Shown here one piece after another: positions 1-64,000 of a stretch of DNA of 64,000 nucleotides. The notes under the pieces were generated by a model. It was not told the DNA's origin. It did no database searches and worked only from the letters and a program-made list of their open reading frames with translations. The position numbers were made by a program, and so were the translations under genes. Each line of letters opens with the position of its first letter. Position 1 is the stretch's first letter. This DNA comes from Bacteroidales bacterium (GTDB lineage Bacteria > Bacteroidota > Bacteroidia > Bacteroidales > WCHB1-69), in assembly GCA_017443175.1 (NCBI GenBank), contig JAFSOZ010000011.1:90921-154920 (forward strand). The letters are read 5' to 3'.

Positions 1-1292
1 GCTTTCATACTTTTAGTGTACAGATTATAAAAAGGAATGGTATCATTACCTGTCAAATGACTTTTCCCGCTGCCATTGATGATGCGCAAATGGTCTTCAT
101 CGCGATAGACAATCTCCAAAATACCATCCTGGTTGAAATCAAACAAAGTCATGGAGGTCTCTCCCGAATTGTCTGTGTGTGTCGCCTGCCACTTGGTCTG
201 AAGCCCTGTCTGTGGATTGAACTTCATTGCCGTAATCCTGGATTGGGATACGGACTGCTGATAGTCTATATACACAAATTCAAGAAAAGAATCCCCATCA
301 ATGTCTCCGACCAGTGGATAACCGATGGTTTTGGCGTGTTTTCCGTGTACGAAGAGAATGTTTTCTGAAATCGGGCTATATGCATAGATGTAGGCCGAGT
401 CGGTGTAATCGGTCGAGGTACCATCTATAATTACAAGTATATCAAGTTGTCCGTCAAGGTCGAAGTCTGCCACTGCGACATTGCCGTCAGGTGGGACACG
501 TGTGGGTATGCTGACGGTTTTGATGATATTCACGTTGTTCAGGGAGACATCTGTCCTGCTTTGGATGTTGACTTGATAAATGGTGTTCCCGCAAATCAGT
601 TCGGGGATAGAGTCGCCGAGAACGTTGGCCGCAAAAGACATTGCGCAATGGCCCTTTTCTGAGGAGTTGCAACGATAACTTCTACCCATGTGTCCACTGG
701 ACGGACCCGCACAAAGTCGCTTTAGTGTCGCAGCATCATAGATTGCGTTACCGACATAAATCTCGGGCCAGCCGTCGTAGTTGAAGTCCGTTACCGAAAT
801 CACTCCTTCGCACGGCGTGTTCACGTCTGAGGTGGCCAAAAGGTTGCCGTGAACGTCGTACGAACGCAATTTGTTGTCGTAACAATGGAAGACTATGGCT
901 CCCTGCATCCCGCCATTGCCGTCGGGATAACGCACCAGCACCATTGGACCGGCATAACCCGCGTAAATCTTTTGCGGAAGGTTGATGGTACCAATCTGTT
1001 GCAGATCGGTGCCCCGATAGATGCCTACCTGTGTGGTGTAGTGGTCGTTAGTGGTGGTTTTCCCAGCCACGATTTCGACGATGCCATCCCCGTCAATGTC
1101 GCCCACCAAAGGCACAAAATAGCAGTGGATATCATTTGCCGAATGCAATACTTGTGCATCCCAGGGCTGTTCTGCTGCATCGGAAGTGCAGTCCGCCTCC
1201 ACCATGTTGTCGGGCAAGGTGACCTGCGCCTCCATTTTGAGACAGAGACCTATTAGGCATGTAATAATCCCCAGTTTGACAATGCTTTTCAT
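1..1292 (-). CDS. FG-GAP/VCBS repeat surface protein, N-terminal part (cut by window edge)
   Basis: I read this frame by hand: it is open with no stop from the ATG at 1290-1292 to the window start (430 codons). It begins with a signal peptide (MKSIVKLGIITCLIGLCLKMEAQ) and then carries FG-GAP/VCBS-type loops of the form D-x-D/N-x-D-G, for example VGDIDGDG, VTDFNYDG and VADFDLDG, which in this family form calcium-binding beta-propeller blades. The protein closely matches the N-terminal half of the next gene (1305-3953), with only 12 bases between the stop of that gene and this start, so the two are a tandem pair read in the same direction. By analogy with its neighbour it probably continues to a T9SS sorting domain outside the window, but that part is not visible. 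Likely exported. Ligand unknown. Confidence 0.85.
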   Translation of the reverse strand, partial: MKSIVKLGIITCLIGLCLKMEAQVTLPDNMVEADCTSDAAEQPWDAQVLHSANDIHCYFVPLVGDIDGDGIVEIVAGKTTTNDHYTTQVGIYRGTDLQQIGTINLPQKIYAGYAGPMVLVRYPDGNGGMQGAIVFHCYDNKLRSYDVHGNLLATSDVNTPCEGVISVTDFNYDGWPEIYVGNAIYDAATLKRLCAGPSSGHMGRSYRCNSSEKGHCAMSFAANVLGDSIPELICGNTIYQVNIQSRTDVSLNNVNIIKTVSIPTRVPPDGNVAVADFDLDGQLDILVIIDGTSTDYTDSAYIYAYSPISENILFVHGKHAKTIGYPLVGDIDGDSFLEFVYIDYQQSVSQSRITAMKFNPQTGLQTKWQATHTDNSGETSMTLFDFNQDGILEIVYRDEDHLRIINGSGKSHLTGNDTIPFYNLYTKSMK

Positions 1293-1304
1293 GTTGTGTG
1301 TGAT

Positions 1305-3953
1305 TTACAGCACGGTAACGGTGCCTCGGGTGGTGAACTTTTTCCCAAACGGGGTCGTGTAATAGATAACGTACTGATAAACATTGTTGTAGAAGGTCTT
1401 CCCCTTGTAGTCCCCATCCCAGCTGAATCCTTTGTCGGTGGAATAGAAGACCATCTCGCCCCAGCGGTTGAAGATCATGATTTCAAAATCGTTGATTTGA
1501 TTCTGGATTCTTTCGGGAAGGAAAAACCTGTCGTTCATACCGTCGGTTTTGGACGGGGTGATGGCGTTGGGGAGGTATATGGTGATTTGCGGAGTGGCGA
1601 CCACGATGGTGACATGGGTCACGCTGTCACAGCCATAGACGCTTTGGTAAGTGATGGAAGTGTCAATACGCTGTCCGCCTTCCAACAGACTTTCGCTCAA
1701 GAAAATACCATGTCGGTCGTAAGCGGTTCCTTCAGGGACGGTCTCTGTAAAATGTAAGTCGTATTCGGGGTGCACGCGCAATTGCAATACAATCACGCTG
1801 TCACACTCACCCACTTCATATATCCTTTCATAAAAGAACGTACCAGCCGACTGCGTTTCATCAGCTACAATATTGAAATTGTCATCAGAATAAGTTTCAC
1901 GCACACATATATCGGCTATTACAGTATCTCTAGAAATGTTACAGGGGTTCGCAGGAAAATAGAAAAAGTTATCTGTGGTGTCGCACTCCTCCTGCTGCCC
2001 GCCAGTTTGCGCCACCCCTTGTCCGTTGTCGTTTATCGCCACCACAATGTTCTCCAAATCAGGGAAGTTGAGCAAATCGGCATCAGAAAATTGGGTCGTG
2101 ATGGTCATGCAGTTGCCTACAAATAGGGAATTGGTGATGACTTCGGTCCGGATGATCGCCCCTTGGTAGGAATCTGCATAGTAGGTCACGCTGAACGGAT
2201 CCTCCAGGGTCTGCCCGCCGTCGTTGCAGAAGGTGAAGGTGTAGGTGAACATGCCGTTTTCATACGTCATGTTCGTATCGGTTGTGGCGGCAACATTCAG
2301 CAGCATGGAGAACGGTTTCCCATATTGATTGAGTGTGGTGGCCTGTTGCAGGAAGTTATTGAAGGGTCTCCGCACCACACCCTGTGGGTCGGTGAAAGCG
2401 GTGGCGTTGTTGAACAAAGGTATTGGCACAGTGAGGTCTTTGTTAATGTTGGTCACATTGTACATGTACTGGTTCCAGACAGGTCGCGCGGGTGCCCAAA
2501 GGTGGATGCCGCCGATGACCAACAGTTGTCCACCAACCCAGCCAAGACCGCCGTTCACCTTTCCGCACACCACAATCTCTGCTGCGCCGTCACCGTTCAC
2601 ATCCGCCACTACAGGATACTCTTTCCAGGTGCTGGCGGACATGCTTTTGGTATATAAGTTATAGAACGGTATGGTGTCGTTGCCGGTCAGATGGCTCCTG
2701 CCGCTTCCATTAATGATTCGTAGATTGTTTTCGTCGCGATAGACAATCTCCATAATGCCGTCCTGATTGAAATCGAACAGCGTCATGGAAGTCTCACCTG
2801 ATTGGTCATTATGCGTGGCTTGCCATTGAGTCTGAAGCCCTGAAAAAGGATTGTATTTCATTGCGGTGATACGAGAGTAGGAAACAGGTGTTTTATAGTC
2901 AATATAGACAAACTCCAAATATCCATCACCATCTATATCACCAACCAAAGGATAACCAATTGTTTTTGCGTAATGGCTATGTGAAAAAATAATATTCTCA
3001 GTGGTAGGATTATAAGCGTATATGTAGGCGGAGTCGGAGACCTCGACTGAAGTGCCGTCTATGATTACAAGTATGTCAAGTTGCCCATCAAGGTCAAAAT
3101 CAGCTACAGCGACATTGCCGTCTTGAGGTATATAAGAAGGTATTGTTATCGTCTTAAGTTCCGTGATACTGTTAAGTGAAACATCTGTGCGACTGACGAT
3201 GTTCACGTTGTAGATGGTGTTGCCGCAAATGAGTTCGGGAATGGAGTCTCCCAGCACGTCGGCGGCAAAAGACATGGCGCAGTTTCCTTTCTCATTAATG
3301 GAGCATTGCCAACTTCGTCCCATGTTGCCGCCTGCAGGACCAGCGCACAACTGCTTTAGTGTCGCTGCATCATAGATTGCGTTACCAATGTAAAGTTCCG
3401 GCCAGCCGTCGTAGTTGAAGTCTGCTACGGAGACCACTCCCTCGCATGGTGTGTTCACATCTGAGGTGGCCAGAAGGTTTCCGTTAATATCGTAGGAACG
3501 CAGTTTGTCGTCGTAGCAGTGCAAGACGACGGCCCCCTGCATCCCGCCATTGCCGTTGGGATAACGTACCAGAGCCATAGGCCCACCATAACCCGCATAA
3601 ATCTTTTGCGGTACAGTGATAAGCCCGATTTGTTGTAAATTAGACCCTTTGTATATGCCCACTTGTGTGGTGTAGTGGTCGTTAGTGGTGGTTTTCCCAG
3701 CCACGATTTCGACGATGCCATCCCCATCAATATCGCCCACCAAAGGCACAAAATAGCAGTGGATATCATTTGCCGAATACAATACTTGTGCATCCCAGGG
3801 CTGTTCTGCTGCATCGGAAGTACAGTCCGCCTCCACCATATTATCTGGCAAACCACTTTGCCCCGAGACCTGCATATGGAATGACATGCAAGCCATCAGC
3901 AATATAATTATGCATGACTCCTTTGGATGAATGTCATGTCTCATCATGTTCAT
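1305..3953 (-). CDS. FG-GAP/VCBS repeat protein with gliding-motility-type (T9SS type B) C-terminal domain
   Basis: 882 residues, complete. Residues 1-31 look like a signal peptide. Residues about 50-480 hold six FG-GAP/VCBS loops (VGDIDGDG, VADFNYDG, VADFDLDG, VGDIDGDG, LFDFNQDG, VADVNGDG), typical of a calcium-binding beta-propeller. Residues about 520-640 form a beta-rich region resembling CARDB adhesion modules. The last 90 residues start at IYLPNAITPSKTDGMNDRF and include FNRWGEMVF and FSWDGDYKG, the hallmarks of the gliding-motility-associated (CHU_C, T9SS type B) sorting domain. The protein is therefore expected to cross the outer membrane by type IX secretion and sit on the cell surface; porQ of that system lies at 48435. 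ATGs at 3953 and 3947 are both possible starts. A -7 box lies at 3971-3978. It is the upstream member of a tandem pair with the gene at 1-1292. Confidence 0.9.
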   Translation of the reverse strand: MNMMRHDIHPKESCIIILLMACMSFHMQVSGQSGLPDNMVEADCTSDAAEQPWDAQVLYSANDIHCYFVPLVGDIDGDGIVEIVAGKTTTNDHYTTQVGIYKGSNLQQIGLITVPQKIYAGYGGPMALVRYPNGNGGMQGAVVLHCYDDKLRSYDINGNLLATSDVNTPCEGVVSVADFNYDGWPELYIGNAIYDAATLKQLCAGPAGGNMGRSWQCSINEKGNCAMSFAADVLGDSIPELICGNTIYNVNIVSRTDVSLNSITELKTITIPSYIPQDGNVAVADFDLDGQLDILVIIDGTSVEVSDSAYIYAYNPTTENIIFSHSHYAKTIGYPLVGDIDGDGYLEFVYIDYKTPVSYSRITAMKYNPFSGLQTQWQATHNDQSGETSMTLFDFNQDGIMEIVYRDENNLRIINGSGRSHLTGNDTIPFYNLYTKSMSASTWKEYPVVADVNGDGAAEIVVCGKVNGGLGWVGGQLLVIGGIHLWAPARPVWNQYMYNVTNINKDLTVPIPLFNNATAFTDPQGVVRRPFNNFLQQATTLNQYGKPFSMLLNVAATTDTNMTYENGMFTYTFTFCNDGGQTLEDPFSVTYYADSYQGAIIRTEVITNSLFVGNCMTITTQFSDADLLNFPDLENIVVAINDNGQGVAQTGGQQEECDTTDNFFYFPANPCNISRDTVIADICVRETYSDDNFNIVADETQSAGTFFYERIYEVGECDSVIVLQLRVHPEYDLHFTETVPEGTAYDRHGIFLSESLLEGGQRIDTSITYQSVYGCDSVTHVTIVVATPQITIYLPNAITPSKTDGMNDRFFLPERIQNQINDFEIMIFNRWGEMVFYSTDKGFSWDGDYKGKTFYNNVYQYVIYYTTPFGKKFTTRGTVTVL

Positions 3954-3970
3954 GTTTTATTATTACACGG

Positions 3971-4065
3971 CAAAGATACTATTTTTTCTTAACGATTTGA
4001 GTGTGTTTTGAACGTGTCAGATATTCGGCTATACATACCATTCACACAGATTTTTTATACCTTTG
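3971..4065. promoter_or_regulatory. Divergent promoter pair between the FG-GAP gene and murF-alr
   Basis: TATCTTTG on the minus strand (plus 3971-3978) lies 18 bases before the FG-GAP gene start, and TACCTTTG on the plus strand (4058-4065) lies 19 bases before the murF-alr ATG. Both match the Bacteroidetes -7 consensus TAnnTTTG. No convincing -33 TTTG was found at the expected distance for either. The plus-strand box also argues that in-frame codons upstream of 4085 are not translated. Confidence 0.65.
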
Positions 4066-4084
4066 CACCCGAATTTTATCAAAC

Positions 4085-6529
4085 ATGACCATTACCGAAA
4101 TTGCCGATATCATACAACCCATACACCAATGTATCCGGGACGACAAGGCTGTTGTCTCGTGCCTATGCTACGACAGCCGCAAGGTGAACAAGCCCGAGGA
4201 GAGCCTCTTCTTCGCCTTCAAGACTGCGCAGAATGACGGCCACCAGTTCATCCCCGAGCTTCTGCTCAAGGGTGTCCGCAACTTCATCGTGACCGACCCT
4301 TGCTGCACCGATTTGGACTCCTCGGCCAACTTCCTCGTCGTGGACAACACCCTCGCCGCCCTGCAAACCCTTGCCGGACACCATCGCCAACAATTCCACT
4401 ACCCCGTCATCGGCATCACCGGTTCCAACGGCAAAACCATCGTGAAGGAGTGGCTCGCCACCCTGCTGGACGACGACTTCTCCATCGTCAAAAGTCCTAA
4501 CAGCTACAACTCACAACTCGGCGTGCCCCTGTCTGTGTGGAAGATGGCCGGCCACCACAACCTCGCCATTTTCGAAGCCGGCATTTCACGCCCTGGCGAG
4601 ATGCAACACCTTGCCGAGATTATCCGCCCCACCATCGGCATCCTTACCAACATTGGCATGGCACATGCCCAGTTCTTCCAGAACCAGGCCCAGAAGACCA
4701 TCGAGAAACTCCAACTCTTCGCCCACGCCGATACGCTCATCTACCACGATGACAATCTCGAACTCAACACCCTCCTCACCCTGCCCGAATACAACCACCT
4801 CGACAAGATTTCCTGGGGCTCGGCGCAAGCCACTTACCCTGTCCAATACCAAACCGAAGACAACCACACGCTGCTGAAAATCAACAATTTCACATACAGC
4901 ATTCCCTTCCTGGATGCAGCTTCCATTGAAAACGCCACTCACGCCATCATCACCATGCTGGTGTCAGGGTTGGAACCGGAGACCATCAACACGCGGCTTC
5001 CACGCCTCTCGCACATCCGCATGCGCATGGAGATTCTGGAAGGGCGCAACCACTCCGTCGTCATCAACGACACGTACAGCCTGGACACCAACTCGCTGAA
5101 CGCTGCTCTGGACTTCCTGGACACGCAGACCCAGCTGCCCGACAAGGCGCTCATCCTCTCCGACTTCGAGCAGGTGGGCCAACTGACCGAGCAAGACTAT
5201 TTGGAACTCAACGAACGGCTACAGAAACATCACATCCGCCGATTCATCGGTATCGGAGATCATTTGTCAGGACACCAGTCGTGTTTCTCCTGCCCGATGC
5301 AGCAGTTTTTTGCCTCCACGGAAGAATTTCTATCACATATACCCGAATTTTCCTACGAATCCATTCTGGTGAAGGGCGCGCGCAGTTTCCATTTTGAGAA
5401 CATCGTGGCCCAGCTGCAGCACATGACCCATCTCACCATCCTCAACGTGAGTCTCCCCGCGCTCACCCACAACCTCAACCTCCACCGCGCCCTCCTGCGT
5501 CCGGACACCAAGATGGTGGCCATGGTGAAAGCGCATTCCTACGGCCTCGGCGACGTGGAGCTCGTCAACGAGCTGGTCGCCAACCGCATCGACTACCTGG
5601 CGGTGGCCTACACCGACGAGGGCGTGCGCCTGCGCAAGCGGCACATCCGCACTCCCATCATCGTGCTGGGCGCCGAAGCACACAGCTTCGACGTGATGGT
5701 ACAACAAAACCTCGAGCCGGAAATCTTCAACTTCTTCTACCTGCAAGAACTCATCCGTGTGCTCCGCAAGCATCCGCAAATCCAACAGTTCAACATCCAT
5801 ATTAAACTCGACACCGGCATGCACCGGTTGGGCTTCGACGAGGCTGACCTTCCCCATCTTATCCAAATCATCCAGGAGAACCCGCAACTGCACATAACCT
5901 CCGTCTTTTCCCATTTGGCAGCCGCCGAAGACCCGCACGAAGATGCCTACACGCGCAAACAGATCGCCTTGTTCCAGCGCATGACCGACCGGCTGTGCGC
6001 CGCTTTCGACTACAAAATCCTGCGGCACATCCTCAACAGTGCCGGCATCAGCCGCTTTCCGGAGGCCCAATTCGACATGGTGCGGCTCGGCATCAGCCTG
6101 TACGGCTGCTCCGAGATCCCGTCATTGGCATCCAAGCTGCACAACGTCACCACGCTGAAGACCGTCATCACCCAGGTTAAAAACATCCCCGCCGGCGAGA
6201 CCATCGGCTACAACCGCAGCTACCGGCTCAAACGCGACAGCCAGGTGGCCATCATCCCCATCGGCTACGCCGACGGCTACCCGCGCGAGTTAGGCAACGG
6301 CAAAGGCACGGTCATCATTCAGGGCCAAAAAGTGCCCATCATTGGCAAAGTGTGCATGGACATGTGCATGCTGGACGTCACCGGCATCACAGTTCACGAG
6401 GGTGACGAGGTGGTGGTCTATGGCGAGGGCAACACCGTGGCCGACATGGCCCGCGCCGCCGGACTCATCAGCTACGAGCTGCTCACCCGCATCTCCAAAC
6501 GCGTGCCACGAGTGTATGTAAATGATTAG
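4085..6529 (+). CDS. murF-alr: Bifunctional MurF ligase / alanine racemase
   Basis: 814 residues. The N-terminal half is UDP-N-acetylmuramoyl-tripeptide:D-alanyl-D-alanine ligase (MurF): ATP loop GSNGKT at residues 113-118, NSYNSQLGVPLSVW around 139-152 and TNIGMAHAQFF around 188-198. The C-terminal half (from about residue 450) is PLP-dependent alanine racemase: the PLP lysine is K482 in MVKAHSYGLG, and the GYADGYPRELGNG and VCMDMCMLDVTG blocks are present. The fused enzyme both makes D-alanine and adds the D-Ala-D-Ala dipeptide to the peptidoglycan precursor. This fusion and length are typical of Bacteroidetes. In the MurF half the usual DSYNANP-like block reads NDTYSLDTNS, as often seen in the fusion form. 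The ATG at 4085 is chosen over an in-frame start at 4001 because the -7 box at 4058-4065 lies between them. Cytoplasmic. Confidence 0.95.
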   Translation: MTITEIADIIQPIHQCIRDDKAVVSCLCYDSRKVNKPEESLFFAFKTAQNDGHQFIPELLLKGVRNFIVTDPCCTDLDSSANFLVVDNTLAALQTLAGHHRQQFHYPVIGITGSNGKTIVKEWLATLLDDDFSIVKSPNSYNSQLGVPLSVWKMAGHHNLAIFEAGISRPGEMQHLAEIIRPTIGILTNIGMAHAQFFQNQAQKTIEKLQLFAHADTLIYHDDNLELNTLLTLPEYNHLDKISWGSAQATYPVQYQTEDNHTLLKINNFTYSIPFLDAASIENATHAIITMLVSGLEPETINTRLPRLSHIRMRMEILEGRNHSVVINDTYSLDTNSLNAALDFLDTQTQLPDKALILSDFEQVGQLTEQDYLELNERLQKHHIRRFIGIGDHLSGHQSCFSCPMQQFFASTEEFLSHIPEFSYESILVKGARSFHFENIVAQLQHMTHLTILNVSLPALTHNLNLHRALLRPDTKMVAMVKAHSYGLGDVELVNELVANRIDYLAVAYTDEGVRLRKRHIRTPIIVLGAEAHSFDVMVQQNLEPEIFNFFYLQELIRVLRKHPQIQQFNIHIKLDTGMHRLGFDEADLPHLIQIIQENPQLHITSVFSHLAAAEDPHEDAYTRKQIALFQRMTDRLCAAFDYKILRHILNSAGISRFPEAQFDMVRLGISLYGCSEIPSLASKLHNVTTLKTVITQVKNIPAGETIGYNRSYRLKRDSQVAIIPIGYADGYPRELGNGKGTVIIQGQKVPIIGKVCMDMCMLDVTGITVHEGDEVVVYGEGNTVADMARAAGLISYELLTRISKRVPRVYVND

Positions 6530-6551
6530 AGACGCAAAATCTTGCGTCTCT
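6528..6551. repeat. REP-like palindrome (AGAGACGCAA arms)
   Basis: A perfect 10-bp inverted repeat, AGAGACGCAA / TTGCGTCTCT, with a 4-base loop, overlaps the last two bases of the murF-alr stop. It has no T-run after it, so it is not a classic terminator. It looks like a REP-type palindrome. Just downstream (6556-6592) is a short degenerate tandem of GGTAAATGA-like words. Confidence 0.6.
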
Positions 6552-6605
6552 GGAGCATGAGGTAAATGTGGTAAATGAGGTTAATGGTATAATGTACAAT
6601 TTTTG

Positions 6606-6613
6606 TACTTTTG
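6606..6613 (+). promoter_or_regulatory. -7 box TACTTTTG for the sugar dehydratase gene
   Basis: TACTTTTG fits the Bacteroidetes -7 consensus and lies 26 bases before the ATG at 6640. It sits inside the longer open frame that starts at 6568, so it decides the start codon choice for the downstream gene. Confidence 0.6.
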
Positions 6614-6639
6614 CCGCCGTTATTTGGCAGACCATTGTA

Positions 6640-8556
6640 ATGAGTTCATCCATAAAGAAAATATATTTGAGAATCAGGAACCTGCACATCACCCCGGCAT
6701 GGCTGATCATGGCGTTGGATTTGCTAGTGGTTGGCATTTCCGTGTTCCTGTCCTTGGTAGTCAGGGCCAACTTCAAATTGCCCACCCACATGAACTACAC
6801 GGACTGGGTTTACACACCCATCCTGATTTTCATCATTCGGTTCATCTTCTTCGAAATCTTCCAAACCCACCATCTGGTGGTGCGCTACACGAGCACCAAG
6901 GATGTGGTGAAAATATTTCTCTCGTGCTTCTGCGCCACGCTGATCATTGCCGCCGTCAACCTCATCGTCTTCACCATCAAGCACAAATTCCTCATTCCCA
7001 ACTCCGTATGGATCATTGAATTTTTCGTCACCACCGTGCTGTTGCTGGTTTACAGGCTTGCCTTCAAGATGTACTTTTTGGAAACGATGAATCCCACCCG
7101 TTTCCGCAAGAACATTATCATCTTCGGAGCCGGCGATTCGGGTATCATCACCAAGCGTACCATTGAGCGCGACAATGCCAGCAAATACAACGTGTTGGCC
7201 TTCTTCGACGACGACCCTTCCAAAATCGGCATGCAGCTGGAGAGCCTTCATGTATATGATTTCCGGATGTTGGACGATTATCTCAGCGTTAACAATATCT
7301 CCTTCCTCATCATCGCGGTGCAGAAAATCAGCAACGCCAAGGTGAAAGCTATCACGGAGGTGGCTTTGCCGCATAACGTGAAGGTGCTCAAGGTGCCACC
7401 GGTGTCGCGCTGGCTGAACGGCAATTTGAGTTTCAAGCAAATCAAGAAGGTGAAGATTGAAGATTTGCTGGATCGCAACCCCATCCAACTGGATCTTTCC
7501 TTGCTCAACTCCGAACTAAACGGCCAAACCATTTTGATTACCGGGGCGGCGGGCTCCATCGGCAGCGAGATTGTACGCCAGCTGCTGCAATTCCAATACA
7601 AGCAGTTGGTTTTGGTAGATGAAGCCGAAACACCCTGTTTCTTCTTGCAAGACGAATTACTCAAGGCCAACGGCATGAAAAACATACACTTGCACATCCA
7701 CAGCATTTGCGATAAAGCCCAGATGGCCCGTGTTTTCGAGGCCTATCATCCCAATATCGTCTTCCATGCCGCCGCTTACAAGCATGTACCCATGATGGAG
7801 AAGAACGTGCGTTCCGCCATCAAGACCAACGTGGCAGGCACCAAGCTGCTGGCCGACATGGCCGTGAAGTACGGGGTTTCCAAATTCGTGATGATATCGA
7901 CCGACAAGGCCGTGAATCCCACCAACGTAATGGGTGCTTCCAAGCGCATCGCGGAGATGTACGTGCAGGCATTGAACTTCCACCAGAGCACCACCAAGTT
8001 CGTCACCACACGCTTCGGCAACGTGCTGGGCTCCAACGGATCAGTCATTCCCATCTTCCGCAAGCAGATTGAGAACGGCGGTCCCATCACCGTGACACAT
8101 CCCGACATTACGCGCTATTTCATGACCATCTCCGAGGCCTGTCAGTTAGTGCTGACCGCCGGAGCCATGGGCAAGGGCGGCGAGATCTTCATCTTCGACA
8201 TGGGCAAATCCATCAAAATCAGCGATGTGGCCAAAAAGATGATTCAGCTGTCAGGACTTACGCTCAACAAGGACATTTCCATTGAATACACTGGCCTGCG
8301 CCCTGGCGAAAAGCTGTACGAAGAGCTACTGGCCAACGAGGAGAACACTATAAAGACGGAGCACCAGAAGATCATGATCGCCAAAGTGCGCACCTACGAA
8401 TATGAGACGCTGGTCCCCAAGATTGAAAAACTCATCGAACTGCAGGACGAGGACGAATTTGTCGTTGTCGGTCAGATGAAAGAGGTGGTTCCGGAGTTCA
8501 AAAGCAACAATTCTGTATTTGAAGCCATTGATAATCAAGAAAAACGCAATCAATAA
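6640..8556 (+). CDS. Membrane-bound nucleotide-sugar 4,6-dehydratase (FlaA1/WbpM/CapD family)
   Basis: 638 residues. Four membrane segments fill roughly the first 150 residues (for example LIMALDLLVVGISVFLSLVV). Two Rossmann domains follow: IIIFGAGDSGIIT, typical of the N-terminal CoA-binding-like module of long family members, and ILITGAAGSIGSEIV for the catalytic SDR domain. The active-site block reads STDKAVNPTNVMGASKR: the usual SDR tyrosine is replaced by methionine before the lysine, as in WbpM. WbpM makes UDP-4-keto-6-deoxy sugars from UDP-GlcNAc for O-antigen or capsule; which exact sugar is made here is inference. The start at 6640 follows a -7 box at 6606. Three bases after the stop begins a WlbA-like dehydrogenase, so this opens a sugar operon. 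Confidence 0.88.
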   Translation: MSSSIKKIYLRIRNLHITPAWLIMALDLLVVGISVFLSLVVRANFKLPTHMNYTDWVYTPILIFIIRFIFFEIFQTHHLVVRYTSTKDVVKIFLSCFCATLIIAAVNLIVFTIKHKFLIPNSVWIIEFFVTTVLLLVYRLAFKMYFLETMNPTRFRKNIIIFGAGDSGIITKRTIERDNASKYNVLAFFDDDPSKIGMQLESLHVYDFRMLDDYLSVNNISFLIIAVQKISNAKVKAITEVALPHNVKVLKVPPVSRWLNGNLSFKQIKKVKIEDLLDRNPIQLDLSLLNSELNGQTILITGAAGSIGSEIVRQLLQFQYKQLVLVDEAETPCFFLQDELLKANGMKNIHLHIHSICDKAQMARVFEAYHPNIVFHAAAYKHVPMMEKNVRSAIKTNVAGTKLLADMAVKYGVSKFVMISTDKAVNPTNVMGASKRIAEMYVQALNFHQSTTKFVTTRFGNVLGSNGSVIPIFRKQIENGGPITVTHPDITRYFMTISEACQLVLTAGAMGKGGEIFIFDMGKSIKISDVAKKMIQLSGLTLNKDISIEYTGLRPGEKLYEELLANEENTIKTEHQKIMIAKVRTYEYETLVPKIEKLIELQDEDEFVVVGQMKEVVPEFKSNNSVFEAIDNQEKRNQ

Positions 8557-8559
8557 AGC

Positions 8560-9531
8560 ATGAAGAATTTCGCCATTATCGGAATCGGCGGTTTTGTAGC
8601 CCCGCGCCATCTGCAAGCCATCAAGGACACCGGCAACAACCTGGTGGCCGCGTATGACATCAGCGACAGTGTGGGCATCATCGACAGCTTCTTTCCCAAC
8701 GCGGATTTCTTCACCGAACAAGAGCTGTTTGACCGCCACTGTACCAAAATCAAGAACACAGAGCGAAATATAGACATCATCTCCGTGTGCACGCCCAACT
8801 ACCTGCACGACTCGCACACGCGCTACGCGCTGCGCCTGGGTTGCGACGTGATTTGCGAGAAACCTTTGGTGCTCAATCCCTGGAACATTGACGCACTCCA
8901 GCGCGTGGAGCAGGAAACCGGTCACAGGGTGAACAACATCCTGCAACTGCGTCTGCATCCTTCTGTCATCGCCCTGAAGAAAAGAATTGACGAGGGGCCG
9001 CAAGACAAGATCTACGACGTGGACCTGACCTATATCACTTCACGTGGAAAATGGTACTACACTTCCTGGAAAGGTGATGTCAAGAAAAGCGGCGGCATCG
9101 CCACCAACATCGGCATCCACTTCTATGACATGCTGGCATTCATTTTCGGCGATGTCCAGGAAAACATCGTCCATATTTCCTCCCACGACCGACTGGCCGG
9201 ATACATCCGTTTCCAAAAAGCGCGCGTGCGCTACTTCCTGAGCATCAATGCCAAGACCTTGCCGCCGGAAGTGGCCGCAAAAGGACAACGCACTTTCCGC
9301 GCCATCACCATCGGCGACGAGGCATTTGAATTCAGCAACGGCTTCACCGACCTGCACACCGAAAGCTACCGCAAGATTCTCGCCGGCCAGGGATTCGGCC
9401 TGGACGAGGTGCGAAACTGCATCCAGATTGTCTATGACATCCGCAACGCCCAACCTGTCGGATTGGTGGGCGACTACCATCCGCTGGCCAAGTTCCCTCT
9501 GGAACCGCACCCATTCGGTTGGATTGTATAA
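8560..9531 (+). CDS. wlbA: Gfo/Idh/MocA-family UDP-sugar 3-dehydrogenase, WlbA/WbpB-like
   Basis: 323 residues, the usual length of WlbA/WbpB. It opens with a Rossmann fold (FAIIGIGGFVAPRHLQAIKDT); SVGIIDSFFPNADFF, VCTPNYLHDSHTRYALRLG and CDVICEKPLVLNPWNID follow in the order I recall for WbpB of Pseudomonas and WlbA of Bordetella. The EKP motif carries the conserved lysine. Those enzymes oxidise C3 of UDP-GlcNAc-uronate using NAD on the way to 2,3-diacetamido-uronic acids. The amidotransferase and acetyltransferase steps are not adjacent, although a DegT-type aminotransferase occurs at 49547. It lies 3 bases after the dehydratase gene and is cotranscribed with it. Cytoplasmic. Confidence 0.85.
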   Translation: MKNFAIIGIGGFVAPRHLQAIKDTGNNLVAAYDISDSVGIIDSFFPNADFFTEQELFDRHCTKIKNTERNIDIISVCTPNYLHDSHTRYALRLGCDVICEKPLVLNPWNIDALQRVEQETGHRVNNILQLRLHPSVIALKKRIDEGPQDKIYDVDLTYITSRGKWYYTSWKGDVKKSGGIATNIGIHFYDMLAFIFGDVQENIVHISSHDRLAGYIRFQKARVRYFLSINAKTLPPEVAAKGQRTFRAITIGDEAFEFSNGFTDLHTESYRKILAGQGFGLDEVRNCIQIVYDIRNAQPVGLVGDYHPLAKFPLEPHPFGWIV

Positions 9532-9543
9532 CCCATAACTTCT

Positions 9544-10620
9544 ATGAAAATGGAAAACGAACAACCTAAAAAGAAAAGCCTTTGGGTCACCATCCTGCAA
9601 CTGATCCTGTTTGTAGGACTGGGCGTTTTCTTTATATGGCTATCCCTGCGTTCTTTGTCCAAAAAGGACATGGAGGATATTTGGCAGGCCATGGGCAGTA
9701 TCAACCAGCCCAAGTCCTGGGTTCTGATATTCTGCGCCGCCGCTGTAGCCGCATTTGCAGACATAGCCCGGGCTGTAAGGGCCAAAATCATGTTGGAACC
9801 GCTAGGCTACAAGCCCCGCTTCTCCATGACTTTTTACTCCGTAATGGTTTGCTACCTTGCAAATCTGGCTCTGCCACGGCTGGGCGAGGTTTTACGATGC
9901 TCTTTTCTGCAACGGTTTGAAAACATCCCTTTCCAAAAATCCCTCGGCACCGTGGTAACCGAACGGGCGGTGGATATCATCTGCTGGCTTGCCTTGCTGT
10001 TCGCCGTCATCGCCACGAACACCAGCATGCTCTCCAATGTCATCGTGGACAAAGACACCCAAATGACCATCGGCACATGGATGGAGCACAAGGGTCTTTC
10101 CATGCTCAACAACTATTCTTTATACATTGCTTTAGGTGCCATCATACTTGTATTAATCTCTCTTCACCTGACGCGGAAATGGTGGATGAAATTCGCCTGG
10201 CTCAGAAAAGTGCGTAGTTTCTTCGTGGGTATCTGGGAGGGGTTTATTTCCATCAAGGATCTTCCACACCCTGGACGATTCATGATCTGGACCATCATCA
10301 TGTGGGCGTGCTACTATGTGGGCACCTACCTTTGCTTCTTCGCCATCCCCTATCTGCACGGATTAGGCCCCGGAGCAGCGTTGGCGGTACTGGCGTTCAG
10401 CACCATCGCCTTCATCATCTCCCAAGGAGGTTTGGGCTCCTATCCGCTTATAGCGGCCGGCATCCTGCTGCTGTACGGCGTGAGCTATACCCATGGCCTT
10501 GCCGCTGGCTGGATTGGCTGGATTCTGCAGACTTCCGTCACACTGATTTTGGGCTTTGTTTCCCTTTTCCTCTCTTCTTTCTACAAGAAAAAAGACGCCA
10601 CCGTTACCACAAACATATAA
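9544..10620 (+). CDS. Flippase-like integral membrane protein (UPF0104 / lysylphosphatidylglycerol synthase TM family)
   Basis: 358 residues with about eight hydrophobic segments. These include [20 protein letters not shown] near the N-terminus, a conserved [15 protein letters not shown] loop, [19 protein letters not shown] (the proline/arginine/glycine-rich signature of the family) and [17 protein letters not shown] near the C-terminus. The family covers proteins like YbhN/AglD and the membrane half of MprF, proposed to move lipids or lipid-linked sugars. A start at the third codon (ATGGAAAAC) is also possible. Position between sugar genes and rfaE2 suggests a role in envelope glycolipid handling; substrate unknown. 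Confidence 0.82.
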
Positions 10621-10625
10621 TCACC

Positions 10626-11111
10626 ATGAACGCTCTGGAACATATTCGGTACAAGATTGTCGATCCCGCATTTTTCAGCAAACACGAGGATGAGTTGCAC
10701 CAGAAGAAGATTGTATTCACCAACGGGTGTTTCGACATACTGCACGTGGGGCATGTGACATATCTGGCGCAGGCTAAGGCCTTGGGTGATGTACTGGTCA
10801 TAGGGCTGAACAGCGACGACTCCGTCAGAAGGCTGAAAGGGCCTGACAGGCCTGTGAACGCGCAGGATGCACGCGCATTGGTGCTGGCGGCATTGGAGTC
10901 AGTCGATTATGTGGTCTTCTTCAGCGAGGATACACCTTATAATATTATAACACATGTCAAGCCTGACATTCTGGTGAAAGGCGGGGATTATAAGATTGAC
11001 GACATCGTGGGCGGAGACTTCGTGCGCGCACGCGGGGGAGAGGTGCTGACCATCCCCTTTGTAGAAGGGTTCTCCACCTCCAATATATTGGAACAAATCA
11101 AAGAAAAATAG
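10626..11111 (+). CDS. rfaE2: D-glycero-beta-D-manno-heptose 1-phosphate adenylyltransferase
   Basis: 161 residues. The nucleotidyltransferase HxGH motif appears in [17 protein letters not shown], followed by [36 protein letters not shown] and the C-terminal [14 protein letters not shown], which together are typical of the separate RfaE domain II. The enzyme joins AMP to heptose 1-phosphate to make ADP-heptose for the LPS inner core. The kinase domain (RfaE1) is not fused here and is not in the window. The ATG at 10626, 5 bases after the previous stop, is preferred over in-frame codons lying inside the upstream gene. Part of the 6640-12062 operon. Confidence 0.93.
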
Positions 11112-11114
11112 CAG

Positions 11115-12062
11115 ATGAAGCGTCTTTGGGTTATATTGTTTTGCTTATGCAGTTTCTCATTGACGGGGCAGACCGTCGATGTGACCGAATATTCGCAAAA
11201 CATAGCCTTGAAAGACACGGTCATCGTACCCACCGACTCCACCCAGCTCATCCTCAACACCACCTATCCATCCATCAGCGAGACCTACCAGATTCCGGCA
11301 TACAGCCTGTACGACCGCTATTGGGACGTACAAAACCTCCGGAGCCGCACACTGGACATTCCTTTCGCCAACGACCGCCTGATGTTGCTTTTGGTTCAAG
11401 ACGTCAACCACAATTTCGTCTTCCCCTGCACATACAACGAATTAGCCCAGCCATACGGTCCCACAAAAAAAGGCGACTTCCACCCGGGGGTGGACCTCTC
11501 CGTGGATTACCAGACGCTGGTGAAGAATTGCTTCGACGGCGTGGTACGCATGGCAAAAACATACGGCGACTATGGCCTTCTGGTTGTGATACGGCATTAC
11601 AACGGATTGGAGACCGTATATGCGCATTTGGACAAAATCTGCGTGAAGCCCGGCCAGATGGTGAACGCCGGAGACGTGATCGGACAAACGGGCAGGAGCG
11701 GGAATGTGAAGGAATGCGTCCTGCATTTCGAGACCCGTTTCATGAACGAGCCCTTTGACCCGGCACTGGTAATAGATTTTGATGAGGAGGATCTGCTGCG
11801 CAACACCCTGTCGCTGACTCCGGAAGACTTCAGGATTGTGCCCATTGATGAGACCGCCGCATCAGGAGCAGCCCCACAGACCGGAACAGTCCTTGACTTT
11901 GATTCGGACAACGGCAATTCTCAGTATCATATCGTCAAAAAAGGTGAAACTTTGTACCGAATTGCACAGGAACATCATACTACCATGGACAGAATATTAA
12001 AATTAAACAACCTTGAAAATCCAGATAAAATAACTGAAGGACAGAAACTTAGAGTAAAATAG
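11115..12062 (+). CDS. M23-family peptidase-like protein with C-terminal LysM
   Basis: 315 residues with a signal peptide (MKRLWVILFCLCSFSLTGQ). The M23 domain covers residues about 110-225: FHPGVDLS gives the zinc-binding H-x3-D, VYAHLDKI gives the active-site histidine and CVLHFETRF the last metal histidine. In LytM-type enzymes this last motif is H-x-H; here the first histidine is replaced by valine (codons TGC GTC CTG CAT), so activity is doubtful and a non-enzymatic, activator-like role as in EnvC/NlpD-type proteins is possible. A single LysM (YHIVKKGETLYRIAQEHHT) closes the protein and should bind peptidoglycan. It begins 3 bases after rfaE2. Periplasmic. Confidence 0.85.
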   Translation: MKRLWVILFCLCSFSLTGQTVDVTEYSQNIALKDTVIVPTDSTQLILNTTYPSISETYQIPAYSLYDRYWDVQNLRSRTLDIPFANDRLMLLLVQDVNHNFVFPCTYNELAQPYGPTKKGDFHPGVDLSVDYQTLVKNCFDGVVRMAKTYGDYGLLVVIRHYNGLETVYAHLDKICVKPGQMVNAGDVIGQTGRSGNVKECVLHFETRFMNEPFDPALVIDFDEEDLLRNTLSLTPEDFRIVPIDETAASGAAPQTGTVLDFDSDNGNSQYHIVKKGETLYRIAQEHHTTMDRILKLNNLENPDKITEGQKLRVK

Positions 12063-12091
12063 CGGGCACTGAAAAATAAATTCACATTCCA

Positions 12092-12123
12092 TTGTGGATT
12101 ATATCAAAAAAAGTGTATTTTTG
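12092..12123 (+). promoter_or_regulatory. Promoter of rpmE2
   Basis: TTG at 12092-12094 followed after 21 bases by TATTTTTG at 12116-12123 fits the Bacteroidetes TTG-N19-21-TAnnTTTG pattern. It ends 37 bases before the ATG at 12161 and shows that the longer frame from 12092 is not the gene start. Confidence 0.6.
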
Positions 12124-12160
12124 CAGTCCAAAAAATTTAGGCAATAAAAATTATAAAGAA

Positions 12161-12430
12161 ATGAAGAAAGATATCCATCCGAAAGAGTATAGAACTGTCG
12201 TATTTAAGGATATGTCAAACGATTACGCATTCTTGACAAAATCCACAGTCGCCACGAAAGACACCATCCAATGGGAAGACGGTAACGAGTATCCGCTGGT
12301 GAAGCTCGAGATTTCCAACACTTCACACCCGTTCTTCACGGGTAAGATGAAGCTGGTTGACACCGCCGGTCGCGTCGATAAGTTCCGCAGCAAATATGCT
12401 CGTCATTTGGATGGCAACAAATCCAAATAA
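12161..12430 (+). CDS. rpmE2: 50S ribosomal protein L31, type B
   Basis: 89 residues, starting [20 protein letters not shown], with [21 protein letters not shown] in the second half. This is bL31 of the type B (zinc-free) kind: no cysteine occurs anywhere, so the CxxC metal site of type A is absent. The paired RpmE type A is not in the window. Transcribed alone from the promoter at 12092-12123 and followed 22 bases after the stop by a strong hairpin with a T-run. Confidence 0.95.
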
Positions 12431-12444
12431 TCCATAATATTTTG

Positions 12445-12490
12445 TACTTTTGCTGACCATTTTTGATAACTCAAAAATGGTCAGTTTTTT
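12445..12490 (+). terminator. lon -7 box directly abutting a 14-bp hairpin with T-run
   Basis: TACTTTTG (12445-12452) is a -7 box. The very next base starts a perfect 14-bp inverted repeat (12453-12466 with 12471-12484, loop TAAC) followed by six T. The hairpin can end rpmE2 transcription. A transcript starting from the -7 box would begin inside or at the foot of the hairpin, so it could also act as a 5' stem-loop or early terminator of lon. Confidence 0.65.
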
Positions 12491-12512
12491 TATATCCAAA
12501 CAAGAACTCTAT

Positions 12513-14930
12513 ATGAAAGAAATATCTCTTCTGGAGGAATTTATGGGCAATGAAAGCAACTTCATCCCGTTGTTTTCCCTGGACGACGAGGAGCGGTTGA
12601 GAGCGGAGGAGATCCCGGAGGAAATCGCCCTGTTGCCTTTGCGCAACACCCTGCTGTTCCCGGGTATGGTCATTCCCATCAGCGTGGGCAGAACCAAATC
12701 CATCAAGTTGTCGCAGGACTACTCCCGCAACAATCTCCCCATCGGCGTAGTATCCCAGCGCGTGAATGAGGTGGAGGAGCCCACTCTCGACGACCTGTAC
12801 AAGGTGGGTACCATGGCGCACATCCTCAAATACATCACTATGCCGGACGGTGGCGTGACCATCATCGTGCAAGGCATCCGCCGGTTTGTGATCCAAGAGC
12901 TGACCCAAACCGAGCCCTACTTCAAATGCACGGCCACTCCATTCAACTCCAACGACTTCGACCCTGCCATCATCAATCAGAAAAACTTCCGCGCGCTCAT
13001 CTCCACCATCCGCGACACTGCCACAAGGATGATCAAGATATCCTCCAACATGCCGCGCGAGGCCTCCTTTGCACTGAAAAACATCGAAAGCCACGTGTTC
13101 CTGCTCAACTTTCTGGCTTCCAACCTTTCCGCTTCGGTGGAGGAGAAACAACGCATTCTGGAAATGAATGACATCGTAGAGCGCGCCAAACAGGTACACA
13201 AGCTGCTGCACCGCGACCTGCAGATGATCGAACTCAAGAACCAGATCCAGGACAAGTCGCGTCAAGAGATGGACAAACAGCAGCGCGAATACTTCCTGAA
13301 CCAGCAGATGAAGACCATCCAGGAAGAACTGGGCGGCACCCCCTCGGAAAAAGATGTGGAGTCGCTCAAACAGCGCGCCGCCAAGAAGAAATGGAACAAG
13401 GAGACGGCTGAACTTTTCCAAAAAGAGCTGGAAAAACTGCAACGCACCAACTCCATGTCGCCCGACTACTCCGTACAGCTCAACTATCTGGAGTTGTTCG
13501 TGGAACTGCCTTGGAACGAGTTCAGCAAGGACAACTTCGACCTGGCCAAGGCCCGCAGAATTCTCGACAAAGACCATTACGGCTTGGAGAAGGTAAAGGA
13601 GCGCATCATTGAATATCTGGCCGTTTTGAAGTTGAAAGGAGACATGAAATCGCCGATACTGTGCCTGGCCGGACCTCCGGGGGTCGGCAAGACCTCTTTG
13701 GGCAAGTCCATCGCCGCCGCGCTCGGACGCAAGTACGTGCGCGTGTCGCTGGGCGGTCTGCGCGACGAGTCCGAAATCCGCGGACACCGCAAGACCTACA
13801 TCGGTGCCATGCCGGGCCGCATCATCCAGAGCATGCGCAAGTCCGGCTATGCCAACCCCGTGTTCGTGCTGGATGAGATTGACAAAATCACGGGCATGAA
13901 CGTGCAAGGCGACCCCTCCGCCGCGCTGCTGGAGGTGATGGATCCTGAGCAAAACAACGCCTTTTACGACAACTATCTGGAAACCTCCTTCGACCTCTCG
14001 CGCGTGCTGTTCATCGCCACGGCCAACGACCTCGGCAATGTGCATCCCGCCCTGCGCGACCGTATGGAGATTATTGAAATACCCGGCTATCTTGCCGAAG
14101 AAAAACTGCAGATTGCCAAGCATCATCTTGTTCCCAAACAGTTGAAAGAAAACGGTTTGGAGAAGTCCCAGCTACAATTCCCCGACAAGACCATCGAGCA
14201 CATCATCAGCGAATACACCCGCGAGTCAGGCGTGCGCACACTGGAGCGCACCATCGCCAAGATCATCCGCAAGCGCGCCGCCAAATTGGTGCAGGAGGGC
14301 GACATGGACAAGAAAGTGCACACCAACGACCTGAAAGAGATGCTCGGCTCGCCCATTTTCCAACTGGAAAAGGCGTTCGACAACTCCGTACCGGGCGTGG
14401 CCACGGGTTTGGCTTGGACCGCCGTAGGTGGCGAAATCCTCTTCGTGGAGGCCTTGACCTCCCCAGGGAAGGGCGAACTTACCATGACCGGCAATCTCGG
14501 TGACGTGATGAAGGAGTCGGCCACCATCGCCTACGAGTTCTTGAAGGCACACGCCAACGAGTTCGGCATTGACCCGGCAGTTTTTGAGAAGAGCAAAGTG
14601 CATGTGCACGTGCCCGAGGGCGCCACGCCGAAGGACGGACCATCTGCCGGCATCACCATCCTCACCGCGCTCATCTCCGCTTTCACGAAAAAAACGCTGC
14701 GCGACAAGATCGCCATGACGGGCGAAATCACCCTGCGCGGCAAACTGCTGCCTGTAGGTGGCATCAAGGAGAAAATACTCGCCGCCAAACGCAGCGGCAT
14801 CTACGACATCGTGATGTCGGACGAGAACCGCAAGGACATCGAGGATATCAAGGAGAACTTCATCGAAGGCATGACCTTCCACTATTTCGCTTCCATGAAA
14901 GAGGCGGTAGAATTCAATTTCGGAAAATAA
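12513..14930 (+). CDS. lon: ATP-dependent protease Lon
   Basis: 805 residues. The N-terminal LON substrate domain spans about 40-245 ([20 protein letters not shown]). A coiled-coil region follows, then the AAA+ domain with Walker [10 protein letters not shown] at about 387-395 and Walker B FVLDEIDK at about 449-456. The protease domain has the Ser-Lys dyad: S in PKDGPSAG (about 711) and K in [12 protein letters not shown] (about 753). Lon degrades damaged and regulatory proteins in the cytoplasm. The ATG at 12513 is preferred because the two earlier in-frame start codons lie at or inside the promoter/hairpin region 12445-12490; an ATG at 12543 is also possible. meaB follows after 6 bases. Confidence 0.95.
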
Positions 14931-14936
14931 AACATT

Positions 14937-15998
14937 ATGGCAGAAGACTTTCAATCGGCATTGACGGAACGCGAGGGCATTGAGCAGCCCATGCAGGTAA
15001 ACCCGAACCTGACACGGCACAAGCGCCGGGTGTTGTCGCTGGACGACTATGTGGAGGGCATCCTCAAAGGCGATCGTGTCATTTTGAGCCGTGCCATCAC
15101 CATGATTGAGAGTGCCAATCCCGACCATTTCGAGATGGCTCAGGCCATCATCGAGCGTTGTCTCCCCCACTCCGGCAATTCATTTCGCGTAGGCATCACG
15201 GGCGTGCCGGGCGTGGGCAAGAGCACCTTCATCGAGTCGTTCGGCACCATGCTCACGGGCATGGGGCACAAGCTGGCGGTTTTGGCCATCGACCCCAGCA
15301 GCGAGCGCACCAAGGGCAGCATTTTGGGAGACAAGACGCGCATGGAAGCTCTGTCGGTCGATTCTAACGCCTTCATCCGTCCCTCGCCCTCCGGCAGCAC
15401 CTTGGGCGGCGTGGCGCGCAAGACCCGCGAGAGCATCATCCTGTGCGAGGCCGCCGGCTTTGATGTCATCCTCGTGGAGACCGTGGGCGTGGGTCAGTCC
15501 GAAACCGTGGTCAAGTCAATGGTCGATTTCTTCCTGTTGCTGATGCTGGCGGGCGCCGGCGACGAGCTGCAGGGCATCAAGCGCGGCATCATGGAGATGG
15601 CCGACGGCCTGGTCATCAACAAGGCCGACGGCGACAACAAGGCCAAGGCCGTCGGGGCGCAGGCGCAGTACAGAGCCGCCCTCAAACTGTTTCCGAAAAA
15701 CGAAAGCCAATGGGACGTGCCCGTGGAGGTTTGCTCCGCGTTAGAGGGCTATTCCATCGACAAAGTTTGGAAGATGATCCTGCAATACGAAGCACTCACC
15801 AAAGCGAACGGCTTTTTTGAGAAGAACCGCACCGAGCAGAACGTCAACATCTTCTACAACTGGATCAACTTCACCCTGCAGAACGACTTCTACAACAACG
15901 AAGAGAAAGCAAGGGAAATCGAGCGCCTGCTGCCGCTCATCCGCGAGAAGCGGATTTCCCCGTACATGGCAGCGAGCAAAGTGATCAGGAATGAGTAA
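14937..15998 (+). CDS. meaB: Methylmalonyl-CoA mutase-associated GTPase MeaB
   Basis: 353 residues. A P-loop GTPase of the G3E family: Walker [13 protein letters not shown] at about 85-97, [38 protein letters not shown] and [10 protein letters not shown], and a guanine-specificity motif NKAD. MeaB/ArgK guards methylmalonyl-CoA mutase, gating adenosylcobalamin loading and removing damaged cofactor. Its client's large subunit is encoded at 42525-44672, 27 kb away, rather than next door as is common. It shares the lon transcript (6-base gap). Confidence 0.93.
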
Positions 15999-16017
15999 TT
16001 TGGAATGGGAAAGCTGC

Positions 16018-16330
16018 GCGCTCGCGTGCGGGCGCACGCCGTAGGCGTGCATGGATCGGTAGCCGGGGATGGCAATCCCCGGGATGGGTGGTGCGCCGGA
16101 TAATGATCGCGGCGCGCATGTTCCATGCGATGCAGCACATCCCGCGCCGCCGCGAAATCGGTAAGTGTCGCAATGATGCCCCCACCATTCCGCAAAACGC
16201 GACAGCGTTGAGCGGAACCCCCAAGGTTAACCAACAATCCACAAAAACCAGGGCGCAGCCTCACGGCTGCGCCCTTAACAGTTCACTGTTCACTGACTAC
16301 TGTCCACAGTTAATCGCGGAGGCGACGGTC
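16018..16330. repeat. Intergenic REP-like hairpins and repeat copy 1
   Basis: This gene-free stretch after meaB holds four hairpins: GCACGCC/GGCGTGC (16034-16050), CCGGGGAT/ATCCCCGG preceded by GTAG (16063-16082), a two-step hairpin TTCCGC..GCGGAA (16188-16217) whose sequence recurs at about 20544-20573, and GGGCGCAGCC/GGCTGCGCCC (16251-16274). The part 16225-16328 is a near copy of 16725-16829, including the last codons of the FISUMP gene, so it looks like a relic of a FISUMP gene 3' end. Confidence 0.7.
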
Positions 16331-16617
16331 TATTTGGCAACCATTATAATAGGAACCCCCAACGCCTGCTCGATTAGAGCGATTGTTCTGCATGTGAAGT
16401 TATGTCCTCCACCAAGCCATCTTGTGACATCAGATGGGCGCCTGCGGGTGAGTGCCGCCAATTCCTTCTTGCTAATTCCTTTTTCCTTCATAACTGCCTC
16501 TATGCGATCAGCAATGCCATCCGTTATGACATCTGTAGCCCAATCAAGGGCGGGAATGCTATCGTAAGCTTCCTGCACAACCGAACTATAAATCCTAATG
16601 TTATTATTTGGTTTCAT
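16330..16617 (-). CDS. Small HTH (XRE/Cro-like) DNA-binding protein
   Basis: 95 residues. The N-terminal part (MKPNNNIRIYSSVVQEAYDS) has no assigned fold. Residues about 40-95 form a helix-turn-helix of the XRE type (IEAVMKEKGISKKELAALTR, then SDVTRWLGGGHNFTCRTIALIEQALG). Such proteins are often antitoxins or solitary regulators; no toxin gene is adjacent, so this could be an orphan antitoxin. The start at 16617 is chosen because a -7 box (minus TATCTTTG, 16642-16649) overlaps an earlier in-frame ATG at 16644. A 26-bp perfect palindrome at 16662-16687 lies just upstream and could be its operator. The gene is bracketed by direct repeats (16225-16328 and 16725-16829). Confidence 0.75.
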   Translation of the reverse strand: MKPNNNIRIYSSVVQEAYDSIPALDWATDVITDGIADRIEAVMKEKGISKKELAALTRRRPSDVTRWLGGGHNFTCRTIALIEQALGVPIIMVAK

Positions 16618-16641
16618 AACTAAAAAAATATTTTGTTGCTG

Positions 16642-16687
16642 CAAAGATATACTTTTTTTTTATTATTTCGCATATATGCGAAATAAT
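16642..16687 (-). promoter_or_regulatory. Promoter and 26-bp palindromic operator of the HTH gene
   Basis: Minus-strand TATCTTTG (plus 16642-16649) is a -7 box 24 bases before the HTH start. At 16662-16687 lies a perfect 26-bp palindrome with core CGCATATATGCG flanked by AAATAAT arms; it covers the expected -33 position. A dimeric HTH repressor bound there would block the promoter, so autoregulation is a reasonable inference. Confidence 0.65.
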
Positions 16688-16724
16688 TTTTATCAAAACG
16701 GTTCTGCGTTGGGCGCAGCCCCAA

Positions 16725-16829
16725 CGTTAACCAACAAACCACAAAAAAAGGCGCAGCCCCACGGCCGCACCCTTAACAGTTCACTGTTCACTGACTACTG
16801 TCCACTGCTTAATCGCGGAGGCAGCGGAC
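16725..16829. repeat. Direct repeat copy 2 (FISUMP 3' end and flank)
   Basis: Near copy of 16225-16328: both carry the words TTAACCAACAA, GCGCAGCC, CCTTAACAGTTCACTG and TTCACTGACTACTGTCCAC and end with TTAATCGCGGAGGC, which in this copy is the stop and last codons of the FISUMP gene. The 500-bp spacing encloses the HTH gene. Confidence 0.75.
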
Positions 16830-19800
16830 GGATAACCCGCTATTCTTGTTGATGTTATCCCCAGTCATGTCGACTGCGTCATAGTCGAGAAACCAGTAGT
16901 CAGCATTGCTATCATCGTAATATGTAGAACTCCAAAAGCGGGCATAAAAGCCACAGGGGTTGTAGTGGGTATCGGAGATATCGCCAGCGGGACGGGCCGA
17001 AAAGCCCGTGGCATTGTTGGCACTTTGGTCATTGCCCACAGCACATGTATTTGTGCTGGTATTCCATCCTGTGGCATCGGCCAATGCCTTTGCTATTGAA
17101 CTGTCGCCGCAAACATACTGGCTCTGGCTGCTCACATAATCTGTAAGCTGTGTCCATTCCGCATCGCTAGGCACATGCCAACCCGTAGGGCAGATGCCCT
17201 GCACGCCGCTGGGATTCGTCGTATCGGAAGAGGACGAATCCCGCATCACGGCTTTCCAGTTGTAAAGGTAACCGTAAGAGTCAACCATGGAAAAGTCATT
17301 GTTCGGATAGTAAAGGTATGGGGTTGGGTCGGACCAAGAGTATTCGGAACCCAAAGCTATACTCGTACCATCTGAATACTTCGTGGTCTTCAAATTCTCC
17401 TTCATCCAACATTGGGTACCTATCTGAACCGTATTGTAAATATTGCCATCGACATCACTCACTGTTGGCATACCTGAACAAGGACGACCATCCTGTGTTA
17501 CTGTATCAACTGTGGTAAAAATGATTTCATTACCATATACTGTATCCACGCTATCCGCAATAAATGCCCGAACATAATACGTTGTTGCCGGCATCAATTG
17601 TGTAAGCAACACTTGGAAAGTATCTGTATTGGTACTATCCACTGCGTAATAGTCTGCCATGGTTGGGTTGGCTGTCGTATTCCAACATACTCCGTGCACA
17701 GTTACAGTATCTACACCTATAATAGAAATATGAGCACTGCAAACTGCGCTTGTGTCTATGATTTGATATACCGAATCCGTGACAACCGAGCCCTCATTAC
17801 GCAAGCAACGTACGGACAAGGCGAAATCCTTGGTGGTCATCGGCATACCAACATTCGCCAGGCTATTAAAAATGGAACGGGTAAAGACATGCAATCCATC
17901 GTTTTCTGTGGAGCTCCAGAAACAGGCTTGTCCGCCGAAAGCATTAGAACCATAAAAGAAATTTCCAGCGGGAAGAGCAGAAAATCCCGTGGCATTGTTG
18001 GTGGCTAACATCTCGCCCACCGAACAGGCAGTATCGCTAGCATTCCATCCAGTGGTTGCTGCCAAGACCCTGGCAATATTAGTGCTATTATCACCACAGG
18101 TGTAAAGATTCTGAGCACTAACATAATCAGTCAGCTGGATCCATTCCGCATTGCTCGGCACATGCCAACCGGTGGGACAGATTCCCTGAACACCGCTCGG
18201 ATTGGTATTGCTTGCAGAAGAATCCCTCATTACCGCACGCCAGTTATAAAGGAAACCGTACGCAGCTACGACAGAAATGTCATTATTCGGATAGTAGCGA
18301 TATGCCGTCGCGGTGGATGGGGAAGAACCTAAAATTATATTCGTACCATCTGCATACTTTGTGGTCCGCAAGTTCTCTTTCATCCAACATTGCTGACCAA
18401 TTCGGACCGTATTATAAATATTGCCATCGGTATCACTCACCGTTGGCATACCGAAACAAGGGCGACCATCCTGACCCACAGAAGCGGCTGCAGTAGTAAA
18501 GCTGACTTCATTGCCGTAAGAGGTATCCACACTGTTAGCGGCAAATGCGCGCACATAATACGTTGTTGCCGGTGTCATATCTGTAAGGATGACCTGGTAT
18601 ATATCAACACCAGTGGTATCCACGATGTAGTTGTCGGCCGTAGTTGGGTTGGGAGTCGTATTCCAGCAAGCTCCGCGTACAGTCACAGAATCTCCGCCAT
18701 TAGCAGCAACGCGACCAATACAAACCGCGCTTGAGTCAGTGGTTTGAAAAGCTGAATCAGTAATAACTGTGGGTGCTGTAATACCGCGCAGGCACCGGAC
18801 TGAAAAACCGTAAGACTTGTCGAAAGAAGAGTTCACCACATTCTCCCTATTGTGATACACACTGACATATTTCGCATTAAAATTATCGTGAGCCGTAGAA
18901 CTCCAGAAATAGGTGGATTCGCCAAAAAAGCCGAACATATCTCCATATCGGCCAGCTGGCAAAGCCGCAAACCCAGAAACATTGTTCATGGAAAGGTCGT
19001 TACCTGGTGCACATGGTGTTCCACTGTTCTCCCAACCGATAGCGGCTGCCAACGCCTTGGCGATGTGTGAATTATCACCGTCACAGATGCTTTCATCAAT
19101 ACCTCCCACATAATTAACAAGTTGCAACCAATCCTCATTACTCGGCACATACCAACCGTTTGGACACACACCTTGCAACCCATTGCCGCTGGATGTAGCT
19201 CCACGCATTACAGCAGGCCAATTGTATAAATAACCATACGCGGCAACATTACTTTCATTGCCCGGAATATAACGATACGGGGAGTCATACCCTCCATTAC
19301 CGCCAACAGGAATCTCTGTATTGTCCGCATAACGCGTGACACGGAGGTTTTCATTCATCCAACATTGGGTACCTATCTGAACCGTATTATAGACATTGCC
19401 ATCAATATCAGACACGGTGGCGGTACCATTACAAGGCAGACCATCACTATTGAAAATCAACGTCAACGTCTCACTGTTATTTATTTCTTGCAAAATTTCT
19501 GCACTTGCATGTCTGTGTATATAGCCCACATAACTCATTTGATCACCAGCATAGGTACAGTTAAGAGAATCGAATTTCATGGATTTCGGTCCAGCAACTC
19601 CGCCTTTTGATATATCTGAAATAACACCGACATATTCCACAGCATCGCGTCCCCCATCATTCTGATTCAACATCTTGACTGATGTGGTCTTTCCATTTTG
19701 CCGAGCTTTGAGAATATAAGTGCCAGGGTTGTGCAATGTGACACGATATTGATGCAAACCCGGCGTTTGGATTTGGTATTTATTTGACGCAACAATACGT

Positions 19801-20135
19801 CCAATCATATCCGCAACCTCAACAGACACCAAACCTTGCTCAGGCAAACTCAGGTTAACCATAGATGTACCACTGAAAGGATTGGGAACCACTTGGGATG
19901 TTAGGCTTGTATTACTGTATGAACCAATACCTGTAGTCAGATCCAGTGTGTAAACCGTATCCGGAAAATAGATAGTGTCCGACCAATTTTGGGTCAGATT
20001 TTTAATGATGATGTAATCGGGCTGGACATAGGCACCGCTATCACTTCGACAAGTAAATGTCAACGTCACACTGCTTTGCGCCATGACGCAAGAGCAAAGC
20101 AGACTCATTACAATAAAAAAGAAAAATTTTTTCAT
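16809..20135 (-). CDS. Secreted protein with three FISUMP domains and FN3-like linkers
   Basis: 1108 residues with a signal peptide (MKKFFFFIVMSLLCSCVMAQ). Residues about 82-157 (VVPNPFSGTSMVNLSLPEQG, then VADMIGRIVAS, PGLHQYRV and YILKARQNGKT) look like a T9SS type A sorting module, but placed near the N-terminus instead of at the end. Three FISUMP (Fibrobacter succinogenes major paralogous) domains follow at about 235-455, 555-780 and 870-1108; each has DGNVYNTVQIGTQCWM-like, YGYLYNWPAVM-like, CPNGWYVPSNEDW-like, GFAALPAG-like and FSVRCLR-like blocks. They are joined by two FN3-like linkers ending in ATTYYVRAFAANS. FISUMP resembles the FGE-sulfatase/C-type-lectin-like fold; its ligand is unknown. 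The protein stops directly after the third repeat. A structured RNA candidate lies upstream. Confidence 0.85.
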   Translation of the reverse strand: MKKFFFFIVMSLLCSCVMAQSSVTLTFTCRSDSGAYVQPDYIIIKNLTQNWSDTIYFPDTVYTLDLTTGIGSYSNTSLTSQVVPNPFSGTSMVNLSLPEQGLVSVEVADMIGRIVASNKYQIQTPGLHQYRVTLHNPGTYILKARQNGKTTSVKMLNQNDGGRDAVEYVGVISDISKGGVAGPKSMKFDSLNCTYAGDQMSYVGYIHRHASAEILQEINNSETLTLIFNSDGLPCNGTATVSDIDGNVYNTVQIGTQCWMNENLRVTRYADNTEIPVGGNGGYDSPYRYIPGNESNVAAYGYLYNWPAVMRGATSSGNGLQGVCPNGWYVPSNEDWLQLVNYVGGIDESICDGDNSHIAKALAAAIGWENSGTPCAPGNDLSMNNVSGFAALPAGRYGDMFGFFGESTYFWSSTAHDNFNAKYVSVYHNRENVVNSSFDKSYGFSVRCLRGITAPTVITDSAFQTTDSSAVCIGRVAANGGDSVTVRGACWNTTPNPTTADNYIVDTTGVDIYQVILTDMTPATTYYVRAFAANSVDTSYGNEVSFTTAAASVGQDGRPCFGMPTVSDTDGNIYNTVRIGQQCWMKENLRTTKYADGTNIILGSSPSTATAYRYYPNNDISVVAAYGFLYNWRAVMRDSSASNTNPSGVQGICPTGWHVPSNAEWIQLTDYVSAQNLYTCGDNSTNIARVLAATTGWNASDTACSVGEMLATNNATGFSALPAGNFFYGSNAFGGQACFWSSTENDGLHVFTRSIFNSLANVGMPMTTKDFALSVRCLRNEGSVVTDSVYQIIDTSAVCSAHISIIGVDTVTVHGVCWNTTANPTMADYYAVDSTNTDTFQVLLTQLMPATTYYVRAFIADSVDTVYGNEIIFTTVDTVTQDGRPCSGMPTVSDVDGNIYNTVQIGTQCWMKENLKTTKYSDGTSIALGSEYSWSDPTPYLYYPNNDFSMVDSYGYLYNWKAVMRDSSSSDTTNPSGVQGICPTGWHVPSDAEWTQLTDYVSSQSQYVCGDSSIAKALADATGWNTSTNTCAVGNDQSANNATGFSARPAGDISDTHYNPCGFYARFWSSTYYDDSNADYWFLDYDAVDMTGDNINKNSGLSVRCLRD

Positions 20136-20224
20136 GTGTGATTTGGATTTAATAATATTGAAATATTGATGATAATATGTTCTTTTTCATCTTCTTTTTA
20201 TGTTTAACTGCCAAAAATTCGTTC

Positions 20225-20507
20225 ATACAGAACAAAGCACAAAGAAAGTGGAGCCGTTATCCGACAGCATCCTCCCGGTAGGGCTGGACTCCCTGTTAGT
20301 AAGATACTGAAGAACAAGCCCCACCTAGTCGGCAATTAAACACTTCGTAGGCAAGCTTGATTTCCGATATCCGTACTAACATCTAAACTGTCCAGGTTTA
20401 CCGAGACGGATAAGCGAAAACTCGCTTTCTTTTCAATAAAAAAATCCGTTGCCCGCCTCTAGACGGAACAACGGTGCAAATATACATTTTTTTTTTAATT
20501 TACCAAA
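20225..20507 (-). ncRNA. Structured RNA candidate A (paralogue of candidate B) with promoter
   Basis: On the minus strand TTTG (20507-20504), 19 bases, then TATATTTG (20484-20477) make an excellent Bacteroidetes promoter. It is followed at once by a hairpin CCGTTG..CAACGG (20447-20474) with seven T, then a long rod-like fold. Nested helices in plus coordinates are 20257-20263 with 20407-20413, 20276-20280 with 20399-20403, 20284-20289 with 20390-20395, 20295-20301 with 20374-20380, 20315-20319 with 20355-20359 and 20324-20327 with 20348-20351, leaving a 13 x 14 base central loop. The shape recalls 6S RNA, but identity is unproven. Candidate B at 27499-27734 shares the promoter box, the first hairpin plan and conserved blocks. 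It could be a free RNA or the 5' leader of the FISUMP gene (start 20135). A plus-strand hairpin with T-run at about 20412-20432 leaves direction slightly open. Confidence 0.5.
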
Positions 20508-20514
20508 CCCGGCA

Positions 20515-20580
20515 GACCTACAGCCTGCCACCACCATTCCGCGAAACGCGACAGCGTTGAAGCGGAACCTCCAACGTTAA
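20515..20580. repeat. REP-like hairpins (third repeat site)
   Basis: GGCAG..CTGCC and the two-step hairpin ATTCCGCGAAACGCGACAGC.., nearly identical to 16186-16217, lie directly after the broken BRO-N gene. Same repeat family as the region after meaB. Confidence 0.55.
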
Positions 20581-20582
20581 CC

Positions 20583-20867
20583 CTAAATTCTGACGTATAG
20601 CAATACCACGCAGCCGCTTGTCAATCCAATCTTTCGGATACCCTTTCTCTTCCCTGTTTCGGTCAACATATCTACCTGGGGACAATTTGTCCCTATGTAA
20701 TCAGCCAAAACATCATCCCTTTTACGGATTTTTTTTAGATAGTCGGTAGGATTAACACTGTCCGTTAATGCCGCAACTACATCCACTACAGAAAAATACC
20801 ACTGTTCTTCTTCTTCGTTCCAAATGGAACGAATTTTCTTGTCTTGAAATAATTTAATGTTACTCAT
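20583..20867 (-). pseudogene. Truncated BRO-N / phage antirepressor-like gene remnant
   Basis: The N-terminal ~75 residues (MSNIKLFQDKKIRSIWNEEE, then WYFSVVDVVAALTDS, DYLKKIRKRDDVL and GTNCPQVDMLTETGK) match the BRO-N domain seen in prophage antirepressors and DinD-like proteins of Bacteroidetes, which as I recall run to about 250-290 residues. After TGKRKG the reading becomes unlike the family and stops at 94 residues, consistent with a frameshift or 3' deletion next to the repeats at 20515-20580. The protein is probably non-functional. No other phage gene is nearby. Confidence 0.65.
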
Positions 20868-20925
20868 AGTTGATAAATTTAATAATTTGTAATATGTTTA
20901 CACTTGACGGTTATAAGTCCTTTTG

Positions 20926-22026
20926 TCACCCTTCCGCTACGAGTAGCGCTGAAGCAAATGCAAAAAAGAGATTATAGCCGCCGCAAATGCCATCCAAGTC
21001 CAGCATCTCGCCCGTGACATAGATGCCCGGATATTTCTTCAAGGCGAAACGGTCGTCCACCTCATCCAAGGCAATGCCGCCATGGCACACTTGGGCGAAG
21101 GCCAAATCGTACAGGCCTTCTATTTCCATTTTGAATTTTTTAACATCAAATGGCTCACGCTCATACAACGCATTCAATTTCGGATGCAGCAAACCTCTCA
21201 ATGAATGATACTTGCGGAGATGAGCCTGCACATCGTAATCGGGATTCGCATACAGGAAATTCAGCTCCACAAAACAACCACTCTTATCTTTCAAACGATT
21301 GTAATAAGCCGACAAATTGAGAATCACAATTCCGGAAATACCGTCATCCTTGAACGTCACCTCGCCAGGTTCACTATGGATTAATTTTTCACCCTGATAC
21401 AGGGATGCTATCACCTTCACGCGACAGCCTGACAGTTTTTTCGGATAATCTTTGATGACAAACCCTACTAACGAGGGCTGGAATTCGTTTACCGTTATGT
21501 TAAAATCCTTTAAATAGTCATTGTAATCCTTCCGATTCCTTGGAATCATATTGGCCGGGGTGCCGGAAGCGAACACCACATTGTCAAAGGGCACCGGATA
21601 ATCGTTTATACGCCATAAACCATCCTGCGAAAAGACCTTTCTCACCTCATACCCCATCTCAAAATGGATATTCTCCTCCAAATTCGCGGAAAGGACATCC
21701 ACCACGGTTTGGGAAAATTGCGAAAGCGGATATACGCGACCCTCCTCATCGGCCACCATTTGCAGACCCATCTCTTCAAATTCATGCCACAACCGCTGCG
21801 GGGAGACCTTCTCCAACAGTTTGCTTGCGAATTCAGGATGGTTATAACAAGCTGACAATACACTGGTATTGAAGAGATTGCACTTGCCGCCACCGGATGC
21901 TCGTAACTTGGTGCCCACCTGTCGGCTACGCTCAAACACGTAAACCTCACCCCCCTCTCTTCCCGACCATTTCTTGGCCAGAAACAGTCCCGAAGCTCCG
22001 GCACCGATAATGGCTATCCTTTTCAT
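20926..22026 (-). CDS. BaiN/RdsA-family (HI0933-like) FAD-dependent oxidoreductase
   Basis: 366 residues. Starts with a dinucleotide-binding motif (IAIIGAGASGLFLAKKW), then KLRASGGGKCNLFNTS, the glycine/lysine-rich signature of the HI0933 family; the C-terminal flavin-contact block is YVTGEMLDLDGICGGYNLFFAFASA. Length is slightly below the ~400 usual for the family. The physiological substrate of these flavoproteins is poorly defined. The ATG overlaps the gmk stop by four bases (ATGA), so it is translated from the gmk transcript. Confidence 0.88.
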   Translation of the reverse strand: MKRIAIIGAGASGLFLAKKWSGREGGEVYVFERSRQVGTKLRASGGGKCNLFNTSVLSACYNHPEFASKLLEKVSPQRLWHEFEEMGLQMVADEEGRVYPLSQFSQTVVDVLSANLEENIHFEMGYEVRKVFSQDGLWRINDYPVPFDNVVFASGTPANMIPRNRKDYNDYLKDFNITVNEFQPSLVGFVIKDYPKKLSGCRVKVIASLYQGEKLIHSEPGEVTFKDDGISGIVILNLSAYYNRLKDKSGCFVELNFLYANPDYDVQAHLRKYHSLRGLLHPKLNALYEREPFDVKKFKMEIEGLYDLAFAQVCHGGIALDEVDDRFALKKYPGIYVTGEMLDLDGICGGYNLFFAFASALLVAEG

Positions 22027-22592
22027 TTTTTCTCCAAAAAATCACGTACCAAGCCAATCATCTCCTGCTGGGCGGCCTTCAAATCGTCATTCAGCACTAT
22101 CTTGTCAAACTGGTTGGCGAAAGAGATCTCGTATTCCGCCTTGTCCAACCGTTTTTTCAGCGACTCTTCCGTCTCCGTGCCACGGTTCTTCAACCGATTA
22201 CACAACTCTTCCAATGTAGGCGGTTCAATGAAGACAGCCAAAGCCTTATCGCCATAGAACTTCTTGATATTCAAACCTCCTAACACATCCACATCAAAAA
22301 TCACCGTTCCCCCATTCTTCCAGATACGTTCCACTTCGCATTTCAGCGAGCCATAGAACTGGTCCTTATAAACCTCCTGCCACTCCAGAAACTCGTCGTT
22401 GGCAAGGCGCTCCTTAAACTGTTCCGGGGTGATGAAATAGTAGTCTTTGCCATCCACCTCATAGTCGCGCTTGTTGCGAGTAGTGGCCGAAATGGAGAAT
22501 TTGAGTTCCGGCACGGCGTCCAACAGATGGCGGACGATGGAGGTTTTGCCGGCGCCTGACGGGGCGGATACAATGATGACTTTCCCTTGCAT
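22023..22592 (-). CDS. gmk: Guanylate kinase
   Basis: 189 residues. P-loop [20 protein letters not shown] at residues 3-22, then [20 protein letters not shown] (GMP-binding), FLEWQEVY and [16 protein letters not shown]. Phosphorylates GMP to GDP with ATP in the cytoplasm. The start at 22592 is chosen since a -7 box (minus TATCTTTG, 22613-22620) lies just upstream of it; an earlier in-frame start at 22709 would lie in mutS. Divergent from mutS. Confidence 0.95.
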
Positions 22593-22612
22593 ATTCCGAG
22601 ATTTACAGGGTG

Positions 22613-22640
22613 CAAAGATACCGCTTTTTTTGTACTTTTG
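22613..22640. promoter_or_regulatory. Overlapping divergent promoters of gmk and mutS
   Basis: The -7 box of gmk (minus TATCTTTG, 22613-22620) and of mutS (plus TACTTTTG, 22633-22640) are only 12 bases apart, so each polymerase site would cover the other's -33 region. The two genes may compete for transcription. Confidence 0.6.
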
Positions 22641-22659
22641 CGTTCCCAAAACAAGCACT

Positions 22660-25263
22660 ATGGAAAAGTCGTCAGAAACCCCCTTAATGAGACAATACAA
22701 CAAGTTCAAGGCACAGCATCCTGACGCTATCCTGTTGTTTCGGGTAGGCGATTTTTACGAAACCTACGGGGAGGATGCCATCACCTCATCCAAAGTGCTG
22801 GGCATCACGCTCACAAAGCACGGCAAAGGGCTGACACAGACTGAGTTGGCTGGTTTTCCGCACCATGCACTGGACGTGTATCTGCCCAAGCTCGTGCGCG
22901 CGGGCCTGCGCGTGGCCATCTGCGAGCAACTGGAAGACCCCAAACTCACCAAGACCCTCGTCAAGCGCGGCATCACCGAAATGGTGACACCCGGCGTTTC
23001 CGTCAACGACAAAGTGCTGGAGCAGCGCGAGAACAACTTCCTCGCCGCCATCCAGTTCACGGAGAAAATCTGTGGCATCGCTTTCGTGGACATCTCCACC
23101 GGCGAGTTTTACGTGGCAGAAGGCGACTACGACTACATCGACAAACTCTTCCAGAACTTCAAGCCCTCGGAGCTGGTCATCCAAAAAGGCAAATCGGCCG
23201 CATTCCGCGAGCACTTTGGAGAGAAAATGCTGCTCTCCACCCTGGATGACTGGGTTTTCATGACCGATTTTGCCAACGAACTGCTGACCAAGCATTTCCA
23301 GACCACATCCTTGAAGGGATTCGGCGTGGACAATCTGCCCAACGGCATCATTGCCGCCGGAGCCGCGCTGCATTATCTCTATGAGACTCAAAATCATAGA
23401 ATCCAGCATATCAACAAGATAAACCGCATTGAAGAGGAGCACTATGTGTGGCTCGACCGTTTCACCATCCGCAACTTGGAACTGGTGCACTCGCCCAACG
23501 AGAACGCCGTGACCCTGCTGCAGGTGCTGGACCAGACGCAGACGCCCATGGGCTCGCGTATGCTGCGCAAGTGGATGCTGATGCCCTTGAAAGAAAAGGT
23601 GCTGATTGACGAGCGGCTCTCCATCGTGGAATATCTGCTTCAGAACGAGACGCTTTCCGATGATCTGCTGGGCACACTCAAGCGTATGGGTGACTTGGAG
23701 CGCATGGTTTCCAAGATTGCCACGGGCAAGATCAACCCGCGCGAGGTACTGCAACTGGCACGCGCGCTGCGTTCCATCGAAAAGATGCAAGAATACTGCA
23801 AAAGTGCCGACCACCCGGCTTTGGCTAAGATTGCCGAGCAGTTCAACCCCTGCCTGTCGGTGTGTACCCGCATCGAAAAGGAGATTCAGGACGACCCGCC
23901 CGTGGTGGTCAGCAAGGGCGGCGTGTTCAACCGTGGCGTGGACCAGGAACTGGACGACCTGTTTGCCTTGGCCACCAACAGCAAAGAAGTGCTGGCCGAC
24001 ATTCAGCGGAGGGAAGCCGAAAGAACCGGTATCACCTCACTCAAAATCGGATTCAACAATGTATTCGGCTATTATCTGGAGGTCACCAATGTGCACAAGG
24101 ACAAAGTGCCGGCAGAGTGGACGCGCAAGCAGACCCTCACCAACGGCGAACGGTACATCACGGAAGAACTTAAGGAACTGGAAGCCAAAATTTTGGGTGC
24201 GCAAGACCGCATGTTGGAAATTGAAGCACGCTTATATAATGATTTGTTAATCAGCTTGTTGGATTATATAAACCTCATCCAATTGGATGCGCGTTTGGCG
24301 GCCCGTTTGGATGTGCTGCTCTGTTTTGCCTGCGTGTCGAAAGAGAACCGCTACGCCAAACCGAAAATCACGGAGGGCACGGCGTTGAAAATCAAGGAGG
24401 GCCGCCATCCAGTCATCGAGAAGCAACTGCCGCCGGGCGAGGTCTATATCGCCAACGACGTGCAACTGGACAACGACAAGCAGCAAATCATCATCATCAC
24501 GGGACCCAACATGTCGGGTAAGTCGGCCTTGTTGCGCCAAACCGCCCTTATCGTGCTGATGGGCCAGATGGGCTGTTTTGTGCCGGCCAAGAGCGCGGAA
24601 ATCGGCATTGTAGATAAGGTTTTCACCCGTGTAGGCGCATCGGACAACATTTCCACCGGCGAATCCACATTCATGGTGGAGATGAACGAAACGGCCAGCA
24701 TCCTGAACAACATCTCCAACCGGAGTTTGATTTTGCTGGACGAAATCGGGCGCGGCACCAGCACTTACGACGGCGTGTCCATCGCCTGGTCCATCGCCGA
24801 GTATTTGCACGAAAATCCTTACCACCGTGCCAAGGTGCTCTTTGCCACGCACTACCACGAACTGAACGACATGGCAGCGCAGTTCCACCGCATCAAGAAC
24901 TACCATGTCTCCGTGAAGGAGATTGACAATAAAGTCTTCTTTATGAGAAAGTTGGAGCCGGGCGGCAGCGAGCACAGTTTCGGTATCCACGTGGCCCGCA
25001 TGGCCGGTATGCCCGCGCAGGTGCTCAAGCGCGCCAACGAAATCCTCAAGCAGTTGGAAACCTCGCGCAACAACGCCAGCGGCGAAAAGAGTCTCATTGA
25101 AAAATCGACCCCTGGTTACCAACTCAGTTTCATCAACCTGGACGACCCGCTTTTGTTAGAGGTGAAGGATCTGATTGTCGGACTGAACATCAACAGTCTC
25201 ACGCCCGTAGAGGCGCTCATGAAGCTGAACGAAATACAGCAGTTGCTCACCGGAAAGAAGTAG
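22660..25263 (+). CDS. mutS: DNA mismatch repair protein MutS
   Basis: 867 residues. N-terminal mismatch-binding domain with [16 protein letters not shown] (the F-x-E motif that stacks on the mispair). Connector, lever and clamp regions follow, then the ABC-type ATPase: Walker [18 protein letters not shown] at about 615-631, the FSTGEST-like block [13 protein letters not shown] and Walker [17 protein letters not shown] near 690. [12 protein letters not shown] follows. A full-length MutS1 acting in post-replication repair with MutL, which is not in the window. The start at 22660 follows the -7 box at 22633-22640. Confidence 0.96.
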
Positions 25264-25330
25264 TAGCGTGCCTCCGGCACGCAGGGTGTCTGTAGTGGCA
25301 CGGCGCAGAGCCCCCCACTGACGTGCAGGG
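25264..25330. repeat. REP-like hairpin after mutS
   Basis: GCGTGCC tcc GGCACGC (25266-25282), preceded by a GTA(G) foot, follows the mutS stop directly. No T-run follows, so it resembles the other short intergenic hairpins of this window rather than a terminator. Confidence 0.5.
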
Positions 25331-25431
25331 TTACTGGGATGACGTGTTTGCGACACGAATATCGTCAAGCCAAATATGACTATTAACTCTTAAACAGATG
25401 AACTTATCGAAAATCTCGAGCAGTTCATCCA

Positions 25432-25824
25432 TTAGAAATATTTCTCTAACCAGTCTGCTTGCTCCTGATTTAATCTTTTGGGTCTTTGAATATGACGGCT
25501 TATACCATGTTCTTCCAATTCCTGACGATTGAGGTGCTTGCCTGTATATACTGGGGATATGTTCTGAAACTTGAAACAATCATTATCTGGCTCAAATTTC
25601 ACTTTCCAGTATTTTGCATCATCACGAGTGCTATGGGTGCTCGCAACTTCCATTCTATACATAACACGGTCGTGAATCTTGTCAGAAATGAAAAGATACA
25701 CGATATCACCCACTTCCATGTTTTTTATGCTCCGTTTCCACCAATAACAACATCCAAGATCCTGGATACATTGGATGTGGTCAAACTCTCCGTTCTCTTT
25801 TGCAATAAAAAAGTAACTATTCAT
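25432..25824 (-). CDS. Small PUA/EVE-like domain protein (tentative)
   Basis: 130 residues. MNSYFFIAKENGEFDHIQCI, CYWWKRSIKNMEVGDIVYLF and RVMYRMEVASTHSTRDDAKY have the layout of EVE/PUA-like domains, which bind modified bases and are often found with restriction or RNA-modification systems: an aromatic N-terminal strand, a K-x-GD-x-V/I-Y turn and a substrate-dependent strand. No helicase or nuclease gene is adjacent. The ATG at 25824 is preferred over a TTG two codons earlier. AT-rich neighbourhood with no clear promoter. Function unknown; the fold call is inference. Confidence 0.5.
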   Translation of the reverse strand: MNSYFFIAKENGEFDHIQCIQDLGCCYWWKRSIKNMEVGDIVYLFISDKIHDRVMYRMEVASTHSTRDDAKYWKVKFEPDNDCFKFQNISPVYTGKHLNRQELEEHGISRHIQRPKRLNQEQADWLEKYF

Positions 25825-25877
25825 AAACAAAAAAAAGATATAATATTATTGAATATCCGAAAAGAAAAAAATGTTAT

Positions 25878-27461
25878 TTATAATTTTTCGTATTTTTTCA
25901 CAAAATCCATATCGCCAATAAAAAATTCTATTGTTTTCGATTCTTTTTCATTTCTAACTAAAATTGATTGTTCTGAAGATGTATAAATTCTCAGATACTT
26001 ATCAATGGTGCTTTTATCTTCAACTTTATATGTTTTCAATTCTTTCTCAATCTCTGAAAGCACGTCAGACACTCTATCTTCTGCATTTCCACCAAGGCCA
26101 AGAATACAACATATACCATCAATTTTGCGATTAGGGTCAAACTCATAATCCGTCCATGTAAAATAGTAACCGTGTTGTATCTTACGATATGGTGATCCCA
26201 TCGCATAATATTTTATCATATAGTCCATCGAATACTTCGTTTCCTCATCTAAATCATTCATATCAGAATACTTATTGAAATCCGATTCTTCCAAATGGTA
26301 TCTTTCCATAAGACCATTGAATGTGGCATCAATGGCAATACCTTTATGATTGTTTAAATCAAGAAGGGCAATTACAGTTTTTGGATTGAAATAACATGTT
26401 CTCAAAAAAACACTTTTATTGATATTTATGCTATCGTATTGTGGGTTTACTACATAAATGCCCTTTTCATTGATGAATCCCACTTTTTCATTGAAAACGA
26501 CCGGCGCAATTCCATTTTGAAACATATATGCATTCTCAAACTGGGGTTTAATCTTAATATCTCCTGATGTATTTATATAACCCCATCTGTCATTTTGGCC
26601 AATTGCAATCAGCGAGCCTTTTTCCATATAATCATTGATATAAATATTGTCATATTGAGGATTCACAAGAATCTTTCCTTTTCTATCGCAAAAACCAAAT
26701 TGGTCTCCGATTTCACATACAATGTTGTTTTTATTTATCATATACAGCAAATCATATTGAGGATTAAGGATAATTTTACCCTTTTTATTGATAATACCCC
26801 ATTTATCACCTAAAGAGAACGTTGCAAAACCATCTTTAAAATGCGTGGCATAATCAAACTGATAGGGCACAACCATATTTCCTTTTTTATCAATATATCC
26901 CCATTTATCATTGGTGTCTTTTACAATCGCCAACCCTTCTGAAAATCCCTGCACAGCTTCAAATATTGGATTTATTACTGTTTTCCCTTTTTTATCACAA
27001 AAGCCCCATTTTAAATCCCCTTTAGAATTGATTTTAGCAAAAGCAGCTAATCCATCAGAAAAGGGTGTTACAACTTCGGCATCCGCCATTGAGAATATTT
27101 CTTTTCCTTTATTATCAATAGCTATAGGATGACCTTTGGGTTTAACGACCCATGCTATTCCTTCAGAAAAGCAAGTAACATCTTTGTATTTGCATTCTAT
27201 TGAAATTTCTCCGCTTTTATTAATAAAACCATACCATATAGTACTATCTTTTTTTACTCCTACTCGTGCTAACCCATCAGAAAACAACTCGGCCTCCTGA
27301 AATTGGGCTGTGATAACCATTTTCCCTTTTGTGTCCACATATCCCCATTTTTCACCTACTCTGACAGGAAAAAGGTCTATTGATTCATGAGCTTCTCTAT
27401 TAATAAGATTACACGCATTGAAAATCAAAGCCAAAATCAAGAAATAATATAATCTTCTCAT
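25878..27461 (-). CDS. WG-repeat lipoprotein
   Basis: 527 residues. The signal peptide MRRLYYFLILALIFNACNL has a lipobox (LIFNAC), so the protein should be lipid-anchored. About nine WG repeats fill residues 30-370 (for example WGYVDTKGKMVI, WGFCDKKGKTVI, WGYIDKKGNMVV), each a short beta-hairpin unit of about 35-45 residues. The C-terminal ~150 residues are unlike the repeats and have no recognised domain. WG repeats probably mediate binding, ligand unknown. A structured RNA candidate lies directly upstream on the same strand, about 40 bases from the start. The gene is AT-rich compared with its housekeeping neighbours, which may indicate transfer. Confidence 0.85.
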   Translation of the reverse strand: MRRLYYFLILALIFNACNLINREAHESIDLFPVRVGEKWGYVDTKGKMVITAQFQEAELFSDGLARVGVKKDSTIWYGFINKSGEISIECKYKDVTCFSEGIAWVVKPKGHPIAIDNKGKEIFSMADAEVVTPFSDGLAAFAKINSKGDLKWGFCDKKGKTVINPIFEAVQGFSEGLAIVKDTNDKWGYIDKKGNMVVPYQFDYATHFKDGFATFSLGDKWGIINKKGKIILNPQYDLLYMINKNNIVCEIGDQFGFCDRKGKILVNPQYDNIYINDYMEKGSLIAIGQNDRWGYINTSGDIKIKPQFENAYMFQNGIAPVVFNEKVGFINEKGIYVVNPQYDSININKSVFLRTCYFNPKTVIALLDLNNHKGIAIDATFNGLMERYHLEESDFNKYSDMNDLDEETKYSMDYMIKYYAMGSPYRKIQHGYYFTWTDYEFDPNRKIDGICCILGLGGNAEDRVSDVLSEIEKELKTYKVEDKSTIDKYLRIYTSSEQSILVRNEKESKTIEFFIGDMDFVKKYEKL

Positions 27462-27498
27462 AACAAGTTTTTTTCACTCCCCAGCACCACAAGAGCCA

Positions 27499-27734
27499 AC
27501 AAACAAAAGAAGCGTGGCACTGTACACCACTTTCTTTTGGTAGAGGTTGTGAGAATACCTTTATGGAAGAAATTGCAGACAGCCCACGCTATATGCGCGA
27601 ACCATACACTCTCTTGCCATTGTTAGAAGTTTCTCACATTTCTACCAACAAGACGAGCATAACGCTTCGTTTTATCTAATAAAATCCGTCAACCCTATGG
27701 CAATATTGCCTTTGGATTAACGAGGGCAAATATA
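27499..27734 (-). ncRNA. Structured RNA candidate B (paralogue of candidate A)
   Basis: Minus-strand TATATTTG (27734-27727) starts the unit; no good -33 was seen. A first hairpin (CGTTAATCC..GGGTTGACG, with an inner GGCAATATTGCC palindrome) is followed by GGATTTTATTAG. Plus 27663-27690 matches plus 20423-20450 of candidate A at 21 of 28 bases. The body folds as GGTAG (27539-27543) with CTACC (27642-27646) and GTGAGAA (27549-27555) with TTCTCAC (27631-27637). A terminal hairpin AAAAGAA..TTCTTTT with a U-rich end (about 27535 down to 27499) resembles the end of candidate A (CCACxxTTCTTT.. TTTGTT). It lies upstream of the WG-repeat lipoprotein (start 27461). Free RNA or leader is undecided. Confidence 0.5.
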
Positions 27735-27783
27735 CACAATTTTCAATACCGCACACGTGGAAATTGGTTTGCGGATGAAAACA

Positions 27784-28280
27784 TTGCCCGCAGGCCTAAC
27801 GGCCTGCGATGAAAACAACATGTCACACGCCATGGTTCTACCTGTGCCTGCAGACCTGACGGCCTGCAGGGCATAAGCAAAACCAATAGAACAACAACGA
27901 ATATCACAATAATTGCGCAGTCCGTTAGGACTGCCTGCACCGGTAGAACATTACATGCCACACATCGTATCGCACGCCGGCAGGTGTGCGGGCATCTGAC
28001 GGCCTGCAGCGCATAACAAAACCAATAGAACAATCACGGAAAATCACAATAATTGCGCAGTCCGTTAGGACTGCTTGCACCGGTAGGACATTACATGCCA
28101 CACATTAAAATCGCACACCGGCAGGTGTGCGGGCATCTGACGGCCTGCAGCACATAAGCAAAACCAATAGAACAACAACGAATATCACAATAATTGCGCA
28201 GTCCGTTAGGACTGCCTGCACTGGTAGAACATTACATGCCACACATTAAAATCGCACACCGGCAGGTGTGCGGGCATTAT
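27784..28280. repeat. Left hairpin array (three units of about 140 bp)
   Basis: Tandem units of 140-141 bp, marked by GCAGTCCgttaGGACTGC at 27917-27934, 28057-28074 and 28198-28215. Each unit also carries GCAC(A/G)CCggcaGGTGTGC (for example 27972-27989) and a CTGCAG-armed hairpin. The array starts with GCAGGCCtaacGGCCTGC (27790-27807). Loops are GTTA or its complement TAAC while arms differ. The same array, one unit shorter and in the same orientation, lies on the other side of the transposase (28911-29267). 28281-28430 is AT-rich with no recognised signal. Confidence 0.85.
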
Positions 28281-28430
28281 CATTACACAACATCCATCAA
28301 ACGCACAATGGACAATATCACATTATCCAATATTTACAATTAATTGTTAAAATATTGATTATTATTATTTTATATAATATTTTATAAACACATCCGTTAA
28401 TCAAATAATCTTAAACAAAATATAACTTTT

Positions 28431-28892
28431 ATGAATAACACCTACACCCAAATTCACATTCACACGGTTTTTGCCGTAAAATACAGAGAAGCTCTAATCA
28501 AAGCCGACTGGCGCGATAATCTGTACAAATACATCAACACAATCATCAAAGAACAAGGACACAAACCATTAGCTATCGGCGGAACATCCAACCACATTCA
28601 TATTTTGTTTGGGTTCCGCCCTTCACAATCATTATCTTCGCTGATGCTTCGTATAAAACGTGAAAGTTCTGAATGGATTAACCTTGAGGGATTCACGCCT
28701 TGCCGTTTTCAATGGCAAAACGGATACGGCGCCTTCTCGTACACAAAGAGCCATGTTTCTCGTGTAATCCAATATATCCGGAACCAAGAGGCACATCATG
28801 CAAAAAAATCATTTCGTGAGGAATACCTGAACATGTTGAGGAAAAACGATGTTAAATTTGATGAACGGTATATTTTTGATGATGTATCTTAA
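28431..28892 (+). CDS. tnpA: Y1 (HUH) transposase, IS200/IS605 family
   Basis: 153 residues, full length for TnpA. The HUH metal motif is H55-I-H57 in GGTSNHIHILFGF; the likely catalytic tyrosine is Y115 in VIQYIRNQEAHH; WQNGYGAFSYTKSHV is the conserved block before it. Such enzymes cut and rejoin single-stranded DNA at hairpins, moving IS200 elements or, in the RAYT branch, handling REP palindromes. Here it is flanked by hairpin arrays on both sides, which suggests these are its substrates. Catalytic residues appear intact. No obvious promoter box was found in the AT-rich leader. Confidence 0.9.
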   Translation: MNNTYTQIHIHTVFAVKYREALIKADWRDNLYKYINTIIKEQGHKPLAIGGTSNHIHILFGFRPSQSLSSLMLRIKRESSEWINLEGFTPCRFQWQNGYGAFSYTKSHVSRVIQYIRNQEAHHAKKSFREEYLNMLRKNDVKFDERYIFDDVS

Positions 28893-28910
28893 AAATCTGA
28901 ATACCAATAT

Positions 28911-29267
28911 TTGCCCGCAGGCCTAACGGCCTGCGATGAAAACAACATGTCCCACGCCATGGTTCTACCTGTGCCTGCAGACCTGACGGCCTGCAGGGCA
29001 TAAGCAACATTATGAAACAGCTATGGTAATCACAATACTTGTGCAGTCCGTTAGGACTGCCTGCACTGATAGAACAATCAATGGCCACACATCGTATCGC
29101 ACGCCGGCAGGTGTGCGGGCATCTGACGGCCTGCAGCACACAAGCAAAACCAATAGAACAACAACGAATATCACAATAATTGCGCAGTCCGTTAGGACTG
29201 CCTGCACTGGTAGAACAATCAATGGCCACACATTATTTCGCACGCCAGAAGGTGTGCGGGCATTATT
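28911..29267. repeat. Right hairpin array (two units of about 140 bp)
   Basis: Direct copy of the left array minus one unit. It starts with the same GCAGGCCtaacGGCCTGC hairpin; the marker GCAGTCCgttaGGACTGC occurs at 29043-29060 and 29184-29201, 141 bp apart. It ends just before the stop of the dehydrogenase gene at 29281. Small sequence differences from the left array show that the copies have drifted. Confidence 0.85.
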
Positions 29268-29280
29268 ATGTGATGGAAAA

Positions 29281-30228
29281 TTACATGTCTGCGACACGCT
29301 CCAGTATCCGCTCCACCGCCACCTGGGCGTGGCGAAGCTCGGCCTCGGGGGTCTGGCCACCAACATGAGGAGTGAGGATGACATTCTCCAGCTGGGACAA
29401 GCGCTCCATGGCCGCCGGCCATTGCTCCTTGGGCAGGTTTTTCAATTTGGGGCTCTCGTACTCCAACACATCCAGACACGCCATCCGTATCTTGCCTGAT
29501 TCCAAGCCCTTCACCACAGCTTCCGTATTCACGACCAATCCGCGCGAGGTGTTGATGAGCACAAAGGGTTTCGCGACATTCTCAATAAATTTCTCATCGA
29601 TAAAATATTTGTTTTCAGGTATATAGTTCACATGCACGGAAATCACATCACACTTCCGCATGATAGTATCCAAGTCCGTCATCTCCGCATTACCATTTCC
29701 GGCGGCTGGGTTGTACCTGTCGTACGCATACACCTCGCAGCCGAGCGCACGCAACAACTTGGCGAAGGCCGGACCCGTGTGCCCGTAACCTATCAGCCCG
29801 TATGTGTACGAATGCAACTCCGTGCCCTTGTTCTTCTCACGATGCCACTCCCCTGCCCGCACCTCGCGGTCAGCAGAGGAAAGATGACGCAACGCCGCCA
29901 ACAGGAATCCCAGACAATGCTCCGCCACCGCATTGGCGTTGCCCTCGGGTGTGGATATCACTTTAATTCCTTTTTTTTCAGCGTATTCCACATCAATATT
30001 CTCCACACCGGAACCGATACGCACGATGAATTTCAACGATGACTTGGAATCAATAATATCGCGATCAATCACAAAACGGCTCCGAATGACCAAACCATAC
30101 AGGTCATCGGGAGCCGCCTTGAATGAATCGTATGTAAAAGTCATGTCGGTCTGGCACACAAAGCCCTCGCCGGACAGTTGTTCCGACAAATAAGGATGCA
30201 CCCGATCGACAATCAGGACCTTTTTCAT
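29281..30228 (-). CDS. NAD-dependent D-2-hydroxyacid dehydrogenase
   Basis: 315 residues. Typical two-domain D-isomer-specific dehydrogenase: FIVRIGSGVENIDVEYAEKKG, the NAD site GLIGYGHTGPAFAKLLRALG, the catalytic arginine in INTSRGLVVNTEAV, and the catalytic histidine in VILTPHVGGQTPEA. The exact substrate (phosphoglycerate, glyoxylate, lactate and others) cannot be told from sequence alone; it resembles SerA-type enzymes without the ACT domain. Its ATG overlaps the stop of the upstream flavin reductase (TAATG), so translation is coupled. Confidence 0.88.
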   Translation of the reverse strand: MKKVLIVDRVHPYLSEQLSGEGFVCQTDMTFTYDSFKAAPDDLYGLVIRSRFVIDRDIIDSKSSLKFIVRIGSGVENIDVEYAEKKGIKVISTPEGNANAVAEHCLGFLLAALRHLSSADREVRAGEWHREKNKGTELHSYTYGLIGYGHTGPAFAKLLRALGCEVYAYDRYNPAAGNGNAEMTDLDTIMRKCDVISVHVNYIPENKYFIDEKFIENVAKPFVLINTSRGLVVNTEAVVKGLESGKIRMACLDVLEYESPKLKNLPKEQWPAAMERLSQLENVILTPHVGGQTPEAELRHAQVAVERILERVADM

Positions 30229-31484
30229 TATCGTTTGTTGGATTTCTCTACGGCTTTTTCCGCCTTCTCCAGTTCACGTTGCAACTTGGCAGGCAGCTCA
30301 TCCTTCGCCATGCACTGGTGACATTTCATCTCCAGCGTGTACATACGGCCGATACAATAGTTGGAGTGCTTGCAGGCGCTACGCGTTACCTCACCCGACT
30401 GCAGTTTATTCACGAAATCAGTATCCTGAACCAACGCGCGAGCCATCTGGAAGGCCTCGAACCCGGAATCCAACACCATTTCCATGTCGGCTTTGTCCAC
30501 CATACCGCCCACATAAATCAACGGCATCTTCAACTCCTTACGGAACTTCATGGCTGTGTCATAGAAATAAGCATCCTTGTACGGAACCGTGGGAATCACG
30601 ATGCGACCGCCAAAGAAAAGACCGAGTTTCAGCCACCAGAACTTCTTCATATCCATGTAGTAAGCCAGTGTCTTGAGCGGCATGGCACCGCGCATCACAT
30701 CCATCGGAGCCTTGCTCACGAAGCCGGCGGTGAGCACCAGTGCGTGCACGCCCAGTTTCTCAAGTTCCTTGGCCACAGTAATGCAATCGTCAATCTGCAT
30801 ACCGCTGCGAAAACCGTCGTACATGTTGGTTTTCACCACGATAGCCATATCATCCTTGGCCTCTTCCATCACTCGAGTGATGACGCGGCGCATGAAGCGC
30901 ATACGATTATCCAAGGAGCCACCGTACTCGTCTTTACGATGATTGGTATAAGGCGAAATGAACTGGCTGATGAGATATCCGTGGCCGGCATGCACCTCAA
31001 TGCAGTCGAAACCAGCGCGACGACACATATCCACTGCCTTGCCGAAAGCCTCCACAATCTCGTCGATGTCCTTAATGGTCATTTTACGGGTAAAGGTAGG
31101 TGAATAAAGGTTAAAACGGCCCGACGGGGAGAGCGGCTTGCAACCGCAGGTGGCGCGGTGCGTCATGTTGCCGCAGTGGCCGATCTGGATGGAGGCCTTG
31201 GCGCCTTCGGCGTGGATGGCATCCGTCAATTTCTTTAATTCAGGGATAATCTCTTCACGGAGCCAAAGTTGGCCATCAAATGAGAGGCCGCTCTGACACA
31301 CAGAGGCATAGGCCACGGTGGTCATGCCGATACCGCCACGGGCAACGGCTGTATGGTAGTCGAACAATTCTTTGGTGGGGCGGTTTCCGTGCGCCATGTT
31401 CTCGAAAGCAGCGGAACGGATGGTGCGGTTACGCAGCGTAATAGGGCCAATTTGGCAAGGGGTGAAAATCTTTGATTCTGACAT
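30228..31484 (-). CDS. NADH:flavin oxidoreductase, old yellow enzyme family
   Basis: 418 residues. TIM-barrel FMN enzyme: IGPITLRNRTIRSAAFEN at the N-terminus, CIEVHAGHGYLISQFISPY with the H-x-x-H-like substrate pair region, NHRKDEYGGSLDNRMRF, and LIYVGGMVDKADMEMVL for phosphate binding. A C-terminal cysteine cluster (C-x5-C-x10-C-x2-C in CKHSNYCIGRMYTLEMKCHQC region) resembles the iron-sulfur site of 2,4-dienoyl-CoA reductase-type members, although the C-terminal FAD domains of those are missing. Substrate unknown. 21 bases downstream of tatD in the same transcript. Confidence 0.87.
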   Translation of the reverse strand: MSESKIFTPCQIGPITLRNRTIRSAAFENMAHGNRPTKELFDYHTAVARGGIGMTTVAYASVCQSGLSFDGQLWLREEIIPELKKLTDAIHAEGAKASIQIGHCGNMTHRATCGCKPLSPSGRFNLYSPTFTRKMTIKDIDEIVEAFGKAVDMCRRAGFDCIEVHAGHGYLISQFISPYTNHRKDEYGGSLDNRMRFMRRVITRVMEEAKDDMAIVVKTNMYDGFRSGMQIDDCITVAKELEKLGVHALVLTAGFVSKAPMDVMRGAMPLKTLAYYMDMKKFWWLKLGLFFGGRIVIPTVPYKDAYFYDTAMKFRKELKMPLIYVGGMVDKADMEMVLDSGFEAFQMARALVQDTDFVNKLQSGEVTRSACKHSNYCIGRMYTLEMKCHQCMAKDELPAKLQRELEKAEKAVEKSNKR

Positions 31485-31505
31485 AGTTATAATTATTATA
31501 TAATT

Positions 31506-32282
31506 TTATCGGGGTAATTTAGTGAAAATCCTGTATGCATTTTCCGTGGTCTGGTCAGCCACTGTTTGGAGGGAGACATTGAAGATGTCTGCGACCTTTT
31601 GTGCGATAATGGGAATATAGGAACTCTCATTGGGTTTCCCGCGGTGCGGAACGGGAGCCAGATAGGGGGCGTCTGTTTCCAACACCACATTATCCAGTCC
31701 CACGTGTGCCACAATATCCTGCACCTTGCTGTTCTTGAAGGTCACTGTGCCGCCCACGCCAATGGCAAAACCGTGTTTGACCGCCCATTCGGCCTCCTGG
31801 ATGCCACCCGAAAAGCAGTGCATCACGCCGGATAGTTCGCCCTGCCGGAATTGCTTGAGAATCTCAATTGCATCATTGTAAGCGCTCCGAATGTGCAACG
31901 ACAGCGGTAATTTCCGGTCGCGGGCCCAGCAAAGCTGACGGTAAAACGCCTCTCGCTGTTCCTTCTCAAAAGTGCGGTCCCAATAGTAATCCAAGCCAAT
32001 CTCCCCTACTCCCACCATATTCGGATCATCCAAATGGGCTTCTATCTGGGCAAGTTCATCCTCAAAATCCGCTTTGGTATCTTCCGGATGAAGTCCGATT
32101 AAGACAAAAAAGTTGTTTGGGAACAAGGAGACCGCCTCATTCAGCCAGGCCAGGGTCTCGCGGTTGACACATCCCAGAATCATCTTGTCCACACCCGCCT
32201 CTATCGCGCGACGAGCCACCTCCTCGAAATTGTCGGGATAGCTCTCTCGGTACAGATGCGTATGGGTGTCAACAAAACGCAT
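31506..32282 (-). CDS. tatD: TatD-family metal-dependent hydrolase
   Basis: 258 residues. THTHL near the N-terminus gives the first metal histidines; GEIGLDYYWDR, LPLSLHIRSAYNDAIEIL, GVMHCFSGGIQEAEWAV and LETDAPYLAPVPHRGKPNES complete the amidohydrolase-fold metal site. TatD proteins are 3'-5' DNases/RNases involved in DNA repair or RNA quality control. It begins 2 bases after atpF, taking the place where atpH is usually found in the ATP synthase operon. Confidence 0.92.
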   Translation of the reverse strand: MRFVDTHTHLYRESYPDNFEEVARRAIEAGVDKMILGCVNRETLAWLNEAVSLFPNNFFVLIGLHPEDTKADFEDELAQIEAHLDDPNMVGVGEIGLDYYWDRTFEKEQREAFYRQLCWARDRKLPLSLHIRSAYNDAIEILKQFRQGELSGVMHCFSGGIQEAEWAVKHGFAIGVGGTVTFKNSKVQDIVAHVGLDNVVLETDAPYLAPVPHRGKPNESSYIPIIAQKVADIFNVSLQTVADQTTENAYRIFTKLPR

Positions 32283-32284
32283 GG

Positions 32285-32779
32285 TTAGTTCAGATTCGTT
32301 TCGTCAACCCACTTCTCAATCAATTTCTCTTGTCTTTCCTTATCAGAAAGTTCTTCGGTCATGATTTTCTCGGCGATATTGATGGAGAAGTTGGCAATTT
32401 CGTTCTTCAGATCGGTGATAGCTTTCATCTTTTCCATTTGGATGGCCTGCTTGGCATCGGCAATAATGGATTGTGCCTCAGCATCGGCTTTCAGTTTGGC
32501 GTCTTCCTTCAATTTCTCACTGATGGCGCGGGCTTCATTAAGGATATCATCACGCTCCGTCTTCGCTTGCGCAAGCATCTGTTCGTGCATTAAGTTGAGG
32601 TTCTCGAGTTCGGCGTGGACGCGTTCCGCCTCATCCAGTTGGTCCTGGATCTTCTTGTTGCGGCTGGCAATGCCTTGTGTGATTATTGGCCAGACATATT
32701 TAGCCAGAATAAAGAAGAAGATGCCAAAGCCGATGAGCATCCAGAAAATAAGTCCGAAAGAGGGTTTTATGAGTTCCAT
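32285..32779 (-). CDS. atpF: ATP synthase F0 subunit b
   Basis: 164 residues. One N-terminal membrane helix (FGLIFWMLIGFGIFFFILAKY) then a long charged helix (residues 35-145) forming the peripheral stalk that holds F1. Starts at the ATG 32779, MELIKPSFG. Third gene of atpB-atpE-atpF, 73 bases after atpE. The delta, alpha and gamma genes that normally follow are missing; tatD follows instead. Confidence 0.95.
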   Translation of the reverse strand: MELIKPSFGLIFWMLIGFGIFFFILAKYVWPIITQGIASRNKKIQDQLDEAERVHAELENLNLMHEQMLAQAKTERDDILNEARAISEKLKEDAKLKADAEAQSIIADAKQAIQMEKMKAITDLKNEIANFSINIAEKIMTEELSDKERQEKLIEKWVDETNLN

Positions 32780-32852
32780 ATTTAAGTCTGAGTTGTTTCT
32801 GAAATTTTGAAAAATGTTGAGGACCCCGCCAACCGCGAGGTCCTTCAACAAA

Positions 32853-33122
<270 letters not shown>

Positions 33123-33143
33123 TTATTGAGTTGATAATAAGGT

Positions 33144-34259
33144 TTATTCTGCCAATTGAATTTCCTCCTCTTCCTCCCCGCAGGCCGCTCCGATGTACAT
33201 GGCACTCAACAAGGTAAAGACGAAAGCCTGGATGAAAGCCACCAGCAATTCCAAACAACTCATGAAGAGGTAGAGAAAGACTGACACAACCGAAACGCTG
33301 TAACCAATCGCCGGAGCCATCTGTCCGAAGATGAATATTAACGAAATGAAACCCAGCACGATAATGTGACCAGCTGTGATGTTAGCGAAGAGTCGCACCA
33401 TCAGCACGAACGGCTTGGTGAACACACCGATTATCTCCACCAACGGCATGATGGGCAGCGGAAACTTCAGCCACCATGGCACACCCGGTGTATTGATAAT
33501 GTCTTTCCAATACTCCTTCTTTCCCGAAAACTGCGTCACAAAGAAGGTCAACAGCGCGAGCACGCCCGTTACCGCAACATTGCCGGTAAGATTGGCACCA
33601 CCAGGGAAAATGGGAATCAGACCCATCAGATTGTTGAAGAGGATGAAGAAAAACAGCGTGAGCAGGAATGGGGTGTATTTAGGGGCATTCTTGCCTAACG
33701 AAGGATTGATTATCTCATCCTGCAAGAAGACGATGACGGGTTCCACGAACGCCTGTAATCCTTTTGGAGCCTGATCAGGGCGGCGTTTGTACTGTTTGGC
33801 CACCGACAGGAAAATCCAAGTCATCAGAATCAAAGAGATGATCAGAGCACAGACATTCTTGGTTATGGAGATATCGAATTTGCACACATGGTCCACCGGG
33901 TAAACCTCACCTTCCTCCAAATGGCCGGTATAGTCATCCGCCAGTTTCACAATGCTGCCTTTTTGGTCGCCCCAGCCCAGGGCATAGCCCTTGTAGGCGG
34001 CTTCGCCATGGTGGAACTTGTTGGACATGAACGCCACAAAATGACCGTTATCAACCAGCATGATGGGCAACGGAATAGTCACGCTCTTGTCGTCCTCACC
34101 GCATATATGCCATCCGTAGTTATCGGTGACATGGTCTATGATAAACGGACCGGCATTGAATTTCTCTTCTTCCGCAGCCGATACGGATTGGGAGAAAAAC
34201 GTCAGCAACAAAGCGACCCAAATGCCCAACCGCACAATATAAAAGTTTTTACAAGTCAT
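33144..34259 (-). CDS. atpB: ATP synthase F0 subunit a
   Basis: 371 residues, longer than the ~250 of most bacteria because of a signal-like N-terminus (IWVALLLTFFSQSVSA) and about 110 extra residues expected outside the membrane, a known feature of Bacteroidetes. The membrane part holds the essential arginine in KPFVLMVRLFANITAGHI. The acidic tail is EEEEEIQLAE. Together with the c ring it forms the ion channel of ATP synthase. First gene of the atpBEF group; 125 bases separate it from the ptp gene upstream; only a weak -7-like box was seen there. Confidence 0.94.
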   Translation of the reverse strand: MTCKNFYIVRLGIWVALLLTFFSQSVSAAEEEKFNAGPFIIDHVTDNYGWHICGEDDKSVTIPLPIMLVDNGHFVAFMSNKFHHGEAAYKGYALGWGDQKGSIVKLADDYTGHLEEGEVYPVDHVCKFDISITKNVCALIISLILMTWIFLSVAKQYKRRPDQAPKGLQAFVEPVIVFLQDEIINPSLGKNAPKYTPFLLTLFFFILFNNLMGLIPIFPGGANLTGNVAVTGVLALLTFFVTQFSGKKEYWKDIINTPGVPWWLKFPLPIMPLVEIIGVFTKPFVLMVRLFANITAGHIIVLGFISLIFIFGQMAPAIGYSVSVVSVFLYLFMSCLELLVAFIQAFVFTLLSAMYIGAACGEEEEEIQLAE

Positions 34260-34384
34260 AAAATATCAATTAGATACAATCCTAAAAAATCACTTACCCA
34301 CCTTCACAAAAAAGCGGCGCAATATACGAAAAATTAATTAGGAAGGGCTGTGAAAAACAGCTTCGACAAGCGTAATGCTAATCT

Positions 34385-34840
34385 TTACCGTATTCGTTCC
34401 AGCAATCCGGAACAGCCTTCGATCACATCCCGCCATGTAGCTTCAAAATCGCCTGTGTACCAAGGGTCTGCCACATCGCCTGGACGAGATGTGTAATCCA
34501 TCAGGAGAGAGATTTTTCCTTCCGTGTCATCCCCAAGCAAACGACGGAGATTGCGCAAATTGTTATGATCCATGGCAATGACATAATCGTAGTGCTTATA
34601 GTCGGCACGGGTGATCTGTCGGGCGGTCTTGCCCGCGCACGCAATCCCGTGCTCCGCCAGTTTCCGCCGAGCAGGGGGATAGACGGGATTTCCAATCTCC
34701 TCTGTAGAAGTGGCCGCTGAGGCTATTTCAAATTGTTCGGACAGCCCTGCTTCTGCCACCAATCGTTTCATCACAAACTCGGCCATCGGGCTGCGGCAGA
34801 TGTTGCCGTGACAAATAAAAAGTATCTTCTTCATTTTCAT
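34385..34840 (-). CDS. Low-molecular-weight protein tyrosine phosphatase
   Basis: 151 residues. The P-loop CHGNICRSPMAEFV has the C-x5-R-S active site near the N-terminus, and the general acid aspartate is in DPWYTGDFEATW. In bacteria these enzymes often oppose tyrosine kinases controlling capsule export, though no such kinase is in the window. The start overlaps the aroK stop by 4 bases; MKKILFIC two codons later is an alternative start. Confidence 0.93.
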   Translation of the reverse strand: MKMKKILFICHGNICRSPMAEFVMKRLVAEAGLSEQFEIASAATSTEEIGNPVYPPARRKLAEHGIACAGKTARQITRADYKHYDYVIAMDHNNLRNLRRLLGDDTEGKISLLMDYTSRPGDVADPWYTGDFEATWRDVIEGCSGLLERIR

Positions 34841-35355
34841 TCTGCAAATAGATGACTAATACGCTCACACAAGTTCTCGGCACTAACCTCATCTCCCTTC
34901 ACTGTCAGCTGCGCCATACGATAATACGGCAATCTCTGTTCCAGTCTCTCCTGCACATACGCGACCAAATCCTCTTCCGAAAGGGCAGCTGTCAGCGGGC
35001 GCTCTTTCTTGCTGTTTTTCAACCGCCGCACAAGGGTTTCTTCCGGCAGGTCAACATACACCGTCACGGCGTGCGCATTCATCAGCTGCATGGCATCCTG
35101 GTTAGCGGGCGTGCCACCTCCGGCGGCTATCACCATCCCCTGACCTTTCAGCATCTCTTTCAGCGTCTGGTACTCGCACTGCCGAAAAACAGATTCCCCA
35201 TACTTCTGGAAGATATGGGGAATCGTAGCGTGGTATTTTTCTTCAACAGCATCGTCCAAATCGACAAACTCGAGGCCCAAGCGATGCGCCAGTGCGCGAC
35301 CCAAGGTGGTCTTGCCTGCGCCGGAGAAGCCGACCAGAACAACATTGCGCACCAT
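34837..35355 (-). CDS. aroK: Shikimate kinase
   Basis: 172 residues. P-loop VLVGFSGAGKTTLGRALA, FVDLDDAVEEKYHATIPHIF, the FR-x-E-like block VFRQCEYQTLKEM and AAGGGTP. Phosphorylates shikimate in the pathway to chorismate and aromatic amino acids; other aro genes are not in the window. The ATG overlaps the elbB stop (TAATG) and its end overlaps the phosphatase gene, so the three are translationally coupled. Confidence 0.94.
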   Translation of the reverse strand: MVRNVVLVGFSGAGKTTLGRALAHRLGLEFVDLDDAVEEKYHATIPHIFQKYGESVFRQCEYQTLKEMLKGQGMVIAAGGGTPANQDAMQLMNAHAVTVYVDLPEETLVRRLKNSKKERPLTAALSEEDLVAYVQERLEQRLPYYRMAQLTVKGDEVSAENLCERISHLFAE

Positions 35356-36005
35356 TACTGCATGTTTTCGAGAATGGCGTCAATAAGGTTCTGCGCGCAA
35401 TCGGCAATGTCGGAGATGCGGGCGGGCAGCATGTAACATGGCGTGGTGAACACCATGTTCTGCTTGTCCGCAATGACACCGGTCTGCTGGGTGTTGATGT
35501 GCTGGGAGCCGAAGCTGAGCACATTGGCAATGGTGCCCTCATCGTTGCCCACGGTGATGGTCACATCGCCCAACACCTTAGCAATCATTACGGGTGCGAT
35601 GCATAGCGCGCCGATAGGCTTATGTTGGGCGTGAAACGCCTTGATGAGTTGGGCCACATCCTCACGCACAGTGCAGTTCTTGCCGTCGAATGCGTACGTG
35701 AACAGGTTCTTGGCCGCGCCATTTCCGCCAGGGAACACTAACGCGTCGAAATCCTCCACACGGCACTCTTCGATGGGACGGATGTCGCCGCGCGCGATGC
35801 GCGCGGCCTCCACCATCATATTGCGCTTTTCCTGTGTGGCTTCCTTTGTACAATGGTTCACCACATGGTATTGATTGTCATTGGGTGCAAAGATGCTGTA
35901 GGTACATTCATTGCGGTCGATGGCCAACAGGGTCATCACGGACTCGTGGATTTCACTTCCGTCCAGAGAACCACAGCCACATAATATCACAGCAAATTTT
36001 TTCAT
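35355..36005 (-). CDS. elbB: ElbB-like glyoxalase (DJ-1/PfpI superfamily)
   Basis: 216 residues. Class I glutamine amidotransferase-like fold: ILCGCGSLDGSEIHESVM at the N-terminus, FPGGNGAAKNLFTYAFDG, and the nucleophile cysteine in PIGALCIAPVMIAKVLG. These match ElbB, reported to have glyoxalase activity. The physiological role is uncertain. 12 bases after the DUF2723 gene and overlapping aroK, hence in one transcript. Confidence 0.9.
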   Translation of the reverse strand: MKKFAVILCGCGSLDGSEIHESVMTLLAIDRNECTYSIFAPNDNQYHVVNHCTKEATQEKRNMMVEAARIARGDIRPIEECRVEDFDALVFPGGNGAAKNLFTYAFDGKNCTVREDVAQLIKAFHAQHKPIGALCIAPVMIAKVLGDVTITVGNDEGTIANVLSFGSQHINTQQTGVIADKQNMVFTTPCYMLPARISDIADCAQNLIDAILENMQ

Positions 36006-36017
36006 ATTCTCTTAATT

Positions 36018-39000
36018 TTATTGGTTTGTATCTTGTTGGACCATCATCCTTGTGCGGTCCAAACTATTGTAGAAATTACGATAGGCACCGCCCATATTCG
36101 GGGAGATTCCGTCCATCGCTTTCAACTGGGTCTCTGCAATATCCTGCAATTTCTTGACCGTGGCATTGTCTCCAGCCACCTCGGCAATATCCAGCAACTG
36201 ATGCAGCTCCTGGAAATTGTTGGCGACAGCCTGCTGATCAAAATCGGGTTGGCGAATCAGGCGGGTGATGTTGTTGGACAAGCCCTGAGCATAATTGGCT
36301 GCCAGGTTGTCAAACTTCAATTCCTTGAATTTGGAAGCCATGGACTGGTCGGGATACCGGACATTGGTCATCAAATAATGCAAGAACATCATATCGTAAT
36401 GAATATTATCCTCATGGATAGCCAAGGTGTTGTCGTCGCATTGGTTATACCAAGCAAAAAGCTCTGCCATCTGATCCCAGATGGATTTGGCCATCTCCAT
36501 ACCCTTCTGATTTCCGCTCGGCGTGTTCAGTTTGAAATAATCCTGCATATAGAAAATACAGTTCTGGGTATAACCATACACGTTGGACATGACGGATACA
36601 TACGGGAAGACCTCATTCGGAAGAACTTTATTGCCTTGGTCAAAAGCCTGTTCGGCTTTTTCCACATCACCTTCTGCCAACAGCTGGTTGCCCAGACGGT
36701 TGTACAGACGGCGGACAAGGGAAATCAAACGGGTATTGTCCTCACTATGATACACGCGGGTGTCATTGAGGCCACCCCAAGCGTACGGATAGGCATCGTG
36801 CTTGGGCGCATCAGGATGATTGAGGAGATCTTCACGGCTGTGGTCATTGAACACATTCATCAGATTGTTGTACAGAATCTCAGAATTGATACGACCCGTT
36901 TCATTGGAGCGCGAAGTCTTGATAGGCACCAATCTGTAAGCAAATCCCTCCAATTGGAAATAATCCTCCAGTCCGAGATAAGCCTCAGAACCAGTGGTAG
37001 AAGCATAATAGATAGGACGTTCCCAGTTGTTGGTGGCCAAAATGTCCATCATGACGATATAAGCCTTGGCCAGCGGGGTGACGCCCGGCTTACCCACGTT
37101 CCACTCCAAGCGATCCACGATGAGTGCGGAGTCCTTGGGGCTCACCGTCCCGTTAGCCAGCACCTTGGCCTTGTCAACCGGCAAAGAAAAGCTGGCAGGA
37201 ATGGCGCGACCATTGGATCGGTAACCTTTATTCTGCGACAGCAGGAACAAGTGACGGGTATGGTCGAATTGCGGATCTTTGATGTAATTCATGACAGCGT
37301 TCAAATCCACAAACTGATTTTCACCGGGTTCGAGGTAGAGGACGTCACGAGTGCCATCCTTGTATTGACTCCAGGTCATGGAAATAGGCAGAGCTTCTGA
37401 TGCGTATGCCTTGCGTTTCATCTGATCCACATACCAGCTGGTGCTGAGAAGCGAAAGGTTGCACACGCGCACGTCGGTACGGTAGCCTTCCACCTCCTGG
37501 GCGTACCACAACGGGAAGGTATCGTTATCGCCCAATGTGAACAGAATGGCGTTGGGAGCACAGGAATCGAGGTAATTCTTGGCAATGGCCAGGGCTGTGT
37601 AACGGTTAGAGCGGTCGTGGTCGTTCCAATTCTGGTTAGCCATCACGCAGGGCACCAAAGCGAAGCATATCACCGTGGTGAGTGCCGCACCGGCAATCTG
37701 CACCGGTTTGCTCTTGATTTTCTCAAACAGTTCATAGATACCCAGCACACCAAATCCTATCCATATTGCAAAAGCATAGAACGATGCGGCAAAAGCATAG
37801 TCACGCTCACGCGGCTGGAAAGCATACATGTTCAGATAAAACGCGATAGCCAGACCCGTCATGATGAACAACATAAACACCACAAAGGCATTCTGTGTGT
37901 CCTTACGGGTTTGATAGAAGATACCCACCAATCCCAACAGCAAGGGCAACAGATAATAGGTGTTGTGACCCGGGCGCTGCATGGCTTTGGGCTGATTGTT
38001 CTGATCACCTACCAAGGCTTTGTCGATGAAGGGTATTCCCGTAATCCAGTTGCCGTTCATGTTGTCACCACGACCCTGAAGGTCATTCTGACGACCGGAA
38101 AAGTTCCACATGAAATATCTCCAGTACATGTAGCCAAACTGATACGTTTGCAAGAATTTGATGTTTTGTTTCCAGGAAGGCGTGTCGTTACGGGCCAGCT
38201 CCCGGCGGGCTTCACGATCGGAAGGACTATCGCTGTTATAATGATTGTTCAGCCAATTGATGTACTCGCCCTGCTTTTCGGACGACCACATTCTCGGGAA
38301 AAGCATACAACCGGACGGGTCGTATTGCAGCTTCTCGCCCTGACGGTCGTTGGAAACCACATAGCGTTTGGCATTCTTGTCCTTTACGTAAACAGGCTTG
38401 CCGTTTTCGGCATTGATCACCTTTGTGTTGTAGCTCTGACCGTAGAACAAGGGATTGGAACCATATTGCTCACGGTTCAGATAGGCCAACAGAGCCACCG
38501 CGTCTTCCGGGTTGTTCTCGTCAATGGTCGGGTTGGCGTTAGAGCGGATGACCAGAGTGAAGAAGGTGGAATAACCGATAAGCAACATCATGAAGCAGAA
38601 AGTGCCCATCAGCAACACCGGTTTGTTTTTCTTGTAGCCAGCCATAATACCCCAGGCAATCAAGGCCACGAGTATCAGGAAGAAGAAGATGGTTCCGGAA
38701 TTGAACGGCAGGTGCAGCGAGTTCACAAAGAACAGGTCGAACTTTCCAGCCAAGTTCACCACCTGAGGGATGATACCCCAGAGGATGAGGCCGAGCAGCA
38801 CCACAGAGCCGCAAAGGGAGAGGAACACACCCCATTCTGCCTTCGACTTCAGCGTGCCCTTCGTCGCGCACATCACAAACAACGGGACTGTGATGAAAAT
38901 CCATATCAGGAACATCCACAAAGTGGAGCAGAAGAAAGCGAAGAAGAAGGATATGATAGCCATGGTGAGCACTGCGCCCATGCCAGTGGCATTCTTGGAA

Positions 39001-39641
39001 AGCTTATAATAAACAATCAGCACGATAGCCGGCAGGGTCAGCAAGTTCAGCAAGTGAACGCCGATGGAGAGGCCCACCAGATAGGCGATGAGGACAATCC
39101 AACGGTTGGGGTTGACATCGGCCTTGGGATTATCATACTCTTCGTCCCACTTCAGAATACACCAGAACACCAGAGCTGTGAAGAAGGAAGACATGGCGTA
39201 AACCTCACCCTCCACGGCGGAGAACCAGAATGTGTCACTGAACGCGTAAGCCATGGCACCCACGAGAGCGGCGCCTATCACGGCTATGAAGCGAGGCGTA
39301 TTCATCTCACCGTACTTGGCCACAAGTTTGCGTGCCAAACGCACGATGGTAAAATAGAGCAACATGATGGTGAGGCCACTGCAGACGGCTGACATGCTGT
39401 TCACGCAGAACGCCATCTTGGTCGGGTCTCCGCCGGCAAACAGCGTGCAGATACGACCGATAATCTGGAAAGTGGGTGCTCCAGGGGGGTGACCCACCAG
39501 CAACTTCGAAGTTGTAGCGATGTATTCACCACAGTCCCACCAGGAGACGGTCGGCTCGGCGGTCATGATATAAACGGCAGAAGCCACAATACCGATGATC
39601 ACACCGAGAATCGTGTTAATCAATTTTTGCGTTTTATTCAT
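36018..39641 (-). CDS. DUF2723 (GT117 / TMEM260-like) multispan membrane protein
   Basis: 1207 residues. The N-terminal part has about 10-12 membrane helices and the signature AEPTVSWWDCGEYIATTSKL, then GHPPGAPTFQIIGRI, typical of the DUF2723 family (acidic residues in the first outer loop as in GT-C glycosyltransferases). The C-terminal ~500 residues are soluble and contain TPR-like helices (for example ADGVEKAEQAFDQGNK-like repeats near 1000). The eukaryotic relative TMEM260 is a protein O-mannosyltransferase, so a role in extracytoplasmic protein glycosylation is possible; donor and acceptor here are unknown. Followed by elbB; preceded by a tandem of TCAACTC words (39698-39723). Confidence 0.85.
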   Translation of the reverse strand: MNKTQKLINTILGVIIGIVASAVYIMTAEPTVSWWDCGEYIATTSKLLVGHPPGAPTFQIIGRICTLFAGGDPTKMAFCVNSMSAVCSGLTIMLLYFTIVRLARKLVAKYGEMNTPRFIAVIGAALVGAMAYAFSDTFWFSAVEGEVYAMSSFFTALVFWCILKWDEEYDNPKADVNPNRWIVLIAYLVGLSIGVHLLNLLTLPAIVLIVYYKLSKNATGMGAVLTMAIISFFFAFFCSTLWMFLIWIFITVPLFVMCATKGTLKSKAEWGVFLSLCGSVVLLGLILWGIIPQVVNLAGKFDLFFVNSLHLPFNSGTIFFFLILVALIAWGIMAGYKKNKPVLLMGTFCFMMLLIGYSTFFTLVIRSNANPTIDENNPEDAVALLAYLNREQYGSNPLFYGQSYNTKVINAENGKPVYVKDKNAKRYVVSNDRQGEKLQYDPSGCMLFPRMWSSEKQGEYINWLNNHYNSDSPSDREARRELARNDTPSWKQNIKFLQTYQFGYMYWRYFMWNFSGRQNDLQGRGDNMNGNWITGIPFIDKALVGDQNNQPKAMQRPGHNTYYLLPLLLGLVGIFYQTRKDTQNAFVVFMLFIMTGLAIAFYLNMYAFQPRERDYAFAASFYAFAIWIGFGVLGIYELFEKIKSKPVQIAGAALTTVICFALVPCVMANQNWNDHDRSNRYTALAIAKNYLDSCAPNAILFTLGDNDTFPLWYAQEVEGYRTDVRVCNLSLLSTSWYVDQMKRKAYASEALPISMTWSQYKDGTRDVLYLEPGENQFVDLNAVMNYIKDPQFDHTRHLFLLSQNKGYRSNGRAIPASFSLPVDKAKVLANGTVSPKDSALIVDRLEWNVGKPGVTPLAKAYIVMMDILATNNWERPIYYASTTGSEAYLGLEDYFQLEGFAYRLVPIKTSRSNETGRINSEILYNNLMNVFNDHSREDLLNHPDAPKHDAYPYAWGGLNDTRVYHSEDNTRLISLVRRLYNRLGNQLLAEGDVEKAEQAFDQGNKVLPNEVFPYVSVMSNVYGYTQNCIFYMQDYFKLNTPSGNQKGMEMAKSIWDQMAELFAWYNQCDDNTLAIHEDNIHYDMMFLHYLMTNVRYPDQSMASKFKELKFDNLAANYAQGLSNNITRLIRQPDFDQQAVANNFQELHQLLDIAEVAGDNATVKKLQDIAETQLKAMDGISPNMGGAYRNFYNSLDRTRMMVQQDTNQ

Positions 39642-39697
39642 TATTTTTAGGATTTATATTTTTTTGCTATTGCTTTTAGCCATTGGCCATCAGCCTT

Positions 39698-39723
39698 TCA
39701 ACTCTCAACTCTCAACTCTCAAC
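39698..39723. repeat. Short tandem repeat of TCAACTC
   Basis: Three to four copies of a 7-base word (TCAACTC) just after the pheS stop, before the DUF2723 gene. Similar short word repeats lie at 6556-6592, 40757-40804 and 50760-50840, all between genes. Confidence 0.7.
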
Positions 39724-39725
39724 TT

Positions 39726-40748
39726 TTAAAGCGTTGCCGCCTTGAATTGTTGCAGGAAGCGGACATCGTTTTCAAAGTAGAGACGGATGTCGTTGGTCCT
39801 GTACTTGAGCATTGTCATACGTTCGATGCCGAGACCGAAAGCAAATCCGCTGTATTTTTCGCTGTCGATACCGCAGTTTTCCAGCACGTTGGGATCCACC
39901 ATACCGCAGCCCAAAATCTCCACCCAACCGGTGTGTTTGCAGAGGTTGCAGCCCTCGCCACCACAGATGTAGCAAGAAACATCCATTTCAGCGGACGGCT
40001 CCGTGAACGGGAAGTAGGACGGACGCAGACGGATGCGCACATCGGGGCCGAACATACGTTGAGCGAAATAGAGCAGCGTCTGTTTCATATCTGCAAAAGA
40101 AACCTTCTCGGCCACATAGAGACCTTCCACCTGATGGAAGATGCAGTGTGCACGGGAGGTAATGGCCTCATTGCGGAACACGCGACCCGGGCATATCACG
40201 CGGATCGGCGGTTGTTGTTTCTCCATGGTGCGGACCTGCAACGAAGAGGTGTGCGTGCGCAGCAGCACGTCGGGGTGCAATTCCACGAAGAAGGTATCCT
40301 GCATATCCCGAGCCGGATGCTCTTCGGCAAAGTTGAGCGCGGTGAACACGTGCCAGTCGTCCTCAATGTCGGGACCAGTGACTGCCGTGAAGCCGATGTC
40401 TTCGAAAATGCGGCGCACCTGGTTCATCATGATGGAGATGGGGTGCATGGATCCCAATGGTATATTGGCCGACGGGCGGGTGACATCCGCGATGGTGTTG
40501 AGCGAGCATATTGCTGCCTCCATTTTGGATTTCTGTTCCTCAAAACGCTGCTGAGCCTTGTCTTTCAGCTCGTTGAGCATCTGTCCAAAGCCTTTGCGTT
40601 CCTCCGGCGCAATGTTCTTGATCTCGCCGAACATGGACTGCAACTCGCTTTTCTTGCTCAAGAAATTGAGACGGAACTGTTCCAGCGCTTCGGCATTCTC
40701 GATTTTGTAATTTTCAATTTCTGCTCTTATTTCGTCTATTGATTTCAT
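39726..40748 (-). CDS. pheS: Phenylalanyl-tRNA synthetase alpha chain
   Basis: 340 residues. The N-terminal coiled coil (residues 1-85) precedes the class II catalytic core: GSMHPISIMMNQVRRIF (motif 1 region), RTHTSSLQVRTM, RNEAITSRAHCIFHQVEGLY (motif 2), FPFTEPSAEMDVSC and FAFGLGIERMTMLKY (motif 3). Charges tRNA-Phe together with PheT, which is not in the window. The preceding spacer (40749-40804) is made of GGTAAA/GGGGTTAAA words. Confidence 0.96.
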   Translation of the reverse strand: MKSIDEIRAEIENYKIENAEALEQFRLNFLSKKSELQSMFGEIKNIAPEERKGFGQMLNELKDKAQQRFEEQKSKMEAAICSLNTIADVTRPSANIPLGSMHPISIMMNQVRRIFEDIGFTAVTGPDIEDDWHVFTALNFAEEHPARDMQDTFFVELHPDVLLRTHTSSLQVRTMEKQQPPIRVICPGRVFRNEAITSRAHCIFHQVEGLYVAEKVSFADMKQTLLYFAQRMFGPDVRIRLRPSYFPFTEPSAEMDVSCYICGGEGCNLCKHTGWVEILGCGMVDPNVLENCGIDSEKYSGFAFGLGIERMTMLKYRTNDIRLYFENDVRFLQQFKAATL

Positions 40749-40756
40749 ACGATAGA

Positions 40757-40804
40757 TGGGTGAAATTGGTAAAAGGGGTTAAAGGGGTAAATGAGGTAAA
40801 AGGG
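40757..40804. repeat. Short degenerate tandem repeat of GGTAAA words
   Basis: Spacer between the cyclophilin gene and pheS made of imperfect words such as GGTAAAAGG, GGTTAAAGG and GGTAAATGA. It resembles the spacer at 6556-6592 after murF-alr. Confidence 0.65.
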
Positions 40805-41524
40805 TTATTTTAAAATCGTGACACTGAGTATTTTTATATCTTCTGTCGGGCGGTCGAACTGGTCCTTGGGCTGGGCGGCGATTTTATCGACCACTTCCAT
40901 GCCGCTAAGCACCTGTCCGAACACAGTGTAGTCGCCATCGAGGAACGGGGCGCCGCCGAGAGTGGTATAGACCTCACGCTGCTCGGGGGTGAAAGTCTTG
41001 CCCGTACGCTGTTGCAGCATGTCGAGATAGGCGTTGTCATAGGGTTTACCGTCCACAATGTAGAACTGTGAGGCGGACGAGGACTTGGCCGGGTTGTTGT
41101 CGCGGGCCGCGGCCACAGCACCTCTGCGGTGGTAGAGCGTAGGCACGAATTCGGCCGGAATGCGGTAGTCGGGGCCTCCGGCGCCCAAACGCTGGCCCGG
41201 TTTCGCGGTCTTGGAGTCCGGATCTCCCGTCTGGATCATGAATCCTTGGATGATACGATGGAACAATACTCCATCGTAGTATTTCTCATTCACCAACTTG
41301 ATAAAATTGTCGCGGTGTTGCGGCGTCTCGTTGTAAAGCGCAATCTTGATGTTGCCTTTGGTGGTTTTAATCAGTACTTCTGTCATCTTTTCGGGTTTGG
41401 TTTCTGCCTTAGATTCCTTCACGGGCTCTGTTTTCGCCATCTCCTTCTCCATTTTCTTAGGAGAAGAACATGAAGATAATATCATGATAGACAATAGGAT
41501 AATACTTAAAAAACGTTTATTCAT
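40805..41524 (-). CDS. Peptidyl-prolyl cis-trans isomerase lipoprotein, cyclophilin type
   Basis: 239 residues. Signal peptide with lipobox (MNKRFLSIILLSIMILSSCSS), a charged lysine/glutamate linker, then a cyclophilin domain: YYDGVLFHRIIQGFMIQTGD, RLGAGGPDYRIPAEF, SSASQFYIVDGKP and VFGQVLSGMEVVDKI. The catalytic arginine is in FHRIIQGF. Speeds proline isomerisation in envelope proteins. The start at 41524 fits a -7 box at 41546-41553 (minus TATCTTTG). pheS lies 56 bases downstream. Confidence 0.93.
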   Translation of the reverse strand: MNKRFLSIILLSIMILSSCSSPKKMEKEMAKTEPVKESKAETKPEKMTEVLIKTTKGNIKIALYNETPQHRDNFIKLVNEKYYDGVLFHRIIQGFMIQTGDPDSKTAKPGQRLGAGGPDYRIPAEFVPTLYHRRGAVAAARDNNPAKSSSASQFYIVDGKPYDNAYLDMLQQRTGKTFTPEQREVYTTLGGAPFLDGDYTVFGQVLSGMEVVDKIAAQPKDQFDRPTEDIKILSVTILK

Positions 41525-41545
41525 AGCGATTTCCGTTAAAAGGCG

Positions 41546-41553
41546 CAAAGATA
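41546..41553 (-). promoter_or_regulatory. -7 box of the cyclophilin lipoprotein gene
   Basis: Minus TATCTTTG, 21 bases before the ATG at 41524. It overlaps an earlier in-frame ATG at 41548, which is therefore unlikely to be used. Confidence 0.6.
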
Positions 41554-41582
41554 CAAAAAATGAGCATACTGTAGCAGCCTGA

Positions 41583-42422
41583 TTATTTACTGGAACCTAT
41601 CTCGTGTGTGTTGAAATATTCTTTTCCGGCATCGTAGCCGATTTTATACAGTTCGTCCACGTATTTGAAATCAAACAACCAGTAATCTTGAGGATCAATC
41701 ATGACCACATCCGTGAACATATCCGCATGCTGAAATGAATTCATGTATGGAATGCTGAAGGCAGGGCGCAGCCAAAGGGAAGCAATATCCCGTTTAGGCT
41801 GCGGCTTCTCGAGCAACAGCAGCGAACCGATCCGAATGTCACAGCGTTCATCCAGAAGAGGCTGAATGGGCATATTGTCATATATGCCACCATCCACGTA
41901 TGGGCTGCCGTCTATCCACACCGGGGAGAAAACAATGGGCACGGCGGAGGAAGCCATCACGTATTTCACGAGGTCGCCACCTGAACCTTTATATACTGGC
42001 TTGAGAGAGTCCACGTTGAACGAACAGCAGTAGAAGGGGTATTTCAAGGAATCGAAGCTATTGTGCGGCACGTATTTCAAAAGCGTTTTCTGGATACGAT
42101 TGGTACTGATGAGACCACCTTTCCTATGCCAAGAAAAAAGCACGATACCCGTCAGGCGGTCCATTTCTTCGTCTTTAATATACTGCAGGATTTCTTCCGG
42201 AGAATTGCCAGCAGCATACAGCATGCCTACGATAGCGCCCATGGAAGTGCCCACAATGCAGTCGGGTTTGATTCCGGCCTCATCCATAGCCTGCAGGAAT
42301 CCCAGATGTGCATACCCTAACGCAGCACCTCCTGCCAAAGAAACACCGACTTTCTGGGAATGGGCCGTATGCGTGCCCATCATCATCATCGCAATAACCA
42401 TAATTCGCAACATTAATTTCAT
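41583..42422 (-). CDS. Patatin-like phospholipase
   Basis: 279 residues with a signal peptide (MKLMLRIMVIAMMMMGTHTAHS). Patatin fold: oxyanion loop SLAGGAALGYAHLGFLQ, nucleophile serine in IVGTSMGAIVGML (G-x-S-x-G) and the dyad aspartate in YVDGGIYDNMPIQPL. Shorter than PlpD-like outer-membrane forms and without a beta-barrel, so probably periplasmic or surface-exposed lipase; substrate unknown. The start at 42422 fits the -7 box at 42443-42450 (minus TAATTTTG), divergent from mutB. Confidence 0.9.
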   Translation of the reverse strand: MKLMLRIMVIAMMMMGTHTAHSQKVGVSLAGGAALGYAHLGFLQAMDEAGIKPDCIVGTSMGAIVGMLYAAGNSPEEILQYIKDEEMDRLTGIVLFSWHRKGGLISTNRIQKTLLKYVPHNSFDSLKYPFYCCSFNVDSLKPVYKGSGGDLVKYVMASSAVPIVFSPVWIDGSPYVDGGIYDNMPIQPLLDERCDIRIGSLLLLEKPQPKRDIASLWLRPAFSIPYMNSFQHADMFTDVVMIDPQDYWLFDFKYVDELYKIGYDAGKEYFNTHEIGSSK

Positions 42423-42442
42423 AACACAAAAACTTTGGGCTG

Positions 42443-42489
42443 CAAAATTACATTTTTTGACAGAAGAGGCCAATCTTTTTGTATCTTTG
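42443..42489. promoter_or_regulatory. Divergent promoters of the patatin gene and mutB
   Basis: Minus TAATTTTG (plus 42443-42450) serves the patatin gene, 20 bases before its ATG. Plus TATCTTTG (42482-42489) serves mutB, 35 bases before its ATG at 42525. Both fit TAnnTTTG. Confidence 0.6.
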
Positions 42490-42524
42490 CACCCTCAAAA
42501 TATGAGTGAGTAAAATTTAGAAAA

Positions 42525-44672
42525 ATGCGTCCAGATTTTAGTAACGTAGATTTTAAGAAAGTCCCTGAAAGCCAGGAAGATTTTCGTAAATGGGAACAAG
42601 AACACAATATTTCCGCCGACTGGATGACCGCCGAGCAGATTCCTGTGAAACAGGTATATGGTGCGGATGACTTGGCCGGAATGGAACATCTCAATTACAC
42701 AGCTGGTATTCCGCCCTACCTGCGCGGACCCTACTCCATGATGTACGCCTTCCGTCCGTGGACCATCCGCCAATACGCCGGATTCTCCACCGCCGAAGAG
42801 TCCAATGCCTTCTACCGCCGCAACTTGGCTGCCGGTCAGAAGGGTTTGTCCATCGCCTTCGACTTGGCCACGCACCGTGGCTACGACTCCGACCACCCGC
42901 GCGTGGTGGGCGACGTGGGCAAAGCAGGTGTGGCTGTGGACTCCATCCTGGATATGAAGATCCTCTTCGACCAGATTCCGTTGGACAAGATGTCCGTCTC
43001 CATGACCATGAACGGCGCCGTGCTTCCGATTCTGGCCTTCTACATCGTGGCCGCCGAAGAGCAGGGCGTGAGCATGGACCAACTGTCCGGCACTATCCAA
43101 AACGACATTTTGAAAGAGTTCATGGTGCGCAACACCTATATTTATCCGCCGTTGCACTCCATGAAAATCATCGCCGATATTTTCGAGTTCACTTCCAAGA
43201 ACATGCCGAAGTTCAACTCCATTTCCATCTCAGGCTACCACATGCAGGAAGCAGGTGCCACCAGTGACATCGAGCTGGCCTACACACTGGCCGACGGTTT
43301 GGAGTATCTTCGCGCAGGTGTGAACGCTGGCATGAGCGTGGACGACTTCGCCCCGCGTTTGTCCTTCTTCTGGGCTGTGGGCATGAACCACTTCATGGAG
43401 ATTGCCAAGATGCGCGCCGCCCGTATGCTGTGGGCCAAGATTGTGAAACAGTTCAACCCGCAGAATCCCAAGTCACTGGCTTTGCGTACGCACTGCCAGA
43501 CTTCCGGCTGGTCGCTCACGGAGCAAGACCCGTTCAACAATGTGTGTCGTACCTGCGTGGAAGCCATGGGCGCCGCCCTGGGCCACACCCAGTCACTGCA
43601 CACCAACGCTCTGGACGAGGCCATCGCCCTGCCGACCGACTTCTCGGCCCGTATCGCCCGTAACACCCAGATCTACATTCAGGAAGAAACCAAGATCTGC
43701 AAGTCCATCGACCCGTGGGCAGGTTCTTACTATGTGGAAAGCCTGACCCACCAGATTGCCCACCGCGCATGGAAACACATCCAGGAGATTGAATCCTTGG
43801 GCGGTATGGCCAAGGCTATCGAGACGGGTATTCCGAAGATGCGTATCGAGGAGGCTTCCGCTCGCAAGCAGGCCCGTATCGACTCCGGCAAGGAGGCCAT
43901 CATCGGCGTGAGCAAGTACAAATTGGACAAGGAGGCTCCCATTGAGACACTGGAGGTTGATAACACCACCGTGCGCGAGGCCCAGCTCAAGCGTTTGGCC
44001 GAATTGCGCGCCAACCGCAACGAAGCTGACGTGAAGGCTGCCCTGGCCGCCCTGACCGAGTGCGCAAAGACCGGCAACGGCAACCTGCTCGACCTCTCCA
44101 TCAAGGCCGCCCGCGTGCGCGCCTCCCTCGGCGAGATCTCCGATGCCCTCGAAGAAATTTACGGACGTTATAAAGCAAAAATAAATCTGATTTCCGGCGT
44201 GTACAGTGCAGAACAACAAGACAACGCAAGCTTCAAGAAGGCCTGCGAAATGTGCGATGAATTCGCAAAGAAAGAGGGCCGTCGTCCTCGTATCATGATT
44301 GCCAAGATGGGCCAGGACGGCCATGACCGTGGCGCCAAGGTGGTGGCCACCGGCTACGCCGACATCGGCTTCGATGTGGATATGGGACCGCTGTTCCAGA
44401 CTCCCGAAGAGGCCGCCAAACAGGCTGTGGAAAACGATGTCCACATTCTGGGTGTCTCTTCCCTCGCCGCCGGCCACAAGACGCTCGTACCGCAGGTGAT
44501 TGAAGAGCTCAAGAAGCTGGGCCGCGAAGACATCATGGTCATCGTGGGCGGTGTCATCCCGCCGCAAGACTACGACTTCCTCTACAAAGCCGGCGCCGCC
44601 TGTATCTTCGGACCCGGCACCGTCATCAGCGACAGTGCAATCAAGATGCTGGAAATCCTGATGCAGGAGTAA
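42525..44672 (+). CDS. mutB: Methylmalonyl-CoA mutase large subunit
   Basis: 715 residues, full length. TIM-barrel acyl-CoA part with [39 protein letters not shown] and [20 protein letters not shown]-terminal cobalamin domain with the D-x-H-x-x-G motif in [20 protein letters not shown] (lower axial histidine). Converts succinyl-CoA and methylmalonyl-CoA, the B12-dependent step of propionate formation in Bacteroidetes. The small subunit gene mutA, usually just upstream, is absent: a divergent patatin gene is there instead. The chaperone meaB is at 14937. A terminator follows at 44705-44745. Confidence 0.96.
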
Positions 44673-44704
44673 TTTGGATTAACGAAATGAATTGATATTC
44701 CCAT

Positions 44705-44745
44705 CAGGGGCAAGGCTGCAAGGCTTTGTCCCTGTTTTATTTTTG
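44705..44745. terminator. Terminator after mutB
   Basis: A 12-bp stem (44705-44716 with 44723-44734, two G-T pairs) followed by TTTTATTTTT. It lies after the mutB stop and reaches into the last codons of the convergent lytic transglycosylase gene. Confidence 0.7.
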
Positions 44746-46335
44746 CGGAATCTTGATTTTCTGCCCTACCTGGATGGAATTGATGTTGCTGAGATGATTG
44801 TACGATGCCAAAGCCGCAGCAGTGGTACCATATTGGCGGGCGATGGAGGACAGGGTATCACCCTTCTTCACGATGTGCGTGCGGATGATGGGCTCAGCGG
44901 GCGTCACAACCGTCGTGTCCTTGTTCACCACTATCGGCTCACGAATTTCATTGCCAGTGTTCAGCGAGTCCGTCGGTGTCACTGTGGACGTGCTGTCTGT
45001 GGGCACAGGGGCCGCTTTTACTATCACCGTGGAACCTTTTCTGATCAACAACTTCTGTCCTACCTTCAAGCTATTACTGTGCAAACGGTTCAACGATTTA
45101 ATCTGGTTGACACTGACACCATATTTGTGGGAGATGGATGAGATGGTCTCCCCTTTCCGCACCGTATGGTATTTGCTGGGCGTGACCTTCACAATGTCGC
45201 CATTGGCATTGGTGGTCAGGTTTTCCTTGTTGAGGTCGCGGGCCGGGCTGAAAAAGTCGTTGTAACGATGCTTCTGAATCGTGTCCTTCATCGCGATGAA
45301 CCGGAGAATATCGTTGGAGCGCAAGCGCAGGGGATATTGCTCATTAAAGGCCGGGATGATTTCACGCTTATATTGCGGATTCAAAATTTTAATCTCATCC
45401 ATGCTGATATCCAGCATCTCGGAGATCTGCATGAAGTGCAATTCCTTGTCCACCATCACCGTATCCACGTCCGTGGGAATGGACAGGTGGGCAGGGCTGA
45501 TGCCATAGAGATTGTGATAGGTCATCATATAATACGCACCGATGAAGGCGGGGAAGTAGTTCTGGGTCTCTTTGGGCAGGTAAGGCGACACGCCCCAGAA
45601 GTCGGTTTTGCCGCCGGAGCGCTGGATGGCCTTGCGCACGTTGCCCGCACCACAGTTGTAGGCGGAGATGGCCAGCCCCCAATCGTTGAAAATATTGTAC
45701 AAATCACGGAAGTGACGCGCAGCGGCATCTGTGGCCTTGTACGGGTCACGCCGGTCATCTACATACGTGTTGGCCTGCAAACCATAGAGCTTGCCCGTAT
45801 TGTACATAAACTGCCAGATTCCCGTTGCACCGGCGGGAGAGACCGCCGTAGGGTTCAAAGCGGATTCAATGATGGTGATATAAACCAACTCCTCCGGCAC
45901 ATTGTATTTGTCGAAAATCTCCCGCATCCAAGGATAATAGTACTGCGCCAGCCCCAGAATCACAGAAGAGGAACGCTGCCGCTGCACAGAATAGAGCTCA
46001 ATGAACCGCTTCACCTTGTCATTATACGCCAAGGGTACTGCCGTGACAATCTGCGACAACCGCTTGAAAATCATCGTGTCGTTGTTGTCGTAAGCCGTCG
46101 TGTCGTCTTTGTACTTGGATAGCACGGAACTTTTATTGGACAACTCGTTGCGCACATAGAACAGATTCAACATGGAATCCATCTTCCGAATCTCCTGACG
46201 GGTGAAAATATCGGAATCCACAGTGGAAATCGAATCCATATTGGGCGTACCCTGACCTCCATCATCAGCATTTTGTGCATAGCCGATGCCAAAGAAGAGA
46301 ACACTGCATAGTATGGTTAGAATCCGATATTTCAT
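44737..46335 (-). CDS. mltD: Membrane-bound lytic transglycosylase D-like, with two LysM domains
   Basis: 532 residues with a signal peptide (MKYRILTILCSVLFFGIGYA). The SLT domain lies at about 140-260: catalytic glutamate in YITIIESALNPTAVSPAG, then ATGIWQFMYNTGKLYGL and WGLAISAYNCGAGNVRKAIQ. Two LysM domains (YHTVRKGETISSISHKYGVS and THIVKKGDTLSSIARQYGTT) at the C-terminus bind peptidoglycan, separated by a Thr/Ser-rich linker. Cleaves glycan strands to anhydro-muropeptides in the periplasm. Last of three genes (lipoprotein, MORN protein, mltD) with 29-32 base gaps. Confidence 0.93.
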   Translation of the reverse strand: MKYRILTILCSVLFFGIGYAQNADDGGQGTPNMDSISTVDSDIFTRQEIRKMDSMLNLFYVRNELSNKSSVLSKYKDDTTAYDNNDTMIFKRLSQIVTAVPLAYNDKVKRFIELYSVQRQRSSSVILGLAQYYYPWMREIFDKYNVPEELVYITIIESALNPTAVSPAGATGIWQFMYNTGKLYGLQANTYVDDRRDPYKATDAAARHFRDLYNIFNDWGLAISAYNCGAGNVRKAIQRSGGKTDFWGVSPYLPKETQNYFPAFIGAYYMMTYHNLYGISPAHLSIPTDVDTVMVDKELHFMQISEMLDISMDEIKILNPQYKREIIPAFNEQYPLRLRSNDILRFIAMKDTIQKHRYNDFFSPARDLNKENLTTNANGDIVKVTPSKYHTVRKGETISSISHKYGVSVNQIKSLNRLHSNSLKVGQKLLIRKGSTVIVKAAPVPTDSTSTVTPTDSLNTGNEIREPIVVNKDTTVVTPAEPIIRTHIVKKGDTLSSIARQYGTTAAALASYNHLSNINSIQVGQKIKIPQK

Positions 46336-46367
46336 ATATAAAAGCCGTATTACTTACGGAGAAAACA

Positions 46368-47864
46368 CTATTTTATTGTATAATCATTCCATTTTATTTC
46401 CTTTCCATCACTGAATAAGGTAGTTAGCATCACTATTCCATCCTCATTATAATAGGTCCAGGGGCCGTCCTGCAGGCCTTTGACGTATTTTCCGGTGGTT
46501 TTGATATTGCCATTTTCCCAATAGGCGGTGTATTTGCCATGTCGCACGCCCTCGTCATAGCGAATCTCAAAGGCTATGCGGCCATTTTCGTAGGTGGTTT
46601 TCCATAAACCCTCCTGTTTGCCGCCTTCATAATGGCCTTGTTCTACAGCATCGCCGTTACGGTAAAGCCATACGCCTTCTTCATAGCCGGCCACATAGCT
46701 TCCTTTCACCAACGGTGTCCCGTCTTCATCGTATTCCACATACTCTCCTTCGGCGTCGCCATCCTCGTAATGGGCCACTATCATCGTGTCCCCAGTAGAG
46801 TAAAACCAAATCCATTCGCCCGTCTTCTCACCTTTGCTGTTGTATTCGCCGGTAATTTCCACCGTTTTATCAATAAAGTAGAAATTCCATTCGCCGATGG
46901 GCTTGGAGTTCTTGTACTTGCCTTTGGAACGGAGCTCGCCAGTGGGATAATACTCTTTCCATTGTCCCTGCCGCAGGCCGTTCATGTCTGTGATGCCCTC
47001 ATAGCGCATCCAGCCCTCCTCAAACACATAGCCTTTGATAATTTTGCCTTCGGCGTCAAACTCGCGGCGGATGCCATCCTGTTTGCCATTGTAGTAGGTG
47101 GCTATGACGGAAGGTTGACCATTGCTGTGGTAAGCCGTGCGCTTCTCCATCTGCTTGGTCTCCTTGGCATCCGTCACCAGCTGGTCGTTCTCATATTTCT
47201 CCACATAAAGGAAATTACCTCCCTCGTCATAGAACTTGAAAAAACCATGTTTCTTGCCATTGAGGAAACTGCCCTCCATTTTCAGTTGGCCGTTGTCCCA
47301 GAAAAACTTCCAACCACCCTGTTTGAGTCCATGTTCATCGGTGCGGTTGATGCGCTCCCTCCGGCTCATCACGCCACGGTAATAGTTGGCGACGGCAATC
47401 ACCAGTCCGGTACGGTCATACTCCTTGGCCAGGCCGTGGGGCTTGCCCTCAAAATAGGGCACGGTCTGCTTGAGCCAGCCGGCTGTGTCGTACGTGCGCA
47501 CAGCTCCCACAATGGTATCTTGCCTCCATTGTGAAACCGTGTATTCCCGAGGGAAATACTGGATCTGCTCACCATGCTTCTTCCCTTCCTTATAATGGAT
47601 GGTAAAGCTCTTGCGACCGTCAACATAGAAGGTCCACAGACTATCCAACAGCAGGTTCTTGCGATTGCCTTCAGACACTAACCTGCCATTTTCATCATAG
47701 GATTTCCACCAGCCATCGGGTTGGCCATTTACCAAAAAACCCTCGCTCGACTTGACGCCGGAAGGGTAATAATAGGTTTTGTATTGATGCAAAGAAGTGG
47801 AATCTTGTGCTATGCTGAAGGTGTAAGCCAACAACACACAGAACAAAAGATTCCACCTCTTCAT
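46368..47864 (-). CDS. Secreted MORN-repeat (YwqK-like) protein
   Basis: 498 residues with a signal peptide (MKRWNLLFCVLLAYTFSIA). Nearly the whole protein is MORN_2-type repeats of about 23 residues with a G-x-x-x-G-x-W-x-x-Y pattern, for example NGQPDGWWKSYDENGRLVSEG, GLRQGQWKEYYPTGELRSKG and GLQDGPWTYYNEDG; I count roughly 17. These beta-hairpin repeats form an extended sheet and probably act as a scaffold or bind membrane or glycan. Annotated in some genomes as YwqK-family antitoxin, but there is no toxin here. Sits between an unknown lipoprotein and mltD, suggesting an envelope job. Confidence 0.85.
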   Translation of the reverse strand: MKRWNLLFCVLLAYTFSIAQDSTSLHQYKTYYYPSGVKSSEGFLVNGQPDGWWKSYDENGRLVSEGNRKNLLLDSLWTFYVDGRKSFTIHYKEGKKHGEQIQYFPREYTVSQWRQDTIVGAVRTYDTAGWLKQTVPYFEGKPHGLAKEYDRTGLVIAVANYYRGVMSRRERINRTDEHGLKQGGWKFFWDNGQLKMEGSFLNGKKHGFFKFYDEGGNFLYVEKYENDQLVTDAKETKQMEKRTAYHSNGQPSVIATYYNGKQDGIRREFDAEGKIIKGYVFEEGWMRYEGITDMNGLRQGQWKEYYPTGELRSKGKYKNSKPIGEWNFYFIDKTVEITGEYNSKGEKTGEWIWFYSTGDTMIVAHYEDGDAEGEYVEYDEDGTPLVKGSYVAGYEEGVWLYRNGDAVEQGHYEGGKQEGLWKTTYENGRIAFEIRYDEGVRHGKYTAYWENGNIKTTGKYVKGLQDGPWTYYNEDGIVMLTTLFSDGKEIKWNDYTIK

Positions 47865-47893
47865 TTGATATCCGATTTAATCAGACGAGATTA

Positions 47894-48343
47894 TTATCTT
47901 GTACCACTAAATTTGATGATTTCCACTCGGGTCTGCAGCAAATCATTTAATAAGGCTACGGTATAGTACACCGTCATGTCCAGCCTGTCGCCAGTGAACG
48001 TGCACTCCACCGTTATGTCTTTCACGACTTCTGAAGAAGTATCTATATAGTTGCTTTCACCAATAATGGAAGTAAGCACGTTGGTAATATAGTCCACATT
48101 CTCGCTTTTGGTTTTATAAACACCTGTGGAAACATTTTCCAAAGGAAGGCAATAATAAAGCAGGATGCCATTTTGAGACAACGGGTTGTTGGAGATGGTC
48201 ACAGTACCATCTTTGGTTTTGCCGTCCTGTTTGATAAAGGTGAATGTTCCACTGTATTTTCCTGCGTATTTAGCACCTTCACCATTCGTACAGGCAGCGA
48301 AGCCCAAAACTAAAAGCAAAAAAAGAGGAAATAATTTTTTCAT
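47894..48343 (-). CDS. Hypothetical lipoprotein
   Basis: 149 residues. Signal peptide with lipobox (MKKLFPLFLLLVLGFAACTN). The mature part is beta-rich (YAGKYSGTFTFIKQDGKTKD, then GTVTISNN and DITVECTFTGDRLDMTVYY), reminiscent of the small lipocalin-like or META-like lipoproteins of Bacteroidetes, but no family motif is clear. First gene of the three-gene envelope operon, 16 bases... its -7 box (minus TATATTTG, 48371-48378) lies about 28 bases upstream. Confidence 0.75.
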   Translation of the reverse strand: MKKLFPLFLLLVLGFAACTNGEGAKYAGKYSGTFTFIKQDGKTKDGTVTISNNPLSQNGILLYYCLPLENVSTGVYKTKSENVDYITNVLTSIIGESNYIDTSSEVVKDITVECTFTGDRLDMTVYYTVALLNDLLQTRVEIIKFSGTR

Positions 48344-48370
48344 TGTAGTAGAATTTTATGATTCGGGCGG

Positions 48371-48426
48371 CAAATATACAAAAAAGTATTTTGGCAGGGA
48401 GAGCGTTTGTCTTTTTTGTACTTTTG
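48371..48426. promoter_or_regulatory. Divergent promoters of the envelope operon and porQ
   Basis: Minus TATATTTG (plus 48371-48378) serves the lipoprotein-MORN-mltD operon. Plus TACTTTTG (48419-48426) lies only 8 bases before the porQ ATG at 48435, so the porQ message would have a very short leader. Confidence 0.6.
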
Positions 48427-48434
48427 CGCGGTTT

Positions 48435-49535
48435 ATGAAAAAAGGAATCATATATATTATTGTATGCTTGCTGATTGGAATTGGTCTTTCAGGTGCTTCG
48501 GCGCAAACTGGAGGCAGACATGCATATAATTTCCTCAATTTCAACTACTCAACACGCCAGATGGCGCTGGGAGGCGGCCTGATTTCCGTCTATGACAACG
48601 ACCCGACACTCCTGATCATGAACCCTTCCTATATTGGCGAGCGTCATCACAACAATCTGGTTCTGAATTTCACGGACTATTTTTCCAATGCCAACTATCT
48701 CTCTGCCCTCTACGCATACACTTTCCCGAAGGCCGGCAGTTTTGCCTTCTCCGTGAAAGCTGTGCCATACGGCAGATTCATGGGCACCGATGCCTCGGGA
48801 TTGGAAACCGGCTATTTCACCGCCGGCGACTACGCGATAAGCCTCGGCTGGGGCCGCGAACTGTCGCCGAATTTCACCATCGGGGCTAACCTCAACCTGT
48901 TGCTGTGCACGTACGAGTCCTATACCTCTTTCGGCTTTGCCGTGGATGTGGCTGGCAGCTATCACAACCCCGACAAGCGGCTGTCACTGACCCTGCTGGC
49001 CAAAAACATAGGTTCGGAAATAAAGCCTTTCGTGGCTGGCCAAGTGGAGACGCCGCCCTTTGACTTGCAATTGGCCCTCTCGCAACGCCTGCAACACGTA
49101 CCCATCCGCTACCACATCTCCCTGCACTCGCTTTACCGCTGGAACATGAACTATTATGGCGACGGCAACCCGTTCCTGCAAACGGACGCTTTCACCAACA
49201 CGATAAAATATCCCTCGAAAGCCGCGCAGTTCTTCGACAACTTCTTCCGGCACATCATCTTCGGATTGGAGATTGAGCCCATACAGTATATTTCCATCCA
49301 GGCCGCCTATAATCACAATGTACATCAGGAGATGAAAGTTGTGGCCCGCAGCTCCCTAGCGGGGTTCTCATACGGCCTGAGCATCAACGTCAAGGGCATC
49401 CGTTTCGGCTTTGCACGTACGCACTATGCGCCCGGAGCCACGCCCAACTGCTTCAATTTCGCGCTGGATTTCGGTGAGCTGTCGAAGATGCACCAAAGCA
49501 ACAAGGCTAAAAAACTGCAACGAATGACCGATTAA
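48435..49535 (+). CDS. porQ: Type IX secretion system protein PorQ
   Basis: 366 residues with a signal peptide (MKKGIIYIIVCLLIGIGLSG). NFLNFNYSTRQMALGGGLIS, NDPTLLIMNPSYIGERHHNN and ALYAYTFPKAGSFAFSVKAV are typical of PorQ, a beta-barrel-type outer-membrane protein of the PorV/FadL-like group required for type IX secretion. Porin-like alternating strands run to the C-terminus. It accounts for export of the sorting-domain proteins in this window. The start at 48435 fits the signal peptide and the -7 box. An aminotransferase gene begins 11 bases after the stop. Confidence 0.88.
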   Translation: MKKGIIYIIVCLLIGIGLSGASAQTGGRHAYNFLNFNYSTRQMALGGGLISVYDNDPTLLIMNPSYIGERHHNNLVLNFTDYFSNANYLSALYAYTFPKAGSFAFSVKAVPYGRFMGTDASGLETGYFTAGDYAISLGWGRELSPNFTIGANLNLLLCTYESYTSFGFAVDVAGSYHNPDKRLSLTLLAKNIGSEIKPFVAGQVETPPFDLQLALSQRLQHVPIRYHISLHSLYRWNMNYYGDGNPFLQTDAFTNTIKYPSKAAQFFDNFFRHIIFGLEIEPIQYISIQAAYNHNVHQEMKVVARSSLAGFSYGLSINVKGIRFGFARTHYAPGATPNCFNFALDFGELSKMHQSNKAKKLQRMTD

Positions 49536-49546
49536 ATTTTGCCAAG

Positions 49547-50743
49547 ATGATTCCTTTTTCCCCTCCCCATATTGACGATGCGATAGTGAACGAGGTAGTG
49601 GCCGCCCTGCGTTCGGGATGGATAACCACAGGACCGCGCACCAAACTTTTCGAACAGAAAATCGCCGAATATTGCTGCATAAAGAAAGTTTTGTGCGTCA
49701 ACTCCGCCTCCGCCGGATTGGAACTCATGTTGCATTGGTTCGGCGTCGGACCCGGCGATGAGGTTATCGTGCCCGCCTACACCTATACAGCCACAGTAGA
49801 AGTGGTGGTCCACTGCGGCGCGACACCCGTGATGGTGGACGTGAACCCCGACTTTCTCATCTCTGTGGAGAACATCCGCAAAGCACTGTCACCCAAAACC
49901 AAAGCCATCATGCCAGTGGACATTGCCGGTATGCCTTGCGATTATGAGGAGATTATGGCCGTGGTAAACGATGAAGAGGTTAGAAGAAACTTCCAACCAG
50001 CCAATGAGACCCAGGAACGACTGGGCCGTCCGTTGGTGCTTTCCGATGCCGCACACTCGCTGGGCGCGTGGTACAAGGGCAAACACACAGGCGCGGTAGC
50101 CGACATCACCGTGTTTTCGTTCCACGCGGTTAAAAACCTGACCACTGCCGAGGGCGGCGCTATATGCCTGGCTTTGCCGGACAATTTTGACGCTGAAGCC
50201 ATCTACAAACAGCTGTGCGCCTTCTCGCTGCACGGGCAATCAAAGGACGCACTGGCCAAAACCCAGGTGGGCAACTGGCGCTACGACGTGTATGAGTGCG
50301 GCTACAAGTGCAACATGACCGACATAGCCGCTGCCATGGGTTTGGTGGAACTTGACCGCTATGACGCCATGATTCTGAAACGCCGCAAGGAGATTTTCGA
50401 TGCCTACACGCAGGCTTTTGGGTCAGACGACCGCTTCCAGATTCCCGAATATGAGACAGCGGACAAAACATCTTCCTATCATGTTTATGCCCTGAGAATC
50501 CGAAACATTACCGAGGCACAGCGCGACACCATCATGCAGCGCATCTTCGAGCAGGAGGTGAGCGTCAATGTGCACTTCATCCCGCTGCCCATGCTCACAG
50601 CATACAAAAATATGGGCTACAACATCGCCGATTACCCTGTTTCCTACGACAACTACTCCCGCGAAATCACTCTGCCCGTCTATTACGACCTCACGGACGA
50701 GCAAGTGCAGCAAGTGTGCAATGCAGTGAAAAGGAGTTTATAA
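49547..50743 (+). CDS. DegT/DnrJ/EryC1/StrS-family sugar aminotransferase
   Basis: 398 residues. PLP-dependent fold-type I: RSGWITTGPRTKLFEQKIAE, GDEVIVPAYTYTATVEVVVH, SDAAHSLGAWYKGKHTG and the PLP lysine in FSFHAVKNLTTAEGGAI. Members transfer an amino group from glutamate to keto groups of nucleotide sugars (WecE, ArnB, WbpE types). It lies in one transcript with porQ. In Porphyromonas gingivalis the aminotransferase PorR is needed for the A-LPS that anchors T9SS cargo, so a similar role here is attractive but inferred. Confidence 0.9.
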   Translation: MIPFSPPHIDDAIVNEVVAALRSGWITTGPRTKLFEQKIAEYCCIKKVLCVNSASAGLELMLHWFGVGPGDEVIVPAYTYTATVEVVVHCGATPVMVDVNPDFLISVENIRKALSPKTKAIMPVDIAGMPCDYEEIMAVVNDEEVRRNFQPANETQERLGRPLVLSDAAHSLGAWYKGKHTGAVADITVFSFHAVKNLTTAEGGAICLALPDNFDAEAIYKQLCAFSLHGQSKDALAKTQVGNWRYDVYECGYKCNMTDIAAAMGLVELDRYDAMILKRRKEIFDAYTQAFGSDDRFQIPEYETADKTSSYHVYALRIRNITEAQRDTIMQRIFEQEVSVNVHFIPLPMLTAYKNMGYNIADYPVSYDNYSREITLPVYYDLTDEQVQQVCNAVKRSL

Positions 50744-50759
50744 AGTTAATAAAGTTTCA

Positions 50760-50840
50760 AGTTTGTAAGGTTCACTTTATAAACTTTAGAACTTTAGCAC
50801 CTTACAAACCTTACAAACCTTACAAACCTTATAAACTTTC
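50760..50840. repeat. Inverted and tandem CTTACAAAC repeat between convergent genes
   Basis: AGTTTGTAAGGT at the left faces three to four tandem copies of ACCTTACAA at 50799-50837, forming potential stem-loops between the aminotransferase and the convergent permease gene. Could reduce read-through, but there is no T-run. Confidence 0.6.
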
Positions 50841-50847
50841 CGAACCT

Positions 50848-51924
50848 TTAATTCAGGCTTACCCTGGGGTCAAGCCACCCGTAGATGATATCGCATAAGA
50901 TGTTGATGATGATGAGGACGATGGAAACGTAGAGTAGCGAGCCCATCACCACAGGAAAGTCGTATTTGTCGAGGGCGTCCACAATGACCACGCCCATGCC
51001 TTTCCAGTCGAAGATGTATTCCACGAACACCGCGCCGGCCAGCAATCCGGCCAACCAGCCCGATATGGCAGTCACCACAGGGTTGAGCGCATTTTTCAGC
51101 GCATGTTTGGTGATGATGACACTCCGCTTGAGACCCTTGGCCTTGGCGGTGCGGATGTAGTCCTGCGACAGCACATCCAGCAGTGAATTTTTGGTAAGTT
51201 CCACCACCACCGCCAACGGGCGGATACCCAATGTCATGGCAGGAAGTATGAGATTTTTGAGGTCCAAGTACTGGCCTGCGCCGTAATCATCCACGGTATA
51301 AAGGCTGCCGAACATGCTCAAGCCGGTAACATCGGCGAGCAGAAAAGCGAACACCCACGCGAAGAGAATGGCGGCGAAGAAGGAGGGCACCGACATGCCG
51401 AGAGTGGAGAACACCAGTGCCACATGATCGAACCATGTGCCCTTGTACAGGGCGCAGAAGATGCCGATGATGATGCCCACGATGAGGGCAAAGACAATGG
51501 AGACCACTGCCAACAACACTGTCTTCGGGAACGCCTCCGCTATGATCTCGCCCACGGGCCGTTTGCTCTGATATGACCTCCGGAGGTAGGGGGCTTTCAG
51601 CACCACCGCCGACTTGCCCAAAGGCAGAATCTTCAAGTAGTGATAATCGTTATCGTCCAAATAGAAGAAGGATTCCGTATCCTGGGTTTTGTGCCACGAA
51701 ATGGGCGAGACATCATTGAGATAGGCCAAATACTGCACTCCAAGGGGCAGGTCGAGCCCCATCTCCTTGCGAATGGCCTCCTCCGTCTGCAGGTCGCTGC
51801 GCTGGCCCATCATCATACGGGCGGGGTCGGAGGGAAGCACAGTGAACAGGAAGAACACCAGTGTCACTACACCCAGCATCATCAGCAGGCCGTATAATAT
51901 TTTCTTGACGATGTATCGGAGCAC
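50848..51924 (-). CDS. ABC transporter permease, DppB/OppB-like
   Basis: 358 residues. First membrane helix YIVKKILYGLLMMLGVVTLVFF, then a large outer loop (about 60-145) and five more helices. The inner-loop EAA motif for contact with the ATPase is in DYIRTAKAKGLKRSVIITKH ALKNAL-like sequence. DppB-type permeases import peptides, nickel or similar solutes. Its partner permease, ATPases and binding protein are absent: the gene stands alone, with a -7 box at 51948-51955 (minus TACTTTTG) and a convergent gene downstream. Partners must be elsewhere. Confidence 0.9.
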   Translation of the reverse strand: MLRYIVKKILYGLLMMLGVVTLVFFLFTVLPSDPARMMMGQRSDLQTEEAIRKEMGLDLPLGVQYLAYLNDVSPISWHKTQDTESFFYLDDNDYHYLKILPLGKSAVVLKAPYLRRSYQSKRPVGEIIAEAFPKTVLLAVVSIVFALIVGIIIGIFCALYKGTWFDHVALVFSTLGMSVPSFFAAILFAWVFAFLLADVTGLSMFGSLYTVDDYGAGQYLDLKNLILPAMTLGIRPLAVVVELTKNSLLDVLSQDYIRTAKAKGLKRSVIITKHALKNALNPVVTAISGWLAGLLAGAVFVEYIFDWKGMGVVIVDALDKYDFPVVMGSLLYVSIVLIIINILCDIIYGWLDPRVSLN

Positions 51925-51947
51925 GTATTCAGTTTTTCTGTGGACTA

Positions 51948-51955
51948 CAAAAGTA
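51948..51955 (-). promoter_or_regulatory. -7 box of the orphan ABC permease gene
   Basis: Minus TACTTTTG, 23 bases before the ATG at 51924, directly after the terminator of ftsZ (51980-52017). It implies separate transcription of the permease. Confidence 0.6.
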
Positions 51956-51979
51956 CGAAATTTGCCGTGTGAATGTGAA

Positions 51980-52017
51980 AAACAAAAACAGCACCCGTCC
52001 GGATGCTGTTTTTGTTT
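51980..52017. terminator. Bidirectional terminator after ftsZ
   Basis: A perfect 14-bp stem (51980-51993 with 52004-52017) with core CAGCA/TGCTG and A/T-rich outer arms that give a T-run in either direction. It ends the ftsQAZ transcript 14 bases after the ftsZ stop. Confidence 0.8.
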
Positions 52018-52031
52018 GATAATTATTACTT

Positions 52032-53369
52032 TTAGTCAGCAAGATCTATAAAGAGTTCCTTGATATCATTGTTACCCTCGTACATCGGCTGAAAGTTCAT
52101 GGTCATTGTCTCCGTCGGGGCGGCTGACTCCATGATCTTGTAACGGTTGATGGCGGGAGTTTGCGTAATCACATCAAAATCGGAAAAGATGTCACCATCA
52201 TCCATGATCTTCTGCGGACCCGCCGGTCTGCTTTGATCAAAGGAAAAAGGGTTCTCCGGAGCTTGAGGCTGAGATTTCACCGTCATCTTGGGAATGAGGT
52301 TGTCAATGTCACTGTTGGGAGTTTCTTGGGAGAAGATGGGACCCTGCTTTTGTTCCATATCGTCAGGAACAATGGTGACTTCCTGCTTCTTCTGCGGATT
52401 GGAATTGAAATTCGTGACGATGACGGACAACTTGATAGATTCGCCCAGGCTCTCGTCCATACCACGGCCCCAGATAACGCGGGCATTGCGGCTTTGGATC
52501 TTTTCGAACTTCTCGGTGAGGCTGTCCAGCTCGGACATTTTGAGTTTCTTGTCCGGACCATAGCTGATGAAGAACAGGAAATTCTGGGCCTCGGAGATGG
52601 CGCTTTCGTCCAACAACGGACAATCCAAAGCGTCTTGGACCACCTTGTCCACACGGTTCTCGCCTTGAGCGACAGCCAGACCCAACATGGCCTTGCCACT
52701 GTCTTTCATGATGGTCTGCACATCGTTGAAGTCCACGTTCTGCGCATAGTTCACCGTAATCAGCTCGGCGATGCACTTGACAGCATTCTTGAGGACATCG
52801 TCGGCATATCCGAAAGCGGTGTCGCAATCTTCATCGTTATAGTATTTGATGACGTTCTGGTTCTTGATGGTAATGAGAGAATCCACGTGTTTGGCAAGCT
52901 CGGCAATACCTTCATTGGCAAGACGGGAACGTTCTGCACCTTCGAACTTGAAGGGTGTGGTTACCACACCGATGGTGAGGATTCCCATGTCGTGCGCAAT
53001 CTCGGCGATGACAGGCGAGGCTCCGGTTCCAGTGCCCTTACCCATACCGGCGGTGATGAAGAGCATACGGGTCTCTTTGCCGATAAACTCCTGGATTCTT
53101 TCTTTGCTTTCCATCGCATACTGACGGGCAACTTCAGGTTGCGCACCAGCGCCCAAACCATTGCCTAACAACAGCTTGTCAGGAACAGGCGTGCTTTCCA
53201 AATGGCCACGGTCTGTATTGCAAATCAGGAAATCAACGCCGACAATGCCTTCACTGTACATGTGACGCACAGCATTGCTACCGCCACCACCGACACCAAT
53301 AACTTTAATGATGGATGATGGATTGGCTTTTTCTCCGTAATCGGGTGTAAAAGTAATCTTATCTGTCAT
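52032..53369 (-). CDS. ftsZ: Cell division GTPase FtsZ
   Basis: 445 residues. Tubulin fold: VIGVGGGGSNAVRHMYSEGI near the N-terminus, FITAGMGKGTGTGASPVIAE (tubulin signature), PFKFEGAERSRLANEGIAEL and the T7 catalytic loop NVDFNDVQTIMKDSGKAMLG. Polymerises at mid-cell to form the division ring. Two oddities: the signature reads GKGTGTG instead of GGGTGTG (codon AAG on the minus strand near 53038), and the extreme C-terminus (NNDIKELFIDLAD) lacks the usual D-I-P-x-F/Y-L-R peptide that binds FtsA. Last gene of ftsQ-ftsA-ftsZ, 40 bases after ftsA. Confidence 0.95.
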   Translation of the reverse strand: MTDKITFTPDYGEKANPSSIIKVIGVGGGGSNAVRHMYSEGIVGVDFLICNTDRGHLESTPVPDKLLLGNGLGAGAQPEVARQYAMESKERIQEFIGKETRMLFITAGMGKGTGTGASPVIAEIAHDMGILTIGVVTTPFKFEGAERSRLANEGIAELAKHVDSLITIKNQNVIKYYNDEDCDTAFGYADDVLKNAVKCIAELITVNYAQNVDFNDVQTIMKDSGKAMLGLAVAQGENRVDKVVQDALDCPLLDESAISEAQNFLFFISYGPDKKLKMSELDSLTEKFEKIQSRNARVIWGRGMDESLGESIKLSVIVTNFNSNPQKKQEVTIVPDDMEQKQGPIFSQETPNSDIDNLIPKMTVKSQPQAPENPFSFDQSRPAGPQKIMDDGDIFSDFDVITQTPAINRYKIMESAAPTETMTMNFQPMYEGNNDIKELFIDLAD

Positions 53370-53409
53370 AATACTGAATGTTTTTTCTTATCTTTAGGTT
53401 TTGGTTTTC

Positions 53410-54774
53410 TTATGATATTCTTTCCAGCAAATCTTTCAAATAGGGCGGGATCTTACTGAAGATGTCCAAGCCGGGGGCCTTCTCTTTTTCCTTTTTAGGC
53501 TCTTTCGGAGCTTTGGATTCTTTCTTGCGTCCGCCAAACAGCCCTCCCCTCTTGCGTTCCGGTTTTTCTTCTTCCACCACCGTTTCTTCGACAGGCATCT
53601 CTTTATATTCGGTCGCGATACCGAATTTGAGCAGACCCAATGCTGTGGCAAACATGGGATGCTTGAGTTCTGTGGGAATGTTATGGGCAAAGCTGCTGTC
53701 GGGTACGCCTATGCGCGTGGGGAGTTGCAACGAGAACTGGCAAAGCTCCTTGATGTTGCGCAGGTTGGCGCCGCCGCCGGTAAGCACGAGGCCCGCAAAC
53801 AGACGGTCCTTGTATCCGGAATTTTCCACCTCGCTCTTCACTACGTTGACAATCTCCTCCTGCACGCGGCAGTTGATGATCTGGGCCAAGTTGTACTCGC
53901 TGATCTGGATGGGATCCTGTCCGTACGGTCTGGGAATGGTGATCATATTGTTGGCATTGCTCTTTTCGACCACACACGTGCCGTAGCGAACCTTGAGCTG
54001 CTCGGCCACGTCCTCGGAGATGCGGCACACCTGGGCAATGTCCTTGGTAATGATGTTGCCGCCAATGGGGATAACCTTCGTGAATACCGGGCTGCCATCC
54101 ACAAAGATGACCATGTCCGTAGTGCCACCACCGATATCGACCAGCACTACGCCCTCCTGCTTCTCACGGTCGCTCAGACAGGCCAAGCCGGAAGCGATGG
54201 GTTCCAGGACAATGTCACGGATGTTAAGGCTGGCGTCATTGACGCACTTCACGATTTTCTTGATCTCACGTTCGTTTCCTGAGATGATCTGATAGACGCC
54301 GATAACCTCGTTGCCGAGCTCGCCGACCGGGTCCACAGTGTAGCGGGAGCGGTCGATTTGATAGCCCTGCGGGATGACATCGATGATCTCCTCGCCAGGG
54401 GGCAGGGTTACAACCGACACATCCTTCTTGAGCTGTTCAATCTCCTCTCGACTGATAGGATTCTCGTTGCCATGACGGTAGAGGATGTGGTTGTATTTGC
54501 TGGTCTTGATATGATGACCCGCTATGCCGGCATACACCCAGTCAATCTCCTGGTTGGAGCGTTGTGCGGCAATGTCTTTCGAAAGCACGATACCCTCCGT
54601 CGTCTTGATGATATTCTTGATTTCCCCGAATTCCACACCGCTGGACTCGCTCTTGCCGTAGCCCACGACCTCAATCTGGCCGTTGTCGTTACGGAAACCG
54701 ATTACAGTGGCAATTTTTGTCGTTCCAATGTCCAGGCCTACCACCATGCCGTTATTCGAAGAAACATTTTCCAT
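53410..54774 (-). CDS. ftsA: Cell division protein FtsA
   Basis: 454 residues. Actin-like ATPase: phosphate 1 VVGLDIGTTKIATVIGF, the 1C domain with GEEIIDVIPQGYQIDRSRY, phosphate 2 VVLVDIGGGTTDMVIFVDG and the adenosine motif GLVLTGGGANLRNIKEL. After residue 390 comes a charged Lys/Glu-rich linker, longer than in E. coli, ending in PYLKDLLERIS, an amphipathic membrane-targeting helix. Tethers FtsZ to the membrane. 12 bases after ftsQ. Confidence 0.95.
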   Translation of the reverse strand: MENVSSNNGMVVGLDIGTTKIATVIGFRNDNGQIEVVGYGKSESSGVEFGEIKNIIKTTEGIVLSKDIAAQRSNQEIDWVYAGIAGHHIKTSKYNHILYRHGNENPISREEIEQLKKDVSVVTLPPGEEIIDVIPQGYQIDRSRYTVDPVGELGNEVIGVYQIISGNEREIKKIVKCVNDASLNIRDIVLEPIASGLACLSDREKQEGVVLVDIGGGTTDMVIFVDGSPVFTKVIPIGGNIITKDIAQVCRISEDVAEQLKVRYGTCVVEKSNANNMITIPRPYGQDPIQISEYNLAQIINCRVQEEIVNVVKSEVENSGYKDRLFAGLVLTGGGANLRNIKELCQFSLQLPTRIGVPDSSFAHNIPTELKHPMFATALGLLKFGIATEYKEMPVEETVVEEEKPERKRGGLFGGRKKESKAPKEPKKEKEKAPGLDIFSKIPPYLKDLLERIS

Positions 54775-54786
54775 AATATCCTTGTT

Positions 54787-55542
54787 TTATTGCATTCGTT
54801 TTGCGATGATTCTGTTTTTATAGCGGGCGTCCAACATCGCGTATGTGCCGTAACCCTTGCGGGAAAGACCTTCCTTGTAAACCACCTTCAGGTTGCTGAG
54901 TTTCTCGTCGGCATTCTCGTCTGTACCGAACAGAACGATCTGGTTGCCGAGCGAAGCCACCAGCTCCATCTGATGATTTTCGTTGAGGTATATCTGGCGG
55001 AACTGGGCGAGATAAAACACATCGGCCATGATCTTGCGGGTCACGTTGAGCACCTGCTGCAGATCCCCCTTCACAACAGCCCCTTTCTTGTAGGTTTGCG
55101 CAATGTTGCCATTGGCGACAATCAGGTAGTCCTTCATCTTGCCGGTGTAGGGCACGAGCACACCGTCTTCGTCCACAAAGTACTGTCCTCCATTCTGGTC
55201 AAAAACATGAAGCACCAGATGACGAAGGTCGTAGTCAATCAGCAGACGGGTTCCTGAGAAATGGATGAAGTTGATGGTCTTGATGTAGGGATTGCGTTCC
55301 AACACTGCCGTCACCTCCGTCAGATCCACATCCTTGATCCGTTTGCCAATGATTTCTATGCCATTGTCGGCAAGCATAAGCTCCACATCCGCCTGCGTCA
55401 GCAAAGTGCATTCGTTTTGTGTGTGGGCTTTAACCAGTATGGTGTCACAGCGACGCTGGGGTATCTTGACCATGGCCAAAACCACCACAGCCAAAACACT
55501 GACAACCAAAACAATACGGGTTATTGCTTTAAAATACCTCAT
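54787..55542 (-). CDS. ftsQ: Cell division protein FtsQ/DivIB
   Basis: 251 residues. Short cytoplasmic tail, one membrane helix (IVLVVSVLAVVVLAMV) and a periplasmic POTRA-like domain (LTQADVELMLADNGIEIIGKRI KDVDLTEVTAVLERNPY region), then the beta domain with VDEDGVLVPYTGKMKDYLIV. Links early and late division proteins. murC and other mur genes that often precede ftsQ in the dcw cluster are not here; nadK lies upstream after a 135-base gap. Confidence 0.9.
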   Translation of the reverse strand: MRYFKAITRIVLVVSVLAVVVLAMVKIPQRRCDTILVKAHTQNECTLLTQADVELMLADNGIEIIGKRIKDVDLTEVTAVLERNPYIKTINFIHFSGTRLLIDYDLRHLVLHVFDQNGGQYFVDEDGVLVPYTGKMKDYLIVANGNIAQTYKKGAVVKGDLQQVLNVTRKIMADVFYLAQFRQIYLNENHQMELVASLGNQIVLFGTDENADEKLSNLKVVYKEGLSRKGYGTYAMLDARYKNRIIAKRMQ

Positions 55543-55677
55543 TTAGGCTAAAATCACTAATAATTAGCCACAAAAATACCAATAAAAAAGTCTGGGGAAT
55601 TTAATGTTTTTTTTAAAAAATAAACAAACGTATGTTCATAACAGCCAATGCCCGGATTTATCACATCATCTTGAACA

Positions 55678-56538
55678 TCAACCGTTTCTTTTATCAAGTC
55701 CCCACAACAATTTTTCGCGGATGATATCGTAAAAATCGGTGTTCTCAAACAAAACGGTCTTGATGTAAAACTGTTCCTTCCGGATGCGGAGGCTGATGCA
55801 ATCGGGCACTACGAGCCGCTCGGTGTCGAGTGCGAGGGAGTAGTTGCCGGTGCGGCTGTTAACCTCAACAGCCAGTTCGATGTCGGCGGGGATGACGATG
55901 GGTCTCACGCTGAGCGAGTGGGAGGCTATTGGCGTGAGCACCTGCACGTCGCTACGTGGGTGGAGGATTGGGCCACCGCAACTCATGGAATAGGCCGTGG
56001 AGCCCGTCGGCGTGGCAATGATCAGCCCGTCGGCCCAGTAAGTGTTCACCTTCCGACCGCCTGCCCTGACAGTTATGGCGTTGATGGCATCCGCGTCCGT
56101 GGCCCGCACGGTAATGTCGTTGATCACAAAACTGTGCGCCAGAGGCAGCGGCTCGCTGCTCTCCACGTGCAACAGGGAGCGCTCCTCCAACGTGAACCTG
56201 CCCTGCTCCAACAGCTGAAAACACTCCTTGAAATTCTCCTTCTTGATACCGGAAAGAAATCCGATACGTCCTGTGTTGATGCCCACCAGCGGGATATTCA
56301 GATCGCCGACAATGTTGGCGGCATCAATGAAAGAGCCGTCACCGCCAATGGAAACCATGAAATCGATGGGGCCTTGCATTTCAAGGTCCTGATGGGTATT
56401 ATAACATTCATGGCAACCATCCACAGAGGGATAGTTGCCATGAACTGTAACGTCACTCCCTTGCTGCTTGAGATAGTTGACAACGGTACGGGTGAATTCT
56501 TCTTCCCCGCGTTGCCGGCAATAGAGCGCGAATTTCAT
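55678..56538 (-). CDS. nadK: NAD kinase
   Basis: 286 residues. FMVSIGGDGSFIDAANIVGD holds the GGDG motif, followed by VGINTGRIGFLSGI, the NE/D block FVINDITVRATDADAINAIT and ADGLIIATPTGSTAYSMSCGGPI. Phosphorylates NAD to NADP, the only source of NADP. The ATG overlaps the buk stop (TAATG), so it is translated with butyrate kinase. Confidence 0.94.
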   Translation of the reverse strand: MKFALYCRQRGEEEFTRTVVNYLKQQGSDVTVHGNYPSVDGCHECYNTHQDLEMQGPIDFMVSIGGDGSFIDAANIVGDLNIPLVGINTGRIGFLSGIKKENFKECFQLLEQGRFTLEERSLLHVESSEPLPLAHSFVINDITVRATDADAINAITVRAGGRKVNTYWADGLIIATPTGSTAYSMSCGGPILHPRSDVQVLTPIASHSLSVRPIVIPADIELAVEVNSRTGNYSLALDTERLVVPDCISLRIRKEQFYIKTVLFENTDFYDIIREKLLWGLDKRNG

Positions 56539-57608
56539 TATTTATACTCTTGGACTTCGACCTCCCCGTTGATGATCATGTTGGCGTTGAGGGCCATTGC
56601 AGCCATCTCGTCCTCGCCGGGATACACGGCCACGGGGGCGATCCATTCGATATAGTTCTTGATACGTCTGATGACAGGCTTGCCGTAGGCGATACCGCCG
56701 GTCAGGATGATGGCGTCAATCTTGCCTTTCAGCACCACGGCATTCTCGCCAATCTGTTTGGCCACCTGATAGGCAAAAGCCTCTTCCAGCAATTCGGCCT
56801 TGGGGTCGCCGGCGATGGCTGCCTTTTCCACGGCCAAAGCGTCGTTGCTGCCGAAGTAGCCCACATAGCCGCCCTTGCCGACGAGAATCTTCTGCATATC
56901 CTCCTGGGTATATTTGCCGCTGAAGCAAGCTTTCAGAAACTGGTTCATCGGCAGGGAGCCGGAGCGCTCTGGGGAGAACGGGCCTTCGCCATCCAACGCC
57001 TGGTTCACGTCAATCACGCGGCCCTGACGGTGTGCACCCACACTCACGCCACCACCCATGTGGCAGACAATCAGATTCAGTTCTTCGTATTTCTTGCCGT
57101 TGTCCTTGGCATACATGCGGGCGATGGCCTTCTGGTTCAATGCATGGAAAATGGACTTGCGCTCGAAATCGGGATGTCCCGTGATGCGGGCCACCTCTTC
57201 CATTTCATCTACAATCACAGGGTCGGCGATATAGGCGGCGTCCAAGCCGATGACCTTGGCGAGACTGTCCGCAATCAGACCGCCCAAGTTGCAGGCGTGC
57301 TGACCGTTGTAACCCATTTTCAGGTGCTCTTTCATCAAATCATTGATCTTATACACACCCGATTTCAAAGGTTTGATCAAACCACCGCGGCCCATGACGA
57401 GGTCAATGGAGTGCAGGTCGATGTTTTCGTTTTTCAACTCATCGATGATAACATCCCGACGGAACTCGAACTGGTCGGCGATAGTGGCGTAGGCCGACAA
57501 CTGCTCGGTGGAATGTTTGATGTTTTTTATAAAAATCTGTTCGCTTCCTTCAAAAATCGCGATTTTAGTTGAAGTGGAACCCGGATTGATAGCAAGTATT
57601 CTTTTCAT
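56538..57608 (-). CDS. buk: Butyrate kinase
   Basis: 356 residues. ASKHA acetokinase-type fold: LAINPGSTSTKIAIFEG (phosphate 1), VMGRGGLIKPLKSGVYKIND, YNGQHACNLGGLIADSLAK, PVIVDEMEEVARITGHPDFE, LIVCHMGGGVSVGAHRQGRV and IILTGGIAYGKPVIRRIKNY. These match butyrate rather than acetate kinase. Makes ATP from butyryl phosphate, or acts on branched acyl phosphates. Its usual partner phosphotransbutyrylase (ptb) is not next to it. Operon order is lipoprotein (58094), buk, nadK. Confidence 0.93.
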   Translation of the reverse strand: MKRILAINPGSTSTKIAIFEGSEQIFIKNIKHSTEQLSAYATIADQFEFRRDVIIDELKNENIDLHSIDLVMGRGGLIKPLKSGVYKINDLMKEHLKMGYNGQHACNLGGLIADSLAKVIGLDAAYIADPVIVDEMEEVARITGHPDFERKSIFHALNQKAIARMYAKDNGKKYEELNLIVCHMGGGVSVGAHRQGRVIDVNQALDGEGPFSPERSGSLPMNQFLKACFSGKYTQEDMQKILVGKGGYVGYFGSNDALAVEKAAIAGDPKAELLEEAFAYQVAKQIGENAVVLKGKIDAIILTGGIAYGKPVIRRIKNYIEWIAPVAVYPGEDEMAAMALNANMIINGEVEVQEYK

Positions 57609-57632
57609 AATGGAAAGGTTTGGTTTTAAATT

Positions 57633-58094
57633 CTAATAAGTGCGGGGAACTTTGACTGTATCCACCTTGCTGTAAAAAGTGCCGGCATTGGTGGTAATGT
57701 AAGAACGGAAGTAATAGAGCGTCGTGTCATTGACTTCTCCCTCCTCCGAACCTGCGCTCTCGATAAAAGGCAACTGAAGTTCCCAATTGTATGTCAGATA
57801 TTTTGTGGAATCCGTATAGGTCATCATAGAATCCCTGATCAGAGGCACCACTGTGCTGTAATAGCATGTATGAGATGGCTTTGTATCAAAATAGCTGTAG
57901 CAATAACCCGCCTCAATGCAACGGGCACACCCCCCGTCATCTGTCACGACCGCCGTGTGTTGGACAATCCTGGTGGTGTCATTGAATCCATTCTGTTCAA
58001 TGGTAATGGAGGCCATGTCATAGCGTTCGCAGCTTGCAACCAAAGCGATGACAGCCGCGAACAGCAATATGGGGAAATAGAATGTTCTTTTCAT
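57633..58094 (-). CDS. Hypothetical lipoprotein
   Basis: 153 residues. Signal peptide with lipobox (MKRTFYFPILLFAAVIALVASCERYD). The mature part is FN3-like: GGCARCIEAGYCYSYFDTKP, then SAGSEEGEVNDTTLYYFRSY and ITTNAGTFYSKVDTVKVPRT resemble the strands of the FN3-like linkers in the FISUMP protein (TYYVRAFAANS-type). Three cysteines remain in the mature chain. Function unknown. The start at 58094 fits the -7 box at 58113-58120 (minus TACATTTG). First gene before buk. Confidence 0.7.
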   Translation of the reverse strand: MKRTFYFPILLFAAVIALVASCERYDMASITIEQNGFNDTTRIVQHTAVVTDDGGCARCIEAGYCYSYFDTKPSHTCYYSTVVPLIRDSMMTYTDSTKYLTYNWELQLPFIESAGSEEGEVNDTTLYYFRSYITTNAGTFYSKVDTVKVPRTY

Positions 58095-58112
58095 TGTCTT
58101 GAAATTAGGTCG

Positions 58113-58120
58113 CAAATGTA
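58113..58120 (-). promoter_or_regulatory. -7 box of the lipoprotein-buk-nadK operon
   Basis: Minus TACATTTG, 18 bases before the ATG at 58094 and shortly after the STAS gene stop at 58189, separating this operon from the signalling operon upstream. Confidence 0.6.
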
Positions 58121-58188
58121 CAAAAATTTTATTACGTGGCAATGAGTAATATTCTTTGTGAAGATTCAGGAGACTCGGGACAAATCTC

Positions 58189-58491
58189 TTATTGTATTTC
58201 AAAAAGATTCAGAAATCCCGTCATCATGAACACATTGCGGATTTCATTGCAGATGTTGCGGATGATCACCTTTCCTCCCTTTTCTAAAGAAGCCTTGTGG
58301 AATGTCAGAAAAATACGGAGCCCGGAACTGGATATGTAAGTAAGATCCGTACAGTCCAGAATGACGGTTTTGCCTGCCTCTTCTGTCAAAGCGTTCATCT
58401 GCGGTGCTATTTCCTGAGCACCCGGAGTGTCCATTCTGCCCGAAAAACGGACAATTATTTCGTTTTTCTCATGTGAAACACTAACTTCCAT
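58189..58491 (-). CDS. STAS-domain anti-sigma factor antagonist-like protein
   Basis: 100 residues, a single STAS domain. VILDCTDLTYISSSGLRIFL holds the conserved serine that is phosphorylated in SpoIIAA/RsbV proteins (S in ISSSGL). In partner switching the unphosphorylated STAS protein binds a kinase/anti-factor and frees its target. It begins 1 base after the phosphatase/kinase gene upstream, which carries both the phosphatase and an RsbW-like domain, so the two surely act together. Last gene of the five-gene operon. Confidence 0.93.
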   Translation of the reverse strand: MEVSVSHEKNEIIVRFSGRMDTPGAQEIAPQMNALTEEAGKTVILDCTDLTYISSSGLRIFLTFHKASLEKGGKVIIRNICNEIRNVFMMTGFLNLFEIQ

Positions 58492-58492
58492 G

Positions 58493-60682
58493 TTATTTGT
58501 AGGTTTTAGTTATGGTTAAAATATTCTTTTCATCTTTTCGCTCATAGCTCACTGTATCCATGATGGTACGGACGAGATGGATACCCAATCCTCCAATCGG
58601 CCGATCTTGCGCCTCCGCGGAGATGTTGATCTGTTCCTTGGCGGTGGGATCAAAGGCCGCACCGCTATCAGTAATGACAAACGACACACTCTTTCCGTCA
58701 ACAGTGGCCCGTATGTCCACCTCCCCGTCAGTCCCTTCGGGATAGGCATACATCATCACGTTGGCCACAACCTCTTCCAAGGCCAGGTTCAGATTGGATG
58801 CAGCCTCTTGGTCAAGTTCCACCTGCTTTGCGACAGCATCCACAAACTCGGGCAACAGGGCAATCTGCTTCACATCGTTTGGTAGCGTGAGGTGATTGGA
58901 GGACTGGCTTGCATTGCCCAGATAGTGGATAAAGAGCAGCGTCAAATCGTCGCTCTGAGGGGCTTCACCCACAAAGAGGGCAACCTTCTGTGCAATATTT
59001 TTCAAATGCTCCTCTGAACGCTTTCTTCCACGCAAGGCCTCTTTTAGTCTATGGTCGCCAAATTGCTCATGCGCTATATTTTCAGCTTCTGACAGTCCAT
59101 CCGTATAGAGGAACAGGGCATCATCGTATTGTAAGAATGTTTCCTGCTCAACGAACTTCATGTCTTTGAGAATGCCTAACGGAAGATTGGGTTCCACCGG
59201 AAGCTCCTTGATGTCATCGGTGAGAATCACAGGCGGATTGTGTCCGGCGTTGCAGTAACGCAACTGGCCCGTGGTCAGGTCAAGCACACCACAGAAGAAG
59301 GTGACGAACATGTTGTTCTCGTTGGCCTCGGACATGGAGTAGTTCATCAAGGACACAATCCTTTCCGGTGTCGTTTCGTGAGCCGACATGGCACGAAACA
59401 GACTTCGTGTCACGGCCATCACCAAAGAGGCGGGAATGCCCTTGCCCGAAACATCTCCAATGCAGAAATACAGCTTCTCGTCGCGAATGAAAAAGTCATA
59501 CAGGTCGCCACCGACCTCCTTGGCGGGAATAATGGAGGCGGCCAAATCCAGATCCTGCCGCTCGGGAAATGGCGGGAAGGTCTTGGGAATCATGGCCATC
59601 TGGATTTCACTGGCTATATGAATTTCATTTTCAATTCGCTCTTTTTGCTCATACAGTTGCCTGTACTTGGTCTGATTTCTCGTCACTATCCGGAGAATGA
59701 TTATTATCATGGCCAAACCAAGCACCTGCAAAACGTTCACCAACAGTCCTATCCGACGCACGCCTTTGTAGAGTTCCTTATCAGGAAGAACTATCGACAA
59801 TGACCAGCCTGTCCGTTCCACAGGCGAGTAATAAACGTGGTTGTTTTGTCCTTTGTATCGGACGAGCGTTTCACCTGACTTTCCAGACAGCACAGCCCGA
59901 TTGACGCGGTCAAGTGCCTCGCGATCCTGCGATTCCAAGGCAAACTGATCAACGGTTTTGTTCATCACCAGGGTATCAACCGGGCAGACCATGATTTGTC
60001 CGCTACGGCTGACCACCATACTGAAGGCATTGGGATAAACCTTGATTCCCCCAATGAGTTTTGTGAGCCAATCCAAGGAGATGTCGGCCGTGAGAATAGC
60101 GGCAACTTCTCCATTCCGGTCCTTCACGGGCACGGAATAGGTTACCATCAACATGTCGCCGCCATTCTCGTCAAAATAAGGTTCCGACCAGTAGCTTTCA
60201 CAGGATTCCAGAGGCTTGGCAAACCATTCCATGGAGGGATAATCATATTCTTCCGTGGCTAACGACAGCATCCTGATCTTTCCGGTCTCCATATCCTGCG
60301 CGGCGTACGGAGCATATAGTGGATACTTTTTGTCATATCCCGGGACAAGGGCTATGGTTGAGCCGACCACAACGGGATTTTCGCTCACCACCCGCTGGGG
60401 AATTCTCTTCAGGCTGTCGGGATAATCCAGACACCATTGCGCCACCCAAATACTGTTGCGGACGGCAGCCTCGGTCTGGTTCACGACATCCATGATCTTG
60501 TTCTCGGCACTTTTCAACTCGCTCTCAGCTCGCAAAGAGGCCTCTTGCTTGATTCCCCTTTGAGAATAGACATACTGGATGATGGAGGTGGCTTCCAGCG
60601 TGATTGCAGCCACAACCACCAGTAGCAATCTGGCCCTGAGCGTCATGCCAATCCTCTTGTTCTCTTTCCTGTTTGGTTTCAT
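58493..60682 (-). CDS. Membrane sensor with PP2C (SpoIIE) phosphatase and RsbW-like kinase domains
   Basis: 729 residues. Membrane helix at about 14-37 (LRARLLLVVVAAITLEATSI), an extracytoplasmic Cache-type sensor at about 60-295 (YPSMEWFAKPLESCESYWSE, MLMVTYSVPVKDRNGEVAAI), a second helix at about 305-330 (VNVLQVLGLAMIIIILRIV), a coiled linker, then SpoIIE/PP2C at about 375-590 (VGGDLYDFF, CIGDVSGKGIPASLVMA, YCNAGHNPP, LFLYTDGLSEAEN). The last ~120 residues are an HATPase_c of the anti-sigma kinase type: LNLALEEVVANVMMYAYPEG and RPIGGLGIHLVRTIMD. Phosphatase and kinase for the neighbouring STAS protein are thus on one chain, and a small-molecule signal is sensed outside. The operon has no sigma factor gene. 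Confidence 0.92.
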   Translation of the reverse strand: MKPNRKENKRIGMTLRARLLLVVVAAITLEATSIIQYVYSQRGIKQEASLRAESELKSAENKIMDVVNQTEAAVRNSIWVAQWCLDYPDSLKRIPQRVVSENPVVVGSTIALVPGYDKKYPLYAPYAAQDMETGKIRMLSLATEEYDYPSMEWFAKPLESCESYWSEPYFDENGGDMLMVTYSVPVKDRNGEVAAILTADISLDWLTKLIGGIKVYPNAFSMVVSRSGQIMVCPVDTLVMNKTVDQFALESQDREALDRVNRAVLSGKSGETLVRYKGQNNHVYYSPVERTGWSLSIVLPDKELYKGVRRIGLLVNVLQVLGLAMIIIILRIVTRNQTKYRQLYEQKERIENEIHIASEIQMAMIPKTFPPFPERQDLDLAASIIPAKEVGGDLYDFFIRDEKLYFCIGDVSGKGIPASLVMAVTRSLFRAMSAHETTPERIVSLMNYSMSEANENNMFVTFFCGVLDLTTGQLRYCNAGHNPPVILTDDIKELPVEPNLPLGILKDMKFVEQETFLQYDDALFLYTDGLSEAENIAHEQFGDHRLKEALRGRKRSEEHLKNIAQKVALFVGEAPQSDDLTLLFIHYLGNASQSSNHLTLPNDVKQIALLPEFVDAVAKQVELDQEAASNLNLALEEVVANVMMYAYPEGTDGEVDIRATVDGKSVSFVITDSGAAFDPTAKEQINISAEAQDRPIGGLGIHLVRTIMDTVSYERKDEKNILTITKTYK

Positions 60683-61509
60683 AAAATAGATTTTAGTGCC
60701 TCACGGATTTCCGGCATAGGACGCTTGGTGTCACGCTCTATAATCAGTGTTTTGAGTCCCGCAAACGGAAGGATGGTTGCATTAATCTCCTTCAGAGATA
60801 TGCCTTCCCCGAAATAGGCTGGTGCAAAGTGCTCCCAGAATCGGATAGCCAATGACTTGGGCATGTGGAAGGTTTTTTGGATAAAGTTTTCGTCGCTCAG
60901 GCAGCAACAAAGGTAAACCATGGCTACATCAAAGATATGGTTACCCCAGCAAAAGTCGCCCAAATCGATGAAATAACGTCGTTCTCCTACGAAAATGGCG
61001 TTACTGTATTGGAGATCGCCATGAACCGCCGTATCCTCGTCAGGGGTGTCGGCGATGAAGCGCTCCAATTTTTTCTTCTCTTGCAATGTAAAGAACGGAT
61101 TCTCTTGAAGAAGCCGATAATAGCGGTCCTTGACATTCTCGAACTGTGTGGTATCGACATGGGTGGCATGAAGCTGTTTGCACATCTGCGCAAACTCCGT
61201 GGCGAACTGCTGCACTTTTTCCGGCTCGTCGGCCGTAGCACGGGAGTATGACTTTTTGCCCAGGATACGGCGAAAACGGATTCCATATCGGCCATCTTCC
61301 GTTACTACATAGTCCCCGGGCTCCGGCGTGGGGATTCCCATATTGTACACCTTGCGAGCGAGACTAATCTCGTCAAGCGGTTGTTGTATCTTGCCAGGAA
61401 AATAGAGTTTGAGCATCACCGAAGGGTCATGCTTGTGATCGTAGCTCTCGCCGTTAGCACCGCCGCCGAAGAGAACGTAATCGTCGAGCGAAATCTTAAT
61501 GGCTTCCAT
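60679..61509 (-). CDS. APH/choline kinase-like phosphotransferase (TIGR02172-like)
   Basis: 276 residues. Kinase-like fold: glycine-rich start LFGGGANGESYDHKHDPSVM with the ATP lysine in LKLYFPGKIQQPLDEI, catalytic loop AVHGDLQYSNAIF (HGDxxxxN) and metal motif FIDLGDFCWGNHIF. It resembles the APH-like family first named from Fibrobacter succinogenes paralogues. The substrate, small molecule or protein, is unknown; genetic coupling to the PP2C/STAS pair (4-base overlap) and to alarmone enzymes (14-base overlap) suggests signalling rather than antibiotic resistance. Confidence 0.85.
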   Translation of the reverse strand: MEAIKISLDDYVLFGGGANGESYDHKHDPSVMLKLYFPGKIQQPLDEISLARKVYNMGIPTPEPGDYVVTEDGRYGIRFRRILGKKSYSRATADEPEKVQQFATEFAQMCKQLHATHVDTTQFENVKDRYYRLLQENPFFTLQEKKKLERFIADTPDEDTAVHGDLQYSNAIFVGERRYFIDLGDFCWGNHIFDVAMVYLCCCLSDENFIQKTFHMPKSLAIRFWEHFAPAYFGEGISLKEINATILPFAGLKTLIIERDTKRPMPEIREALKSIL

Positions 61510-62083
61510 GTGAAAAAACTTGATTGATTAATGCTTCAAATTCCCGGAATGCTGCTGTATCTTGAAGTTCTCGGAGAGAATCGGCCAGGCCGCGATAATG
61601 CCACTCATGGTCTTTCGGATCCTTGGCGTGAAAGCGTTCCCAAATGGCATCGCCTATGGTGGCATAGTCATAGGCAATAGCGCGCATGTTGGAGAGTTTG
61701 TCTCCAAGCGCCACCATCTTGGCATCGCGGGGCGCTTTGGCCAACTTGTCAATGGCGGCCTGCTTGCGAATGCGCCAGCTCTCCTCTTCACTCATCTCCG
61801 GCATTTTATCTTCGCTCTCATGGGCCACCAACATAGCCACACGCTCGCCGAAATTCTCCCTAATTTCCTCCAAGGTAACATCGGTGTCCTCCACTGTGTC
61901 GTGCAAGGCTGCGGCGGCCAGCAACTCCTGGTCTGGAGTCATAGTGGCCACAATCTCCATGGCTTCCATGGGATGGACTATATATGGAAATCCCTTCCCA
62001 CGGCGCTCTGTGCCAGCATGGGCTTTCACCGCAAAGATGATAGCGCGGTCCAAAAGTTCGGTGTTCATCGGTTTGTTTGCCAT
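61496..62083 (-). CDS. Stand-alone HD-domain alarmone ((p)ppGpp) hydrolase-like protein
   Basis: 195 residues, HD domain only. Motifs follow the SpoT/Mesh1 hydrolase pattern: TERRGKGFPYIVHPMEAMEI (R and first H), AAALHDTVEDTDVTLEEIR (H61-D62 and E65-D66) and MVALGDKLSNMRAIAYDY (last metal Asp). No synthetase or regulatory domain is attached, so it is a small alarmone hydrolase. It lies 2 bases after a stand-alone synthetase gene. This arrangement resembles toxic synthetase/hydrolase-antitoxin pairs but also fits simple signal turnover. Confidence 0.88.
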   Translation of the reverse strand: MANKPMNTELLDRAIIFAVKAHAGTERRGKGFPYIVHPMEAMEIVATMTPDQELLAAAALHDTVEDTDVTLEEIRENFGERVAMLVAHESEDKMPEMSEEESWRIRKQAAIDKLAKAPRDAKMVALGDKLSNMRAIAYDYATIGDAIWERFHAKDPKDHEWHYRGLADSLRELQDTAAFREFEALINQVFSHGSH

Positions 62084-62085
62084 AA

Positions 62086-63144
62086 TTATTGATTCATGAA
62101 AGGAAGATCTTTGGCCTGTCCCAATATGAATTCCGCCATCATGACATTACTTTCGGAAGGTCCGTTAAGTATATCGAAAAGATTGCGGATTCCGGCTTTG
62201 CCTCCACCGTTCTTCAGCGTATAGGCAATGCAGATATTCTGCGGACCTACGGACGAGGCCATGATGTCCAAATCCGTAAGTCCCATTTGAAAACAGGCAA
62301 TTTGGTATGCTCCTTCAAAATAGTCTTTGATGATACGGGCAATGTCGCCCAAAGTCTTGCAGCCCATGTTCTTGAAAATGGCCAGATAGGGCATCAGCGA
62401 GACTTCATGTATTTCCGCCTGGTTTATGGCGGCAATCCGACGGTTCAGCTGACCGAAAGGATCCAACTCCAAATAGCCTTTGAAGGTGTCTCCATCAAGT
62501 AAAACATCGTCTAGATTGCCGGTACTCACCAGCGTTTGCACGCGGCGACGATAGTCGGTAAGCTCCGTACGGATGTGGCTGAACTGCTCATCGGCAAGTT
62601 CCAACATACCCGCCAAACGGTTCATATTACGAATATACTCTTTGGGAATTTCCAACCCGCTTTTGTAACCTGTGTCATGGTACAGGTTGGCCCAAGCGTG
62701 CTGCAAGAGGCTGCGCATCTGTATCTCCACACGGAAAGGCATATCAGGGATGCGACAGACATAGTGCAACGACAGGTACCCGAAGCTGTCCAGATCGTGC
62801 AGCTTGCGTTTGTCCACAGAGTTCTCCCAATCCACCTCAAACAGCCGCTCAATAGCAGACGCCACGACATCAACATCATCACGATAGAAGGTGATGACCC
62901 GTATGCCGAGGATGTCGGTGATATCGGCAAGGCTCTTGTATTTGTAGCCCTTGAGTTCCAGTTTGCCTGCCAGCGATGACTCAGTTTTCACACGCGACTC
63001 CAGTCCCGCCACATGAATGCCTGCATCGGACAGGCAATCGCGGATAGTGGTTTTCAGCTGCGCCTCCATTGTTTTGAACAGAGGCAACTGTTCAAGATAC
63101 TCATTCAATATCGCTTCAGAATAAGGGGATAAAAGTTTCTTCAT
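62086..63144 (-). CDS. RelA/SpoT-type synthetase domain protein with C-terminal extension
   Basis: 352 residues. Synthetase domain at about 45-190: R51VKTESSLAGKLELKGYKY, DILGIRVITFYRDD, SFGYLSLHYVCR and FRVEIQMRSLLQHAWANLYH with E140 and Q142 of the E-x-Q motif, so activity looks intact. There is no HD domain and no TGS/ACT. Residues about 215-352 are a helical extension (LDPFGQLNRRIAAINQAEIH, YFEGAYQIACFQMGLTDLD) longer than in small alarmone synthetases, of unknown role. It starts the five-gene operon, 70 bases after pdxA, with no clear promoter between. Confidence 0.88.
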   Translation of the reverse strand: MKKLLSPYSEAILNEYLEQLPLFKTMEAQLKTTIRDCLSDAGIHVAGLESRVKTESSLAGKLELKGYKYKSLADITDILGIRVITFYRDDVDVVASAIERLFEVDWENSVDKRKLHDLDSFGYLSLHYVCRIPDMPFRVEIQMRSLLQHAWANLYHDTGYKSGLEIPKEYIRNMNRLAGMLELADEQFSHIRTELTDYRRRVQTLVSTGNLDDVLLDGDTFKGYLELDPFGQLNRRIAAINQAEIHEVSLMPYLAIFKNMGCKTLGDIARIIKDYFEGAYQIACFQMGLTDLDIMASSVGPQNICIAYTLKNGGGKAGIRNLFDILNGPSESNVMMAEFILGQAKDLPFMNQ

Positions 63145-63214
63145 TGGCTTACTGTGATTAGGATCAGATGCAGCAGTACGACGAAATCCTCATAACGAGA
63201 ATTTCATTTGACGT

Positions 63215-64000
63215 TTATCGATTCCGATTCCGGAGAATATCCAAAGCGAGATAGATGGCGTTGCGCATGGACTGACCGTTGGCAATGTTCTTGCCTGCGA
63301 TGTCGTAGGCGGTGCCGTGCGCGGGAGAGGTGCGTACAATGGGCAGACCGGCGGTGAAGTTCACACCTTCGGTGCCCAATATCTTGAACGGGATCATGCC
63401 CTGGTCATGGTACATGGCCAGCACTGCGTCAAACTGACGATATTGGCCACTGGCGAAAAAGCCGTCAGCAGGGAACGGACCGAACGCATTGATCTTGTTC
63501 TGGAACGCCCGCTCGATGGCCGGATGGATAATCTCCTTTTCCTCAGAGCCCAGCAACCCGTCGTCGCCAGCGTGGGGATTCAACGCCAGCACCGCGATCT
63601 TCGGGTTGTCAATGGCGAAATCCTGACGCAGCGAGTGGTTCAAAATCTCCAACTTATTGAGGATACGATCCTGCGTGATGACTGACGACACTTGGCTGAT
63701 AGGTTCGTGATTGGTCACGAAACCCACACGCAAATTTTCCGCCACCATCATCATCATGGCCTTCTTATCCCCTCCAAAATAGTACTCGAAAAACTCGGTC
63801 TGTCCATGAAATTTGAACTTATCCGACTGGATGTTGTTTTTGTTGACCGGTGCCGTGACGACCGCATCGATCATCTTGTTTTTCAAATCCTTGCCCGCTA
63901 TGACAAGCGCGCGCTCGGCCAGTTGTCCAGCCACTTTGGTGGAGGTTCCCAAATCTATCTTCACCTCTTCTTCATAGATATTCAGGAGGTTGGGACGCTT
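63215..64000 (-). CDS. pdxA: 4-hydroxythreonine-4-phosphate dehydrogenase, C-terminal part (cut by window edge)
   Basis: 261 residues are visible; the frame is open to the window end, so the N-terminal ~80-100 residues are missing (family length about 330-350). DAVVTAPVNKNNIQ, HGQTEFFEYYFGG, LALNPHAGDDGLLGSEE, DAVLAMYHDQGMIPFKILG and RTSPAHGTAYDIAGKN match PdxA, with histidines of the metal site in HGQTE, YHDQG and SPAHG. NAD-dependent step in pyridoxal phosphate synthesis. A GTG at 63964 is internal and not the start. Confidence 0.94.
   Translation of the reverse strand, partial: KRPNLLNIYEEEVKIDLGTSTKVAGQLAERALVIAGKDLKNKMIDAVVTAPVNKNNIQSDKFKFHGQTEFFEYYFGGDKKAMMMMVAENLRVGFVTNHEPISQVSSVITQDRILNKLEILNHSLRQDFAIDNPKIAVLALNPHAGDDGLLGSEEKEIIHPAIERAFQNKINAFGPFPADGFFASGQYRQFDAVLAMYHDQGMIPFKILGTEGVNFTAGLPIVRTSPAHGTAYDIAGKNIANGQSMRNAIYLALDILRNRNR

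Follow-up and report, generated by a model that had tools for sequence, protein, structure and literature searches.

The c-di-GMP riboswitch classes occur in many copies per genome before dissimilar, often surface-related genes and have a two-state 3′ end, and integron gene cassettes join a structured element, attC, to an exchangeable accessory gene. Bacteroidales-1 (RF01693), which we take to be 6S-like, is a single-copy RNA and is not known to be a leader. Bacteroidota are reportedly a phylum without Shine-Dalgarno sequences. According to the part of its published description available to us, FopS of Bacteroides is a multicopy, envelope-linked small RNA family with 12–15 copies per genome, lying mostly in intergenic (9/14) or antisense (4/14) positions, whose members consist of a single-stranded 5′ stretch and a terminator hairpin and act in trans (PMC11697453). 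Its authors state there that FopS was deposited in Rfam (PMC11697453); release 15 gave no match here. For flavobacteria, 5′ elements without Rfam matches are reported in the available part of PMC9723704.

Here we describe two structured RNAs, A and B, on the minus strand of a 64,000-nt stretch of Bacteroidales DNA (the window). With a probability of about 0.6, we consider A and B to belong to a large and so far unregistered family of two-state structured 5′ leader RNAs of Bacteroidota. These leaders precede genes for surface proteins, restriction-modification and other accessory functions, which they probably switch on or off.

Two Homologous RNAs in One Window

A and B are homologous structured RNAs. 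An initial annotation had noted two similar structured RNAs here, and models built from relatives confirm them: model R2 (44 diverse matches, none from the window), run over the 64 kb at E ≤ 0.001, returned A (20236–20436) and B (27502–27678) and nothing else, while model R3, trained on 17 A-type copies alone, none of them from the window, recovered B with identical coordinates (E = 1.7e-5). The ends proposed earlier, 20225 and 27499, lie near the model ends (20236 and 27502). The B-type model, R1, listed 7 of 10 A-type loci supplied (E = 2.5e-6 to 0.053) and did not list window A at E ≤ 1; R3, scanned over 33 loci besides the window, matched 18 and left 15 unmatched, including 7 of 11 B-type loci. 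A and B also share the start box claimed for them (TATATTTG, at 20484–20477 and 27734–27727, minus strand), and their best ungapped block has exactly the 21/28 identities reported. This block is weak alone, with best blocks of 16–21 identities in shuffled B and 1/15 shuffles reaching 21; homology is settled by the relatives' models.

Features of A:
20477..20484, minus strand: TATATTTG box, which we take to be a Bacteroidota-type −7 promoter box (sequence)
20446..20474, minus strand: first hairpin hp1, feet CCGTTG..CAACGG (fold; letters checked)
20236..20436, minus strand: conserved RNA body, comprising hp2, rod and the 3′ strand of P1 (R2, E = 1.1e-10)
20412..20427, minus strand: hairpin hp2, AAGCGA..TCGCTT (sequence; included in the A-type consensus fold)
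20429–20425 with 20248–20244, minus strand: helix P1, alternative to hp2, GAAAG (5′ strand) with CTTTC (sequence; tests over 49 copies)
20274..20405, minus strand: rod (A-type consensus; letters checked)
20405–20399 with 20280–20274, minus strand: rod helix P3, CTCGGTA/TACCGGG
20395–20390 with 20289–20284, minus strand: rod helix P4, CTGGAC/GTCCAG
16809..20135, minus strand: cargo gene for a FISUMP (Fib_succ_major) protein of 1108 aa, start signal-peptide-like (Pfam PF09603, E = 5.3e-106)

Features of B:
27727..27734, minus strand: TATATTTG box, presumed −7 promoter box (sequence)
27687..27722, minus strand: first hairpin hp1, CGTTAATCC..GGTTGACG, inner GGCA/TGCC (fold; letters checked)
27502..27678, minus strand: conserved RNA body (R2, E = 9.4e-27; R3, E = 1.7e-5)
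27653..27670, minus strand: hairpin hp2, ACGAAGCGTTATGCTCGT (fold and consensus; letters checked)
Pairing with 27514–27509, minus strand: helix P1, alternative to hp2, GAAGCG with CGCTTC (tests over 49 copies)
27537..27648, minus strand: rod (consensus helices 3 and 4; letters checked)
27648–27642 with 27543–27537, minus strand: rod helix P3, TTGGTAG/CTACCAA
27638–27631 with 27555–27548, minus strand: rod helix P4, TGTGAGAA/TTCTCACA
27514..27530, minus strand: terminator-like hairpin P2, GTGG..CCAC, with GCTTCTTTTG after it
27476..27496, minus strand: last hairpin h4 (covariation of its loop pairing over 100 copies)
27488–27482 with 27522–27516, minus strand: h4 loop GGTGCTG, able to pair with CAGTGCC
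25878..27461, minus strand: cargo gene for a WG-repeat protein of 527 aa, start lipoprotein-like as judged by eye (Pfam PF14903, E = 6.4e-74)

R3 places the body of A at 20238–20436 (E = 1.9e-44). Both RNAs fold better than their own shuffles (z = −3.74 for A and −5.29 for B), and A has no partner corresponding to the h4-loop pairing of B.

A Fold under Selection

The fold is under selection at the RNA level. The initial annotation had described arms that differ in sequence yet still pair, and covariation in three alignments bears this out. In alignment A2, whose counts include three antisense and two partial rows, 35/37 pairs show changes on both sides, with 502 double-change cells vs. 139 after shuffling. 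A more diverse set of 44 copies gives 31/37 pairs and 415 vs. 113 cells, and an independent A-type consensus has both-side changes in 17/51 pairs. Consensus helices 3 and 4 are paired in 98.9 and 99.5% of cells, and all 14 of their pairs change on both sides somewhere in the alignment; conserved G-U pairs occur in helices 6 and 8.

Copies are about 200–250 nt long, and what they have in common is a long rod with P1 as its closing helix and a 3′ end that is, for the most part, rich in U. The GAAA/ACCUC internal loop of the rod is the most conserved part, present in nearly all of 49 copies (a set from which 6 antisense rows of 55 had been removed), and sequence outside it is very variable between subtypes. 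The arms of hp1 differ from copy to copy and the loops of hp2 vary freely between subtypes; hp2 is invariant by construction in the 80 loci that were chosen by its exact pattern. Among most aligned copies, homology begins at the TATATTTG box. Alignment A1 comprised the 37/63 copies kept by an 86% identity filter plus 8 others, and one locus-selection step excluded loci with antisense matches.

A Family Spread through Bacteroidota

Covariance-model scans found further homologues in the genus, order and class. The family is present in at least 34/36 sampled genomes of the genus, that of the window included, in at least 17/40 other genomes of the order and in at least 10/39 other genomes of the class; matches in Bacteroidota run into the hundreds. 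Because the best 17–75 candidates per genome were scored with R1 and R2, these numbers of copies and genomes are minimum values. Rfam 15 (all 4,227 families, gathering score) gave no match in the window or in 17 loci (124,917 bases), leaving A and B without a matching family; under laxer settings the window stretch returned three weak unrelated matches only, and the one scanned of 8 loci from other orders had no match at E ≤ 0.5. Together with the covariation, this upholds the earlier suggestion of a new multicopy RNA family. The family is apparently undescribed: a search of open-licence papers returned no description of it, and it differs from FopS as that family is described.

An origin as a phage or plasmid element was considered and rejected. 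The B pattern and two other subtype patterns had no exact matches in viral contigs, a search that would miss diverged copies, and B had no blastn match in plasmid and phage collections.

Position and Cargo

In most copies, an accessory gene on the same strand has its start codon within about 20–120 nt downstream. Among 128 distinct copies (134 distinct of 139, less 6 without room), 105 have a same-strand ORF of at least 80 aa whose start is no more than 330 nt away (20–80 nt past the RNA in 77 of the 105), and 23 have none; divergent ORFs at the mirrored distance were found in 39/118. In copies from other families, a start codon follows within 118 nt in 17/18, one of the 18 (L273) being also a training copy. 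Copies without adjoining cargo include one in the window's own genome (C2:269063) and L068, L074 and L083, and in 5/8 copies from other orders the next gene is about 100–490 nt away.

Cargo is mostly exported. Signal-peptide-like starts occur in 71/105 cargo ORFs against a background of 164/653, and within the genus exported-protein cargo follows 8/8 A-type and 12/14 B-type copies. A and B themselves precede exported-protein genes, as had been annotated, with about 100 nt from the model match to the ATG of the FISUMP protein and about 40 nt to that of the WG-repeat protein. Other cargo includes DNA methyltransferases and restriction enzymes, so the RNA superfamily is not restricted to surface proteins. 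The proposal of leaders controlling surface proteins thus stands as to position before exported-protein genes and is too narrow as to cargo; that the RNA controls its downstream gene is suggested by this arrangement. Gene names such as HigA-like, DUF3990-like, SusC and ECF sigma are our presumed designations. Small recurring cargo ORFs (L220, L224, L230) looked helix-turn-helix-like by eye, a label that we rejected when L220 and L224, the two tested, gave no Pfam HTH match.

When non-homologous cargo is compared, RNA subtype predicts whether cargo is exported or internal (0.754 vs. 0.494, sd 0.045, 0/2,000; 61 of 65 matches, those with an ORF, from 62 chosen genus sources). Subtypes appear to serve different kinds of cargo, some envelope proteins and others internal proteins, including those for DNA modification.

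Alternative Pairings and a Possible Switch

Near the start of the leader, an AAGCG segment would either close hp2, a small hairpin nearby, or form P1 with the 3′ end. Across 49 copies, P1 pairing is better within copies than with partners swapped between copies (−6.11 vs. −5.48, sd 0.20, 0/200), and covariation of hp2 is marginal (−6.29 vs. −5.77, sd 0.22, lowest permutation −6.29). The P2 arm also covaries with the h4 loop (5.31 vs. 4.57, sd 0.095, 0/200; 100 distinct of the 108 copies, from 139, that have the anchor and room), a pairing missing in 29/100 copies, including all eight A-type copies tested, window A among them. The 3′ end is U-rich (7.8 T per 13 nt, 4.1 expected). Since many copies have a weak P2 hairpin or none, P2 is terminator-type in part of the copies, and one subtype lacks the U-tract (L088, L089, L091, L104 and others), termination cannot be the universal output. 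Pairing of the U-tract with the A-rich stretch before the ATG was rejected as a general translation switch (−7.25 vs. −6.80 permuted, sd 0.17, at least 1/100 permutations as low); by eye alone, it suits the methyltransferase-leading subtype (L279, L280, L282).

We propose that the 3′ end of the leader would run into the U-tract, completing a terminator-type hairpin in part of the copies, and that a factor or signal acting on the rod, where the GAAA/ACCUC internal loop is most conserved, would choose the winning pairing; this choice would set whether the cargo gene is reached by transcription or translation. Both the two-state switch and its signal are predicted from sequence. A bolder and, we think, doubtful extension is that the subtypes are phylum-wide "address labels," each for one accessory-gene class (envelope or DNA modification), that would regulate in cis and also offer a conserved docking point for gene exchange. 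Given hundreds of Bacteroidota matches and no Rfam 15 match, the expression of many surface proteins, and of many restriction systems, in gut and rumen bacteria may be subject to an RNA control not described in searchable papers. Through the link of subtype to cargo, and through cargo being exchanged while the leader stays in place, one can ask directly how genes come under control after acquisition in a phylum that reportedly lacks Shine-Dalgarno sequences.

Alternative Explanations

The copies could instead be free-standing, trans-acting small RNAs with their own promoter and terminator, the downstream gene being a mere neighbor perhaps reached by read-through. The U-rich 3′ end, the terminator-like hairpin that some copies have, the existence of solo copies and the precedent of multicopy small RNA families in Bacteroides (FopS, in the available part of PMC11697453) are consistent with this, as are four copies from other orders (L265–L267, L269) in which a gene for a TonB-dependent receptor (Plug domain) begins about 225–490 nt past the RNA and three loci (L255, L256, L257) with helix-turn-helix genes divergently upstream. 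However, in most copies the RNA lies close to a start codon on its own strand, cargo type depends on RNA subtype and, outside the A type, the RNA has a conserved pairing with a hairpin 3′ of its own U-tract, which together make independence from the downstream gene possible but rather unlikely. A special case of the proposed two-state leader is a riboswitch class proper, with one small molecule or second messenger for all copies. Its complex fold with a nearly invariant internal loop, its many copies per genome before dissimilar genes and the alternative pairings beside the U-tract would suit such a class, but sequence outside the loop is highly variable between subtypes and the cargo points to no common metabolite; we regard a single ligand as unlikely. 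The resemblance of A to 6S RNA, an initial impression drawn from its rod, closing stem and own promoter, did not hold up: there is no Rfam match, and a diverged 6S RNA, which we consider extremely improbable, does not fit with numerous copies per genome that each precede a gene. Bacteroidales-1 was found in 0/20 genus genomes, so there is no separate 6S of the genus to compare, and among 14 controls in Bacteroides ihuae alone.

It is also conceivable, although quite unlikely, that the RNA gene or its DNA hairpins form a recombination platform, a fixed border for cassette-like exchange of single genes. At some orthologous sites, different cargo follows a conserved upstream flank and RNA (L081/L082, 95%; L105/L137/L142; L211/L244), with the break in L081/L082 directly after h4; other pairs switch the RNA body near hp2 (B vs. 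L025; L078/L086), and truncated copies stop at hp2 (L229, L236, L087). On the other hand, the right border of the exchanged piece has no repeat common to the loci (L106 and L140 each have a 38-bp and L241 a 34-bp repeat of their own near the exchanged cargo), some pairs that differ inside the RNA include an internally deleted copy (L096, L156), the G-U pairs conserved in helices 6 and 8 are a sign of RNA, and homologous recombination between repeated leaders would yield the same picture. Integron cassettes in particular are rejected, as the integron integrase (TIGR02249) scored above its family cut-off in 0/20 genomes and the GTTATGC of hp2, which presumably resembles an attC core, sits in a hairpin whose loops vary freely. 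Weaker TIGR02249 matches in 19/20 genomes are what ordinary tyrosine recombinases would give, since all 14 controls match too. At L087, what looked like an insertion with target duplication, set between two hp2 copies, is instead one truncated copy and, behind it, a complete copy that has a promoter of its own.

Comparison with Known Systems

The proposed two-state leader family has features in common with several known systems. Like FopS in the available part of its description, it consists of multicopy, paralogous Bacteroidales RNAs linked to envelope genes; unlike FopS as described there, it is a long covarying rod before diverse genes, and its consensus is not a single-stranded 5′ seed and terminator hairpin as the whole fold; identity with FopS is not supported. 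It shares with Bacteroidales-1 a comparable length (179 positions in that family) and the order Bacteroidales, and differs in that Bacteroidales-1 was found in none of the 20 genus genomes. Integron cassettes likewise combine a structured element with one exchangeable accessory gene, but here the element precedes the gene, has a promoter and RNA-type pairs, and occurs in 20 genomes without an integron integrase above cut-off. As with c-di-GMP riboswitches, many copies per genome stand before dissimilar, often surface-related genes, and the present family differs from them in having no Rfam match and far more sequence variation between its subtypes.

A and B Belong to One RNA Family

A and B, the minus-strand RNAs that precede a FISUMP protein gene and a WG-repeat protein gene, respectively, share a common order of elements: start box, hairpin, shared block, rod, CCAC, and then a T-rich stretch. 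The start boxes were located in the sequence as follows.

20484-20477, minus strand: start box of A, TATATTTG
27734-27727, minus strand: start box of B, TATATTTG

The initial annotation counted 21 of 28 identities in the shared block, and this is correct; because 1/15 shuffles scores as well, the block alone is little proof. Folding stability exceeds that of shuffles for both A (z -3.74) and B (z -5.29). An Rfam scan of the window returned 0 matches at or above the gathering score, and a laxer scan below it gave weak, unrelated matches only.

Covariance models connect the two RNAs. R1, built from 45 B-type copies, matched 7/10 A-type loci (E 2.5e-6 to 0.053); the A of the window was not among its matches at E ≤ 1. 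R3, built from 17 A-type copies outside the window, matches the window's A, its B (E 1.7e-5), and 18/33 other B-type or diverged loci, with 15/33 missed at E ≤ 1 (including 7/11 B-type loci). R2, built from 44 diverse matches without window sequence, finds nothing but A and B in the window at E ≤ 0.001. These sequence models place A and B in one family. Scored against R1, the antisense strand of B (window 27499-27675, plus strand) also reaches 24.5 bits because the rod is almost palindromic; in scans, such a rod can produce spurious wrong-strand copies. Just upstream, B adjoins ~141 nt repeats (around GCAGGCCGTTAGGCCTGC) at window ~27784-28277 and 28911-29269, flanking an IS200-like Y1 transposase gene (28431-28892); the repeats recur at the orthologous site of locus L025.

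Covariation Supports an RNA Fold

The initial annotation described arms that differ yet still pair, and covariation is indeed found: in A2, an alignment of 55 matches (including three antisense and two partial rows), 35/37 pairs are changed on both sides. In A2, 91.9% of cells pair versus 65.6% in shuffles (39–47% when the partner is slid by 1–3 columns), with 502 versus 139 double-change cells, and the 44 diverse matches give 92.2% versus 66.3% and 415 versus 113, both alignments being fitted to the model and so biased towards it. In the A-type alignment A7, made by sequence alone, 17/51 pairs are changed on both sides, with 67 double-change cells versus 21 (0/500 shuffles as high); its count of further pair types is unexceptional (reached by 68/500 shuffles). 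Helices 6 and 8 of A2 contain conserved G-U pairs, and the fold is therefore an RNA fold. The most conserved unpaired part is a GAAA/ACCUC internal loop (49 copies).

Distribution of the Family

With A as query, the source genome (59% complete, 1.37 Mb) yielded three more strong A-type stretches (86–90% identity), two of which, at contig ends, are probably halves of one copy. R2 finds seven copies there: A; B; C6:26770, ahead of a protein of 298 aa whose start resembles a signal peptide; two on contig C2, preceding small ORFs that are HTH-like by eye and have no Pfam match; one on C13, preceding a DNA methyltransferase gene; and C2:269063, a solo copy with no adjoining downstream gene (cargo). 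Relatives of A occur in 14/36 genomes searched, all 14 (own included) in the genus of the source genome, and relatives of B in many species of that genus. The exact 22-base pattern of B's hp2, a small local hairpin near the 5′ end, occurs in at least 118 stretches of genome contigs; judging by their titles, almost all of the 80 loci listed come from Bacteroidota MAGs, chiefly of herbivore guts, with one titled Firmicutes. R1 matches 34/36 genus genomes (own included; 1–14 matches each at E ≤ 0.01, including very diverged types) and, under strict filters, 8/157 other genomes in a phylum sample, with one match each. R2 matches 17/40 other genomes of the order at E ≤ 1e-3 (maximum 26 matches in one, including one antisense double) and 10/39 of the class, these genome and copy counts being lower bounds because a limited number of candidates was scored per genome. 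One genome of the class, G071, has one match with R1 versus four with R2.

Copies Precede Diverse Cargo

Among 134 distinct copies, 105 are followed by a same-strand ORF of ≥80 aa that begins no more than 330 nt from the approximate RNA end, and for 77 of the 105 this distance is 20–80 nt; 23 have no such ORF despite 700 nt of available sequence, and the other 6 have too little sequence for the check. A mirrored upstream control found an ORF in 39/118. In other bacterial families, a start codon lies within 118 nt in 17/18 copies, one of the 18 (L273) being also a training copy. By a simple home-made rule, signal-peptide-like starts occur in 71/105 cargo ORFs versus 164/653 other ORFs (49/61 in the B pattern set, 10/31 in the diverged set). 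Among 25 of 60 Pfam families listed for 103 cargo proteins are Por_Secre_tail (8), LRR_5 (5), Lcl_C (5), Fib_succ_major (4), and SprB (3), as well as HSDR_N (3), N6_N4_Mtase (2), ResIII (2), and Mrr_cat_2 (1); PADLOC likewise reports methyltransferases and restriction enzymes.

In L279, L280, and L282, from other families of the class, the RNA copy precedes methyltransferase or restriction genes. By eye, the U-tract in this subtype makes a near-perfect hairpin with the A-run immediately preceding the start codon (TTTTTTGTG..CACAAAAAATG in L280), and the hairpin could mask that codon. At L220 (source genome, C2:155000-162500), four small ORFs in a row lie 3′ of RNA copies, with a common Tat-like start (ELQSRREFFK..) and C-terminal PMGC; the row looks like a small peptide cluster and shares its stretch with genes we take to be HigA-like and DUF3990-like. 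The short cargo ORF L224:1877-2281 (minus strand) has a similar start and aligns with the end of TatC in its C-terminal part (PF00902, E 1.3e-18), making a fusion possible. An opposite-strand RhuM-family gene at L067 (G011:C93) is flanked by a pair of A-type copies, ~1.4 kb apart, that share 99% identity over 300 nt.

Cargo is exchanged at orthologous sites. At several, upstream flank and RNA are kept and the cargo differs (L081/L082, L105/L137/L142, L211/L244); L081 and L082 share 95% identity as far as the last hairpin (h4), carry unlike genes after it, and return to 97% identity beyond these. Elsewhere the RNA body switches near hp2, as in L078/L086 and at the site of B in genome G022, where promoter and first hairpin are kept and both RNA body and gene differ. 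Some leaders stop short at hp2: that of L229 is followed by a nucleotidyltransferase/HEPN pair, and that of L236 by an AlbA_2 gene. Several copies (e.g., L016, L021, L013, L019) also show by eye a pseudoknot-like element, CCTGATGTGCCGACAGG..CGGC or GTTGTGCCCGACACG..GGGT, between h4 and the start codon and right before the latter; at the L081/L082 exchange point it falls on the cargo side, present in L081 and absent from L082.

RNA subtype and cargo class agree. Within the genus, exported-or-not agreement among the three nearest RNAs with non-homologous cargo is 0.754 versus 0.494 (sd 0.045) when permuted (0/2000). Exported cargo accounts for 8/8 in the A-type cluster, 12/14 in the B-type, 5/7 in another, 5/19 in a large mixed cluster, and 0/8 in a cluster with two methyltransferases, three of whose loci have related small ORFs. 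Part of this agreement may reflect common descent of entire sites.

A Proposed Two-State Leader

We propose from sequence comparison, with a probability of about 0.6, that the RNA is a two-state leader. The 5′ segment AAGCG would pair either locally, in hp2, or with the 3′ end, in the alternative closing helix P1. P1 is stronger within copies than between them (-6.11 vs. -5.48, sd 0.20); the advantage for hp2 is marginal (-6.29 vs. -5.77, sd 0.22). The RNA 3′ end is U-rich, with a terminator-like hairpin (P2) in B-type and some other copies and none in others. The CAGUGCC arm of this hairpin pairs with the loop of downstream h4, scoring ≥5.9 in 61/100 copies (57 of these 61 at 25–32 nt), with compensatory variants such as CAGUUCC/GGAACUG and CUGUUCC/GGAACAG; the mean score is 5.31 vs. 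4.57 (sd 0.095), and the pairing is absent in 29/100 copies, including all eight A-type copies tested.

Several observations count against a leader: solo RNA copies, the A type's lack of P2–h4 pairing, a U-tract missing in one subtype, and a next gene ~100–490 nt away in 5/8 copies of other orders (four TonB-dependent receptors and one sigma factor). In copies with the pairing, the h4 partner lies beyond the U-tract, so the RNA there must at least sometimes continue towards the cargo, which favors the two-state leader. Its output would be read-through or start-codon access.
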